Below, one piece after another: positions 1 through 64,000 of a DNA stretch of 64,000 nucleotides (position 1 is the stretch's first letter; every line of letters begins with the position of its first letter). The translations under genes were made by a program, and so were the position numbers. The notes below the pieces were generated by a model that worked only from the letters and a program-made list of their open reading frames with translations, was not told the DNA's origin and searched no databases. Origin of the DNA: Rugalucina vietnamica (lineage: Eukaryota > Mollusca > Bivalvia > Lucinida > Lucinidae); assembly GCA_964017185.1 (NCBI GenBank), contig OZ024873.1, positions 47,230,760-47,294,759 of the forward strand. Direction: 5' to 3'.

Positions 1-470
1 GCAGGGAAGGTAATGGCCTCATTATTTTGGGATATTTAGTTGGTAATCATGATTGATTATCTTGAACAAGGTCGCACGATAAATGGTGCATATTATGCAG
101 CAGAATTGAGGCGTTTGCGCCAGGAAATTGCAAAACAGAGGAGAGAAAAATTGACTCGAGGCGTTTTGCTCTTGCAGGACAATGCGTTTGCTTACACGTC
201 ACAAGTTACCATGACTGCTGCGACTGAATGCGGATTCGAGGTCCTTCCTCACCCTTCATATTCTCCTGATGTGGCCCCTTCTGACTTCTATCTGATCCCA
301 TAATTGAAATCCAACCTTCGTAGAAGCAATGAAGGCGTCATAGCGGCAGTGAACGAGTATTCGGCGGTCCAGTAAAATGACTTCTATTTGGAACGGGTAA
401 GCAAGCTCGAACAGAGATGGACTAAGTGCATTGCCTTGAAGGGGGATTATATTAAAAGGTAATCACCAGA
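1..470 (+). pseudogene. mariner (Tc1/mariner) transposase C-terminal remnant
   Basis: The reading frame from about 40 to 303 contains the block LLLQDNAFAYTS followed by HPSYSPDVAPSDFYLI. These match the last two parts of the mariner catalytic core: the second Asp region and the H-P-x-Y-S-P-D-x-A-P-x-D signature with the third acidic residue. The frame stops at 301-303, but in-frame similarity resumes to about 460 (a tail of the type seen in SETMAR-like transposases). The N-terminal DNA-binding half and first catalytic Asp lie outside the window or are lost. It is a dead fragment. Superfamily assignment is firm; the subfamily is not. Confidence 0.8.
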
Positions 471-559
471 TTTTCATTCCCTGATAATCACAAGCACTTG
501 AGGCTTAGAACTTTCTGATCACACTTCATATTGACCATTTTGTGACAGCATTAAACTCA

Positions 560-1762
560 GTCAACACAAATGGATAGAGTAAACATGATTGTAATTAAAA
601 AAAAAACAAATGTGCTATTGAATTATGGCTCAACATGCATATTGTTTTCGATTTTTATTACAGCCTCCGGTTGTATTAACTCATTTAAGCATGTCGTCCT
701 TTTATGGGACATAGGCAAACAGTAAAGCCCAAGATGGGACACCGCAGACACGCGACGTCCCATCTGCGGCTATTATGTTTGCTTAAAAGAATTTCATCGA
801 AAAATGGGATGCAATTTCAAAATCACCCCTGATGCCTCTTATAATGACAATGGACTCAGCCAAGTGATAACAGTAGGAAAGTCCATTCGTCATAATAGGG
901 TAAAGGAGACGTAGAACTGGACCGCCTCCAATGAACTAAATGATTTCGAAATACGCGTATTAATTTGAAGAAGTGCATTGTCGCCAAATGATTTGAATGG
1001 CATTGTAATAATGTACTTGTATAAAAGACGTTGAATTAATTGTTCATCTTTTTGGCCCGTATTCCACGTAAACTATTTGCAAAATGCCTAAGTTTATGCA
1101 ATTCCAATGCTTCATTACCAGGCATTTTGTTCAATTTTTTTTCCTGGGGGCCCCAGGCAATACATAATTAATGATTGCTTTGAAACAATAATTATTTTAA
1201 CGTTGCAGTACATCAGTCATGTGGAAAATATTCAGACAAAGCAAAGAGCGCGAGTTTTAAAGCTAAAGTGAATCATCCGAAATGGAATAACAGACTTTAC
1301 GGCAAGTGCCGGATAAACTATCGCAGTCAATACATTCCGGAAGAGGAAGGTCAAACAAAATTTATTGTATCATGGTAAAATTGCCAGCCATCACTTTCTA
1401 GAGTATAGCGATGTACCTGAAGGAAGCACACAACAACACAGAACGTTCACCTGCTCCAAATAATTAGCTAATCCTTTGCATGTTCACAACATTGTATTTG
1501 TAATATTTACGTTGTACTAATTGAATAAAATATGTTTAAACTAAAACTAATTAGCTGGAAAGAATTTCATATAAATCACTGACCTAGAACAGTCATCTAC
1601 TGTGGACCATTGGAGTCTTATAAACTAAAGACGACATGCTTAAATGAGTTAATACAACCGGAGGCTGTAATAAAAATCGAAAACAATATGCATGTTGAGC
1701 CATAATTCAATAGCACATTTGTTTTTTAATTACAATCATGTTTACTCTATCCATTTGTGTTA
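560..1762. mobile_element. 1.2-kb element with 135-140 bp terminal inverted repeats (family Z, long form)
   Basis: Bases 560-699 and 1630-1762 are near-perfect inverted copies of each other, so the whole unit can fold back. No ORF of note lies inside. A smaller palindrome around 715-785 (GCAAACAGT...TGTTTGC with AGATGGGAC / GTCCCATCT) sits just inside the left arm. Bases about 695-905 are repeated in inverse orientation at 57395-57630, upstream of the SLC5 gene, so this belongs to a dispersed family. The right arm abuts a 5'-truncated SINE at 1763. Confidence 0.75.
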
Positions 1763-1978
1763 ACCACTCAGAAGGTCTGTGCCTGCCCAGGAAAAGTGGT
1801 TCAGGGAAAATCATCGAATATATATGGTTTAGTTGCTTTCTTTGGTAATATATTTTCAAGCAAATTTTGGGTGTCATGACATCCTACTGTTGGGTAGAAG
1901 TCCCATAAAATGGAGGCAAGGTCCCGACATGACCATTGCTGTTGACTGCGACGCTAAGCCACATCAAACAAACATACT
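1763..1978 (+). mobile_element. tRNA-derived SINE, 5'-truncated copy
   Basis: It carries the family's conserved parts in order: GCCTGCCCAGGAAAAGTGGTT (B-box side of the tRNA-like head), GTCATGACATCCT, GTCCCATAAAATGGAGGCAA and a tail near GACTGCGACGCTAAG. The first part of the head is replaced by the Z element that ends at 1762. Related copies appear at 7540, 8187, 9083, 12973, 19814, 30768, 37100 and 42052. Confidence 0.75.
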
Positions 1979-2004
1979 GTTGATAAATAATGCTTGGTTT
2001 ACAT

Positions 2005-2182
2005 AATGACATCCTTTCGGATTTGCTTGATTACTCCAGATGGTGATTATATTTTAAAGCACATTTCGCAATTTTGCATGTCACGATATCCAAATGTTGA
2101 AAAGATGTCCCATTAAAACGTACTAAAGTGACCAGAGTTATTGACTGGGACGTAAAGCAACAATTCAAGCGTACAATATCAT

Positions 2183-2227
<45 letters not shown>

Positions 2228-2228
2228 C
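2005..2228 (+). mobile_element. diverged SINE body followed by a poly(T) run
   Basis: A weak match to the SINE body ends in GACTGGGACGTAAAGCAACA at about 2143-2162. A pure T tract of roughly 45 bases follows (2184-2227). This copy is much older than the others. The long homopolymer has no coding meaning, and its length in an assembly is uncertain. Confidence 0.5.
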
Positions 2229-3430
2229 AAAAGGGAACTTGCTGGGATTCATCATAATGGCATCAGCTGTAAAAAGACAATAAGACATGCAAACTGCATC
2301 AGTATTAATCACGCCCGGTAAAGTGCAACCACCGCCGGTGGTCAGCGTAAAAAAGTTGATATACATCCGGTGGTCGTTTTGAACGTTTCCTGTTATTAGT
2401 TTTCGCGAGTTTGGTCGATGTGGAAGGTAAGATGTTTTTTGATCAAAAACGTATAATAAAAATCAAAGAATGTCAGGCTATCAGTTTTTTGCCGTTAAAT
2501 ATCTAGCCGAAGTGGTAGTTGAAAAAAAAAATAAACCGTTTTACTGCAATCCTTTCCGGCCCGTTTGATCGGTAGTGAAAACGAAAGTAGAATCTGGTCA
2601 AACACAGGTTAAAATACCCTGATCGTGCCTTTGCAAGCTTTCTGTAACAGTTAGTTAAATGAACAAACACTAAGTTAGCTTTTCAGACACAATTTTAAAA
2701 TATTTCAAGCTTTCCTTTCAACACTTAAATCGATTTTGTACCGGCGGTCAACTTGAAGTTGCGGTGGTCGTATTGATCAATGGGGATTACAATGTAAATT
2801 TTCATCGTGAGAGAAAGCCAGCAAAAATGCAACTTGGTGTCGTTTTCTGTTAGGGGGCACGGCAACATTAATGGAGATGCATTCTAGTCACAACCAAATC
2901 CAAATCAATGCCGTCGGCGTCCTCATAATTCAATTTCGTTTGTCCATTAACCATTCAGTCACATAGTTTAACAATATCTGATGTATTTATTACTAATTTT
3001 TGGTAACCCCAACAATACAAATACTACCTCATGCAAGATGCATTTAATTTATATACATAATTCGCATTGAATTTATATACATAATTCGCATTATATACAT
3101 TATTCGCATTGACTCGAGGAAAAACCACTAGAATAACAGTGTGGTCAATTTGCAAACTAGGTGGTCAATTTGACCTTAAAAATGAGCAAGTTTGAAATGA
3201 TTTACTGTCCAATTTGAAAAGTATTGAAGGACATGCCTGCTGTTTAATGTTGAGCAGGCTCAGTCTTGCAGATTCGACAATTATAGGAGTAACACTAAGC
3301 AAAGCGTTCATTGTGTTGTTCGTATGAAATCTATCTCCTGTTTTGCAATATCAATTCTTTGAATATGTAAAGGTGAATAATCACGTGGTTTATATCAATT
3401 TCAGACGAAATATTAAAGATCTTTCCTGCT
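2229..3430. other. no gene recognised
   Basis: AT-rich sequence without a supportable ORF or named repeat. The only local structure is a short direct repeat (TATACATAATTCGCATT and variants, three copies) at 3050-3115. Confidence 0.5.
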
Positions 3431-3434
3431 ACGT

Positions 3435-4310
3435 TTAACAGACATATAATTTAAAACTTGTTTCACATGTTCTACAAATGCAATCAGTTAAATTTATACC
3501 TGGAAGTAATTTTTGAAAATGCTGAAGCAATGATTCCTGTTCTTGTCTGTCAATGAGATGAAAATACCTGTTTTCAGACTTACCACAAACTACACATGGT
3601 CCACAATCTTTGCCAGGGTGATGACTATCACCCTTACGTTTCCTACCCCTGACCCCACCATCAAGTTTAAAATACATCACAATATGTTCAGCCATGATTG
3701 TTTATCAATATACTGTCCAGAAACCTTTCTAAAGTACAAATTTCGAGAGGATACGCCAGTTTTGTCGGAGACAAAGTTGTAAACTGCTAACATTGGTACT
3801 TTTTCAATATTGTCTGTATACACTTCAGTTTTGTCACAATCAGATGAAACTACAGAAATATCTATTTTTACTAGAAAAGGTCTTGTCAGCTACACCTAAA
3901 TTACTTGTCAACAAATCTGCATCTTCATGGCATCTTTTCAACAAACAGTTCTGTTTTGTTTTTTGTTGTTTTTTTTTTGTTTTTTTTTTTGTTTTTTTTT
4001 TTTAGAGTTTTTGCCTTAAATTTTGATTTTTGTTTCATTTGTTTTTACTTCAATGGATTTTTCTTGAAAGGTTCGGTCAATAACAACACCTGTAAGCTGA
4101 TCTTCATTTTGAGTTTCATTACTTTCATTTAAATCAGATTCATCTAGAAGTAAACAAAAGCGGTTCATTATTTCTATCCGATCAGAAGAAATCACTTGAC
4201 GCTGACTATAATCTTCACTTTGACTTGGTGTGTACCTTGAATGACTTTTATTTTTGATTAATGGCTTTTTATAAATACGTCTGTGCTTTCTTTCATTCCG
4301 CTATTTTGCT
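3435..4310 (-). pseudogene. broken zinc-finger ORF, probably from a mobile element
   Basis: Three - strand pieces read as one degraded gene. The upstream piece (about 4310 to 4040) is acidic and polar (RYTPSQSEDYSQ, then LLDESDLNESNETQNEDQ). The middle piece (about 3890 to 3700) contains DKTEVYTDNIEKVPMLAV. The last piece (3695 to 3435) has a basic stretch GRKRKG followed by a C-x2-C ... C-x2-C finger (CVVC and CRTC about 45 residues apart, with RYFHLI between). The pieces are in different frames and are separated by T-rich expansions at 3960-4003. I do not recognise the family. The finger resembles N-terminal fingers of transposon-encoded proteins, which is an inference only. Confidence 0.45.
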
Positions 4311-4426
4311 CAAGCTCACTCACTCGCACTTCCAAGCATAATACAATACGCATAGATCGAAAGCAGTTGAACATTGTACTGTATCTCTATTTATACAACT
4401 TCGACGCTTATTTCTTGTGCGTGACG

Positions 4427-4468
<42 letters not shown>

Positions 4469-4978
4469 GCCGTTTTATATCCAGTGAATAGACGTACTTA
4501 CTCGAAACGTTTTAGTACAATAGGATAGCTGTTGACACACTGAGCTTCTAGCTTCTGACTTCTAAAGAATCGGGGCATGAAATACCATAATGCGTCTGTA
4601 GTGAAGAATAACGACGATTTGAAAACAATAGGCTGACGTCAACAGATAAACGCGATCACTAAGGGCGTTGACAAGCGGTATTTTTCAAATCATTTTGAAC
4701 GATTTCTTTAGTTTAGACAGCCGGCCACTACTTCATGTCACCTGTTTTCAAATCGCATCACTCATGAATGTTTTCGTTGCAATTTTGTAATACACGAGCT
4801 CGTACACAAACGTCATTGCAACGTCATAGGAAACATGCTACAAAACTTTAATTTTGGTCGATTGTTGCTTACTGTAAATACTCATTAGCTATATCACTTA
4901 AGACTTCATCAAATTGATCCTTTTTCAAGAGACTGGGGTTTAAAATCTTTCACGTTTCTTTTGATAATAAGTATAATC
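4311..4978. other. no gene recognised; poly(T) run
   Basis: Contains a T tract at about 4430-4464 and otherwise unremarkable AT-rich sequence. Confidence 0.5.
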
Positions 4979-5023
4979 CCAGATCGCAGGTGAGCGTTTA
5001 TAAGAGAATTGGTCCTGTGGTTG
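4979..5023 (+). mobile_element. right-end remnant of a P-family element
   Basis: CAGGTGAGCGTTTATAAGAG followed by ATTGGTCCTGTGGTT is the right terminus of the larger elements at 30829, 35101 and 41497. The rest of the element is missing here. Confidence 0.6.
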
Positions 5024-5145
5024 CACATGCCAGACTAATTTTGCTTTTTTAATCTACGGAACTCATTACGTACAATAACCAGACCATATTTATATAATCA
5101 TTCGGAAAATGTAAAACGCTATGACATTTCCTGTAAAGTGATTTA

Positions 5146-5354
5146 AGTCGCCTCGTGAGAAAACCAACAATCTGCAAATGCGAAAACAAAGGCACAGATC
5201 AGCTTCGCAGTAACTGCGAAGCTGATCAGCGCCTTTGTTTTCGCTACTCGGATAGTACAATTTCCTCCTCTACTTAACCCCAAACTTTCATGCTTCTAGC
5301 CTGCTTCTGTAGCTGTACAGGCCGGTTTAAGTCAGACCTGTTCGGAAGGCGGCT
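5146..5354 (+). mobile_element. M1 MITE (TIRs plus internal palindrome)
   Basis: The ends are GCCTCGTGAGAAAACCAACA on the left and a degraded GGCGGCTC on the right. Inside, 5189-5245 form a near-perfect hairpin built on GATCAGCTTCGCAGTAACTG / GCGAAGCTGATCAGCGCC, flanked by AAAACAAAGGC and GCCTTTGTTTT. Five other copies share both the TIRs and this off-centre palindrome. Confidence 0.75.
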
Positions 5355-5926
5355 CATTTGAGGTGTAACTTAAGATGTCTTCTAAAGTTTTTATGACAGT
5401 ATTACAGCACCAGCTGGTAAGAAATAATTACGCGCAATTAAAGATGAATATTGTGTCATCCAGGGATTTCTGGATATGAGATATTAGCTAGAGAAAATGA
5501 CAAAGAACTGTCGAAGCCTTACAGGAGGACCTGTCATTCTGTGACAGTTTAATGCCGTATATCGCCCCATCCTCAACCACAAAAATTGTGAATCAATAGC
5601 CAGAGAATATTTTACTGCGATTATCATTCATTTATTACATGACACGAAATCTTTTAAAGCAAGCAACCGGACATTAAAATCAGACCACCACGGGCCTACA
5701 AGTTCGGCTTTAAAAAGACAGACTCCTAAACATTACGCTGCAGACTGGCCCAAAGTTAACAAGTCAATTTACCTACGGTTATATCTATCAACATCTTATT
5801 CATATGATGGCGTAATCATTCTTGAATATGTTCGGCTCAACTGTGATTTAATTAGCTACCTTTTTGTCATGCAGTTACCCAAATTGCGGATGTAGTCACT
5901 GTAACATTTTAATTTAATTTTCATTG
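5355..5926. other. no gene recognised
   Basis: No coding signal or named repeat seen. Confidence 0.45.
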
Positions 5927-7116
5927 TCTCCCCACTTCAGGGTCGGATGACATATTGTTTTTCCCCGTCTGTCCGTCCGTCTGTCCGTCACAAATCGTGT
6001 CCGCTCTATAATTTGAAAACCGTTAAAGATTTTTCAATGAAACTTGGTACACTTGTAAACCACGATGAGACGATGTGTCATGCACAAGAACCATAACTCT
6101 AGCTTGAGTATTTTTGGAGTTATTTTCCTTTGATTATTTTCGATACAATTTCGTGTCCGCTCCATAACTTGAAAACCGTTTAAGATTTTTCAATAAAACT
6201 TGGTACACTTATTAAGCATGATCAGACGATGTGTCATGCACAAGAACCATAATTCTGGCTTGAGTATTTTATGAGTTATTTCCCTTTGATTATTTTCCAT
6301 ACAATTTCGTGTCCGTTCTATAACTCGAAAACCGTAAGAGATATTTCAATGAAACTTGGTACACTTATAAAGCACGATGAGATAATGTGTCGTGTTAAAG
6401 AACCATAACTCTTTGCTTGCATATCTTTGGAGTAATTTCCCTTTAATTGTTTTCCATACAATTTCGTGTCCACTCTATAACATGAAAACCGTAAGAGAAA
6501 TTTCAGTGAAACTTGGTACATGTACACTTATAAAGCACGCATGCATAAGAATTATAACTCTTGCTTTCATATCTTTGGAGTTATTTCCCTTTGATTATTT
6601 TTTCCATACAATTTCATGTCCGCTCTATAACTTGAAAACCATAAGAAATATTTCAATGAAACTTGGTACACTTATAAAGCACGATGAGATGATGTGTCAT
6701 GCTAAGGAACCATAACTCTTGCTTGCATATCTTTGGAGTTATTTCCCTTTGCTTATTTTTCATACAATTTTGTGTCTGCTCTATAACTAAAAAACCATTA
6801 GAGATTTTTCAATGAAACATAGTACACTCATAAAGCATGATGAGACGATGTCTCATGCACAAGAATCGTTACTATTGCTATCATATCTTTGGAGTTATTT
6901 CCCTTTGATTATTTTCCATACAATTCCGTGCCCGCTCTATAACTTGAAAACCGTAAGAGATATTTCAATGAAACTTGGTACACTTATAAAACAGAATGAC
7001 AGGATATGTGATGCACAAGAACTATAATTATTGCTTGCATATTTTGGACATGCACGTAGAAAGGGGGGAGACATCAGTTTTCACATAGAAAACAAATTCT
7101 AGTTGTTATTCGGTTA
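5927..7116 (+). mobile_element. H element: Helitron-like element carrying a ~155-bp tandem array
   Basis: The left end reads TGTCTCCCCACTTCAGGGTC, followed by a GTCCGTCTGTCC pyrimidine run. Then come about seven tandem units of ~155 bp, each with CGCTCTATAACTTGAAAACC, TTTCAATGAAACTTGGTACA and GGAGTTATTTCCCTTTGATT. The right end has a hairpin GTTTTC-ACATA-GAAAAC, a short spacer and CTAG before a T. A 3' hairpin near CTRR is the Helitron hallmark, but the 5' TC end is not clean here. A second copy lies at 60302-61856. Several open frames in the array are artefacts. Confidence 0.65.
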
Positions 7117-7535
7117 TGGGAGTGTCCCTAAACATATGAAAATACCGTCCTTGGATGCTGGTTGGAACCCTATTTCTTTGCTGCACTTGCATACGGCCTG
7201 AGACAAACTCTGCTTTTTTTCGGGGGGGGGGGGGGGGGGCGAGGGGGTGCTGGTAATTCTGTGTCTCTGTTTTAAAGGCTTAAGCTATTTACACGAAAGC
7301 GCCGCGTGATTCTGACCCTGGAACTGAGATGATCTAGGGGGAATAACTATTTCTATTTATTCAAGTAGAAGAATTGCGGTGTTATCAGTGTTTGTAATAA
7401 TTTGTATTTCTTTGGTTTAACGACCAATGTTGTTTTTTAATAGCACACCCGAATGAGAAGTCATGTCCTTAGAAATGGATGGCTTTCAAACTAATAAGGT
7501 ATTTTATTTGAGGCTGTTTGGCGGTTCACTACGTA
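7117..7535. other. no gene recognised; poly(G) run
   Basis: Holds a G tract at about 7220-7238 and no coding signal. Confidence 0.45.
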
Positions 7536-7539
7536 TAAG

Positions 7540-7698
7540 CCTTTTTTGCCTAGTTGGATGGTTATATTTCAAGCACTTATTGGATGTCATGGTCATGACA
7601 TCCTCATTTTGGGTAAAAGTCCCATAAAATGGAGGCAACGTCCCGACATGACCTTAGCTGTTGACTGGGACGTAAAGCATCAATTCAAACAAACAAGT
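7540..7698 (+). mobile_element. tRNA-derived SINE, body and tail only
   Basis: Begins in the SINE body (GTTGGATGGTTATATTT) and runs through GTCCCATAAAATGGAGGCAA and GACTGGGACGTAAAGCATCA to a CAAACAAACAA tail. The tRNA-like head is absent, consistent with 5' truncation at insertion. Confidence 0.75.
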
Positions 7699-7751
7699 AC
7701 TTTATTCACGTTTAAAGCAGGAATTCAGGGCATAAGTATATAACTTCCACT

Positions 7752-7977
7752 CACCTGAGCCTCGTCATGAGGAAACCAACATTTTGCATATGTAAAAACA
7801 AAGGCGCAGATCAGCTTCGCAGTAAATGCGAAGCTGATCAGCGCCTTTGTTTTCTCTACACGGATAGTACAATTCCTCTTCTTTTTAAATCTAAAATTTC
7901 CAGTTTCTAGCCATCTTCTGTGCTTGAACATGCCGGTTTGAGTCGGAAACCATGTATTGTTGGTTTTCTCATGGCAC
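7752..7977 (+). mobile_element. M1 MITE
   Basis: Left terminus GCCTCGTCATGAGGAAACCA, right terminus TTGGTTTTCTCATGGCAC. The internal palindrome spans about 7796-7856 (AGATCAGCTTCGCAGTAAAT / GCGAAGCTGATCAGCGCC). Same orientation as the copy at 5146. Confidence 0.8.
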
Positions 7978-8186
7978 GTCTCATCTCTTTACTTTGGTGT
8001 ATGTTCTTGGTGAGGTTGCGAATGCCTGTAACTACAATGATACTAGTGCGTGGTCTTGATTTATCATGGTATTGTTTCAACAGTATGGAAATGTCTGGTT
8101 GTAATTTATTCAGGGTACATGTACCTATGTGTTTCGTTTGTTTGCAAGAAAAATGTCCCGTTTCTTCAGGAAACCATCTAGCCCTC

Positions 8187-8352
8187 TAAGGGTAGTCGGG
8201 TGGGCGAATATGAGACCTAAAGAAATAGATAAGCAAGTTAATTGTGCCCCCAGGCAAAGCTTGTACACCACTGACTAACCATCCGATTACTGAGTAACCG
8301 CTCTGGTCTGAGCCTGCCCAGGAAAAGTGGTTCAAGTCCATTCATCCATAGT
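8187..8352 (+). mobile_element. tRNA-derived SINE, head portion
   Basis: Contains CCTAAAGAAATAGATAAGC, GATTACTGAGTAACCGCTC and a B-box-like GGTTCAAGTC. The body and tail are missing. Confidence 0.7.
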
Positions 8353-8436
8353 TCTTGTGTGCTTCAGTTGTTTGCCATGACGCCCTGAATTGGTGACTTG
8401 GTGACAAGAGTATCGTTCCATAAATTCCAGCATGAT

Positions 8437-8542
8437 TACAAAAACTTCTCGCCCCCCCCCCCCCCCCCCATATACAGAGATTTTATTCAGCAGTAAAATT
8501 TCTTATTTTTGCTCAAAAGATAAATTGTGGGTTCGTTTAAGA
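8437..8542. repeat. F foldback family, half copy
   Basis: CATATACAGAGATTTTATTC, then TTTTTGCTCAAAAGATAAAT and TTGTGGGTTC match the dispersed F family at 39355, 41240, 48335 and 52196. A C-run at 8453-8469 precedes it. Confidence 0.5.
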
Positions 8543-8591
8543 TGTAAGGCCATAAATGTGTCTATAATCCGTCTTAACCATATGATTTAGT

Positions 8592-9072
8592 AAAAAGGCA
8601 CAAGGAGACAATGGTCAGGAAAAGGCACAATCAGAAAGAAATTCCCACTCCAAAAAACCCGAAGTGGGAAAAAACTAAATTGACAATTAGGTACTTATAC
8701 TTAGAAAACGTGAGCAGATTCAGATACCCGATCTTAACTAAAACTAAGAAAACGTACACAAGGTTCAAACAAACAACACAAAAATCCTACTCCAAAACAA
8801 ATAGACCCACAACAGAAGTATCGCCTTGGAACGATCAGTAGATATAAAATTACTGGGGGCTAAAATCGATTTTACAAGGTCCTAACCTCACCCTCACCTT
8901 CTGCAGTGGTTCACAACATTTAGTTAGTTGTTCGGTCCTCGTGGTGTTCGGTCCGCATGGTGAATCTCTATCATGTCAATGAATCATCAAGGACAAACAA
9001 ATCATGATAACCACTATGATGAATCAAAAACGAGGACTCACAGATTCAGTAAGCTGCCCGTCGATGGATACA
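8592..9072 (-). mobile_element. R element, 5'-truncated copy (3' UTR of an RT element)
   Basis: Read on the - strand, it ends at the family's fixed 3' terminus (CTTGTACC type, here at 8592-8605). It includes the conserved landmarks GGAACGATCAGTA, CTTCTGCAGTGGTTC and AAGCTGCCCG. It stops at about 9070, within the 3' UTR. Confidence 0.75.
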
Positions 9073-9082
9073 CTCGTGAATA

Positions 9083-9302
9083 TTTTGCTCAGACCGACCA
9101 TCTGATTACTGGTTAACCGCTCAAGTCTGAGCCTGCCCAGGAAAAGTCGTTTAGTCAAACCGTTAAATTAATTTTTGAAGCACATTTTGAGTGTCATGAC
9201 ACCCTAATGTTGGGTAAAAGTCCCATAAAATGGAGGCAACGTCCCGACATGGCCATTGCTGGAACGCACATTGTAAAGCATCAATTCAAACAAACAATTA
9301 TA
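9083..9302 (+). mobile_element. tRNA-derived SINE
   Basis: The tRNA-like head (ACTGGTTAACCGCTCAAGTC) is followed by the body (GTCATGACACCCTAATGTTG, GTCCCATAAAATGGAGGCAA) and the tail CAAACAAACAA. Confidence 0.8.
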
Positions 9303-9317
9303 GTCTGTTTATATAAC

Positions 9318-9372
9318 CGTTGACATGACCGTTGCTGTTGACTGGGACGTAAAGCACATATTCAAACAAAGG
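9318..9372 (+). repeat. second SINE tail fragment
   Basis: GACATGACCGTTGCTGTTGA and GGGACGTAAAGCACA repeat the tail of the SINE just upstream, as a short duplicated remnant. Confidence 0.55.
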
Positions 9373-9938
9373 TTCGTATCCCTGTCAATCAAAGGTTCGT
9401 AAAAAAGAACACTTTAACAGCAACAAATCACTTCTTCTTTGTGCCATAAACAAGCTTTTTGCCATCCAATAGCACAAAGAATAACAAACAAAAACTACAT
9501 TTAATAAAAGATTTAGATTTTAAGAATGGATCTACGACCGTAATTATTATTTTCAAGTGACAAGTGAAGGAACAAAGAATAAATGAATATTTGAAAGACG
9601 TTGAATGACTGTCTGAACTAATAAGCAATCGGTTCGTTAATGAATGAATGAATGAATGAATCAATCAATCAACGGACAAACGGATGTATGAATGAATGGC
9701 TATGCAACAGTGTTAAAATATATTATATTGTAGTAGACTCACGTCACAGATTTAAAATATAAATACAAGTGCAGCTGTATGAACTAAATGAATGTTTTAA
9801 GTACATGTGTGTCATTCATATAAATTTATAACGATGCATCTCTACAATAAAATCCATACATACTCAAGTCTCTGAGGGCAACGATCTTTCACCTGAGTGT
9901 CAGGAAGTACAAACACTGGACAAAAGAAAAGTAATTGG
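9373..9938. other. no gene recognised; GAAT microsatellite
   Basis: An (AATG)n-type microsatellite at 9640-9672 is the only structure seen. Confidence 0.5.
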
Positions 9939-9944
9939 CGTTTT

Positions 9945-10500
9945 TACATTGCGGCCATCTTGTTCCTGGGTTTTGTATATACATATATGTATATAGAAAG
10001 AAAATACCATTCTCGCGAGATCTGACGATATCTCATCTAGATCTCTCGCATTTGACGCTTTGAATTATGGGATATAGCCAAAATCGGTTAATCCCGTTCA
10101 GTTCTCGCGAGAATCAATTAATAGATTTCTTGAATTTGCTGGACTAGAATGTATTTCTTTCATTCGAGCTGTGCATAGGTAAAACACAGGACGAAACATA
10201 AAGACAAAAATAAAATGTATGTAAAATTATATTAATATGATCTACATATAAAATGGATTCCAAAATGGATTCCATGGCGGACATTCCCAGCATGCAACGA
10301 GCCAAAGGCGACAGGTCAGTGTTATAGCGCTACCTGTTGGCGACAATGAAGAAAATACTCCTCTGGAGCCGCAGTACGTGGCGAGCCGTGATTCACCCCC
10401 GGTCTTTCTATAAATTGATAATTCCTGTTAGCCTCCGGGGGAAGCTCATAAAAATGACGTGTTTTTCACGTGCAGCATACGTGAAGTCGTGACGTCGCGT
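9945..10500 (+). promoter_or_regulatory. promoter-like cluster of transcription-factor motifs
   Basis: Within about 550 bp lie a YY1-like site (GCGGCCATCTTG, 9951-9962) and two exact TCTCGCGAGA palindromes (10011-10020 and 10103-10112; the motif bound by BANP/Kaiso-type factors in vertebrates). There is also a ZNF143-like TTCCCAGCATGCAACG (10284-10299), an E-box CACGTG (10467-10472) and CRE-like TGACGTCG (10490-10497). The region is locally richer in CpG than its surroundings. Such combinations mark TATA-less housekeeping promoters in animals. That mollusc factors use the same sites is an inference. Confidence 0.45.
10253..10314 (+). CDS. candidate first coding exon with splice donor, gene unknown
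   Basis: An ATG at 10253 opens a frame with three closely spaced Met codons (start MDSKMDSMADIPSMQRAKG). It runs to a consensus-like donor AG|GTCAGT at 10314/10315, leaving phase 2. It sits inside the promoter-like cluster. No following exon was found downstream, and the next coding scraps (12312-12890) are on the other strand. It could be a true first exon with a distant exon 2, a duplicated promoter fragment, or chance. Confidence 0.3.
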
Positions 10501-11107
10501 GATTCTACACTTGGTGATTGGATTTTATTTCTGCAGAATTTCATCATAAAACTGAATAATTAAATTGGTAAAAAAAAAAAAAAAAAAAAAAATGCTAAAA
10601 GATCTGAATTTCATTTACTGTGCGAAGAATAAATTCAAGCCACCTCTCCATGAAAAAGGTTTTATGTATTGAATTCTAATGTACATGATACGTCATTTAT
10701 ATGCATAGTATTTTGTACTCTACTGTATGTTTGCCAGATATTTCTCCATCAAGTCGCATCATGTCTAGTCTTTCTTGGCTTATTAGAATAATTTATGCTG
10801 GATTGGTTACTTTTAAGTCAGGTGAGGGCGCTGTACCGGCGGACATTGAAATCTTTACTTGTTTCATTTTTACCTTGTGTTCTTACTTTTATCATTTCTA
10901 TTTCCTTTGGCAAACGGGGAAATATCTGTGACGGTTCATTAATGTTGTGTGGAAATGTCACACAGTGGCTACTTTAAGCTATCTTTCCATGTTTTAACAT
11001 ATGCACATTGATGCAGGGTGATTTTCTTGCTGTTGTTCAATGATAGTGAGGCAATGATAGTGAGGTTTATTAATTCTTTAGTTTAGATCCAGGGTCCATA
11101 TTATTTT

Positions 11108-11160
<53 letters not shown>

Positions 11161-11745
11161 AATTTGACTTTTTCGTCATGATAGAGCCTGCATACATTTG
11201 ATATTTTGGGCATTTTCATATCGATTCGACGTTTCAACTCACAATCCCGAATGCAGTACATTGCGATATTGAACTGATTGTCGTCCGTGAGTGGGACAGC
11301 CTCTGAAATGTCGTCAATATTCATTTCCAGTTTGTTTGTTGTTTACTTTTCTAGTAACATGGCTTCTGTTTCTGATTCACTTAAATTCGTTTAACAATGT
11401 CTTCTTTTGTTCCATTTGAAATAGGTTTTTCAAAAGGAATGCATAATTTCTTACACTGAAGTTGTCAATAATAAATATCAAGTCGAGAGTGAGAAGAAAC
11501 TTTAGATGAGGAGTCTTCGGTGTCAGTAACGTTTGGTTTATGAATCTATGCTTAGGATGAATGCATTTGGGGTTTTGTTTTCTTTGAGTCTGGTCCAAGT
11601 AAGTCAGATTTACGTTAAAGTGATGTTGCTGCTTTTTGACTAGTAGTTGTGAATGTATACGCAGAGGATGGATTTAGCAAGCGAGATACTGGATATTTTG
11701 TTAATTAATCAGATATAGGTTTAGAAGCTTTGACAGATGTTGAAG
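10501..11745. other. no gene recognised; long poly(A) runs
   Basis: A tracts at 10571-10591 and 11112-11157 (about 46 bases). No coding signal. Confidence 0.45.
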
Positions 11746-11752
11746 ATGGACA

Positions 11753-12013
11753 GGTACAAGTAGCCAATAATCAGGAAAAGGCGCAATCAGAAAGAAACTC
11801 CCATTCCAAAAACCGAAGTGGGAAAACCCAAAATTGACAATTAGATACTTGTACTGAAAAAAACATATTGTAAGCCGAGTGAGCAGCTATTTCCAAATAG
11901 GCCGCCACTCAGTTACCTAAATCTAACTAAAATATGAAAACGCACATAAAGCGCAAACAGCACAAACATCAACACTAAGGCATAAAACAATAAGAGCCAC
12001 AACAGAAGTTTGG
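11753..12013 (-). mobile_element. R element, 5'-truncated copy
   Basis: Shares GGTACAAGTAG, CAGGAAAAGGCGCAATCAGA, GAGTGAGCAGCTATTTCC and CCACAACAGAAGTTTGG with the family, and ends about 260 nt from the 3' terminus. Confidence 0.75.
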
Positions 12014-12311
12014 ATATGATCATGCTCTGTAGAATCACTGTTCTTAACTTGATTTTTGTTATTGTGTTCATGATCAGATATCGGTGGACCTTTAAACTCA
12101 TTTTTCCTCAAAGAATCTGAAGTCCTAATTGTTAACAGTTGAACTGGAAGGACCCTGGATCTCCTTATCTTCATGTGTAGCAGTTGTTATTTTATATTGT
12201 TGATTTTCACATATTAGAGGTTGCAAGAACTGAAAGTGTTGCTGCTGAAGTAAAAGATTGACTTCGAACTCGTTTCCGAATTCAGACAGTATACAAGTAG
12301 GTAAAAACTAT

Positions 12312-12890
12312 TCAAACTTGATCTTTGGCCACTTCTAACCAACCAACACGTGTTTTCTGTTTCAGCATGTGTCTTGCAGCCTTAATGTCAGCTGATGTTG
12401 CCCATCCATTATTCAACACCATATTTTGGTAATAGGTACGATGCGTTTCTACAAAAGCTTCGTCATGACCTGTCATTAAATCTGGCAGTAAAAAAATTCA
12501 TTTATTAAAGATGGAACTGCAAATTGTCAGCCTCAAATTTGATTTCTTGTTCGAGAAAAATTTCCATATAAGGCTGAAAAGAATAATAATAATAATAAAA
12601 CAAAATCACCGTCCCCTGGAGTAACCAGAAGTTCATACTTTGACCCATTGATGTCAACAATCCTGGACATACACAAAGGTCGTTGATACCCTGATGTTTG
12701 TAAACAAACGCTGTCACCTAGACGCACAAGAGCTGATGACGTATTTCGAATTCTTAATAATCACCGAGCACTTACTTAAAAATAGCCATCAATACTGACG
12801 GCAGCCATTCTTGTTGTATCTCCTCATCTTCCGTAGTTTGAGCCTTGCATCGCCTCATAAACCTTCGATATCGTTTTTACTGTGACAAAC
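12312..12890 (-). pseudogene. unrecognised protein-coding fragments with exon-like borders
   Basis: Three pieces read convincingly as protein on the - strand. The first (about 12890-12773) contains RRCKAQTTEDEEIQQEWLPS and ends at a donor-like AA|GTAAGT. The second (about 12740-12600) contains VRLGDSVCLQTSGYQRPLC and SKYELLVTPGDGD. The third (about 12469-12312) begins after an acceptor-like TTTTTTTACTGCCAG and contains MVLNNGWATSADIKAARHML, ending in a TGA at 12312-12314. The gaps are too short for normal introns (about 43 nt in one case), and an AAT microsatellite (12585-12600) interrupts the second piece. The family is unknown; a processed or decayed gene is likely. Confidence 0.4.
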
Positions 12891-12972
12891 TTCTGACTAG
12901 GGTATATTGTATTGTGATTATAACCGTGCCAGTTCGATGTCGCATATACATGTACCATCTACTTCTCTGAAA

Positions 12973-13273
12973 CTGGGGCCTTGGAGAAATAGATGGGCTG
13001 CTTATGCCTCCAGGCAAAGCTTCTAATGTACTGACCGACCATCTGATTGCTTGTTAACCGCTCATGTCTGAGCCTGCCCAGGAAAAGTGGTTTAGTCAAA
13101 CCATCCATACACATAGGCCTCATTGGCTAAGTTGGGTGGTTATATTTATGAAGCACATTTTGAGTGTCGTGACCTTCTACTGTTTGGTAAAAGTCCCATA
13201 AAATGAAGGCAGCGTCCCGACATGACCATTGCGGTTGACTGGTACGTAAAGCATAAATTCAAACAAACAAACA
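12973..13273 (+). mobile_element. tRNA-derived SINE, full-length copy
   Basis: Complete order: GAGAAATAGATGGGCTGCTT, GCCTCCAGGCAAAGCTTC, the tRNA-like region (TTAACCGCTC ... GCCTGCCCAGGAAAAGTGG), a central body with GTCCCATAAAATGAAGGCAG and the tail GACTGGTACGTAAAG plus CAAACAAACAAAC. At about 300 bp it defines the family length. Confidence 0.85.
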
Positions 13274-15025
13274 TTTATTGTCGACCCGGAGCTGCGCACT
13301 TAATAAGGGACGTTACCTGAATGCCACAGTCTCGCATATCAACAACAACAGTTCCCAAAACGCATTTGACTCTACCCTCTACTCCGGCGGCACTTGATTT
13401 TCCTTTCATACAGTGACTCACAAATAATGTTTCCTGACGTGGCTCAATCATTCATGACGACTCGAGCGTCAAGTGGGCTGCTTTGAAGCAGAGTGAATTA
13501 TGGCACAAATGTGACACTTCTTGTTTTTGCCTGCATTTCGGGTTTCAGAATCTTATTCTATACCACATATGAGACTGTGCTCCTTTTCTACAGATTTGCT
13601 GCTTTGAGGCTTAACAAATTATATTAAAGCTAGTCTTTTATAGTATACCCTGTCACAGGCATTCCTGTATACATTTGCGTAGCGTGGCCAAACTATCACC
13701 AAAAGGTGCGATCCTGTACTTAGCATGTAAATAATGGCTTCGTTTCAGCCAAGTGGTGTTTCGTTTAGCCAAATATATAAATCAGTAGGTACTGCATAAT
13801 ATGTGACTGTCTTGTAACATGTTAAATAAGAACCACACTGGAATGTCCTTAGTTTGGGAACATTATTCTATCTTTTCCGTGACACACCCGGTTAACAAGG
13901 TATATATGGGAGGCGTTAATTTACGGCTTTCGGTCAGTTGCCTTTACGACTAAGTCATAGAGAATTTCGGACTAAGTCATAGATAATTTACAAATTGTAT
14001 GTGTTCCTTTACACTGTTTGAAGATGGCAGCCTGACTGGGTTGATCTGAAAGTGTTTTGTCCAGCTTTTCCAGACATCTACTCAAGAAAAATGGTATGGT
14101 GCAAGCTAGTGATCATGTATTTTGTTTGCAACTTCTGAAAAATATGTTTCGTGTTATATGCACTTTAATTAAATAGTAATATGTGAAATTGTGTTCATGG
14201 AATTCTAAAAAAAAACAAAACAAACAAACAAACTTTAGTTACATGTATATTCACAACCATTTGCGAGAAGCTTTGTTTAAGAATGTAATCATTTTCTGAA
14301 AAAAAAAAAAAAAAACAAAAACATTTTACAATATTTGGATGAATTTACATTATAGCTTATAAAGAACCACTATTGAGCGCTTCATACATGAATTTACAAC
14401 TATGTATTATTCTCATGTTGTTAACAAATTGTAAAACTGAGAGAATAAAGATTTTGGAATAATATTTCCTTTTTAGCAGCCCCCAAATTTTGGACAAGTA
14501 TATGCTACTTGTGAACTATGTCTTGGCGACGTTACGGCTGCCAAACTGAGCGCGATAGATAATTTACGACTATTATCTTTGTGAATTTACGGCTATATGT
14601 TTGTTTTAAGCACATGCTGATTATTGAAAGGCCTGTTTTGAACGGTTATGATCAATTATAGAGATAATACAAAATTATGCATACAAGGGGTGTGTTTATA
14701 GACGATCACAAGGTGTTTGCCAATGTAACAATGCATACTATTAAAGAAAATAACGTAGTGGTATAATTCAGGTCTAATGATTTTTTTAAGGGATGGATGA
14801 CATTTTGCTTTATTATATAGCTGCTTACTCGGATTACCAGTTGTCCTCTTTGCATTAGTACCTGAATATCATTTTAAACAGCAGGCATACAAGTTAGCGT
14901 ATAAGGCAAACGCGCTTCGGGCGTGTTGACAAAAACGTAAAATCCAACATACGTCAGGAGCACAGTCACGTTTGTGCTCAAAAGATTTGTAAGCATGCTT
15001 AAAGATTTTCTAGAAGCTCGATATG
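13274..15025. other. no gene recognised; contains one end of a dispersed element
   Basis: Bases 13883-13928 are an exact inverted match to 30549-30594. TTTACG-type motifs recur between 13915 and 14595, which suggests an old element of about 700 bp. An A run lies at 14300-14314. No coding signal. Confidence 0.45.
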
Positions 15026-15033
15026 TCTTATAC

Positions 15034-15170
15034 ATGGGTGAAAGTTTTCAGTATTAATACTGAATTCAGTATTGGGAAGATTTTTCCCCAATGCATTGGT
15101 ATTGCATATAGGAAAACCCTAGTTTTCAGTATTGGAAAAATGGCTTCTCAGTATTGAGAATTTCTCCCAT
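15034..15170. mobile_element. W1: small palindromic element built on CAGTATTG, with target-site duplication
   Basis: The element starts ATGGGTGAAAG and ends TTTCTCCCAT (imperfect TIRs). It contains CAGTATT / AATACTG at least five times. It is flanked by CTTATAC at 15027-15033 and 15172-15178, a 7-bp exact repeat (8 bp with one mismatch). An 8-bp duplication would fit a hAT-type insertion; no transposase is present. Confidence 0.6.
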
Positions 15171-15179
15171 GCTTATACG

Positions 15180-15440
15180 TTTTGACAAGGTTCCACGCGC
15201 GTTACAGGTGCGTTGAATACGCTTTGAACGTGTTTAAAATGCACGTTTTATGCACGCTAGTTTACGCTACATGCGCGTTCCGATTTACAAGATATTGCTT
15301 TAGTTAAGTGCCCCAAGCGTGTTTGAGACGTGCGTTGAACGTTTGATGCACGCCTATAGCGCGTGCGTAGCGTGTCTTGGACGTAACACGTACTCCAAAA
15401 TGCGGCCCACGCCTCAGTCATACGCTGTGTGACTGCTAAA
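15180..15440. repeat. GCGT/ACGC word-rich segment
   Basis: Short words such as GCGCGTTAC, ACGCTACATGCGCG, GCACGCCTATAGCGCGTGC and ACGTAACACGT recur on both strands. The segment is CpG-rich against an AT-rich background, and its ends are not resolved. It may continue left to about 14890, with W1 nested inside. Confidence 0.45.
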
Positions 15441-15535
15441 ATGAGTGCAAGAAACAAACTTATTTCTGTCCCTCCAAAATCTTCAGTGTGTAAAGATTTT
15501 TCATATACCCGATGCGCATTTGATTAGGGTTGTAC

Positions 15536-15902
15536 GCTAGTGTATGCCTGCTGTTTTAGACCTGTGCGTACCATGTACGCCCTGTGCGTACCATGTACGC
15601 AGTAAAAATTAGCTGTACGCAATCAGTTTTCCGTTTTAAGCGTACTCAGATAAAAAAAAAACTTTAAAATTGTCACAAAACGACGACTTTTCAACTATTT
15701 TTGTCTGACTGCTCTGTCAACAATCGAAAATTAGTTACACTAATAATATAGCTTTTGATCGTTCCATATTACATGTAATATCTTCAGTAGTTATACCAGA
15801 TACTTGCTCTGCTACTGCTCTCCGTCCAGTGCCTCGGCCAGACAAATTGTTTACCAAAGGTTCATTTGTGAAATAGAATAGGCATTTTGCTTCGATTCCT
15901 GG
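15536..15902 (+). repeat. X element, uninterrupted copy
   Basis: Includes a tandem pair of TGTGCGTACCATGTACGC, then AATTAGCTGTACGCAATCAG, TTTAAAATTGTCACAAAA, GCTCTGTCAACAAT and GCCAGACAAATTGTTTACCA. The same order is found split at 59730-59835 and 62037-62265, where younger elements have inserted. Confidence 0.65.
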
Positions 15903-16299
15903 TCATTGTTTTCAATTTGAAACTTGACGTATTCCATGTTCTACAGCCATCCCAGTTTATATTTTTTCTCATTTTTTCTCTCTTATTATTTATGTAAGGG
16001 ACAAAAATATGGTTTAACATACTAAATGATAGAATGACATGTAATTACAGGATTATCAACCAGTTTACTTGAATTTTCATACTTGAATAAATGGTCTTAT
16101 CAATACTTGTACACATATCTATAAGTTTGATTCTGGATGAGAGGTTAGAATAAGATCCCCAGAAAACGTGTACACTGTTGTGTTGTTGGTACGCACCGTA
16201 TATTCATTTTGATGCGTACAGTACGCATCGTGAAAAATAACTATCTACTTCCCTGATCGTAGCTGCCACAACCTCGGGCTTGTCAAAGGAACAACCCCA

Positions 16300-16548
16300 A
16301 GGAAGTATCCGGGTATGAGTTAGGGTGTAAACAGATCAGAAAAAAAACACGAGTACAGATTAGAGAACAGGTAATCGTGTGTACAGCTCAGGCAAGTGTG
16401 GGTACAGATCAGCGAATGTTGGTAATCTTGGGTACAGATCAGAGAAAGCGAGGGTACAGATAGGCGAACCTAGGTTATCGTGAATACAGATCAGAGAATG
16501 CGTGGGTACAGATCAAAGCGTGGGTACAGATCAGTGACTTGCCACATA
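16300..16548 (+). repeat. minisatellite, GTGGGTACAGATCAGAGAA-type unit
   Basis: About nine degenerate copies of a roughly 20-30 bp unit with the core GGGTACAGATCAG. Confidence 0.7.
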
Positions 16549-16559
16549 TTAGAGTCCTA

Positions 16560-17190
16560 CATAGAAGAAGAAGAATTCTATTATCCTCGGAATAGGTCCT
16601 CCATCCACCGAACTATCATGACAAATATTAAGTTTGGTCGTCGCTGTATTTAGATCTACCTTTAATTTGTTTGTATTACAATACTCCGACACTATATTCA
16701 ATTTACTCTGAAGTTCTCGTTATAAAGAAGCTAAAATTACAATGTCATCAGTGTATATTAACGGTATATTAATGTCGTCCGAACGGGAAAATTTAGCGTT
16801 CAAACGGTAAATTTAGCGTTTGAACGGTATTTTTTTAGTGTTCGAATGGTAAATTTTAGCGTGTAACGCTAAATCTAAGCGTTCGAACGCGATATATTAA
16901 GATCCATTTTGATCCATTTCGGACACCATAGTATAGTACCATAAACAGTTTAATCATACCTAAATATATACCATTACTTCCATTCAGCAGAAATTATTCT
17001 TCCATATTATTCACATACATTGCAAATAAAAAAGGAGATAAGCATTCACCTTGTATCACTCCCAGGTGACATTCAACATCATTACATACGTCTTTATAAA
17101 CTTATACTTTTAATTTGGCATGACTATACATAGACATAATAACATTCTTTATCTTACCTCTTACCGCTAAATTAAAGGATTTACTGCCGG
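16560..17190 (-). pseudogene. LINE reverse transcriptase fragment, interrupted
   Basis: The - strand encodes GVIQGECLSPFLFAMYVNN (the RT 'QG..LSP.LF..Y..' block, about 17065-17005) and IYTDDIVILAS (the Y-x-D-D catalytic block, at about 16757-16725). SKLNIVSEYCNTNKLKVD follows, as in non-LTR elements. Several stops are present. A 120-bp palindromic element (16773-16892) is inserted between the two blocks. The element is 5' and 3' incomplete. Confidence 0.75.
16773..16892. mobile_element. W2: 120-bp palindromic element with a perfect 8-bp target-site duplication
   Basis: Flanked by TATATTAA at 16765-16772 and 16893-16900. The ends are TCGTCCGAACG and CGTTCGAACGCGA. The interior repeats AATTTAGCGTT / AACGGTAAATTT several times on both strands. 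It splits a LINE reverse transcriptase reading frame, so it is an insertion and not part of the host sequence. Confidence 0.7.
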
Positions 17191-17197
17191 AAGTAGT

Positions 17198-19200
17198 GTG
17201 TACTTATTGCTCACGACCTTTCAAGACAATCAACGATCTCATTGCGCACAGACACATGAAAACGACTGTATTTCGTTCGTTTGGCTAATGTCAGTTGATT
17301 GGAAAGTGGTTTATCAACGCCGTACATTCAAAGTAAAAGGCTGTGAAATAAAAGGAAACAAAAATGCACTTTTATTTAATTCATTGAATAGAAAATTACA
17401 GGTGCCCATAAAATCTAGTCATTGTGAAAGCCCTGTGAGGAAAGTATTAAGAATTAACACTCCAACAAAGTCAGTTCATCGACAACTTTATAGTGAAACA
17501 TATCCATGATCAAAATTCGGATTTGCTTAAAAACCTTTCAGACTTAATGGAAGAAACGGTAATTTATGGAGACAGTGACCTTGATGAAACTGAACCTGTT
17601 ATAGAAGCTACTTACAATATAAACGTTTCAGACAATGACACCATGTTTTCGGACAATGAAGCTGTCAAAAAGCAGTAGAGTAATTGCAAAAGTTGCTACC
17701 ATCCGTCACTGCGCATCTTACACAGCAAGGTAGACTTGATGACTGGCTGTCATTCTTCACGCTAGTCGATAAGGACGAGTTTAAGGTGGGCCATATTGCG
17801 GCTCAGTTGTTTCTGGATGTAATCCAATTTGCCGTAATTAAAGATGTCCGACGCATGAGAAACCCACAAGAGGTTAAACAGTTTTGGTCGGTCGGACAAT
17901 CAATATTTCGTTCCAAATTTCTGCGATTCATGTGCGGATATAAAACTTTTTCGCAACTGACAGATACTGAAAATGCGGGTGAAAAGGTAAAAGTTGGCAA
18001 AGATCAGGAAACAATAATGTGCAAGACCGACATTTCAATGATTAACTTTGCATGTCCACATAAGAAGGTATTGCTTGAAGAAAAGAAAAAAAACATAGTA
18101 TAGATTGTGAGACCCCTGAAATTATATTCTCAAATCTCGAGGCCGTATCTGCTATCTCAAACAAAAATGAAAAGACGTTCAGTCTGTGTGTCGATGGGAA
18201 AAAACTCACCCAAGGTTTTGGGAACAATCTAGGAGAGGTTAACATATTCGGTCATGAAACCGAGCCGACATACGAGCAAAAGAGAGAAAGATTAGATGTT
18301 GAATTGGAATTAATAAATCAGACAACAGAAGAAATTACAAAGTGGATTGAGAGAGACGTCACAACACTTTTAGATCTGAGTCCGGACAGTAAGCAACTTC
18401 TGTATTGCGGTGTGCTTGATAAGATATCAATAAATACAGAACGAATGAAGGAACTCAGGCTACTGAAGGTGAAAATGCATATATCTCTAGAAAAACTAAT
18501 GAAAATAGTTGAAGAGCCATGGCAAAAATCCAAGTATAGTTTTGCAATTATTAGCATAAAATCACGTTTACATGAGATAAACAGATGTATAAATGATGCC
18601 TTAGAATTGAATGGTAAGCTTGTCCTGTTTGCAGCAGCCTGTAATGACGCTGCAAACAATTATTCACTGGCTAATTTAGTAGACCTGACATATCAAGAAA
18701 ATTGTGTGCGTAAATTCTTCGAAACAGAATCAGACAAACTTACCTACGCGGTTTATTGTACAAAGAGGGGAAATGTGGCATGAGGAGAGACAACAGGCAA
18801 AAGTAACTGGAAGTACCATTTTTAAGGCATTTGGACTTAACACCTTAAAGGAGCAACAAGAACACTATAATGATAAAGTTAAAGGAGTGGGGTTAAATGG
18901 TAAAGAAATGACTATATCAAGTAAAACAGAAGAAGCTATGAAGTATGGAACAGAGAATGAACTGAATGCAGTAGGTACTAGCAGCCAAAATTATACCTAT
19001 ACTAGCACCGTATGCAACTTTGAATGAAGAAGGCTTCTACAAAAAAGAAGGTGATGAAACTCCAGACTTTCTTATTATATAATAAGTCCAGATGGAAGTA
19101 TCAGAGAAGGTGACGAAGTGAAAGAATCATTGACTATTTCCATTTACAAATGCCTATGGTTTTAAGGAAAAATGAAAGTTGGTCATTGCTCTCTTGATTC
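17198..19200 (+). pseudogene. degenerate gene with YqaJ-type nuclease domain (first part)
   Basis: Several frames on one strand join into one protein broken by stops and frameshifts. An N-terminal region (17198-17680) is rich in Asp/Glu near its end. A second part (17684-18103) contains RLDDWLSFFTLVDKDEFKVG, KQFWSVGQSIFRSKFLRFMC and INFACPHKK. A long open stretch runs from 18106 to 18783 (FSLCVDGKKLTQGF, then a helical region with many Lys/Glu). From 18770 to 19170 a YqaJ-like part has RGEMWHEERQQAKVTGSTIF and ISPDGS, the latter fitting the conserved S-P-D-G of YqaJ viral-recombinase exonucleases. The host function is unknown. Such proteins occur as multi-copy, possibly transposon-borne genes in molluscs (inference). 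Confidence 0.55.
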
Positions 19201-19813
19201 ACGTGTTAGCTTCCCTGAATAAGGGGCTGTGTGGTAGAAGAATTTATTATTTCGTTTTTGATGACCCAGGATGTATATTTTGAGCTGGAACAATCATTTT
19301 TGTTATGGAATATATAGAAATCAGAAAAAGTTTTATAAAGTATTGTTCCCCCCCCCCCCGAGAGCCAACAAAAGCTTTTGCCTGCAAATGTGTTGCCATT
19401 ATCCGCACAATATATGAAAGTGGCGTGCTGGCTCTAGGGGGGGAACGATACTCTAGAGCCCAAAAACGAGAGCCCAAATATGATTATCAGTCTTAGTTTC
19501 TCATTCAGGCAAAACTAGCAGATATAAAGTTATCAAAATTGAAATAATATAAAAGGACAATCATAAACAATAGTTTAACTGCAGTGAAGTTGACCTGGGA
19601 TGCTGCAAACCCAATTTTCATAATTTGGGCGCAGGCAAAAAATGATTTGGCCAATATGTGTTACAATATTTTGGAAACATACTGTACAAATACACCATTG
19701 ATTTATTCACGCCCTGTTACCTACAAAGTTGTTAATTATGTTTGTTATTCATCAGTCATGAAGACATGGTTTTCAGTTCAACACTGTAACAAACAGCCAC
19801 GAGATAGGTTTCC
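19201..19813. other. no gene recognised
   Basis: A C run at 19349-19358 and no coding signal; lies between two halves of the YqaJ-type gene region. Confidence 0.4.
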
Positions 19814-20142
19814 AAGGGTGGTCGAGTGTGAATATGGTCACCTGTCCGTTGGAACCTAAAGAAATAGATGGACTGCTTGCGCCTTCAGGCTAAGCTTCTA
19901 CACTGCTGAATGACCATCTGATTACTGGTTAACGGCTCAAGTCTGAGCCTGCCCAGGAAAAGTGGTTCAAGTCAAACCAACCATACATATAAGCCTTGTA
20001 GGTTTAGTTGAGTGGTTACATTTGAAGCATTTTGTGGATGTTATGACGTCCTAATTTTGGATAAAAGTCCCATAAAATGGAGGCAAAGTCTCCACATGAC
20101 CATAGCTACTGACTGGGACGTTAAGCATTAATTTAATCAAAA
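19814..20142 (+). mobile_element. tRNA-derived SINE, full-length copy
   Basis: Starts at GGGTGGTCGAGTGTGAATAT. Has CCTAAAGAAATAGATGGACT, ACTGGTTAACGGCTCAAGTC, a B box GGTTCAAGTC, the body GTCCCATAAAATGGAGGCAA and the tail GACTGGGACGTTAAGCATTA. It sits between the two halves of the YqaJ-type gene. Confidence 0.85.
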
Positions 20143-20159
20143 TTTATCACACCCTCATT

Positions 20160-20216
20160 ATGAGCGGCATCGGTCTCAGAATCGAGAGGTCCTGGGTTCG
20201 AACTCTATTAACACTG
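20160..20216 (+). other. tRNA-like remnant
   Basis: GTCTCAGAATCGAGAGGTCC followed by a strong B-box match GGGTTCGAACTC resembles an anticodon/T-arm half. The acceptor stem and A box are not convincing, so a tRNA-derived repeat is more likely than a functional tRNA. Confidence 0.25.
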
Positions 20217-20995
20217 GGTTGTGTTATTAAGCAAACTACACGATTTGCTTCACATTGTACCAGGAAGTGGTGCGTCCTTCTACCCTGTCTGACAAGCAAT
20301 GATTATACATGTATTTTATACTGAATTGTGGAGATAGGTAGCCGTGTTAGATAAAAAAGGACATGTGTATATATCTGTTATGCAACATTGGCCATGACTA
20401 TCTTGTAAGAATTTATCATAAAGTTTGGGCCAGAGTAATTATATTTTGCATGTAAAATAATGCAAAAAAAAATAATCATTCGTAATGACTCATGTTTCAA
20501 GCCACATGCAGGTTTACAAAAATAGTAGTGTGAGTTGATTCCAGGCAGAAAGCATCAGTATGTAACACTTTCATTTATACTTTTATAACAAATATGGTAA
20601 TCTAATATTTCAAAAGTACAATGCTATACAGGTACCTCCCAAATATTTTCCTTATTACATTTCAAATTGTAAAGACATTAAACAGTTTTGGTGATTTTTC
20701 TTGATTTCTGCATTTGTCTGTCGGTTAAACACACTAAAATAGAAACATTAGTGATGAAAATTGTGAGCATGCAGAAAAAAAACCCTCAAATTTTCGATCT
20801 TTAGTTTTCATGAATTTAGACCCCCACCCCCTCTGGAACTTAGATTTCTACCAAATAATGACAAAATATGCAACCATCTTAGCATCAATATCTTCACAGG
20901 ATATGGATGTATTGTCATCAACATAAAGGATTAGCACCAGGAGCTTAGTAACAGTGTTCTGGGCTGCTAAAGTATAGGCATATACAGGCCAAATA
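20217..20995. other. no gene recognised
   Basis: AT-rich, no coding signal or named repeat. Confidence 0.4.
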
Positions 20996-20999
20996 GTCA

Positions 21000-22331
21000 A
21001 TCCTCCTTTGCATTAGAGATAAAATGTCCCATACCAGGAAAGAAATACTCAACAGACGTTCACTACAGTATACCAAAATATTATGTGACTCAGATTCTAT
21101 CAGAAATGGCAGCACTGGATTGCCAGGAGCTCTTGTATGTTTCATGGACTCCAGAAAAGCCGTATTTGATGAAACCCTGTGGCAGAAGATAAAGACAATT
21201 AGTTCAAATATATGGTAAAGAACACACTACTTGGCCGTCAAGAAAGCGTCCTACAGTAGGACCACTATCGGAAGATATTGCACTACGAATGTAACTCTTG
21301 TGTGCGAAATGCCTTCCATAGTTAGTATAAAATGTTCACATCAGCATATTTATACCGAAACAGACGTTTCTTGTTGTCGCACAAACCATGTGAAGATAGG
21401 GAGAAAACGGAGAAAGAGACCATCGTGAAAAATGTACATTTAAGTATTCAATCACTTATGACAGTCATTTATAAAGAAAAAAAAAACTCTTCAAATGAAA
21501 CGTTCACTGTAGTTCGCTTGCCATCCAAGGAAGTCATAGTCGCTGTTTTGTCAGACGTAGACAGAACATATGGCCCAGGAAACATTCATGGAGTTCCAGT
21601 AGCATATGGATTGTCGGGTTATAGTCTCAAAGTTCAGAGTATGAGATCAATGATGGAGAACATTATATGTGAATGCTATGACAGAGATATCCCCATTAAA
21701 GCCTTATCGACTGACGGACAGTTCTACCGGTTGGCAGTCAGAGACAAAGAAAACAAACCGCTTACGCTGCTTCAACTAGCCAAAGATACATGGGAAAAAG
21801 TTAAGAAGGTCCCTAAAGCGGAACAGGTACAAAAATTCATGGAAATGAATTTCGAAAGACACGACTCATATGAAACATTATGTAATGCATTAGAGTCAAA
21901 TCTTGCAGAAAGAGTCGAGGGTCCAGTAAGGGAACCTATCATAGTCAGAAAGTGGGCTAAACAGCAATGGCCTGTATTGTATAACCCCAAGCAACTGAAC
22001 GAATTAATGAAATGAAAGAAAAAGAAGAAGACACCAAATGAGCAGTTAAGTACAAAGGATCTAGAAAATTTACCGTCTGACGCTGCAAATATGATTTCTT
22101 CTGAAATCCTTGTTGAAAAAGTAATTGACACTAACCCTGAGAACAAATGTAGGGAAGACAGTACGAGCGCAATCAAAGGACATGCAGACAAGGAAGACGT
22201 CAATAGTAGTGAAAATTCAAGGAGTAATGAGGAACAACTGAACAGTCGCGTTGAGAAGGAAATGGACATTAACGAAGTGAGACATGATGGAATATCGTCA
22301 TATCGCATCGACCCTGAATCAGTACCAATGG
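21000..22331 (+). pseudogene. second part of the YqaJ-region gene, unrecognised domain
   Basis: The longest open part (21332-22015) contains TFTVVRLPSKEVIVAVLSDV, HGVPVAYGLSGYSLKVQSMR, IKALSTDGQFYRLAVRD and REPIIVRKWAKQQWPVLYNP. A TGA at 22013-22015 is followed in another frame by a low-complexity acidic tail to about 22331 (LENLPSDAANMISSEILVE, then many Glu/Asn/Ser). The upstream 21024-21330 is also partly coding but broken. I do not know the family. Position and style suggest it is the continuation of 17198-19200 across an intron or insertion. The 3' end runs directly into an R element at 22332. Confidence 0.5.
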
Positions 22332-22880
22332 AAAAAAGTACAAGTAGGCAAAGATCAGGAAAAGGCGCAATCAGAAAAAGATTCCCACTCCAAAAACCGA
22401 GGTGGGAAAAACCAAACTAACAATCAGGTACTTATACCATGAAAACATTTCGTAAGCCGAATGAGCAGCTATTTTCCCAATTGGTGGCCACTCAGTTACC
22501 TTAACTTAACTAAAAATATGAAAACATACATAAGACGCCAACAGTACAAAAATATTTTAAACACCAAGACATAAAACAAAAAGAACCACCACAGAAGTAT
22601 CGACTTGGAACGATCAGTAACATAAAGTTACTGGCGGGTTTAAATCGATTTTACATGGCCATAACCTCACCCTCAGCTTCTGCAGTGGTTCATAACATTT
22701 AGTTAGTTCTTCGGTCCTCGTGGTGAATCTCTAACAAGTCAATGAATCATCAAGAACAAACATATAAATCATGATAAACATCCTGATGAATCAAAAACCA
22801 GGACTAACAGATTCAGTAAGCTGCCCGACGATGGAGATCCCTGGGCGCCGAATAACTTACTAACTCCGGAGCAAAAGAAT
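22332..22880 (-). mobile_element. R element, 3' half of a copy split by a Crypton insertion
   Basis: Contains the fixed 3' terminus (22332-22345), CCACTCAGTTACC, CTTCTGCAGTGGTTC and GATGGAGATCCCTGGGCGCC, and stops at CTCCGGAGCAAAAGAA. The sequence resumes at 27249 with CATCAGTTGAACACCGGTGG, which follows directly in the uninterrupted copies at 25830 and 32690. Confidence 0.8.
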
Positions 22881-22889
22881 AAAAGAATC

Positions 22890-23034
22890 TATGATGGTGT
22901 TGAGGCCTCAACAAGGAAATCTCAGGCAATTTTTCAGATTATTCAAGTCTCATCCGAGGCTCTGCCGAGGATGAGACTTGAATAATCTGAAAACGAGCCT
23001 GAGATTTCCTTGTTGAGGCCTCAACCCCATCATT
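22890..23034. repeat. 145-bp near-perfect hairpin
   Basis: Arms of about 62 nt: ATGATGGTGTTGAGGCCTCA ... CAAGTCTCATCC on the left and GAGGATGAGACTTGAATAAT ... CCATCAT on the right, with a loop near GAGGCTCTGCC. It lies immediately outside the inverted terminus at 23038. Confidence 0.8.
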
Positions 23035-23054
23035 GATTATTTTTCTCACCCATC

Positions 23055-23790
23055 CTTTCCAGGGTTTAATTACTGTTCATTTGTAGGTTTTGTCATGACA
23101 GCCATCTTTGCTCATGAATATGATGAAACATATGCAAATTAACCTTTTCACATAAATGAGCAAACAAAAAAGTTCCATCTTCTGACTCATTTGTAACAGA
23201 TCAGAGCATCATTTTTTTTTTCATTATCTTTTTTTTAAATACTGCATCAAAATAATTAAGATATTTCTACTTGTTGTTTTCTATATTTTAATATAAATGT
23301 AAATTTTTGACACTTCCTGTTTTGCCATCTGCTTCAATTCCATATTTGGTAGTATAACCTCTTCGCAAATGTAAACTAGTTCATGAGCGAGACAAAATAG
23401 TTCCTGTATTGTAAGCATGTGAAAGTAACACAACAATAAAAACATCAACAATTTATTTTCAACAATAAAAACTCATAAAACAGTGAGTAATGTAAATATC
23501 ACAGAAGTAGTTTTTCGTCTTAAACAATGAAATAAGAAAAAAAGTGTTAATTTCTGAAACAGTCCTGCATTTGATTTATTTTTGTCATTTGACAGGTGGC
23601 ACACAGCATGTCACTCAGTGTCAACATTACCATCCTAAATTTATGACAAACTGAATCTGTTGATATATATTACAGAGACAGTCAATCTTCTTTCTTTTTA
23701 AACACAACCATATGAGCTGCTATCAGCAGTTTAAAACACAAAACTCTTTTGTGATGAACCATATAAAATCCTGAGACACAGCATCAGTTG
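23055..23790. other. no gene recognised (3' side of the Crypton element)
   Basis: AT-rich and non-coding; probably the untranslated part of the Crypton element. Confidence 0.4.
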
Positions 23791-23793
23791 AGC

Positions 23794-24019
23794 CGTGACA
23801 CAAGAAAACCTGTCTTCGGGGGATTTGTGACCAGGTCTGACATGAACTGGCCTGTACAGCTTCAGAAAAAGGCTTGAAGCTTGAAATTTTAGATTTAGGA
23901 AGGAGAGAACTTGTATTGTCAGTTTATCAAAAACAAAGGCGCTGATCAGCTATGCTGTTACTGCACATCTGATCTGCGCCTTTGTTTTCGCATAGGCAAA
24001 ATCCGGTTTTCTCATGACA
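23794..24019 (-). mobile_element. M1 MITE, inverted copy
   Basis: Termini GAGCCGTGACACAAGAAAAC and GGTTTTCTCATGACAGGGC. The internal palindrome (23932-23990) is partly decayed (GCGCTGATCAGCTATGCTGT / ACATCTGATCTGCGCC). It sits just downstream of the Crypton stop codon. Confidence 0.7.
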
Positions 24020-25204
24020 GGGCTTAATTTACTTTGTGTTTAGTCGGAATCACTGTCAATAAAAGGGCGCCTTCTTTTCAATGAGGTTCCTTGGTTCAAA
24101 ACCTGAGGCATTGAATATTTGACATTAATGTTGAATGTTCCACCATGAATGTCAGCACCACTGAATATATTTCCATGAGGATTTCCATGTGAATTTTGTG
24201 GCAGAGAAATATGTTGCTCATTGCTTACACTATTCATACTAAGATTAGGCTGAGGACATGAGACTGGTGGGAGAGACCTATTCAAATTGCTATTGATTGG
24301 GACAAGAGCACTGTTGGCTTCAGTATCCATCAAGCATTGTGGCTTAGCTTTACGGTCACTTGAAGAAAGAATAGTTGACATACCACATTGCTGTTTACTG
24401 TTTGGGCCACGGTAGTTGTTCAGTGAATTTGTATTTACATGACCAGAGAACATTATTATCCACCAACTTTTGACACAAATACTTCCTGATACTGGTATTT
24501 GTGATTCTTTTGTTAGCAAGGTTTGGCAATTTGGCCCTTTCGCTCATTGTTTTCATTAGTTTTTGCAGCTTGTGAATCCCAACAGGGCCTCTTAGCCATC
24601 AGTAGGGACTTGCATTTTTGTGTTGGTGGCTAAGTAGATCACTGAAGACAGCAGGTCTTTTGTCCTGTAAGCCTTGTAAATATAAACAGGACACCTATCT
24701 CCGATAGAAGGATTTTGATACATTCTAGGCCTCCTCCCACGTACATTTCTCACATCCTCACCTGTCCTAGTCTTAGTTTGACGCTCATTAAACTCCAGGT
24801 ATTCTAGTTCAAGCTCTTCATCATAGCTGTACTCTACATCACCCCACTGAATATGTCAGTCTGTGTTCCTCTCCACCTGCCCCGACTCCAAAATGTAAAG
24901 TATTGTTTAACAACATACTATTTAATAAACTGGCTGGACTGTTTGTACCCAGCTCACCCGCCTCAAACAACTTTTCAATATCACTATCTGTTATTGGATC
25001 AGCAGCCTTGGGCTTGTTCCCTTTTCCAAACTGTTTCAAGTTCTTCTGTTTACTTTTCAAAGCTTCTCTAGTATGGAAGAATTCTGGACCGGTAACAAGG
25101 CTTGCACTATACGTTTTGCGTCTCAGGTACCTCTCAACACTACCAAACATACCTGCAAATACATAAATGGAAAGATATCACCACCTGACCAGCATATGAC
25201 TAAA

Positions 25205-25700
25205 TAAAACAAGAACGCCGCTGAGGTCGATATCGCACCTGCATCGGGCAAAATAACTAAAAACGTGAAATAGGTCGAGGGCATCAGTTCAAGGTGTGTT
25301 CTGAAAGGGTATGTCAAGGACAACTACTATGCAAGGTTTCACATTCGCAGCTGTCACTGATGCAGAGAAAACCAAACTTTGACGTAAAAATGAACAAAGT
25401 CAATGGACCATGAAATATAGGTCAAAGGCACTGGGTCAAGGTGCATGCTTGAAGGGTATGTCAAAGACAATTACTATGCAAGGTTTCATCATCCCAGCTA
25501 TCACTGATGCAGAGAAAACCAAACTTTGATGTAAAAATTAACAAAGGCAATGGACCATAAAATATAGGTCAAGGGTATGTCAAGGACAACTACTATGCAA
25601 GGTTTCATGCTCCTAGCTCACACTGATGTAGAGAAAACCAAACTTCGACGTAAATGTTGATGGACGGACGAACGGAAATTTGGACTCCTATATCGCGCCC
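25205..25700 (+). repeat. tandem-unit element in the Crypton intron
   Basis: Three units of about 140 bp with GGGTATGTCAAGGACAACTA, TACTATGCAAGGTTTCA and CAGAGAAAACCAAACTT. Preceded by CAAGAACGCCGCTGAGGTCG and followed by GATGGACGGACGAACGGAAA. The general build resembles the Helitron-like array elements, but no terminal hairpin is clear. Confidence 0.6.
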
Positions 25701-25771
25701 TGCTATAAGCCTACTTGCTTGCCTAAGTTCACTTCTGTGGATTAGCTTTTAGCATATAAATTCACATATCT

Positions 25772-25818
25772 CAGTTATTATTATCATTATTAGTATTATT
25801 ATTATCACTATTATTATT
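25772..25818 (+). repeat. ATT microsatellite
   Basis: Interrupted (TTA)n run next to the R copy that starts at 25830. Confidence 0.6.
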
Positions 25819-25829
25819 GCTTTATGTGG

Positions 25830-26446
25830 AAAGGTACAAGTAGGCAAAGATCAGGAAAAGGCGCAATCAGAAAAAAGATTCCCACTCCAAAAACCGAGGT
25901 GGGAAAAAACCAAACTAACAATCAGGTACTTATACCATGAAACATATCGTAAGCCGAATGAGCAGCTATTTTCCCAATAGGTGGCCACTCAGTTACCTTA
26001 ACTTAACCAAAAACACGAAAACATACATAAGGCGCCAACAGCACAAAAAAAAAAATTAAACACCAAGACATAAAACAAAAAGAACCACCACAGAAGTATC
26101 GACTTGGAACGATCAGTAACACAAAGTTACTGGCGGGCTTAGACCGGTTTTACATGGCCATAACCTCACCCTCAGCTTCTGCAGTGGTTCATAACATTTA
26201 GTTAGTTATTCGGTCCTCGTGGTGAATCTCTAACTAGTCAATGAATCATCAAGAACAAACAAATAAATCATGATAAACATCCTGATGGATCAAAAACCAG
26301 GACTCACAGACTGAGTAAGCTGCCCGACGATGGAGATCCCTGGGCGCCGAGTAACGTACTAACTCCGGAGCAAAAGAAAAACACCAGTTGGACCCCGGTG
26401 GGCCAAGCAACAGACAAGAAGCTCCGGCCCCAACCAACTAAAATGA
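25830..26446 (-). mobile_element. R element, copy inserted in the Crypton intron
   Basis: Uninterrupted from the 3' terminus (GGTACAAGTAGGCAAAGATC) through GAGATCCCTGGGCGCCGAG to CCCAACCAACTAAAATG. Its 5' limit (CATTTTAGTTGG on the sense strand) is the same as that of the copy at 32690-33280. Confidence 0.85.
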
Positions 26447-27248
26447 AGTATTCTATTTTTATTGTAATGATACAATATTATAAAGTAAACTATACCTCTG
26501 AGGGTGGTTGGTTCATAATCTTTGCCATCTCGTTGTCGGACTGATAGCAGGAACCTTGACAGATACTTGTCAAGTTCTGATGGCGGAATTTCATGACATT
26601 CACGTACTTCACCACAGCTTTGGAGATAGTCATGTAGAAGCTTTATGTGGCTCTCAGTTTTCCTTTTGGTGTTTACATTTTCATGTTGTAGCACAAAGTT
26701 TTGAACATCAATGTCGTCTGTTTGTTGAAACCTTGAGTTATCCACTTTCTTGGATTGTCCAGGAACCTCAGGATGAACATTCCCTGACATGATAGATTGG
26801 TTAGGTCCAGGAACAGTCTGTTCATCTTCAGTGTAATCCCAGTTATCAAACATGTCTGAGAAATCTGACATTTCATCTGCTTGTTCAATGTGTGATGTCA
26901 CATCAGGGCTACTGCCTGCCTTGGCAAGTTCATGTGCGGCAAAGTTTTTAAAAGACCCATCATCATAAAAATGTACAGTGAACATTGGGTATGTCCCTAT
27001 TGGTTTGTACACATTAACAATTTTTCCTTTTCTACTATCTAAAGTCAAAATATTCCCAAGTTTATAGCTGGTAGCCATTTTGAATTTTTAAAAGCAAATG
27101 ACTTCTGCTAAAAAAAGTAGTTCCAGTGTACATTTCTATTTGTTAAATATAGAAATGATTGGCATTTTGAGACAGCTGAAATCTACTAGTACTGAGACAG
27201 AAATATCCCGGACAGGCACACAAAGGGATATCCTTGTCTGATGGGTGA

Positions 27249-27550
27249 GAAAAACATCAGTTGAACACCGGTGGACCAAGCAACAGACAAGAAGCTCCAG
27301 TCCCAACCAGCTAAAATTAATACCTTTATGTCGGGGCCATCATAGAGTCTGACGCGCGACCCATCGGCGTGTAATTAAAGAAGGCAGCATAATTATCAAC
27401 CGTGATTGGGTTAAAAACTAAGCATGCAGACTGTCGCATAACATTTAAGTTATATCCTATATACGTCTGTAACGCGTAATGATTATTCTGAATTGAAAAG
27501 GAAAGTCATTCCTTCCTATAAGTTTCTTGAATTTGTAAACCAAGTCACCA
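27249..27550 (-). mobile_element. R element, 5' half with the end of its reverse-transcriptase ORF
   Basis: Continues from 22880. The sense (-) strand begins in coding sequence GDLVYKFKKLIGRNDFPFQF at about 27535-27475, stops, and passes into the R 3' UTR (ATAACTTAAATGTTATGCGA). The same junction occurs at 55980-56100 on the + strand, which shows that R repeats are 3' UTRs of this RT element. Confidence 0.75.
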
Positions 27551-27811
27551 TTAACTATCTGTGGTCAATTTGGATAGACACGTGACATCTTGTACCAATA
27601 AAGACACGTTTTAAGCTACTTTGCATTTTTTTTGTGTTTCTACACAAGGCACTTTTCCATGAAAATGATTTACCGATGGCCCGTGCACACCCTTTTGGTG
27701 TTCTTTAAGGCTGGCGATAGTTTTGAACAACCTGAGGCAGATTGAAGATTTCAGTGAATCTTTATTGGCACAAGATGCCATGTGCCTATCCAGGCTGTAT
27801 TTGTAGCTAAA
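27551..27811. other. no gene recognised
   Basis: Probable 3' UTR or flank of the zinc-finger gene; nothing specific seen. Confidence 0.35.
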
Positions 27812-28547
27812 TTATAACTTACAGATGGTGTAATTGTAAGGTTTAACGTTCATGTGCTTATTGAGATGTCCATAGTATAACCTTTTCTCAATGAAGCGTT
27901 TATAGCACATGTGGCAGCTGTAAGGCGCAATATTTGAATGTTCTGTAAGTTTGTGTCTCCGCATGTTTAGTCTCGTGTTGAAAGCCTTTGAACAAACTTC
28001 GCATATTAATTTGATACATTGATGAATGGAATGAACGTGCTGGTTCTTTTCATATTGGTCTTGAAAGGTTTTGTGACATTGTGGACATACTTTTTTTTAT
28101 ATTCCCATGTTTACGCCGATGGTGACGTGCAAGGGTAGCTTTGTCATATATTGTATATGTACAATGAGTGCAACTACGAAGGGCTTTAGCTTTCATTTGA
28201 TTCTTATTCTCAGATGCTTTAAGATAATCTTTAGTAGACAGTTCCACTGTTGTAACTTGATTAGCTTTTGACGATTCAGCGACAGGATTTTGCACAGTAA
28301 GTGGCACCTCTGGTCTTACTTCATTAACTGGAGGCGCTTCAGTAAATGACACCTCTGGTCTTATTTCATTGTGATATTGAGGCGCTTCCACGACTGGACT
28401 TAGTAGAGTCATTTCAGCTGCCATCGCGACAAATTCAGAGGACGGTGCATCACTACCGGCAAATGAATTAACGTTGACGGAATGTGTTGAGCTTTTAACT
28501 GGGGTACTTGTGCTGGTACTTGGCATCTCACTATTGTTATTCTCGTC
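27812..28547 (-). CDS. C2H2 zinc-finger protein, last exon, with a one-base frameshift
   Basis: The exon opens after a good acceptor (TTTCCTTTCAG|GACGAG at 28547) and ends at TAA 27812-27814. The N-terminal 110 residues are low-complexity (MPSTSTSTPVKSST, then repeats of EVRPEV). Four C2H2 fingers follow: CTHCTYTIYDKATLARHH, CPQCHKTFQDQYEKNQH, CEVCSKAFNTRLNMRRH and CHMCYKRFIEKRLYYGH, joined by short linkers. Between fingers 1 and 2 an A8 run (28091-28098) shifts the frame; seven bases would keep it open. A likely nuclear DNA-binding protein of unknown target. An alternative upstream start at 28673 in the same frame is possible, but that segment reads less like protein. The frameshift may be an assembly error or real decay. 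Confidence 0.65.
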
Positions 28548-28559
28548 CTGAAAGGAAAC

Positions 28560-29342
28560 ATAAATTAGTAATGTCTTCCACTTTGAAAGTAAGTGCTGTC
28601 CGCAGGACACCGTGCTCGATTGCTTCTTACCTTTTTTTTCAAACATAAGGCCGAACTCGATGCAATAAAACATGGTAGTTAACTCTATGGTTTAAAGGTC
28701 TCACCCATATTGTAAAAGTATATTCATATACCAACTGGCTGCCAAGATACAAGACAAAAATCAATGGACTGTGAAATAAGATCATGCCTATAAGTACTTA
28801 TGCACCAGGAATTTGTAGCCCCGGCTCCTCTAGGACCGGGGATAGCAGGGACATAGCGGGACTTAAGTGCCGGGATTTAGCCTACGATCTGTCCCAGCAG
28901 TGCCAGGGATTTGCCGGGGGTTTAATTTCCCGCAAGTAGACATTTCTTGCCTAACCTGAGATGTATTTTGAGTTGTAAATACACCATACATTGACAAAAA
29001 GTCAGGGATTATCTCAAGATATTTCATTTCATCGACGTACTTTCAGAACAATTACATTTATCCAAGTATTCCATCGTGTGTTTGTTCGTCCATTTGTTTT
29101 TCTTGCTTTACGCCCACGGCCTACAGCCAATGTCATATCGGGACTATCAGTTATACATGTGCCAGTTGAAAACGAATCATTTACAACAGCTTGTCTGAAA
29201 CAACGTGTTATGCTGACAGTAAAGTTTGCTGCCGGTACGTCACTTGTAACTGCCTTGTGTCATTTGGAGCCAGTTTACCAGTAGTAAGTGTTCATTCAGG
29301 CTTGTATTAGTTATTGACTACTTGATATACCGTATTTGATCG
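28560..29342. other. no gene recognised; short GGGAC/CCCGG-rich patch
   Basis: At 28815-28935 the words CCCGG, GCGGGAC and GGGATT recur on both strands, in the manner of the W elements but with unclear ends. Confidence 0.35.
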
Positions 29343-29774
29343 TGGCCTACGACGTATGTGTTTACAACTGATACGGACATCGTACTGGCGGGTTCTTGCT
29401 CTGGCTTGCATCGACGTTCTGAGTCAACCGTACGTAGATTAGGTAAATCGGAAATCTACGGAAATCGTAGTATATCCGCACACTTTAAGTGGAAATCGTA
29501 CGGAGCCCGTGCGATGTGCGTAAGGAGACATTGCGATTTCTGACTGAGCCATTGCGGTCTCCCTACAATCGCCGTACGATCGTTTGTTTGTTTGTCCCCA
29601 AATTATCAAAAATCGTGCGATGACCACATGATCATCACAGGGTCTCCGTAAGGCTCTTGGAAAATCGTAGAGGCTACGGATATATGAAGCCGTATAATCG
29701 TAGGGACATGTGGAGACTGCACGAAAATGCAAAAATTTGACATCGTACGATATTTGCAAGCTAATCGTAGGCCA
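29343..29774. mobile_element. W3: 432-bp palindromic word element (ATCGTACGA words)
   Basis: Termini TGGCCTACGA and TCGTAGGCCA are exact 10-bp inverted repeats. The interior is dense in ATCGTA, CGTACG, CTACGG and TCCGTA on both strands. Flanking 8-mers agree in only 5 of 8 positions, so a target-site duplication is not proven. Confidence 0.55.
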
Positions 29775-30767
29775 TGTAATCTAGGCATGAGCAACTTATT
29801 ATTTAACTCGAAAACCGGGTGCGGTAGCTTGGTTAGTTGAGTATCTGGTTCGTATTGAAGCAGGCTCAAGAGTGATGACTACGTTCGGCACATTTTTCAT
29901 GACGTTTGTGTTCATACGCCGTCTTTCCCTGATTCAAAAAGAGTTCTTTTAGTCACTCGGTTGTCTTTTGTTTAACACCCCTGTCAACAATTTTAGCCAT
30001 GTTAGGACAGAACCGTCGTTTCCTGGGAATTAAACCTATGGGGAAAGAAATGTGCACACAGCACCGATAGTCAGGTTCTGGGAGACTTGCCCGGGAACAG
30101 AGCGGTTACTTACATAGCCTTAGCTGTTGGCCGTGTACGTAATGCAACCTGACGATGCACCGCGGCTAATTGTAAAGATACGCTGTACAAATGTCATGAG
30201 AAACCCCGCTCTTTCCATCAATGCACAGATCAGCATGGGTGTGATCGCTTAGCCGATCAGCGCATATGCACATGTATATTGTATTAGAGAGGCCTTCCCG
30301 AATCCAAAATATTTAACCATCTAGTGTATTAACGCAGCTCCTGGTTAGCGTCAGCCTGATCGGCAACTCAAAACAGATACACGTGTATTGATGATTTGTG
30401 TTTTGTTTTGAGACATCCCCATTAAAAAGACGTTTGTATCTCAGTGTATGGTGTACAACTCTATCTCGGGTTAGGCAAGAAATGTCTAGTACAACATTTT
30501 AATTTTCAACCACACTTTGAAACATGAATATATCGCATTGATTTAAATAGCCGTAAATTAACGCCTCCCATATATACCTTGTTAACCGGGTGTGGTGAGC
30601 TTGGTTCAGTTGCTCTATTTTAGGTCGGCATGGCATAAGCACAGTAAGTTCTGACAGATTCAAGAAACTTTGTTTGGCTCATCGTTCTCCAATGTCAAAG
30701 CGTTTAGCCGTTGGAATGCGAAATATTTCCTGACATGATGAAACTCAAATGTCCAAGTCAATATGGG
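29775..30767. other. no gene recognised; element end shared with 13883-13928
   Basis: Bases 30549-30594 are an exact inverted match to 13883-13928. AACCGGGTG followed by AGCTTGGTT is also echoed near 29815. Confidence 0.45.
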
Positions 30768-30828
30768 TCCCGCCCACTGGGGCCCTAAAGAAATAGATGA
30801 GCTAATTGTGCCTCAAGGTAAAGCTTTT
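30768..30828 (+). mobile_element. tRNA-derived SINE, left part (split by a P element)
   Basis: CCCACTGGGGCCCTAAAGAA and AATAGATGAGC lead to GTAAAGCTTTT, where the P element begins. The SINE continues at 32273. Confidence 0.75.
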
Positions 30829-32272
30829 TAGCTCACCTGAGCCGAAGGCTCAAAAGGTGAGCTTATAGGATGGCCATTCTCCGTCGTTGTCGTCGCTGTC
30901 GTCCACTCTTTTCAAAGATTTTCATCTCTGAAACCCCTGGTCCAATCAATGCCAAACATCATGTGGAGCATCCTTAGGAAGGGGGAACTAAAGTTTGTAT
31001 TAATGATCCCGGTCACATGACCAAGATGGCTGCCATGCCCATATATGGTAAAAACCTTAAAAACCTTCTTCTCTGGAACAGGTGGACAGATTTCAATGAA
31101 ACTTGGTACATGTATGTAGCATCGGGGACTCTGGCCCATCATAGTTTGTATAAACCATAACCTTGCTTTGACCTATTTTATGGCAAGGTCAACTTTGGTC
31201 ACTTAGGCTTTTCAATGGAAAAAAAAGTGAAAACGTTGGATTTTTCAGAAAGTTTTGTGTCTTGTACCTGAAAGTTGGTAGATACATATAAATTATTGAT
31301 TTAATGAAGTCATAGGAGTATTTAAGGTCAAGGTCATCTCTTGACCTTGGCCAAAGGTCATTTCTGTATTAAATTTAAAACTTATTTTTCTCATGAACTA
31401 CTTCACCAATCAAAGCCAAATTTAATATGTGGTATCCTTAGCAAGGAGGAATCAAAGGTTGTATAAATGGTATAGGTCACATGACCAAAATGGCTGCAAT
31501 GCCCATTTATGGTAAAAACCTTAAAAATCTTCTCTGGAACTGCCAGACCGATTTCAATAAAACTTGGTATGTAGCATCGGGGACTCTGGCCCATCATAGT
31601 TTGTATAAATCATGACCTTGGGTTGACCTTGGCCTATTTCATGGCAAGGTCAACATTGGTCACATAGGCTTTTCAATGGAAAACATTGGATTTTTCAGGA
31701 AGTTTTGTGGCCTGTGACCTGAAAGTTGGTATATACATACAACTTATTGAGCTAATGAAGTTTTATGAGTATTCAAGGTCAAGGTCATCTCTTGACATTG
31801 TCCAAAGGTCATTTATTAAATTTAATTTTCTCAGAAACCACTTCACCAATCAAAGTCAAATTTTATATGTGGTATCCTTAGGAGGGGTGAACCAAAATTA
31901 GTATAAATGGTCCAGGTCAAATGACCAAGATGGCCGCAATGCCCATAATGTGGTAGAATCCTTTAAAAATCAACTTCTCTGGAATCGGTGGACCGATTTC
32001 AATGAAACTTGGTATGTAGCATTGGGGGCTCTGGCCCTTCATAGTTTATATAAATCATGACCTTGGGTTGACCTTGACCTATTTAACTGTTCATTTAAAT
32101 AGTGCCAGAAAGATCTGAAAGTTAGTAGATACGGACAGTTTATAGTGTTAATAATTATGTGAGTATTTGAGGTGGTTTACATTTTATGTTGGCCAACATG
32201 GCCTTAGCCAAAGGTCATTCATCAAAGACAAAATCTCAGGTGAGCGATACCAGGACCATTGGTCCTGTGGTT
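30829..32272 (+). mobile_element. P element with ~450-bp tandem modules
   Basis: Left end TAGCTCACCTGAGCCGAAGG, right end TCTCAGGTGAGCGATACCAG plus CCATTGGTCCTGTGGTT. The termini are short inverted repeats (GCTCACCTGAG / CTCAGGTGAGC). The interior repeats a module about three times (ACATGACCAAGATGGC, GGACAGATTTCAATGAAACT, GGGGACTCTGGCCCATCATA). No ORF is supported. Confidence 0.75.
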
Positions 32273-32500
32273 AAACTACTGACTGGCCGTCTGATTACTG
32301 GTAAACGCTCTGTTCTGAGCCTGCTCAGGAAAAAGTGTTTCAATTCTATCCGTCAATACATATAAGTCTATATGGCTTACTTCGGTGGTTTTATTTGAAG
32401 CACCTTTTAGATGTCATGACATTTCCATTTTGGTTGAAAGTCCCATATAATGGAGGCAACGTCCCTACATGACCAATGGGACGACGTTAAGCATCATTTC
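32273..32500 (+). mobile_element. tRNA-derived SINE, right part
   Basis: Resumes with ACTACTGACTGGCC and runs through GAGCCTGCTCAGGAAAAAGT, GTCCCATATAATGGAGGCAA and a tail GGGACGACGTTAAGCATCA. Confidence 0.75.
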
Positions 32501-32689
32501 AAACTATTCGAACTTTTGTGTTTAAGGGTTTCAAAATGGTTTACAAATTGATGAATTGATTTTTGATACATTGTCGGCAAAATATAAATTGGGTTAGTGC
32601 TACAAGTAGATTTGGAAAGGAGTTTTTGCAGCACCAGAACAAAGAGGATTATTATCAGTCATCTGCCTAAATACAGACAAAAAGGTACA

Positions 32690-33280
32690 AGTAGGCAATG
32701 ACCATGAACTGGCGCAATCAGAAAGAAATTCCCACTCCACAAACCTAGGGATGGGAAAAACCAAATTGACAATTATGTACTTATACCAAGAAAAAATATC
32801 GTAAGCCGAGTGAGCAGCTATTCCCCAATAGGCGGCCACTCAGTTACCCGAACGTAACTAGAAATATGAAAACGTACATAAGGCTCAAACAGCACAAAAT
32901 TCGACTCCAAAACACAAAACAATTAGAACCACAACAGAAGTATCGCCTTGTAACGATCAGTAATCTATAATTACTGGGGGTCTTAAACCGGTTTTACAGT
33001 CGCCTAACCTCACCCTCATCTTCTGCAGTGGTACACAACATTTAGTTATTTGTTCGGTGCTCGTGGCGAATCTCTAACATCAAGGACAAACGAATAAATC
33101 ATGATGATCACCCTGATGAATCAAAAACGAGGACTCAACAGGTTCAGTAAGATGCCCGACGATGGAGATCCCTGAGCGCCGAATAACTTACTGAAACCCG
33201 GAGCAAAAGAAAAACACCAGTTGAACCCCGGTAGACCAAGCTACAGACAAAAAGCTCCTGCTCCAACCAACGAAAATGAA
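32690..33280 (-). mobile_element. R element, 590-bp copy
   Basis: Covers the 3' terminus to CATTTTCGTTGG (sense), the same 5' limit as the copy at 25830-26446. Includes GATGGAGATCCCTGAGCGCC and GTTGAACCCCGGTAGACCAA. Confidence 0.85.
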
Positions 33281-33284
33281 AAGC

Positions 33285-33607
33285 AGAATTTTTCCTTGGG
33301 TAAATTGTTGAGAAGTCGTAAACCCTGACAAAGCAGTTTTATGTCTTTCGATTTCTTCCTGAAAACAATTACTTTGTTTGCAGACTTCTGCACGCCGCTG
33401 TCAGATGGCGATGGAGTTTTTATACTACACAGTATTTTTGCAAGACTTGCCGGTCCAGTGAAATTTTGACCCAGTACAACGTGAAGCGATCTGCTGCGTT
33501 TGGTCGGCACACGTCCTCTTGTGGTGCTCTCCAACACTTTCATACGGTTTGTATAACTTGGTTTTGAATTTACATTTACAGCATGCCTTCTCTTCGGCAT
33601 AGGCCAT
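33285..33607 (-). CDS. hypothetical ORF abutting an R element
   Basis: From ATG 33600 it reads MPKRRHAVNVNSKPSYTNRM, basic and Ser-rich, with no domain that I recognise. It is cut at its 3' end by the R element at 33280, whose sequence supplies the last ten codons. It may be an exon or decayed gene fragment; composition alone supports it. Confidence 0.25.
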
Positions 33608-33609
33608 TC

Positions 33610-34404
33610 TCTATCTAAATCTCTTAAGAAGCCTGAGTCGCAGGTTTTGATTTAACTTGGTGGTTCGCAAATGCTTCGTTCCACATTGCTGCCGTCGTCT
33701 GCAGATGAAGTAGTCTTTATGTATTTACTTCTGGCCTGACGTGGACAAATGTAAAGAAAAAATAAAGAAGTAGATAAGAAGTAAAAAGAAGACAAAGGAA
33801 CGATAGGTTGACTGCATTTCTTCACATTTTTCTGCCTCACTGGCAGACTATCTTCGTATGCTGTTACGTAAGAAAGCCGCATGTTTTGCATTAACAGATT
33901 GGGTATAGCAGTAGAATTTCTTTACAGATTTATAACTAATAAGAATGACACGCCTGTTCCTATTGGTCAAATACATTCATTTCATTCATATGTATAACGG
34001 TAAATCTGTGACGTAAATCTACAACTAAGTTATCTTCAAACTCTGCAGCATCGATTTTGTATGTTGTAATAAGTCAAAACACCGTTTTGTGCTTGTACCT
34101 CTGTGCTATTGTTCTCTTTATGATGGGATTTGATGAATGGAGGCTAAGAACTGTTTCATGGAGGTTGCTTGTACCAGTGTGCTTATGTAATATTTTGTCG
34201 TCTTCACTACCGGTATAATGGAGTATCTCTGTGTATGTCCCTGATGTTGAGCGAGGTACGAGGCTTATTTCCCATCAAGATAGAGATTGAAAATCATATG
34301 TTTTGCCGATTCCCATACCCTGAAAGAGACGCCTTATTTTGTCGAACCTCTTTTGACCCTTTATGTATAGTTCTGGTCACAGAAGCTGTGGTGTTCTTCA
34401 CTCT
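33610..34404. other. no gene recognised
   Basis: No convincing coding signal on either strand. Confidence 0.4.
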
Positions 34405-34647
34405 GGTCCCGAGGTTATAAAAACTTTTTCATGCTCAACTCAGCTGAGACTAAAATTTATCCTGCTCATAAATGTTAAAATGCCAACAATTGTTGGCATT
34501 TTAACATTTATAAGCAGGATAAATTACAGGCTTTGGTGATCTGAACCTGAAATTTCAATTTATTTGGGCTATTTCGACATTCATGAGTAGTTGAAATTTC
34601 ATGCTCAGCTGAGTTGAGACTGAGAAAAGTTTTATAACCTCGGGACC
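34405..34647. mobile_element. T MITE: 20-bp TIRs plus a 68-bp internal palindrome
   Basis: The termini GGTCCCGAGGTTATAAAA (34405) and TTTTATAACCTCGGGACC (ending 34647) are exact inverted repeats. Inside, 34456-34523 are a palindrome of two 34-nt arms with a single mismatch, centred on AACAATTGTT. No target-site duplication is obvious. Confidence 0.8.
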
Positions 34648-35098
34648 TGGTCCATATCCCAAAAGTACACGTTAGGCGATAATTGCTGTGCTGTTAGTTG
34701 AATTATCTTTATAGTCGTGCAGATTTCGCTGTATTGACAATTATTAGAAGACCCTTTTGGTGTTCAAGATAAGTATGTCCATTAACTCATTTTAAATACG
34801 ACAACAAAAATAATATATATGATAAGTTGGCCGGTATAAATTCTTTTAGTATTCATACAACTCTTTCATCTTATCACAATGATATGATCGGGCACAGAGT
34901 GTCTATAGAATTACTTAAGCCAATCGTGGTATCATGTATACACACCTATCAAAATGAGACTTTCTTTAATCCCCCTTTTTCATAAGACGATTGTAGTGAA
35001 AGCTATAAGCCCATGGCAGATAATTTAAGTCCCGACATAGAATGTTGTGTTAAATGAATAGCGACTTCTTATACCGGCGGATCTCAGTTTAAATTTTT
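34648..35098. other. no gene recognised
   Basis: AT-rich; nothing seen. Confidence 0.4.
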
Positions 35099-35100
35099 AT

Positions 35101-36573
35101 TAGCTCACCTGAGCCGAAGACTCACAAGGTGAGCTTATAGGATGACCATGCTCCGGCGTCCATCCGTCCGTCGTGGTCCGTCCACAATTTCAAAGATCTT
35201 CTCCTCTGAAACCACTGGGCCAATCAAAGCCGAACTTCATGTGGAGCATCCTCAGGAAGGGGGAACGAAAGTTTATATAAATGGTCGGTCACATGACCAA
35301 GATGGCCGCCATGCCCATATAGGGTAAAAACCATAAAAAATCTTCTCTGGAACCGGTGGACCGATTTCAACAACATTTAGTGTGTAGCATCAGGGACTCT
35401 GGCCCATCATAGTTTATATAAATCATGACCTTGGGTTGACATTGGCCTATTTTATGGCAAGGTCAATTTTGGTTGCATAGGCTATTTATGGCAAGGTCAA
35501 TTTTGGTTACATAGGCTTTTCAATGAAAAAAGTAAAAACGTTGAATTTTTCAGGAAGTTTTGTAGTCTGTGACCTGAAAGAGTTGGTAGATACAGACAAC
35601 ATGTTGAGCCAATGAAGTGTTGTGAGTATTAAAGGTCAAGGTCATTTCTTGACCTTGGCCGAAGGTCAGTTACAAATTAAATGTTAAACTTAATTTTCTC
35701 AGTAACCGCTTGACCATTTTCTCAGTAACCGCTTGACCAATCAAAGCGATATTTTATATGCACAGTAGTATCCTTGGGATGGGGAAACGAAATTTTTATA
35801 AATGGTCAAGGTCACATGACCAAGATGGCCGCCATGACCAAGATGGCCGCCATGGCTATAAATAGCAAAAACCTTTAAAAATCTTCTTCTCCAGAACCAG
35901 AAGGCCTACCATTTTGAAACTTGTCATGAAGCATCATGGGGAGGAGCTATGCAAAGTTTATATAAATCATGACCCTGGGATGACCTTGACCTATTTTAAG
36001 GCAAAGTCAACATCGCCCCCCCATGCATTTGAATGGGGAAAATTGTCATAATGTCATTTGAAGGGAAACACTTTATGGAAATGGACAGAAGATTTATGAT
36101 TCTGAAAAAAAATGGGACCCCAGGGGCAGATCTGCCCCCACCCCGTGGCAATATGCTTGTATATTACCATAATATTCAAATACCTTCTTCTCTGAAACCG
36201 CTTGGCCAATCAAAGCCAAACTTTATGTGGAGCATTCTTAGGAAAGGAGAATGAAAGTTTATAAGAATGATCAAGGTCACATGACCAAGATGGCTATAAA
36301 TAGCAAAAACCTTTAAAAAAAACTTCTTCTCCAGAACCAGAAGGCCTATGATTTTGAAACTTTACATGAAGCATCAAGCAATGGAGCTCTACAAAAGTTT
36401 ATATAAATCATGACCTTGGAATTTGGCCTGAAGCATCAATGAATACAGCTCTAGAAAGTTTATATAAATCTTGACCCTGGGATGGCCTTGACCTATTTTA
36501 CGGCAAGGTCAGTTTAGGTTGCATATCCAAGTTCTCTGGTGAGCGTTTACAGGACCATTGGTCCTCTTGTTTA
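35101..36573 (+). mobile_element. P element, second full copy
   Basis: Ends TAGCTCACCTGAGCCGAAGA and CTGGTGAGCGTTTACAGGAC / CCATTGGTCCTCTTGTTT. The interior matches the copy at 30829 (ACATGACCAAGATGGCCGCC, GGTGGACCGATTTCAACA). It has three local tandem duplications: about 36 bp near 35457-35520, 24 bp at 35693-35740 and 18 bp at 35818-35855. Confidence 0.75.
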
Positions 36574-37095
36574 CTTTTACTGAAGCTGGTGTTGTGCCGT
36601 GTGGTGGCCCTAAAAAGTCTCCTCGTACATCATCCATAGTGCAGGTTATATTTTCTTTTTGGTCCTTTGAGATCAGCGAGGATATTCTGAGAAATCGGTT
36701 AAGATTCGTTTTCTAACCAATATTTAACATACTTGGTCCCATTTAGATAAAACTAGTCTTTGTATCGACTACCCTGTTGAAAGTTGCAAAATTTCAGTAA
36801 TTCTCTTTGGCTCCATGTTGCCAACTCTAAAGGGTCACTGACGAGGCTTTAATAGTCGAAACCGCGGTATGGCCTATCCCCTTTCTCATTAATGTGTTCA
36901 CTGCTCTTAAAGGATCTCAGTTTTTATTTTTTCAACTTATTCTCTCGTCACAACAGATTTATAAAAGCGAATAACATACATGTGCCATTTATTTTCATAA
37001 CATAAATCTGTGACGCGAATCTATGGTGAAACTGGAAGTCTATTTATACATACTCGTATACTGATCAAAATAAGTTTATTCCATCTACAACGTTT
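36574..37095. other. no gene recognised
   Basis: No coding signal or named repeat. Confidence 0.4.
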
Positions 37096-37099
37096 CTGT

Positions 37100-37340
37100 A
37101 GGGTGGGAATATGGGTTACGTTCACTGGGCCAAAAGAAATAGGCTAAGCTTCCTACGCTACTGACTGACCATCTCATTACTGGTAAACCGCTCAGACCTG
37201 AGCCTGCCTAGGAAAAGTGGTTTCAAGTCAAACCATCTATACATATAAGCCTTATTGGTTTGCTTGGGTGGGAAAAACTAAATTAACAATCAGGTACTTA
37301 CTTTCCCAATAGGCGGCCACTCAGTCACCCAAATTCCACT
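37100..37340 (+). mobile_element. SINE head joined to an R fragment
   Basis: The SINE head (GACCATCTCATTACTGGTAA, GTTTCAAGTC, TTGGTTTGCTTGGGTGGG) switches at about 37268 into antisense R sequence (ACTAAATTAACAATCAGGTA, AGGCGGCCACTCAGTCACC). The fusion point falls at GGGTGGGAAAAAC, where both families have a G-rich stretch. Confidence 0.6.
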
Positions 37341-37344
37341 TTGT

Positions 37345-38585
37345 CATGATTTATGTTCTCTGTACCTAATTGTAAATTTATTTTGTCCCACCTGAGCTTT
37401 TTGGGGTGGGATGGTTGTGATTGCACAAGCTCTTGATCATTGCTTCTACCTTTTCAGAAAATACATGTAATTGCCAAAATTACGATGCCGAGACAGCTTT
37501 AAATATCACAACAGGTCTGTCTGTTTCAAACTGTTGTGAAAATGAAACAACTCAGGATTTTGAGTGCTATCTTTCGAACGGCCAATAAACACCAATGAAA
37601 TGTGAAGATAACACTGGAACAGAATATTTAAATGTATTCCCAGAACGGCAACTTAATTCATACGGCGCCATGTAGTGTAACCGCAGTCTTGAAACATTAC
37701 AAAAACAGCAACACCCTCACCATTCAATGTAAAATGTCGTGTCAAAGGTGAATGCTGGGCAGTGGATAAGTCCAAAAACAACAACAAAAACAACCTCCTA
37801 TTCGGTTGAGCCTTCGGGACAACAAAACCAACAAAAACAACCTCATAGTAGACTACTGGTCTCTCGCAAGAAGAAAAAAAAATGCCGGTTGCATGGTGGT
37901 CCGGTTGAAAGATGAGGTCACGTGGAGACGTCATGTTACCATAACAGTGTAGTATAGTGAAATGTATTATTGTGATATTTGTGTCGAATTTATAATATAA
38001 ACCAGCATCAGTTCTGTCGCAATATTACTAAATGATGCAGCCACCGTCACAATATTTCTATAATAAGTTTAGTGATTACGTTCGTATATTTCGTTCGTAT
38101 GAATTATTTCACTTAATTTGATATTATAAGTAGGAGACCAAATGATACGTGTAAAGTGGAGGTTATCAATTCAAATAAGTAATGAAACATACTTCAGTCT
38201 ATCCACGATACGAACCAAGATATCTTCGGAGTCGCTTTAAATATTGCAATAATTTATCATGGAGTCCAAAATTTGAACTAGAGCCTTCTTTCTTCAACAA
38301 AATGTCGATCGTGAATAGCGGTCTTCGACGCCAAGACTTGTGTTCTCGTTTTTGTTATAATTATTATTATTATTATTATAGGTCTGTTGACCACTTGTGA
38401 CAGGTATCCTGATTATAATTATGGTCCAGCAATATAGGCCCTACAAATAAAATGTCCGAAAATTTGAACTTTGAAAAGATTTTCCAAATAAAATGGTTTC
38501 AGAAAATTCCGATAAACCTTGTTATTTATCTGTAAGGTAAAGTTAACTTTGAGCTGTGAAACATTGAAGGCTATTCTACCTGGAA
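37345..38585. other. no gene recognised; ATT microsatellite
   Basis: Microsatellite (TTA)n at 38357-38380; otherwise nothing supported. Confidence 0.4.
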
Positions 38586-38587
38586 AT

Positions 38588-38823
38588 TGAGTCGACTTGT
38601 GGGAAAACCAACAATGTGTTTTCCGAACAGGTCTGACACAAACCGGCCTGTGCAGCTACAGAAGCAGGCTAGAAGCTTGAAAATTTGGAGTTAAGTAGAA
38701 GAGGAATTGTACTATCCGAGTAGCGAAAACAAAGGCGCTGATCAGCTTCGCGGTTACCGCGAAGCTGATCTGCGCCTTTGTTTTCGCCTATGCAGATTGT
38801 TGGTTTTCGCATGGGGCGGCTCA
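38588..38823 (-). mobile_element. M1 MITE, well-preserved copy
   Basis: Termini GAGTCGACTTGTGGGAAAAC and GGTTTTCGCATGGGGCGGCT. The internal palindrome at about 38727-38785 is almost perfect (GCTGATCAGCTTCGCGGTTA / CCGCGAAGCTGATCTGCGCC). Confidence 0.85.
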
Positions 38824-38825
38824 GT

Positions 38826-39350
38826 TATTGTAGACTGGACTCATTTATTTTAAGCAAGTCGTTGAAACATTTGAGGTTAGTTTTAGCCGAAGCGCAAATC
38901 CATTTCAAACGAAGTTTGTGTTCTTTTTCTAATGGATATGTACGTTGTGTATGTGCACGGTCAGTTGCCATGCTTCTTGTAGGAATATGTATATGTACGT
39001 GTGTATTTGTTGTAATCAAGTCTAATAACAACATTTAGGTCGAAACCGTGAAAGGAACATTATCTATATGCGATCCGAAAGAAACTTGAATAATTATGTT
39101 TAATCAGGAAGATTTGATATAACTTTTGGAAGAGTCTAGACGATTCTCTTAAAAGTTCTATTTGTCAACATTTAGAAAACTTTGCGACTTTAATGTTCCC
39201 AAAGTATTCTCAGAGACTTAGTCTACTGGAAGTCGTTTCAGTTAAACAATGGAGAATGCATGCTGAACATGCTACGCGAATAAATATTAACATTCGAAAT
39301 ACATCAGAAAAATATGCACGTGAAATAAATACCCCCTCATAACCCACTTT
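38826..39350. other. no gene recognised
   Basis: Nothing supported. Confidence 0.4.
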
Positions 39351-39354
39351 TATA

Positions 39355-39480
39355 TAGTAAAACTGGGGTAAGCAGGCGGTTCTAACGCGTACCCACAATC
39401 TATGGTTTTAGCAAAAATAAGAAAAATATCAAAACATTTCTACTGAAAATTTTCATTTTTAACAACTTTAAAAATCTCTG
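39355..39480. repeat. F foldback family, half copy
   Basis: GGCGGTTCTAACGCGTACCC, ACAATCTATG, AAAATAAGAAAAATATCAAA and a TTTAAAAATCTCTGTC end. Confidence 0.55.
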
Positions 39481-40670
39481 TCTATTTTATACTTAGCAGC
39501 GAAATTAATGTATATCAAAAATGGATAAAAGTTATATTTTCACTGCAGAATTGATATTGATATTTTCACTAGTGATTGATATTATAGGGTTATTGCACTG
39601 ATATCGGTGAATATTGTCCCGAGTTCGGATATCGAAGGACGCGAGCTTGCGAGCGTCCGTAGATATCCCAACGAGGGACAATATTCACCGATATTAGTGA
39701 GATAACCCTTTTATCATTTAGCTATAAATATCTGCTTCTCATATTTGATGTTTTGTTGAGAGTTAGCCTTATAAAAATGAAATGTCTATACGACGGCCGC
39801 GATAAGATCCATAAGTGATATCATTTTTGCACTAGTGCAATATCAGATAATATCATTTTAGCACTGTTACTTTTCGGAAGCACATTTTGCAATTGAATCA
39901 ATATTGCTGACATTTTATTTTCTTTTTTTACGGCTTAAATTGCTTAAATCTGAAAGTGACAGACTTCAGCTGACGTTTCGGCCCGGTATGACGTCATTTT
40001 CCACGCGACGTCAGATGAAGATGACGTCATCAGAGTTGACGTTTCAATTTTACAATTTTGCATGATGACCCTCGAGTGAAGAATTTGGCAATGTATCATA
40101 AAAAGAATTTTTCGCTTTTAACAAAGTTTGCAATATCAAGTAAGTGTGCAGATATCGTCTGATATCTGCACACTTATTACTCGGCTTTTATCCCTAAGTT
40201 TTAATCATTTGATATTTATAGCTATATAATAATAGCCGATATTTTCACTGTAGAGTTTGGATTACTTCTGACGTTTCCATTCACTTGACGTCATTAAATG
40301 TGCATCACTTCAGAAATTCAAGTGCCTATAACTCCGTTATTTACGAACGAAAACATAAAGTGTGGGTATTCATTTTCTTAGAACGTTAGGGACAATGTGG
40401 TACCAAAATTATTTGTGTTTTCAAAAATGTTTGGTTTTTGCATTTTCACCGCCTGCTTTGTGAATAGGAAAATGCCCGTGTATTGTATAAAATAAAAAGA
40501 AAATTTACTTTTTATCGGTAAATACCAAATACATTTCATCTCGTGATTTGAAAACATCTAAATTTTCACTCGAGCTACGCACTCGTGAAAATTTTTATGT
40601 TTTCAACTCACTCGATGAAATATATTTGGTATTCACCTCAAAAAAGTAAATATCCTTTATATATTGCATG
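39480..40670. repeat. foldback complex related to 53520-54085
   Basis: Contains a 125-bp hairpin at 39585-39709 (arms start AGGGTTATTGCACTGATATC and end GAGATAACCCT). Another part (40230-40660) is shared with 53640-54085: ACTTCTGACGTTTCCATT, AAAACATAAAGTGTGGGTAT, GAAAATGCCCGT, and a local palindrome around ACTCGAGCTACGCACTCGTG. Confidence 0.65.
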
Positions 40671-41062
40671 GGCATGTTTTCGTAATGTTTGACCGAGTTA
40701 ATGTGTTATAATGACACCACATACATGTAGGACAATTTCCCGAGCTAGTTGCGAAACCTCACTCCACTACGTTCCGTTTGTGTGACACATTCGGAATGCT
40801 TTTGTGTAAACATGCATGGAGATTGTAAACAACAGCTGAAGGTCTGAGTCTAGGTCTGTCCGAACTGTCAGACTGTTTACCAGTGATGACTGCACGAATG
40901 ATAGCTTACGCGGAGTTTGTTTTCCGACAGTGATGTCAACAGTGCAAGACTAAACAGTAAAAGAGACTTGAAATACAACAAATGGAATCAACAGAGGCTA
41001 ACACGAGCCACATATAATAGAAAGCTACTAGAGGCAAATAATTCAATGAAATAAAAGTAATA

Positions 41063-41116
41063 ATGAATGGAACTAGAGTACGACAGACTGGAATAGAAAA
41101 TGTCATCAATTCGTGA
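41063..41116 (+). other. uORF that duplicates the start of the GTPase coding sequence
   Basis: ATG at 41063 opens a 17-codon frame (MNGTRVRQTGIENVINS) ending in TGA 41114-41116. It closely parallels the GTPase N-terminus MNGTRSRQSGTDKDSTNS, which starts 71 bp downstream. The two stretches are a diverged tandem duplication. If transcribed, this would be an upstream ORF. Confidence 0.55.
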
Positions 41117-41133
41117 AAAGTAGTTCTTCTAGG

Positions 41134-41230
41134 ATGAATGGAACTCGATCACGACAGTCAGGAACAGACAAAGACTCCACCAACTCGTGTAAAATTGTGC
41201 TTTTAGGATGTCCAGGAGTTGGGAAAACTG
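41134..41230 (+). CDS. GTPase exon 1
   Basis: N-terminal extension plus the P-loop through Lys31-Thr32, then donor ACTG|GTAAGC (phase 1). Confidence 0.85.
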
Positions 41231-44200
41231 GTAAGCAGTCAGGAAAACATGTCAATGTAATCATTATGAAAACTTGCCCATGCAATATACAGAGATTTTT
41301 TCAGCTGTAAAAATTGAAAATGTCACCAGAAAATTTTTAATATTTTTGCTCAAAATATACATTGTGGGTACCCAAAGTGGATCAGAAATAAAAAAAAATT
41401 TTTTTTTGAAAAATCTGATGAAAATTTTCAATTAATTATTTTTACAACCGAAGCAAAATCTCTATATTACATGGACATGTTTTCGTAATGAAAATCACTG
41501 CTGAGCCGAAGGCTCATCAGGTGAGCTTAGGTAAAGCAAAGCTCCGTCGTCGTCCGCCGTCCACAATTTCATAGATCATTTCTAAAGCTAGTGGGCCAAT
41601 CTTGGTCAGATATAATGTTCCCGAACCATCATTGGCTTTAGGTATTGACTGCATTATCTTTGAAACAGATTGTTTCAAAATTTTGGCTTCCACCGCAACA
41701 AATAGCTGCCATAAGTCCTGCCAACCATGTCCATGGGGTCCATACATGCCACGCTGTACAAGGGGCCTCTATCAGCCATAGGTTTGTTGTAGGAAACATA
41801 TGAAAAAATCTCTGAAACCACAAGACCTTAAGCTTGTGTATTTAGTGTGTAGCAATTTTATATGGTGCTTTACATGGATTCTGCCAATGATGCCCCTTGG
41901 ATTCACTGGGAACATTTAGTAGCTTCCATTTACTTACAATAGGGAGACATACACAACTCTTTTGCTCTAACCATCTCTAAAAGCATGAGCGCTAGAACTT
42001 TTATATCATGTGTGAAGCAAAGTTAAGTGTGAAGCAAAGTTAAGTAATCTTCAAGGGTGGTCGGGTGGGAATATGTGCCCCTGCTCATTTGGGCTAAAAG
42101 AAATAGATATGCTGCTTGTGCTTATACACTACTGACTCTTAGTCTGACTGACCATCTGATTACTGGTTAACCGCTCTGGACTTAGCCTACCCAGAAAGTG
42201 GTTTCAAGTCAAACCATCCATACGTATATTGTGTCTTAGTTTGGTGGTTAAATTTGAAGCACTTGTTGGATGTCATGACATCCTTATTTTGGGTAAAAGT
42301 CCCATAAAATGAAAGCCTCATCCCGACATGACCAAAGCTGTTGACTGGGGCATTTAGCATCAATTTTCCTGCCCCGGGGGTACATATAGGTCATGTCCAA
42401 GGACAGGGGACAGTGGATCCACTAATAGCAGAACTTCCAAGATCAGGTGAGCGGTTAAAGGACGATTGATCATCTTGTATTTTTTAAGGTGTTTCAGAAA
42501 AGGGTTATTTGAAAAGGGCTGTTTGTAAATGATAGTGTTCGGACCGTAGCTATAAATTCAAAGAAAACATGAATTCTGACACAGAAAGTAATAGTTAATT
42601 TTTCACTGTTTAGCACCTATGCCAGACACCTGCCTGCAGCTTCAACCTAATTTATCACACCTGTTTGAATTAATGGTCTACATCTGGAGCAGGAATTTGT
42701 CATGTTTCAAAACTTCAGATACTGAAACACTTTTATAGAAACATGTTATCATTTAAAATACATTATTTTTAATAAAGTAAGAACCATTTTGATTTAGACG
42801 ATTTCTTATTTTTAATATGCTATATATATATTGTCAATGGAAAAAAATGTTTAACATGAACGGCATTGAATCCACTTCTTCTACTTCTCATGTAGATTAG
42901 CGTCTTCGTTTTCTTTACTCAAATATTATTATTCCTTCAACCCTCTTGACCGGATGTTGAGAGCAATTGTCTGTGGATAATGTGAAGTAATGATTATATC
43001 GTCATTTCTTTTTCAGCGCTTACGGTACGGTTTATGACGAGGAGGTTCATAGGAGAATATTGCCCTACCCTGGGTATGTTTACAGAATGATATTACCCAA
43101 CCCTACTGTCTGTCCACCATCTTAGACACCTTAAATTGAAAATCAAGCAAATCTATGGATAACTTTTAAAATTTGGCCCTCAGCTATGCATACAATACAA
43201 TTTTGTTTTGGTTTGGTGCATTTTAAATTAAAAATAATCAATTTAGATTTTCTGCGGGAAAATAGTTACTTCCCTTGCCTTTTAAAATGGAAAAAGTCAT
43301 ATTCAAAATTATTTTCTGGCATAAAATTTGTATTTGTTAACCGATTTTCAAAATTTTGTGGCACTTTTTAAGACTTTTGGAATGCAAAATGGTGACTTGG
43401 TAATAATTTTCTTGAGGTCTGGTCTTTCAGAAAAGTGAGATTTTGAAAAATGCAGTTTCTGGAAGATGGTGAATAGACAGTAGATATTTTAATAGAATAA
43501 TATTGCGCTGCCCTGGGTATGTATACTGAATACTATTGTCCTACCATAGGTATGTATACAGAAAATATTGCCTAATCCTGGTTATGTATACAGAAACATG
43601 GTATGTATACAGACACTATTGGCATAACCTTGGTATGTATAGTTTTTTTTATATACACAAACCATTGCCTTACCCTGGGTATGAATACAGAAACTATTGC
43701 CCTAATCATGGTATGTATACAGAAATTATTGCTCTAACTTTAGTATGTATAAAAATCTATTGCCCTAACCTTGGTATGTATAAAAAAGTATTGCCCTACC
43801 CAGGATATGTATACATAAATTGTTGCCCCTATCGTTGGTATGTATTCAGAAACGAGTGCATTAACCTTGGTATGTATACAGAAACTATTGCCCTACCCTG
43901 GGTATGTACACTGTGTGGCACTTCTAACACAACCCTTACATTTTCCTCCACTTCTAAAAAAGTATATAAGATTTTTAAACAAAATTTTAATCAAAGTTAA
44001 CTGCAGTTACCAACTTTGCTCTCTATAAATTTCAAAGAAAGGTATCAAAATTGCGACACAAAACAAAAAGTTACAAAACAGCCACACGAGTCGATAATGT
44101 CGTTATTGGTAACATGGCAACATAGCAGTTGTCTTGGCCCTTTGAAGGGTATTCCAGGCTTCATCTAGTATCCTTTTCGACCGCCTGGGTATGTTTACAG

Positions 44201-44307
44201 ACACATAGCCCTACTCATGGTATGTATACTGAAGCTATTGCCCTATTGATTTCCGAATAGTAGTAAGCGGGTGGAATATGAATGTTTTCTGGCATGCACT
44301 ACATTCT

Positions 44308-44356
<49 letters not shown>

Positions 44357-47300
44357 CTAGAAGTATTTACCATCCACAAATTATTTCACATTATTAGTTT
44401 TTTATCGATATCAAGCTGGACTCCTCTTATGTTTGCCGTACACGAGTTTCTTATCATTTATGGTAATCGATTACGTGCTTGGTAATGAGCTTGTTAAGAT
44501 TTTCTCAACGATAATTTCGAAACGTTAAAGCTAATTTCGAAAAAAAGGTTTAAGAAACTGTCGAGTTAAATCTAGGCTGAATGGGGGGGGGGGGGGGGGG
44601 GGTTCGCCGACGATTTCTCGTATTTTTGCTGTTTCTGTTCGAATGATAAATATGGTCACGGATGATACAATGTTAACTTATTGTGACAATGTCCGTTTCT
44701 TCTTATGGCTAAGTAGAGTTTTTAGAAAGGGGCATTTACACACAAAAAATTACTGCCTTTCTATAGTCACTGTAGCAATTTCGACTCGAGAGTCTTTTAC
44801 CCGTGACTGTAAGTTATGTTTATACAAAGGAACGTTATACTGTAGGTTTCATCGATATTCTTTCGATAATAATTCTGGAAACTTCGAGGTTGAAGTTAAG
44901 CTTATCTACTAAATTAGTTTCTAATCATTAAAGTTTACCCTCTTATCGGTTAAGTAATGAGATAGTAAACACTGCAAACATCTGTTTTATGTACCATCAG
45001 TTTTATTGACAGACCAATACATTTGATGTAGCGATATTTCGGGATACTTTTCAGAAACACACAAAATTACAAATAGGCACTGATACAAATTAATATACAA
45101 ATAAGCAGAGGGAGCAGCTATTTCCCCAAGATGGCTTCTGAGTTACCTGAATGTAACTTAATATTAAATACGTACATGTACATAAAAAGCGCAAGCAAAA
45201 CAAAAATTGACACCACACTTCCTGAAATGAATATTAAAATATAATTTGTATATTTTTACCACGCTCCCCGAAATGATGTTCAACTAATTAAATCGTATAC
45301 TGAACCAAGATCGGATTTGAATTTTAAGAGAGAAAAAAATAAAGCATGCATTCGTATCGTTGATCAGTATTTTGACTCACATTTTGCACCTTCAATTGTA
45401 AGCGCTTTTGTATTTCAGTGTATTGGATTTTCATTGTCTGTCCGAGCTTTTTCCTTTGACTCAAGCATGTATACACTTATGTTTTGACTGCGAGTTTATG
45501 CAACTTTTCTCCCGAAGTGAAGTTGGGGAACAGAGGCTAGCAAATCCAATTAGAATCCTACGTACTGTTATTTAACATAAAATGTGCCTCAGTGTTGTCT
45601 ACGCAAAAATAGAGATAAGGAGGGCTCCCAGGATTAAAATATGTATCAAAACGTCGAAATTGTTCCTAAAACTGGGGGTTAAAAAAAAAAAAAAAAAAAA
45701 AAATACCGAATAAGTAAGGTATAACAAACTTCATTTGAAATTTTTTTTTTTTTTCTTTTTTCACGGGTGACGAAGGGTGGGGATCGGCTTGGCGTCAAAC
45801 AAAGTATTCTTAGCATACAGATACATGTAACATGTTACAGCGACTTGTGTTTCGACAAAAATTCAGAGTACCTCCAAGGAACACTAGTTCATATAAATAT
45901 GTTATAACGAGAACTGACCAGTACCAGCATATTGGATGTCTCACATGTTGTGTGTTAGATATGTATATATAAAAAGTCAAGGTATGCACTGAGTAAAATT
46001 CCAGGTATTGCATTCAGAGAAAGAAATATTTACTGCCAGTAAAACGTGTCGATGGAAATATATGTAAACTTCCTCGTCCTATTTATTTTCGCTTCCAATA
46101 TACTCAGCAAAATAAAATAATGATAATACTAAAACCATGAACTGAGCGTGGGCTCAGTCGGTGAGATGAGTCAATGAGCTGAGTGAATAAGGTAAGTCTG
46201 TGACATGTAGCATGACCTCAGGGTTAGTGACACGAGTTGGGACTCAGACCACGCGCCGTTTAGCAGCCACAACGATTCGGAATCATGCAAATTTTGTTTC
46301 ATCTACAAGTTTTGATCAGCGCGATGACTTTAATCTTGATATAGATGTTTGTTTCTGTTTTCGGATGGTAAACTTGTTCACGCTCACAAAAATCTCTTTT
46401 ATTGGTCTGAAAGCGGTCCGTGAAACAAACTTTTGCTACCATTTATGAAAATTGGTCTAGCTGTTTTGTAAATATATAGTTCATTTTACACTACTTTTTA
46501 CAACGAATGTCTGTGGTCGAAAACTTAACAATGGAGATAGCTGACATTTATCATTTTATGATTGTAAGGTTATGAGATTAGGTACCTGCAAAATCGGTTT
46601 AAGCCCCCAGTAATCCTATATTACTGATCGTTCCAAGGCGAAACTTCTGTTGTGGTTTTAATTGCCTTATGTTTTGGTGTTGAATTTTTGTGCTGTTTGC
46701 ACCTTATGTACGTTTTTTTTTTTATATTTTTGTTAAGTTCAGGTTACTGAGTGCAGACTATTGGGAAATAGTTGCTCACTCGGCTTACGATATGTTTTCT
46801 TAATGTCAATTTAGTTTTCCCGTCTCGATTTTTGGAGTGGAATTTCTTTCCGATTGGGCCGTTTCCTGATCGTTGCCTATTGTTACCTTTTTATGACATC
46901 ATAGCCTCCCAGTCTCGTTCTGGATTCAAGCCAGGCACATCTTCAAGCCTGTCTAAAGCCCCTATCTCACTGGAATGCGACAACTGGAGACTAGTTCGCG
47001 AATAGTTCGCGACTATTTCGCGACAAAGATTGACGATATAAACACAACTTTCACGTTGCAGTCTCATTGAATAGACATTTATGCGACAAATTCGCTATTT
47101 TCGGTCTAATTTTGAAAATATATCTCACGACTTTCCCGCGAATGTACCTTATTTTCATTTTAATTCGTACGACAGTCGCGCGACATTCGTGGGAGTGTCG
47201 CACGACAGTCGTACCAATGTCGCTTAGTTTTATTTTCTCGCCAGATAGTCGCGAGGTTTTCGCATGTTTACTCAAGACTGTCGCGCGACCGTCGTGCGAC

Positions 47301-49271
47301 ACTCGCACGAGTGTCGCGAAAATTTTGCATTGTAAATTCGCCAAAATTTTGCGGCGACAGGTTCGCGACACTCGCACGAATGTCGGGCGACCGTCGCATG
47401 ACAATCGCGCGACAGTCTTGCGAAATATTTTGGCGAAAAAAAAAAATCGCATAAAATTTTTAAACATGTTTAAAACCATCGCGACCAGTTCGCGACGAGT
47501 TCGCGACACATGAAAATTCTCACGACACTCGTGCGACACTCGCACGAATGTCGTGTGAAAGTCCGCGACAAAATTCGCAAAACAGTCGCGAGAAATTCGC
47601 ATGCCAGTGAGATACTAGCTTACTCTTTGTTAGAGTATTTTGATTTTAAATTTGTTGCTAACTGTTCAGCAACATTTGCTTCTTATTCAAAGAATATGTA
47701 GGAGTGCGGCCCTGTTCTGATTTTTTTTTTGGGTATCTGTGGAGACGGGCTACATGTATTTATTTTTAGGGAACTGGATAGCTTTAATGGTTATTTTAGG
47801 TAAGCTTCGAAGTAGGCAAATATTTATTTTGGGAAGGTACATGTATAGGGAAGTATGGGCAAAAACACTTAAAGAGATGTAAAGAAAAAAGAAGAAGACA
47901 ATTCAGGGATTTGGTGAGATCATGGCCTTTCTTTAAGAAAGCATGGGGTAGAGACCTCTCCCATCTCCTGAAGATGCCTTAGACGTTTATTAGCCTATTG
48001 CTTTAATTAATTTTCATTAAACTTAAAGATTGATTCCGAGAAAGCCATACCAGTATTAAATTATTTTAAATTACTGATTTGTTTCAGAGAGTATTCATAA
48101 ATTCCACTCTACCATTGATTCTGAGGAAGTCATGCTAGAAATTCTGGACACAGCTGGATTGGTAATACTTTAATGTACCGTTTATAAGTCTTTCATTTTC
48201 ACATTTTCATCAGCAATAAAGGCATGAGGTTTAAACTATGAAACTTTCCGTTTGGAGTGTCGATGTTTGTATACCTACACATCTCTGATTACTAGTAGTC
48301 TCTGTTTACATGCTTGTATCCCAAATTTATGTAGAAAAACTGTGGTATGCAGCGGTATACCTACTTTTTGTATTTTTGCTCCAAAACATAGACTGTGGGT
48401 ACTCATTAGAACCGCCTCAGCGAGGCGGTTCTAACGTGTGCCCACAATCGATATTTTGAACAAAAATAAGAAAAATATCAAAACTTTTCACCTGAAAATT
48501 TTCTATTTTTTAAGCTCTAACGTAATGACATGCCTTTAGTGACTTTGCACTCACAATTTAAGTAACTTGTTCGCTGTACTTTCTGTTTTTTAAGAATTTC
48601 ATGCTCAGAATATTTATTTTCACGGCCTTAAACTGAAGATAGGCTGTCGCTTAAGACGTTGTATTATCAAGTATAGGTCTAATGATAATTATTGTACCTT
48701 AATGTTTTTCAACGGATTTTATTATGAACTTCTCGCCATAATGTTTACAATATATATATATATATATAAAAGAAAGAAAGAAACATCAGTTTTTACAGTT
48801 GCGCGTGTTTTCAAAATGATTTGTTTTCTCTTTCAGGTGGCAGACACGTGGAAGGATTATTACGCATTTTGGGGTGACTGCTACATTTTTGTTTATTCTA
48901 TAACAGACCGTCGAGGGTTCGAGGAGATTATAAACCTGAAGCGTCAGGTAGAAAATCTCAAGCACAGTCCTGTATACGGACTTCTAGTGGGCAACAAAAG
49001 TGATCTCCTACATGACAGAAAAGTGCCAGAATCTGAAGCTATTGAGCTAGCGGACGAAATAGGTTGTAAATATTACGAACTTTCTGCCGCTGATTGGACA
49101 CAGGTCACCGTCATCAGAGACTTGTTTTATGACGCTGTTAGACTGCACCGGAAGTCTCAAGTGCCACGTGATATACGAGTGCGAAGGACAAGTTCGTCAA
49201 TGAGGTTTAGACAGGCTATTCAAAAAGTGATCACAGGGAAGCCGTCACCTAAACGTCTGTCGACGTCATGA
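41134..49271 (+). CDS. RERG/RASL-like Ras-family small GTPase (4 exons, 220 aa)
   Basis: Exons 41134-41230, 43017-43073, 48088-48161 and 48837-49271 join in phase (1, 1, 0) with GT-AG introns. The 220-aa product has P-loop GCPGVGKT (25-32), switch I Thr in EYCPTLES (T50), DTAGL (72-76), GNKSD (128-132) and ELSAA (157-161). The order ALTVRFMTRRFIGEYCPTLE is typical of the RERG/RASL12 branch. The C-terminus is basic with no CAAX box, as in RERG, so no prenylation is expected. Ras position 12 is Pro and position 61 is Leu. The likely role is a GTP-binding regulator; target unknown. The start was chosen at the first ATG in frame; the frame is closed upstream by a stop at 41074. Confidence 0.88.
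41240..41480. repeat. F foldback family copy in intron 1
   Basis: Inverted arms: AATATACAGAGATTTTTTCA on the left and its inverse AAAATCTCTATATTACATGG on the right, with ATACATTGTGGGTACCC near the middle. It begins about ten bases after the splice donor. Confidence 0.6.
41497..42480 (+). mobile_element. P element in intron 1, truncated at left and carrying a SINE
   Basis: Left GAGCCGAAGGCTCATCAGGT, right ATCAGGTGAGCGGTTAAAGG and GATTGATCATCTTGTA. Interrupted by the SINE at 42052-42375. Confidence 0.65.
42052..42375 (+). mobile_element. tRNA-derived SINE nested in the P element
   Basis: Head AAAAGAAATAGATATGC, ACTGGTTAACCGCTCTGG, GGTTTCAAGTC; body GTCCCATAAAATGAAAGCCT; tail TTGACTGGGGCATTTAGCAT. 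Confidence 0.8.
43017..43073 (+). CDS. GTPase exon 2
   Basis: Acceptor TTTTTCAG|CG and donor CCCTGG|GTATGT. Encodes ALTVRFMTRRFIGEYCPTL, with the switch I Thr. Its last 20 bases and the donor are the template of the intron 2 minisatellite. Confidence 0.85.
43492..43916 (+). repeat. 34-bp minisatellite copied from the exon 2/intron 2 junction
   Basis: About 13 imperfect units whose consensus contains ATTGCCCTACCCTGG joined to GTATGTATACAGAAACT, matching the exon 2 end ATTGCCCTACCCTGG|GTATGTTTACAG. Nearly every unit keeps a GGTATGT donor-like core. Two more units lie at 44185-44250, and a degraded one follows the true junction at 43085-43110. Confidence 0.85.
44313..44354. repeat. poly(T) run
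   Basis: A T tract of about 42 bases in intron 2; a G run of about 19 bases follows at 44583-44601. Confidence 0.8.
45095..45215 (-). mobile_element. R element fragment in intron 2
   Basis: GCAGAGGGAGCAGCTATTTC, GAGTTACCTGAATGTAACTT and CATAAAAAGCGCAAGCAAAA match the R family. Confidence 0.55.
46588..46892 (+). mobile_element. R element, 5'-truncated copy in intron 2
   Basis: Sense orientation: ATCGGTTTAAGCCCCCAGTA, TACTGATCGTTCCAAGGCGA, TGCTCACTCGGCTTACGATA, and the 3' end TTGCCTATTGTTACCTTTTT. Confidence 0.8.
46961..47612. mobile_element. W4: 650-bp TCGCGA/TCGCACGA word element with TIRs
   Basis: The ends TATCTCACTGGAATGCGA and TCGCATGCCAGTGAGATA are inverted repeats with one mismatch. 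The interior repeats TCGCGAC, GTCGCGCGAC, CACTCGCACGA and TCGTGCGACA dozens of times in both orientations. Both strands are open for 150-180 codons only because the words lack stops. It lies in intron 2 of the GTPase gene. Confidence 0.7.
48088..48161 (+). CDS. GTPase exon 3
   Basis: Acceptor TTTCAG|AG and donor GGATTG|GTAATA. Encodes SIHKFHSTIDSEEVMLEILD and TAGL, covering the interswitch and the G3 box. Confidence 0.85.
48335..48520. repeat. F foldback family copy in intron 3
   Basis: Central hairpin GTGGGTACTCATTAGAACCG / CGAGGCGGTTCTAACGTGTG flanked by ATTTTTGCTCC and AACAAAAATAAG arms. Confidence 0.65.
48837..49271 (+). CDS. GTPase exon 4
   Basis: Acceptor CTTTCAG|GTGG; 144 codons plus stop. 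Holds GNKSD (G4), ELSAA (G5), and the basic C-terminus VRRTSSSMRF ... PKRLSTS. Confidence 0.9.
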   Translation: MADTWKDYYAFWGDCYIFVYSITDRRGFEEIINLKRQVENLKHSPVYGLLVGNKSDLLHDRKVPESEAIELADEIGCKYYELSAADWTQVTVIRDLFYDAVRLHRKSQVPRDIRVRRTSSSMRFRQAIQKVITGKPSPKRLSTS

Positions 49272-49325
49272 TACATCTTAATCAACTTCTGTAGATAAGG
49301 GAAATCGGTGAACATGACTTTATTT

Positions 49326-49592
49326 CACTTATACCTCTGTCACATATTCACGTACCAGCGGCGTATCGCTTACGTATCTATGAGAATTTCGATACGCCGA
49401 GGTCTGAGTCGTATTTTGTTCAAGCGACGTATGTACCACGTACGTGTGACGTTCCTGTTACGTTCCCTTGGCGTATCAGTGACGTATCTGTATTCGTATG
49501 GCATTTCCCTTTCGTATGTACGGCGTATCAAAGCGTATGCGCTACGTACGTGTGACGTACGAGGTATCGCAGGAAAGTTCGTAGACACCATT
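49326..49592. mobile_element. W5: CGTATC/GTACGT word element, left arm
   Basis: Repeats GGCGTATC, TACGTACGTGTGACGT and TTCGTATG in both orientations. Its inner end (GGTATCGCAGGAAAGTTCGT then AGACAC) reappears inverted at 50648. Confidence 0.5.
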
Positions 49593-50286
49593 AGTATTTT
49601 AACAGGAAAAGAAATTCTGTCAAAATGAATATATCTGGGTTTGAAAAAATATTTCATGAGCAAATAGACGAAATTTTATGAAAATCTGGCCAACACGACA
49701 TCTTCTACAGCCTTTTATGTGCACCTCCCTAACCGGGAGCGGGGCAAGGGTCAACGTCTCAGTGACGTAATTTGAAGTTTATTGCTGTCAGTGCTTTATA
49801 TATTTGTAACAAGTTTAACCGATGTTCAGAGTTATTCCACATAGGGTCCTTGGATATCGGTACAATTTTATTATGTATATCCAGCTGTCAAATGCAGATT
49901 TGTGCCAACTGTCCTCAGGTTCTCTGATGACCGGATGATCATATGAAACCATTTTCATTCGCTGAGAATGTAAGACGAGTGCCCTTCCGCCGCCGTTTAT
50001 TATCTTAGATGATCTATCGAGCATCCAAAAATCAACTCTGCCACTTGTAAACTAGTGACAGACAAGCTGATAGCTTATTTTGTTGTTTATATCATTTCCA
50101 TCGTGTTTGTTGGCCATTTCCATAACAAAAACACACAATTTTATGGTTATCGGCTGTTCTCTGACGTCAAAATTACGCCATTTTTTTCAAACAATTTTTT
50201 CGGACTGCATCTGAAGTTTTATTCACAGATATCAAACTGTACTGCCGCTAAGGCCCAAACATTCAGAAAACGTAGTTGATTGATAA
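49593..50286. other. no gene recognised
   Basis: Lies between the two inverted arms of W5; no coding signal. Confidence 0.35.
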
Positions 50287-50400
50287 AAAAAAGGTACAAG
50301 TAGGCAAAGATCAGGAAAAGGCGCAATCAGCAAAAGATTCCCACTCCAAAAACCCGAGGCGGCAAAAAACCAAACTGACAATCAGGTACCTATCAGGAAC
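50287..50400 (-). mobile_element. R element, 3' terminal fragment
   Basis: GGTACAAGTAGGCAAAGATC, GGAAAAGGCGCAATCAGC, then the match ends near CAATCAGGTACCTATC. Confidence 0.75.
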
Positions 50401-50647
50401 AGTCTTTCAGGATCAAAATATTTTAACGTTACAGAACACTTCTGTGCCGTTTCACAAGCAAAAACGGAATGTGAAAATCGTCACATTTTATCACGTTTTG
50501 ACACCTGACCCTCAAGCAGAAAAGTGGCCATACCAAGCGTTTTATAACTTCAAATTGCACAAAATTTCTGAAATATACTCATAAGATATTGCTGCTTGAA
50601 GTTATGCAAAACGCTTCTTCAACGACGCGTTACTTTTTCTGATAGCT

Positions 50648-50768
50648 GGAGTGTCTACGAACTTTCCTGCCATACCTCGTATGTAGGGCGTATGAAGTGT
50701 ACTTGTGACGTATCTACGGCGTATGTACTACGTTCCATTCTTATCTGCGGCGTATCTGTTCTGTACCA
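50648..50768. repeat. W5 right arm (inverted)
   Basis: GTGTCTACGAACTTTCCTGC then CATACCTCGTATGTAGGGCG, inverse of 49545-49592, followed by CGGCGTATGTACTACG words. Confidence 0.5.
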
Positions 50769-51365
50769 ATTGCTTTTTAATGCCTATGAGAACAAACGGT
50801 TGTGTTCACTTTGTTCATACAATTCGCACATTACAGTTATCAATTATCAGAGGTCGAAGATGCCACCAGAGAAATCTAGATAATCTAGATTAACACCGAA
50901 GAAACAAAAAACGAGGGGGGAGGGGGAAAACATCTCTAAGCTCCCCGTCCTGTCGTGAGACGACATGAACAAAGACAGATGCTACACCAAGCGTAGCACT
51001 GAAAGAATTGAAACACAGAAGCTTATCTGAAGAGGTTGTATAAAGTGATAGAACCGTGTCGAGGGAGCTGGTGGCTTCACAAGGTAGAACGTCGTGCCAA
51101 GAAAAGAAGATCTCTAATAACATGCCACAAGCTGTTTGGCGTATACCCATTGGTCCACAGATTTAAATTCGGCAATATCTCTTTTGAAGAGTTAAGGCTA
51201 GGAAACAAAATCCTTTACCGCGTCGATCGCCCAAGCATGAAAATAACGACGGCTTGACATATCAGTGCCACGACGGAGAAGACAAACTTATAAAATCATT
51301 TAAAATGTACTAAGTCTTGTCATTTCAATGTTTCGATATGGAAGATATAGATGATGTTAAACAAA
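50769..51365. other. no gene recognised
   Basis: Short ORFs only, no recognisable product. Confidence 0.35.
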
Positions 51366-51366
51366 T

Positions 51367-51603
51367 GAGCCTCCTCATGTGAAAACGAACAATTTGCATA
51401 GGCGAAAACACAGACGCAGATGAGCTTCGCAGTAACCGCGAAGCTGATCAGCGCCTTTGTTTTCGCTACTCGGAAAGTACAATCCATCTTCTTCTTAAAT
51501 CCGAAATTTCAAGCTTCTAGCTTTCTTCTGTGGCTGTACAGCCCGGTTTGTGTCGGACCTATTCAAAAACCACATTGTTGGTTTTCTCATGAGGCGGCTC
51601 AAA
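51367..51603 (+). mobile_element. M1 MITE
   Basis: Termini TGAGCCTCCTCATGTGAAAA and TTTTCTCATGAGGCGGCTCA. The palindrome at about 51405-51467 is GATGAGCTTCGCAGTAACCG / CGAAGCTGATCAGCGCC. Confidence 0.85.
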
Positions 51604-51689
51604 TGCAGAATAACAATTATCAGAATGTGGAGCCCGGCATTTTCCCTTCGGAACTAAGACCGTCCTTATCGCAATGGTAACTAATGGCG

Positions 51690-51815
51690 CACCACACGTA
51701 CTGAAGGTGGACAAAAGTATTCGTCACCCCCGAGAAAAACCACCTGACACACCCGCAAGCAGAACTTGGCTTGTCTCACATGTGGCCAGAGCGGGGCTCG
51801 AACCCAATTCGTCAC
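51690..51815 (-). other. tRNA-like (SINE-head type) remnant
   Basis: On the - strand GGGTTCGAGCCCCGCTCTGG fits a B box, but no complete cloverleaf can be drawn. Confidence 0.25.
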
Positions 51816-52195
51816 TTTTGATAACTTTTGAAAACTCTATAAACTTCAATGCATTTATCCCGCCGTTCCTGGCCAACAACGTGATAATTGTCAACGGTAA
51901 CAATATCAATGTATATACTTTCATTAGTTTGTAGACGCTGTCATATATTGTCATGTGTTCTGTATATTCTGACTACCGGGTATCTCTCTAATAGACTAGT
52001 GTATTCTTCTGTATTTGGTTGATGCTAACCGGATGACTACCTTGTTGGGAAAGAGCTGGTCATCTTCATGCGCGTTGTAACATTTTTTCCCGCCTGGTGT
52101 CTGGTTTGGGATTTTTAAATTGTATAAATTCTCGTGTGCCTAATGTTTTACTCCCTTAAACTAGTGCACTAATACTCCCTCCGATGTAGTGCACA

Positions 52196-52325
52196 TGTAC
52201 TCGTTAGAACCGTCGCGCCGAGGAGATTCTAACGTGTACCCACAATCTATGTTTAGAGCAAAAATATTTAAATATGTCCACTGAAAATGTTCAATTTTAC
52301 AACAAAAAAAAATTCTCTGTATAAT
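52196..52325. repeat. F foldback family copy
   Basis: CTCGTTAGAACCGTCGCGCC, GATTCTAACGTGTACCCACA, then TAGAGCAAAAATA and a TTCTCTGTATAA end. Confidence 0.55.
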
Positions 52326-52379
52326 TCAAATTATCTGTTTTCTGATGATACTGATTTTTTTCTTACATAGAAGATCTTA

Positions 52380-53520
52380 CACCAGTGGTTATTTCGTATG
52401 AAATTTATTAAACGAAACTTCGGCGAGTTCAATAATTTCCACATGAAATGACCACGAGTTTTAGATTCGTTTTATCATATGACGTTTTATAACTAGAGGA
52501 TGTAAGAGTGGTCATTTCATAATGGAATTTATCATATGACGTCGCTGTTTTCCAGTGGATAACGTCATGTAATAAATAGAGGATATTCAAGTTTTTGGAG
52601 TGAATATGAGTTTTATTTCATTGAGAGAAGTAAAAATGTTTTATATTTCATGAGTGCTGAAGGCACGAATGAAATATATAGAGGATATTCAAGTTTTTGG
52701 AGTGAATATGAGTTTTATTTCATTGAGTGAAGTGAAAATTTTTTATATTTCATGAGTGCCGAAGGCACGAATGAAATATATATTTTTCACTTCACGAGAT
52801 GAAATAAAACTCATATTCACGACAAAAACTTGAATTTTCTTTTTATTATATTGCATGTAGTCGCATGAACGTCAAAATCTTAAATGACGTCATTACGTCA
52901 CGTCATTACGTCGCTATTGTGTGTGAACGTTCATTGCGTCAACAATAGCATAGATTATAAAATTTAGTTATGTATAAATTAGAAATAAAACGGTGGAATC
53001 GTAATTTGCGTATTCCAAAATCTTATATTTTCACATGTGAAAATATAACTTTTTTATATTTTTACATGTGAAAATATAACTTTTTCAAATATTGGTTATA
53101 TTTAATACATATTTCTCTATATTTCATCACTTGCCATATAATAAATAATTTTTCACTTCACGAGATGAAATAAAACTCATATTCAAGACAAAAACTTGAA
53201 TTTTCTTTTTATTATATTGCATGTAGTCATTGTAACGTTGCGCGCTAACGCATATGACGTCAAAATCTTAAATGACGTCATTACGTCACGTCATTACGTC
53301 GCTATTGTGTGTGAACGTTTGCATTGCGTCAACAATAGCATATATTATAAAATTTAGTTATGTATAAATTAGAATTGAAACGGTGGAATCGTAATTTGCG
53401 TATTCCCAAATCTTTTATTTTCACATGTGAAAATATAACTTTTTTATATTTTCACATGTGAAAATATAACTTTTTCAAATATTGGTTATATTTAATACAT
53501 ATTTCTCTTTATTTTATACT
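52380..53520. repeat. foldback/direct-repeat complex with CRE-like clusters
   Basis: Two ~100-bp direct repeats (52581-52680, 52681-52780: GAGGATATTCAAGTTTTTGG) precede two ~340-360 bp direct repeats (52784-53117 and 53149-53512). Each large repeat has AAATGACGTCATTACGTCAC, GTGTGTGAACGTT and TTTTCACATGTGAAAATATA. Small palindromes around GTGCCGAAGGCAC recur. Confidence 0.75.
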
Positions 53521-54085
53521 TTACAGTGAGAACCAATGTATATCAAAACTTGATAAAATTGGTATTTTCATTGATATGAAATTTCACTGATATCAAATCT
53601 CACTGATATCAAAAGTCACTAGTGACTGATATCAGCCTATATCTTCACTGTAGATTTTGGATTACTTCTGACGTTTCCATTTAGTTGACGTCATTAAATG
53701 TGTCTCACTTCAGAAATTCAAACGCCTATAACTCCGTTATTTATGAACGAAAACATAAAGTGTGGGTATTCATTTTCTTAGTTGGAACGTAAGGAACAAT
53801 GTGGTACCAAAATTATTTGTGTTTTCAAAAAAATTTGTTTTTTTTTTTTGCATTTTCACCGCCTGCCTTGTGAATTGGAAAATGCCCGTTATTGTATAAA
53901 ATAAAAAGAAAATTTGCTTTTTTTCGGTGAATACCAAATATATTTCATCTCGTGAGTTGAAAACATAAAAATTTTCACTCGTGCTGCGCACTCGTGACAA
54001 TTCTGATGTTTTCAACTCACTCGATGAAATATATTTAGTATTCACCTCAAAAAAGCAAATATCCTCTATATATTTCATCACTTGC
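53521..54085. repeat. copy of the 39480-40670 foldback sequence
   Basis: Shares ACTTCTGACGTTTCCATTTA, AACATAAAGTGTGGGTATTC, CACCGCCTGCCTTGTGAATT and CTCGATGAAATATATTTAGT with 40230-40660. Confidence 0.65.
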
Positions 54086-54120
54086 CATATAATAAAAATC
54101 GTATGACCACATGTGTATTA

Positions 54121-54534
54121 ACACTTTTGCGGGAATACGTAACGTCATTGACGACGTCCGTAACAACAATGTAAATTTTCATTGAAAATATGTCCACTTC
54201 GAAGGCGATAAAATCCTATTTTAAAAGTCATATGATAAAACGAATCTTACACTCGTGGTCATTTCATATGAAATTTATTAAACTCGCCAAAGGCTCGTTT
54301 AATAAATTTCATATGAAATGACCACTCGTGTAAGATCCTCTATTTATCAAACGAGCCTTCGGCGGCGAGTTTAATAAATTTCATATTAAATGACCACGAG
54401 TGTTATATGCGTTTTATCATATGACCTTTAAAATGGGATTTTTTCACTTTTAAAGTGAACATATATTTTAAAATGAAAATTTACATTGTTGTTACGGACG
54501 TCGTAAATGACGTTACGTATTCCCGCAAAAGTGT
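54121..54534. repeat. nested foldback: outer inverted arms and a 90-bp inner hairpin
   Basis: The outer arms 54121-54182 and 54474-54534 are inverted copies (ACTTTTGCGGGAATACGTAA / TTACGTATTCCCGCAAAAGT). Inner hairpin 54246-54335 has arms CTTACACTCGTGGTCATTTC ... and its inverse, with a TCGCCAAAGGCTC loop. Confidence 0.75.
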
Positions 54535-54559
54535 AAAATACACGTAAATTAAAAAGAGT

Positions 54560-54995
54560 ATTACATTTCGTACTGGGAAAACTCTTTAAAATCAGGTAAA
54601 TTGTTAAATTACGTACATATAAACTATTTAAGTCTACATTTAGGATGGAGACGTATCTGGATGCGATAAATGATACAAATACAAGAAAACATCTATCCTC
54701 TTTTAGAATAAGTGCTCATCGTATTCAAATTGAAAGAGGAAGGTACACTCGACGCCGTACACGAGTTGAAGACCGTTTATGTTCAGTTTGCAATAAAATA
54801 GAAGATGAATTTCACTATATGTTCGAATGTGAGAAATATCGTGTTTATCGCAATAATTTAATTGAAGTATTTAAAGAAGCAAATCTTATTCTTTCAGACT
54901 GTAACCGAGAAAATCTTGTAATCTTATTACAAACTACAAATATATTTATTCTGAAGGCCATTGGAAATTATTTAGAACAGTGCTATGTCACATAG
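54560..54995 (+). pseudogene. LINE C-terminal end with zinc-knuckle, 5'-truncated
   Basis: After a frameshift near 54645 the frame gives METYLDAINDTNTRKHLSSF and RISAHRIQIERGRY. The zf-RVT type knuckle LCSVCNKIEDEFHYMFECEKY follows (C-x2-C ... H-x4-C). Everything upstream is missing, as expected for 5'-truncated LINE insertions. Confidence 0.75.
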
Positions 54996-55183
54996 AATGT
55001 TTTTCTAAAACTTAAAATGTCAATGTCTCATATGCTCTAAACCATTTGGTAATATTTTCAATATAATGTATATGCACATGTTTGTAGATTTTGTTTGTAT
55101 TGTATGTATATATGTTACATGTATATTGCCTTTAACCCAGTACCTGGGTACAAGCGAGCAATAAAATATATTCTAAATATATT

Positions 55184-55234
55184 CTATTCTATTCTATTCT
55201 ATTCTATTCTATTCTATTCTATTCTATTCTATTC
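55184..55234 (+). repeat. ATTCT pentanucleotide tail of the LINE
   Basis: About ten ATTCT units directly after AATAAAATATATTCTAAAT, the 3' end of the LINE; microsatellite 3' tails are known for several non-LTR clades. Confidence 0.75.
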
Positions 55235-56049
55235 GTGTGGTCATAACACTTTTTATTACATACGCGTACAACGTTATCCACTAGAAAACAGCGGCGCCAT
55301 ATATAGAGAATCTTTAAATGTTTTTGTTAAATACGTACGCTCGTATGGCTTTTATTGTTGGAAAAGATGTTGGAATTCCGATAGCTACAAATAGCGCCCC
55401 TCTCGTAGCTGATTTATTTTTATACTGCTACGAAAGAGATTTCATGGAATCGCTTAACCATGACAATCAAGCTGATGTTATCGAGGCTTTTAATTCGACT
55501 TCCTGGGACCTCGATGACCTTTTGAACATTGGCAATCCTTATTTTGAAAGCATGGTCAATCAAATTTATCCACATAAGCTACTGTTGAATAAGGCCAACA
55601 CCACAGATACTGAAGAGTCTTTTTTTAGATTTATACCTTTCTATTGCAAATGGATTTGTTACTTCTAAAATTTATAATAAACGTGATGACTTTGATTTTG
55701 ATTAAATAAATTTTCAGTTTTTGGATGGTGACGTTCCTCTCCATGCTTCTTATGGTGTATACAATTTCGCAACTTATTAGGTTCGCTAGAGTCTGTAATC
55801 ATGTTGCGGACTTCAACGCGCGAAATAAATGTTTAACAGCCAGACTTCTCCAGCAGGGCTATCGGTATCATAAACTTCGAAAAATAGTTTCTAAATTTTA
55901 TTACAGACACTATGAATTGATTTCCAAATTTAATGTTGGGTTAAAGACGCTTGTGCGTGAGGGCCTTTTGGAACCAGAATTTATGGTGACTTGGTTAAGA
56001 AATTTAAGAAACTTATAGGAAGAATTTTTTCTTTTCAGTTTAGAAAAAT
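55235..56049 (+). pseudogene. reverse transcriptase of the R element, degenerate
   Basis: VGIPIATNSAPLVADLFLYC (55372-55431), then LDDLLNIGNPYFESMVNQIY, where the catalytic Y-x-D-D is altered to D-L-D-D. DTEESFF, RFARVCNHVADFNARNKC, KFYYRHYELISKFNVGLK and a terminal LVKKFKKL follow in shifted frames. This is an RT family common in invertebrates; a Penelope-like assignment is plausible but unproven. It continues directly into the R 3' UTR. Confidence 0.65.
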
Positions 56050-56772
56050 CATAGATACGTTACAAATCTATAGGATATAAGTTAAATGTTATGCGACAGT
56101 CTGCATGCTGAGTTTTTAACAAATCATGGTTGATAACTGTGCTGCCTTCTTCAATTGCACGCCTGTGGGTGGGGCGTCAGACTCTATGATGACCCCGAGT
56201 TTAAGCAATTCATTTTAGTTCTTGAGGTCGGAGTTTCTTGTCTGTTGCTGGGCCCACCAGGGTTCAACTGGTGTTTTCTTTTTTCAGTAAGTTATCGTGC
56301 ACCCATGGGTCTCCATCGTCGGGCAGCTTACTGAATCTCTGGGGATATCCTGATTTATTTGTTTGTCCATGATGATTCATTGACTAGTTAGAGATTCACC
56401 ACAACTAACTAAACGTTGTGAACCACTGCAGAAACTGATGGTGAGGGTGAGGTTATGCCATGTAAAACTAGTTTAAGCTCGCCAGTAATTTATATTACTG
56501 ATCGTTCCAATGCGATACTTCTGTTGTAGTTCTTATTGTCTTGGTGTCGAATGTTTCTGCTGTTTGCACCTTATGTGCGTTTTCATATTTTTAGTTAGGT
56601 TTGGGTAACTGTGTGGCCGCCTTTTGGGAAAATAGCTGCTCACTCGGTTTAGAATATGTTTTCTTAGTATAAGTGCCTAATTGTCAATTAAGTTTTTCCC
56701 ACCTTGGTTTTTGGAGTGGGATTTTCTTTCTGATTGCGCCATTTCCTGATAATTGCCTACTTGTACCTTTTA
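56050..56772 (+). mobile_element. R 3' UTR, longest copy, contiguous with its RT
   Basis: Follows the RT ORF with ATAAGTTAAATGTTATGCGA, GTTCAACTGGTGTTTTCTTT, CATCGTCGGGCAGCTTACTG and CCACTGCAGAAACTGATGGT, ending TGCCTACTTGTACCTTTTAA. This is the reference for all other R copies. Confidence 0.85.
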
Positions 56773-56868
56773 ATTTCACGTGTGAAGTGAAAAATATGTA
56801 TATTTCATGAGTGGCGAAGCCACGAATGAAATATATATATTTTTCACTTCAAGTGTGAAATAAGGGTC
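56773..56868. repeat. short foldback around GTGGCGAAGCCAC
   Basis: TTTCACGTGTGAAGTGAAAA and its inverse flank GAGTGGCGAAGCCACGAATG. Related to the 52741-52800 palindromes. Confidence 0.65.
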
Positions 56869-57394
56869 ATATTTAACAGAAACATTTGAATGATTACATT
56901 TACAGTTTAAAACACATTCCGTTGGCATAGTTTAGATCTATGCCGTAAAAAATGAAATTGAAAATATTTCAAAATGTCTATTTTTCTCATTTCTGAAAAT
57001 CGATAACTTTTTTTAAAAGCATGGATACCCCCTTTTGGAGTAGCATTCCACCTATGTTTTAAGCTGTCTAAAAAATTTAGATTTATTTATCAATTAAAAA
57101 TTGGTATCGAAACACCTTAAAGCATGTTCTTTTTACGCATTCTGACATGCAAGCACAGTGTGTATTACTGATATTCTTTGAATACAAAGAAACAATCCTT
57201 GCGTATGTATATAACAAGAAAAAATGAAAGAAGAAAAGATATCACTACAAGTCTTGTTTTGCCTAAAGAAATACCAATGTTGTCATTTAATTGTACTCGC
57301 ATTCAAACGAATGTGTGATCATGAAAGGGTATTTGAAATTGAGACAAACGCATATTCACTTTGAATCTTAAGATCACATACTAATGTTATGTAC
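56869..57394. other. no gene recognised
   Basis: AT-rich upstream flank of the SLC5 gene. Confidence 0.4.
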
Positions 57395-57630
57395 CATCAC
57401 GAACACTAATACATATGTATAGCCATATATGACGAATGTATTCACCCATCGTTATCATTTGCGTGAGTCCACTTTAATTTTTTGTTGGCTTCAGGCGTGA
57501 TTTTAAAACTTTTATTCCATTTTATGATGAAATTCCTCTAAGCAAACAGAGTATCCCCAGATGGGACGCCTCGTTCTGCGGCGTCACATCTGGGGCTATA
57601 CTGTTTGCCTATGTCCCATAAAAAGGACGC
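57395..57630. repeat. Z family fragment upstream of the SLC5 gene
   Basis: Inverse copy of 695-905. Shared landmarks include GCAAACAG, CCCAGATGGGACG, the palindromic partner CACATCTGGGG, and TTGCCTATGTCCCATAAAAA. Confidence 0.65.
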
Positions 57631-57737
57631 CAGACTTACATGAAGTAATATGTGATCATTCAAACAATTTTTGCTAGGGATAACTCAAGACATTCATAAA
57701 AGTAAACAAACACAGTTCATTGTGGCTGAAATTTAAG

Positions 57738-57750
57738 TTTTATATAAAGG
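57738..57750 (+). promoter_or_regulatory. TATA-like box of the SLC5 gene
   Basis: TTTTATATAAAGG lies about 55-60 bases before the ATG at 57802. If used, transcription would start near 57770 with a very short 5' UTR. Confidence 0.4.
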
Positions 57751-57801
57751 TTTTATTTGGTGAATAACTATTATCTAGAGCGTAAAACCAAAACATTAAA
57801 A

Positions 57802-59670
57802 ATGGAGCTACGTTTACACACAGCTGACTATGCTGTAATGGGAGCATTCCTTGTCGTTTCACTGGGTATTGGGGTGTATTATGGAGTGTTTAAGAGACAG
57901 AGAACTACGGAGGAGTACCTGATGGGTAACAGACAGATGCAGATCTTACCTGTGGCGTTGTCCATGCTCGTCACGTATCAATCTGCTATATCTGTGATTG
58001 GTATACCTGCTGAGTTCTACCTGTACCAGACCATGTTCTGTTATGTGTGGATTGGAATCATAGCATCAATTGTCGCGCAGTGCTACATGATAGTTCCTCT
58101 GATGTTCCCGCTACATCTCACCAGTGCATACGAATACCTCGGACGTCGCTTCAGGTCTCGCAGTATTCAACTCTTTAGTTCGTTACTCGGCATGCTACAA
58201 ACTTTGGTGTACATGAGTATGGTTCTACTGGCGCCGTCGTTAGCCCTCGAGGCAGTCGCGGGGATCCCGTTATGGATCTCTGTGGTATTGGTCGGCATAG
58301 TGGGAACAGTTTATACCTCCCTAGGAGGGCTGAGAAGCGTTATCTGGACCGACGTGTTTCAGTTTGTCATCATGTTTACTGGTATCATTGTCATCCTCGT
58401 TCTTGGCAGTGTTCGACTGGGAAGCTATAGTAACATATGGAACCTGTGTAAGGAAGGGGACCGGATACAGTTCGCTATTATTGACATAGATCCGCGCGTG
58501 CGCCATACTTTGTGGTCGTGTTTAATTGGTGGAGCATTTAATTGGCTCCCGCTATTGTGTAACCAGTCTGCAGTGCAGAGAATATGTTCAATGAAGACAA
58601 TGAAAGAGTCTAAGTATGCTGTCTTACTAAACATTCCTTTGACACTATTATATGGCGTACTCTTGTTCTTTTTAAGCTCAGTGATGTTTGCCTACTACGC
58701 CAACAAACAGTGTGACCCCCTGCAGGCGGGATTTGTCTCAAACGGAAATCAGGTAGCCCCATATTTCGTGATGGACATCCTCTCCAACCTCCCTGGTCTA
58801 GCGGGTCTCTTCTTAGCTGCTCTGTTCAGCGGTGCCCTCAGCTCATTGTCATCAGGTATAAACGCCATGGGCGCCAATACGGTACAAGATATTCTATCTA
58901 GTTGCCTGAGGACCACCACACAACGGACGAAAACAGTGGTTGCCAAAATAACCGTGTTTGTATACGGCGCAGTCGCCGTTTCTCTGGCCTATCTTGCCAA
59001 GGACTTCGGCGGTCCTGTGACCCAGATTTCATTGTCAGCGGCGGGAGCAATCGGAGGCCCCGGGGCTGGAATGATATTTCTGGGAGGGCTGTTTCCCCAT
59101 GCGAACTGGATTGGAGGTATCGTTGGTGGTCTTACTGGTTTAATAATAAACCTCTGGGTATCCATCGGCTCGGTGCTGTACGGAAAAAAGGCACCGCGAT
59201 CGCCACCCATTGGCACTACACAATGCTTCGACAACACAACCACTTTGGAAACAAATATTAAAAATGTAACATCACTGTTAGATAGTGTCCAGACAACCTC
59301 AGTTTACAGCAGTAGCACAGCAGACCTCAGTACATCAGAACCAGGTCATCTAGTCATCTATGACGTGTCTTATCTATATATCGGTCTCATCGGATTTCTA
59401 GTCACGATAATCAGTGGACTTCTAGTCAGTGTGGTAGTTAGCCGCATATCAAGTGTGGATGATACCACGAGCCCGGAGTACATTTTCCCGTTTATGAGAG
59501 GTGTCTGGACGAATACATTCAAACAATGGATGAAGCTTGCAGAATTTGAACTGCGGGACAAAGTGATTGACGTGTTAAATCAGAACACAGCTCTAAACCA
59601 ACAGAAAGACCTAGTTGGCGACGTGAATGATAAGACACTACACAAAAATAGACCTGTGGATAAATATTGA
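57802..59670 (+). CDS. SLC5-family sodium-coupled solute transporter (SMCT/SMVT-like), intronless
   Basis: 622 codons from an ATG in good context (AAAAATGG) to TGA. The frame is open 15 codons further upstream but with no ATG. The protein has about 13 hydrophobic segments. TM1 (ADYAVMGAFLVVSLGIGVYY) is near residue 8, and the SSF signature GGLRSVIWTDVFQFVIMF is near 170. SGALSSLSSGINAMGANTVQ near 350 is the TM8 region that holds Na2-site Ser residues in the family. An extracellular loop has N-glycosylation sites (NTTT, NVTS) near 480-490, and the cytosolic tail is polar. Family members move monocarboxylates, vitamins or iodide with Na+; the substrate cannot be read from sequence. Closest by motif to SLC5A6/A8/A12. 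The lack of introns suggests a retrocopy or an intron-poor expansion. Confidence 0.92.
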   Translation: MELRLHTADYAVMGAFLVVSLGIGVYYGVFKRQRTTEEYLMGNRQMQILPVALSMLVTYQSAISVIGIPAEFYLYQTMFCYVWIGIIASIVAQCYMIVPLMFPLHLTSAYEYLGRRFRSRSIQLFSSLLGMLQTLVYMSMVLLAPSLALEAVAGIPLWISVVLVGIVGTVYTSLGGLRSVIWTDVFQFVIMFTGIIVILVLGSVRLGSYSNIWNLCKEGDRIQFAIIDIDPRVRHTLWSCLIGGAFNWLPLLCNQSAVQRICSMKTMKESKYAVLLNIPLTLLYGVLLFFLSSVMFAYYANKQCDPLQAGFVSNGNQVAPYFVMDILSNLPGLAGLFLAALFSGALSSLSSGINAMGANTVQDILSSCLRTTTQRTKTVVAKITVFVYGAVAVSLAYLAKDFGGPVTQISLSAAGAIGGPGAGMIFLGGLFPHANWIGGIVGGLTGLIINLWVSIGSVLYGKKAPRSPPIGTTQCFDNTTTLETNIKNVTSLLDSVQTTSVYSSSTADLSTSEPGHLVIYDVSYLYIGLIGFLVTIISGLLVSVVVSRISSVDDTTSPEYIFPFMRGVWTNTFKQWMKLAEFELRDKVIDVLNQNTALNQQKDLVGDVNDKTLHKNRPVDKY

Positions 59671-59729
59671 AGGGAAACTTAAACGCGAAACATTCTATGT
59701 AATCAGATAGTAATCAGCGATGTAGATAA

Positions 59730-59835
59730 TGATGCGTACTGTGCATGTGCGCACGATGTTTTCGCTTTGTACGCATTAAAAATTCAGACCTATGTGTACC
59801 ATATACGCAGTGAAAATCAGCGGTACGCAAGCAGC
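59730..59835 (+). repeat. X element, left part (interrupted)
   Basis: ATGTGTACCATATACGCAGT and AAAATCAGCGGTACGCAAGC match 15575-15633; continues at 62037. Confidence 0.6.
59775..59780 (+). terminator. possible polyadenylation signal
   Basis: ATTAAA about 105 bases after the SLC5 stop; it lies inside X-element sequence. Confidence 0.3.
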
Positions 59836-60060
59836 CCCCCAGTTATTTATAACTGACCGCTCTAAGGCGGGACTGCTGCTGTGGTTCATATTTATCCAAG
59901 TTATTCCAATAATGAGTTTTGTTGTATGACTTTGTGGCCACCCGAATATCATTTGGCTGTTCACTTAGCCCTCTGCATTTTATTTGTACAAGCTAGCACT
60001 GTGACCACCTTACCTTCAATAGCTGCTCACCTTGCTTTCCGTTATACATGTTAAACGTTG
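59836..60060 (+). mobile_element. R element, old diverged copy
   Basis: CCAGTTATTTATAACTGACC, TCTAAGGCGGGACTGCTGCT, TTTGTGGCCACCCGAATATC and AATAGCTGCTCACC keep the R order at low identity. Confidence 0.5.
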
Positions 60061-60126
60061 GTACTATACTTTATATCTCTTAACATGATTTCCTTATTGC
60101 TTGTTTATATGTGTGTATGTCAGAGC

Positions 60127-60301
60127 CACTGCAGAAGATGAGGGTGAGGTTATAGACATGTAAAACCGGTTTAAGCCCGCCAGTAACTTTGTGTTGCTGA
60201 TCGTTCCAAGACGATACTTCTGTGGTGGTTCTTTATGTTTTACGTCTTGGTGTTTAAAATTTTTTGTGCTGTTGGCGCCTTATGTATGTTTTCATATTTA
60301 T
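60127..60301 (+). mobile_element. R copy A, left part
   Basis: Starts at CACTGCAGAAGATGAGGG and ends at TATGTTTTCATATTTA, where the H element begins; resumes at 61857. Confidence 0.8.
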
Positions 60302-61362
60302 GTCGCTCCCCCCTTCAGGGTCGGGAAACATATTGCTTTTCCCCGTGCGTCTGTCTGTCCGTCCGTCTGTCTGTCCGTCACAAATCGTGTCCGCTCTATA
60401 ACTTGAAAACCGTTAAAGATTTTTCAATGAAACTTAGAACACTTGTAAATCACGACAAGACGATGTGTCGTGCACAAGAACCATAACTCTAGCTTGAGTA
60501 TTTTTGGAGTTATTTCCCTTTGATTATTTTCGATACAATTTCGTGTCCGCTCTATAACTTGAAAACCATTTAAGATTTTTCAATAAAACTTGGAACACTT
60601 ATTAAGCATGATCAGACGATGTGTCATGCACAAGAACCATAACTCTGGCTTGAGTATTTTATGAGTTATTTTCCTTTGATTATTTTCCATACAATTTCGT
60701 GTCCGCTCTATAACTCGAAAACCGTCAGAGATATTTCAATGAAACTTGGTACACTTATAAAGCACGATGAGATAATGTGTCGTGCTAAAGAATCACAACT
60801 CTTGCTTGCATATTTTTGGAGTAATTTCCCTTTGATTATTTTCCATACAATTTCGTGTCCACTCTATAACTTGAAAACCGTAAGAGAATTTTCAGTGAAA
60901 CTTGGTACACTTATAAAGCACGATCAGACGATGTGTCTTGCACAAGAATTATAACTCTTGCTTTCATATCTTTGGAGTTATTTTCCTTTGATTATTTTTT
61001 CCATACAATTTCATGTCCGCTCTATAACTTGAAAACCATAAGAAATATTTCAATGAAACTTGGTACACTTATAAAGCACGATGAGATGATGTGTCATGCT
61101 AAAGAACCATAACTCTTGCTTGCATATCTTTGGAGTTATTTCCCTTTGATTATTTTTCATACAATTTTGTGTCTGCTGTATAACTCAAAAACCATTAGAG
61201 ATTTTTCAATGAAACATGGTACACTTATAGAGCATGATGAGACGATGTGTCATGCACAAGAATCATTACTCTTGATTTCATATCTTTGGAGTTATTTCCC
61301 TTTGATTATTTTCCATACAATTTTGTGCCCGCTCTATAACTTGAAAACCGTAAGAGATATTT
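60302..61362 (+). mobile_element. H element, second copy, left part with tandem array
   Basis: TGTCGCTCCCCCCTTCAGGG then GTCTGTCTGTCCGTC and about six ~155-bp units closely matching 5927-7116. Interrupted at 61362 by R copy B. Confidence 0.75.
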
Positions 61363-61712
61363 CACTGCAGAAGCTGAGGGTGAGGTTATGGCCATGTAAA
61401 ACCGGTTTAAGCCCGCCAGTAACTGTTTGTTACTGATCGTTCCAAGGCGATACTTCTGTGGTGGTTCTTTTTGTTTTATGTCTTGGTGTTAAAAATGTTT
61501 GTGCTGCTGGGGCCTTATGTATGTTTTCATATTTTTAGTTAAGTTTAGGTAACTGAGTGGCCACCTATTGGGAAAATAGCTGCTCATTCGGCTTACGATA
61601 TGTTTTCATTGTATGAGTACCTGATTGTTAGTTTGGTTTTTCCCACCTCGGTTTTTGGAGTGGGAATCTTTTTTCTGATTGCGCCTTTTCCTGATCTTTG
61701 CCTACTTGTACC
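61363..61712 (+). mobile_element. R copy B, inserted in the H array
   Basis: Starts CTGCAGAAGCTGAGGGTGAG and ends TTTGCCTACTTGTACC. The array resumes at TTCAATGAAACTTGGTAC. TTCA occurs on both sides, a possible 4-bp duplication. Its 5' limit matches that of copy A. Confidence 0.85.
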
Positions 61713-61856
61713 GTTCAATGAAACTTGGTACACTTATAAAACAGAATGACAGGATATGTGATGCACAAGAACTATAACTCTTGCTTGCATATTTTGGACA
61801 TGCACGTAGAAAGGGGGGAGACTTCAGTTTTCACATAGAAAACGAATTCCAGTTTT
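61713..61856 (+). mobile_element. H element, right end
   Basis: Matches 6967-7116: AACAGAATGACAGGATATGT, GACATGCACGTAGAAAGGGG, hairpin GTTTTC-ACATA-GAAAAC, end GAATTCCAG. Confidence 0.8.
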
Positions 61857-62036
61857 AGTTAAGTTTAGGTAACTGAGTGGCCACCTATTGGGAAAATAGC
61901 TGCTTATTCGGCTTACGATATGTTTTCATGGTATAAGTACCTGATTGTTAGTTTGGTTTTTTCGCACCTCGGTTTTTGGAGTGGGAATCTTTTTCTGATT
62001 GCGTCTTTTCCTGATCTTTGCCTACGTGTATCTTCA
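61857..62036 (+). mobile_element. R copy A, right part
   Basis: TTTTAGTTAAGTTTAGGTAA to TTGCCTACGTGTATC; joins 60301 to give one uninterrupted R copy. Confidence 0.8.
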
Positions 62037-62265
62037 GATCTTAAAATTGTCACAAAATGAGAATTTTTCAACTAGTCTTGTCTGGCTGCTCTGTCAACAA
62101 TTGAAAAGTAGTTACAATAATGATTAAGGCAGCTTTTGATGGTTCCATACCACACATCATGCAATATACTTTTTTTATCTTCAGTAGTTTAAAGAAGGTC
62201 TCGGCCAGACAAATTGTTTACCAAAGGTTTATTCAAGAAGTTTAATAGGCGAGACGCTAGATTCT
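62037..62265 (+). repeat. X element, right part
   Basis: TTAAAATTGTCACAAAATGA, GGCTGCTCTGTCAACAATTG and GCCAGACAAATTGTTTACCA match 15660-15902. Confidence 0.65.
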
Positions 62266-62811
62266 GTGTCTACCGTATTTAACGAAATCGCGCAACACCC
62301 TCCACATACTTTGTTTGCAATATGTAATTGGTCCATTGGTCATCCTAGATGAGTTCTAGGCACGTTGTCGCCCCGAAAAGTGGTGCACAATATTTCTGTA
62401 GCTTGTTACATAAGTCACCTATTCAAAATACATTTGTACAAACAAAACAGCGAAACCTACTACACTCTACCAACTTTAATCAAGCAACAACACTAATTAT
62501 ATCAAGTACTAGAACAACTTAACAGACATGCTTTGTGATCTTTAAAAGTTGAAATTCGACATTGTACGGTGTTACATACGTTACTTTTAACAAATATACC
62601 GTGAAAATAGAGGCTGGTTTTTATGGCATATTTCTTTCTTCGTATTCCACAAACGCTAGGTACTTTCTTACTGTTCGATAGTTCTACTAGGCTAGTACAC
62701 AAAATCAAATGATCATATTTCTTTTTGAATAAATAATTATGTTTTCTACGAGTACAGTCGTAAGCTGTAACATTTGAAAACGTGTTTCAACAAAAAAAAA
62801 TTCAAAATAAA

Positions 62812-62845
<34 letters not shown>

Positions 62846-62915
62846 GAAATAATTCAGTTGTGTTTTTCACAATTTATGATAAATACATGTTTAGTGTGCT
62901 GTGGTAAAATAAACA
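62266..62915. other. no gene recognised; poly(T) run
   Basis: T tract of about 30 bases at 62815-62844. Confidence 0.4.
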
Positions 62916-62924
62916 GCGTGTGAC

Positions 62925-63650
62925 TAGCCAGAATGCTCATGGTAACACATGTAACACCTTAATGATACATATAAGGATGGCTTTCATTTTGGTGATTATG
63001 AATGAATATGTAGACTCATTTATACTCTTCACGGGTTAATGGCTTATGGTTGAGTTACTCTGGAAATTATTCAAGGTGTAAAGTATTTTAGTGCGTACTC
63101 ACAGTAGAACGAAAACATACAGTGTGAATGTCGAAATTGCAACAAGGAAATACTATTTAAATGAGCAGGGTTATACAAAAACCAAATTCAGCATATTCGA
63201 AAACAAAGATGCAGTTACAGCACAGCTGGTCAGCGCCTTTACACAGATAAATTTAACCCTTCTTTTTTTAAAAATCAGAAATTACAAGCGTCTAATCGTC
63301 TGTGACTGTGATGACCGTATTGGCGGAAGACAAGTTTTCTCGCACCGCGGCTCAATTGAAAGTGGATTCAAATAATTTTACTGCATAGCTTTTAGGACAC
63401 AGTAAGGTATTTGGGATATGGTGATCCACTGGTGACTTGCCTGTATGCTCCTGGTAACGTATATAACACCCTTGTGATCGACTGGTGACTTGCCAGTATG
63501 ATCATGGAAACGTATGTAACGCCTTTTTAGCATATGACACAGTAAGGTATTTTGAGTATGTTGATACATGGGCGCTTTGCCTGTATGCCCATGGAAACAT
63601 ATGTAACACATTAATCGCTTAGGAAACAGTAAGGTTTTTTGACTATGGTG
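62925..63650 (+). repeat. degenerate tandem units with an M1 relic between them
   Basis: Units of about 60-130 bp with GTATGCCCATGGAAACATAT, GTAACACATTAAT and AGGACACAGTAAGGTATTT at 62930, 63390, 63480, 63530 and 63610. The stretch 63165-63362 is a separate, older M1 copy. Confidence 0.5.
63165..63362 (+). mobile_element. M1 MITE, oldest copy with decayed palindrome
   Basis: AAAAACCAAATTCAGC, TATTCGAAAACAAAGATGCA, TGGTCAGCGCCTTTACACAG, ATCAGAAATTACAAGCGTCT and CGCGGCTCAA follow the M1 order, but the internal arms no longer pair. Confidence 0.5.
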
Positions 63651-64000
63651 ACCCTGTGGTTAAAGTGTTCCCTCCGGGGGTTCAATCTCAATGGCGCCGT
63701 GTTGTGTACTTGAACAAGACCCACGTTGTATCTTTCGCAAATGTGCGAATTTTATGACTTAGAAAGACACAGGCTCCACATAGATCACACTGACAGTCGC
63801 ATCCAGCTAGACGAAGATGACGTTCTCAAACTCCTTACATCAGAAATATTGATTGGACGTAGAGTTCGATACATACAGAGATGTATCCATCAGATCAGGT
63901 GAACGAGAAAGAGGATATCGTCTAGCCCTGCGATAGCAGATCCCCGGGAGTGGCGAATTCCATGTCAAGGGGTAAGAACAAAGAATGTGAACTTCTTGAG
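63651..64000. other. no gene recognised; weak tRNA-like T-arm
   Basis: GTGGTTAAAGTGTTCCC and GGGGGTTCAATCTC (63655-63694) resemble a tRNA-derived head. The rest is unassigned. Confidence 0.3.

Follow-up and report, generated by a model that had tools for sequence, protein, structure and literature searches.

Intron 2 of a predicted RERG-like GTPase gene in the lucinid bivalve Rugalucina vietnamica opens with a tandem array built from the gene's own junction between exon 2 and intron 2, each unit repeating the last bases of the exon together with the adjoining 5' splice site. The array belongs to the "mirage" minisatellites, a kind that is rare but already known, and stands out by its apparent old age and its good polarity. 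It is most likely a neutral product of slippage whose donors act as silent decoys, probably leaving normal splicing unchanged.

The host gene and the junction-derived array

The gene lies on the plus strand at 41134-49271 of the window, by which we mean the whole 64,000-nucleotide stretch of DNA that was analysed. The predicted model comprises four exons with GT-AG introns and an intact 220-codon frame. Exon 1 (41134-41230) encodes the P-loop GCPGVGKT, ends at a GTAAGC donor and is placed by the gene model, the Pfam Ras family (PF00071) and human RERG (2atv). Exon 2 (43017-43073) encodes switch I (...RFIGEYCPTL-E) and is placed by the gene model, by the profile described below and by four paralogous loci. 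Exon 3 (48088-48161) and exon 4 (48837-49271, with the stop codon at 49269-49271) come from the gene model. The encoded protein matches Pfam Ras with E 1.3e-33, and its top PDB match is 2atv (E 1.2e-38). The predicted exon 2 is 57 nt long with 43073 as its last base (...ATTGCCCTACCCTGG|GTATGT), and its end falls inside switch I, where EYCPTL-E aligns to EYDPTLE of human RERG with 6/7 residues alike. In the alignment with 2atv, the GTPase carries Cys at the switch I Asp and Leu in place of RERG's Gln after DTAG; judged from these two substitutions, its GTP hydrolysis may be altered. Elsewhere in the genome, two adjacent RERG-like copies (G000 C15:36154637-36155194 and 36160887-36161375; L004 and L005) each match in one stretch and span most of the domain (query 18-204 with one internal TAA, and 18-181 free of stops), as in intronless copies.

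Each repeat unit consists of about 16 nt from the end of exon 2 followed by the first 16 nt or so of intron 2. The units stand in tandem with a period of mostly 32 bp (range 31-33; Tandem Repeats Finder gives 33 and 32), slightly shorter than the 34 bp that an earlier note on this DNA had proposed. Exon bases upstream of 43058 bear no resemblance to the unit (shuffle p 0.53), so the unit is confined to about 16 exonic and 16 intronic bases; a bigger original duplication extending deeper into exon 2 was ruled out by the same comparison. The 21-nt junction motif occurs at 10 places in the window (at most 3 mismatches, the junction itself counted), all within 43059-43907, against an expectation of 0 in 100 shuffled sequences. 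When ten stretches of the array, but not the junction, are used to build a profile, the junction is still recovered as the ninth-ranked hit, with 26.2 bits (E=4.4e-7). Both results bear out the central claim of the earlier note, that the units copy the gene's own junction. Hits of the profile outside the array are weak (the best at 24249-24226 on the minus strand, E 0.018), and we took them as chance.

When the units are delimited by their donors, 15 copied donors can be counted: 13 consecutive ones at 43517-43902, plus one each at 44189 and 44220. The exact hexamer GTATGT is retained in 12 of these, and GT in 13. One more unit has been split by an inserted element and lacks its GT, its donor now reading ATATTT. 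The array runs on the plus strand, beginning with the authentic donor GTATGT and the first repeat unit up to a TA target site (43074-43105). The rest of the split unit and the exonic half of the following one lie at 43483-43516, the main array with its 13 consecutive donors occupies 43517-43911, and the final units lie at 44184-44250. Minus both inserts, it measures about 528 bp, or 16.5 units.

Two further readings of the array were set aside. A 154-aa open frame crosses it at 43536-44000 in a frame that differs from that of exon 2, and we did not take it as coding. The units also resemble microexons in having TATACAG before and, after some 20 nt, GTATGT; this reading is unlikely, the pyrimidine content being too low (fractions of 0.39-0.61 over the 18 nt before AG in seven units, versus 0.61-0.83 in three real acceptors). 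Unusual RNA folding was not found at the junction (z 0.21).

Several other features of the window were recorded. Just behind the array lie a run of 45 T (44310-44354) and one of about 20 G (at about 44583-44602), and farther along intron 2, at 46980-47600, CGCGAC/CGCACGA-like motifs are dense and long open frames occur on both strands. Two 156-bp repeat arrays with near-identical consensus stand about 53 kb apart (5995-7048 and 60385-61364). An uninterrupted frame of 637 codons at 57757-59670 matches the Pfam family of sodium:solute symporters (SSF, E 5.9e-36), and a fragment at 40-303 matches Pfam Transposase_1 (E 4.2e-7), which we take to be a mariner-type transposase.

Inserted elements and relative age

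Two dispersed elements interrupt the array. The first is a 375-bp element with terminal inverted repeats (TIR) at 43106-43480, followed by a duplicated TA at 43481-43482; no strand is assigned to it, and it is recognised by its inverted arms and its dispersed copies. The inverted repeats (43103-43123 and 43463-43483) are 90% complementary over 21 nt and give CTA...TAG flanks. The family has at least 46 matches in the genome, drawn from the best 40 of 2942 first-look candidates, and among the matches listed at least 39 others are near full-length, with 87-90% identity and mostly starting from query base 23. In 29 other copies that we examined, the right end is always recognisable and is followed by TA in 28; the left end is recognised in 27, every time preceded by TA, and not in the remaining 2, so that 27 of the 29 have TA on both sides. 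The intron 2 element is shorter than its relatives (375 bp versus 540-577 bp in 27 other copies) and diverges from the family column majority by 5.2%, against a mean of 4.1% for 28 other copies. Terminal inverted repeats, a TA target duplication and many dispersed copies together mark 43106-43480 as an element of the TIR/MITE type. A TA target duplication is a trait of the Tc1/mariner family, and this single feature suggests that a Tc1/mariner transposase may have mobilised the element. Some copies (G000 C14:51236301-51236871 and others) adjoin their own partial inverted copy as a palindromic pair.

Once the element and one TA are excised, CCCTA is followed directly by GATATTTT, and the restored sequence can be aligned as a junction unit, though a degenerate one. 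The interior piece scores 11.5, and the highest score among 31276 other positions of the window is 8.0. Among 2116 scores in a test of alternative excisions, the TSD-defined cut ties at the top with three others, two of which yield identical joined letters; the nulls of that test do not preserve the real flanks and are therefore generous, which leaves the interior piece as the stronger evidence. Since joining the flanks restores a unit, the array is contiguous with exon 2 and starts at the splice junction. The earlier note had placed its start about 400 bp into the intron; that distance reflects the 375-bp element and the 2-bp target duplication, which came later. The second interruption (43912-44183, ends approximate, no strand assigned) is related to a dispersed repeat, with 26 other matches in the genome to 43914-44183.

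Twelve units of the main array, compared over 30 nt around the donor, have a mean identity of 0.75 to one another and of about 0.81 to the junction, the latter averaged by hand and the unit at 43601 being omitted from the identity matrix. Identity between units does not decay with distance (Spearman 0.05, permutation p 0.61). The clearest star pattern is seen in the exonic halves of ten units, which are 0.80 identical to the exon versus 0.70 among themselves; the intronic halves lack such a pattern (0.86 to the junction, 0.87 mutually). An A occupies position +7 in 14 of the 15 copied positions, where the junction has T. The star pattern suggests a single expansion that would have been followed by independent decay of the units. 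The 5.2% divergence of the inserted element is lower than that between units and fits a later insertion, with the caveat that minisatellite units may change at a different rate from the element. With its diverged units and two inserted dispersed elements, the array looks old and decaying.

Uniqueness and direction of copying

The exact junction 21-mer occurs at 2 places in the 1.09-Gb assembly, both at the array locus; allowing up to 2 mismatches gives 12 places, 9 at the array locus and 3 single ones elsewhere. A search of the assembly with the array DNA matched its own locus only, by a method that skips very common words, scores the best candidates only and does not by itself prove absence elsewhere. 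An unlinked array elsewhere in the genome, which the earlier note had named as the observation that would speak against its reading, was thus sought and not found, and the repeats come from the host gene's own boundary and not from a dispersed repeat, as mirages do. That the exon match arose by chance, or by secondary insertion of a dispersed minisatellite, is extremely improbable: the array was not found elsewhere in the assembly searched, shuffling yielded no occurrence of the motif, and the match starts in the exon and continues through the junction into the array.

To polarise the copying, we used the gene's paralogues. Exon 2 was sought in seven stretches beside paralogous matches and at seven further loci, and four paralogous exons were judged clear. 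All four share the intron position and phase at the exon 2 end, and none has a junction copy behind it (0 placements of at least 21/30 in the following 1.6-2.5 kb). By the same threshold, introns 1 and 3 of the GTPase gene contain 0 placements and intron 2 contains 13. Because the paralogues share the junction without the array, the junction is, on this comparison of sequences, older than the array. The opposite order is highly improbable; in it, the end of the exon or its donor would derive from a pre-existing array, by the gain of an intron or by gene conversion into exon 2. It could draw on the proposal (PMC3087553) that mirage repeats are a source of new introns, and on the residue at which exon 2 has Cys, since 3/4 paralogous exons have Asp there and the Cys codon is present in the array units. 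Against it stand the four paralogous exons, which lack the array but agree in intron position and phase, and EYCPTLE, which shares six of its seven residues with human RERG.

Copied donors and known precedents

The calculated pairing of the authentic donor with the 5' end of U1 amounts to -6.5 kcal/mol, and 11 of the 15 copied donors are at least as strong. Of 300 GT sites in the whole of intron 2, 22 reach this level: the authentic donor, those 11 copies and 10 sites outside the array, among them the strongest of all (46192). As so many sites pair with U1 as well as the authentic donor does, position must outweigh strength if that donor is the one used. Splicing at any of the 15 copied donors is predicted to run into a stop at codon 57 (of 220 codons), which lies ahead of the first inserted element, and to make exon 2 longer by 443-1146 nt, distances that are due to the inserted elements.

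We consider it quite probable, taking the explanation as a whole, that the array is an old neutral duplication with passive decoys and a retained authentic donor. Slippage or unequal exchange would have multiplied a segment of about 32 bp across the exon 2/intron 2 junction into a tandem row of about 16 additional copies within the intron, straight behind the real 5' splice site; after this old expansion, the units would have diverged and two dispersed elements would have entered the row. Splicing most likely still relies on the authentic donor, since it precedes all the copies and closes an exon of 57 nt, whereas the later donors define a far longer exon with a stop. The copies would then be passive decoys that cause, at most, slight unproductive splicing.

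Conservation of the donors bears on whether they do more than this. In a ten-row alignment counted by hand, from which the units at 43582 (truncated) and 43633 (T insertion) were left out, the donor hexamer has changed in 2/60 cells versus 40/260 in the other columns (Fisher p 0.006), and among 32 nine-column blocks the two at the donor show the least change. However, in a circular-shift control 5 of 32 six-column blocks, counting that of the donor, are preserved to the same or a higher degree, which makes the signal of donor constraint weak and leaves selection unproven. It is very doubtful that selection holds the donor core and that the copies, as unused 5' splice sites, serve U1-binding or unproductive-splicing control of the GTPase gene. 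Unlikely, too, is a role in which use of downstream donors yields stop-containing transcripts, which would undergo nonsense-mediated decay and so tune the protein level. The U1 pairing of the copied donors, the stop that each would give, the preservation of the donor columns and the reported use of two downstream repeat units as donors in human IFI6 (PMC4526556) would all suit such a role; the lengthening of exon 2 by the inserted elements argues against it, the divergence of the units and their invasion by elements resemble decay, and normal splicing is reportedly retained in mirages (PMC3087553) and in human F7 (PMC6627357). The window has 18 plus-strand occurrences of GGTATGT, 11 of them within 43074-44250, and 2 on its minus strand. 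U1 suppresses premature polyadenylation, and this density, together with the preserved donor core, could be read as a set of unspliced U1 landing sites that shield the long intron 2; given the weak outcome of the circular-shift control, we regard that role as very unlikely.

The earlier note had called a minisatellite that multiplies a splice junction unusual; it is indeed rare, yet of a known kind, the mirages described in PMC3087553. These repeats span the exon-intron boundary of their own gene in amphioxus Adh3 and in the globin genes BflGb6 and BflGb9, and are said there not to disturb regular splicing. Like them, the RERG-like array is tandem across its own gene's boundary and has many units with splice signals, and its unit length falls within the 10-72 bp reported for the Adh3 mirage (PMC3087553). 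The units of the RERG-like array are about 75% alike and give no sign of local homogenisation, in contrast to BflGb6, where units are reported to be 81-100% alike with concerted evolution and to differ in number between two haplotypes (PMC3087553). The RERG-like array further differs from the amphioxus mirages in copying a 5' splice junction some 16 times, in being interrupted by two dispersed elements and in its host, another animal.

In intron 7 of human F7, likewise, homologous repeats occur in variable number and the authentic 5' splice site lies in the first of them; the most upstream donor is reportedly the sole one used (PMC6627357). The F7 case differs in its gene, that of coagulation factor VII, and in its 37-bp units. 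Human IFI6 (6-16) is similar in that minisatellite units supply splice donors, as the title of a 1995 report by Turri is said to state. The precedents thus appear to disagree, mirages and F7 keeping normal splicing and IFI6 using downstream units. No junction-spanning minisatellite was found for molluscs in the literature searched, and cases may exist in print; a 27-bp minisatellite in intron 3 of an abalone TSSK1-like gene is described with no link to a splice junction, as far as the source goes (PMC6905558).

In this degenerate case of a splice-junction minisatellite, paralogues serve as an outgroup to establish which way the copying went, and the inserted elements date the array in relative terms. 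Since many donors of equal strength follow one exon, it forms a natural test, outside mammals, of whether position or strength governs the choice of donor. It also bears on the idea that repeats of this sort give rise to new introns; according to PMC2812944, introns may form from variable repeats at exon-intron boundaries.
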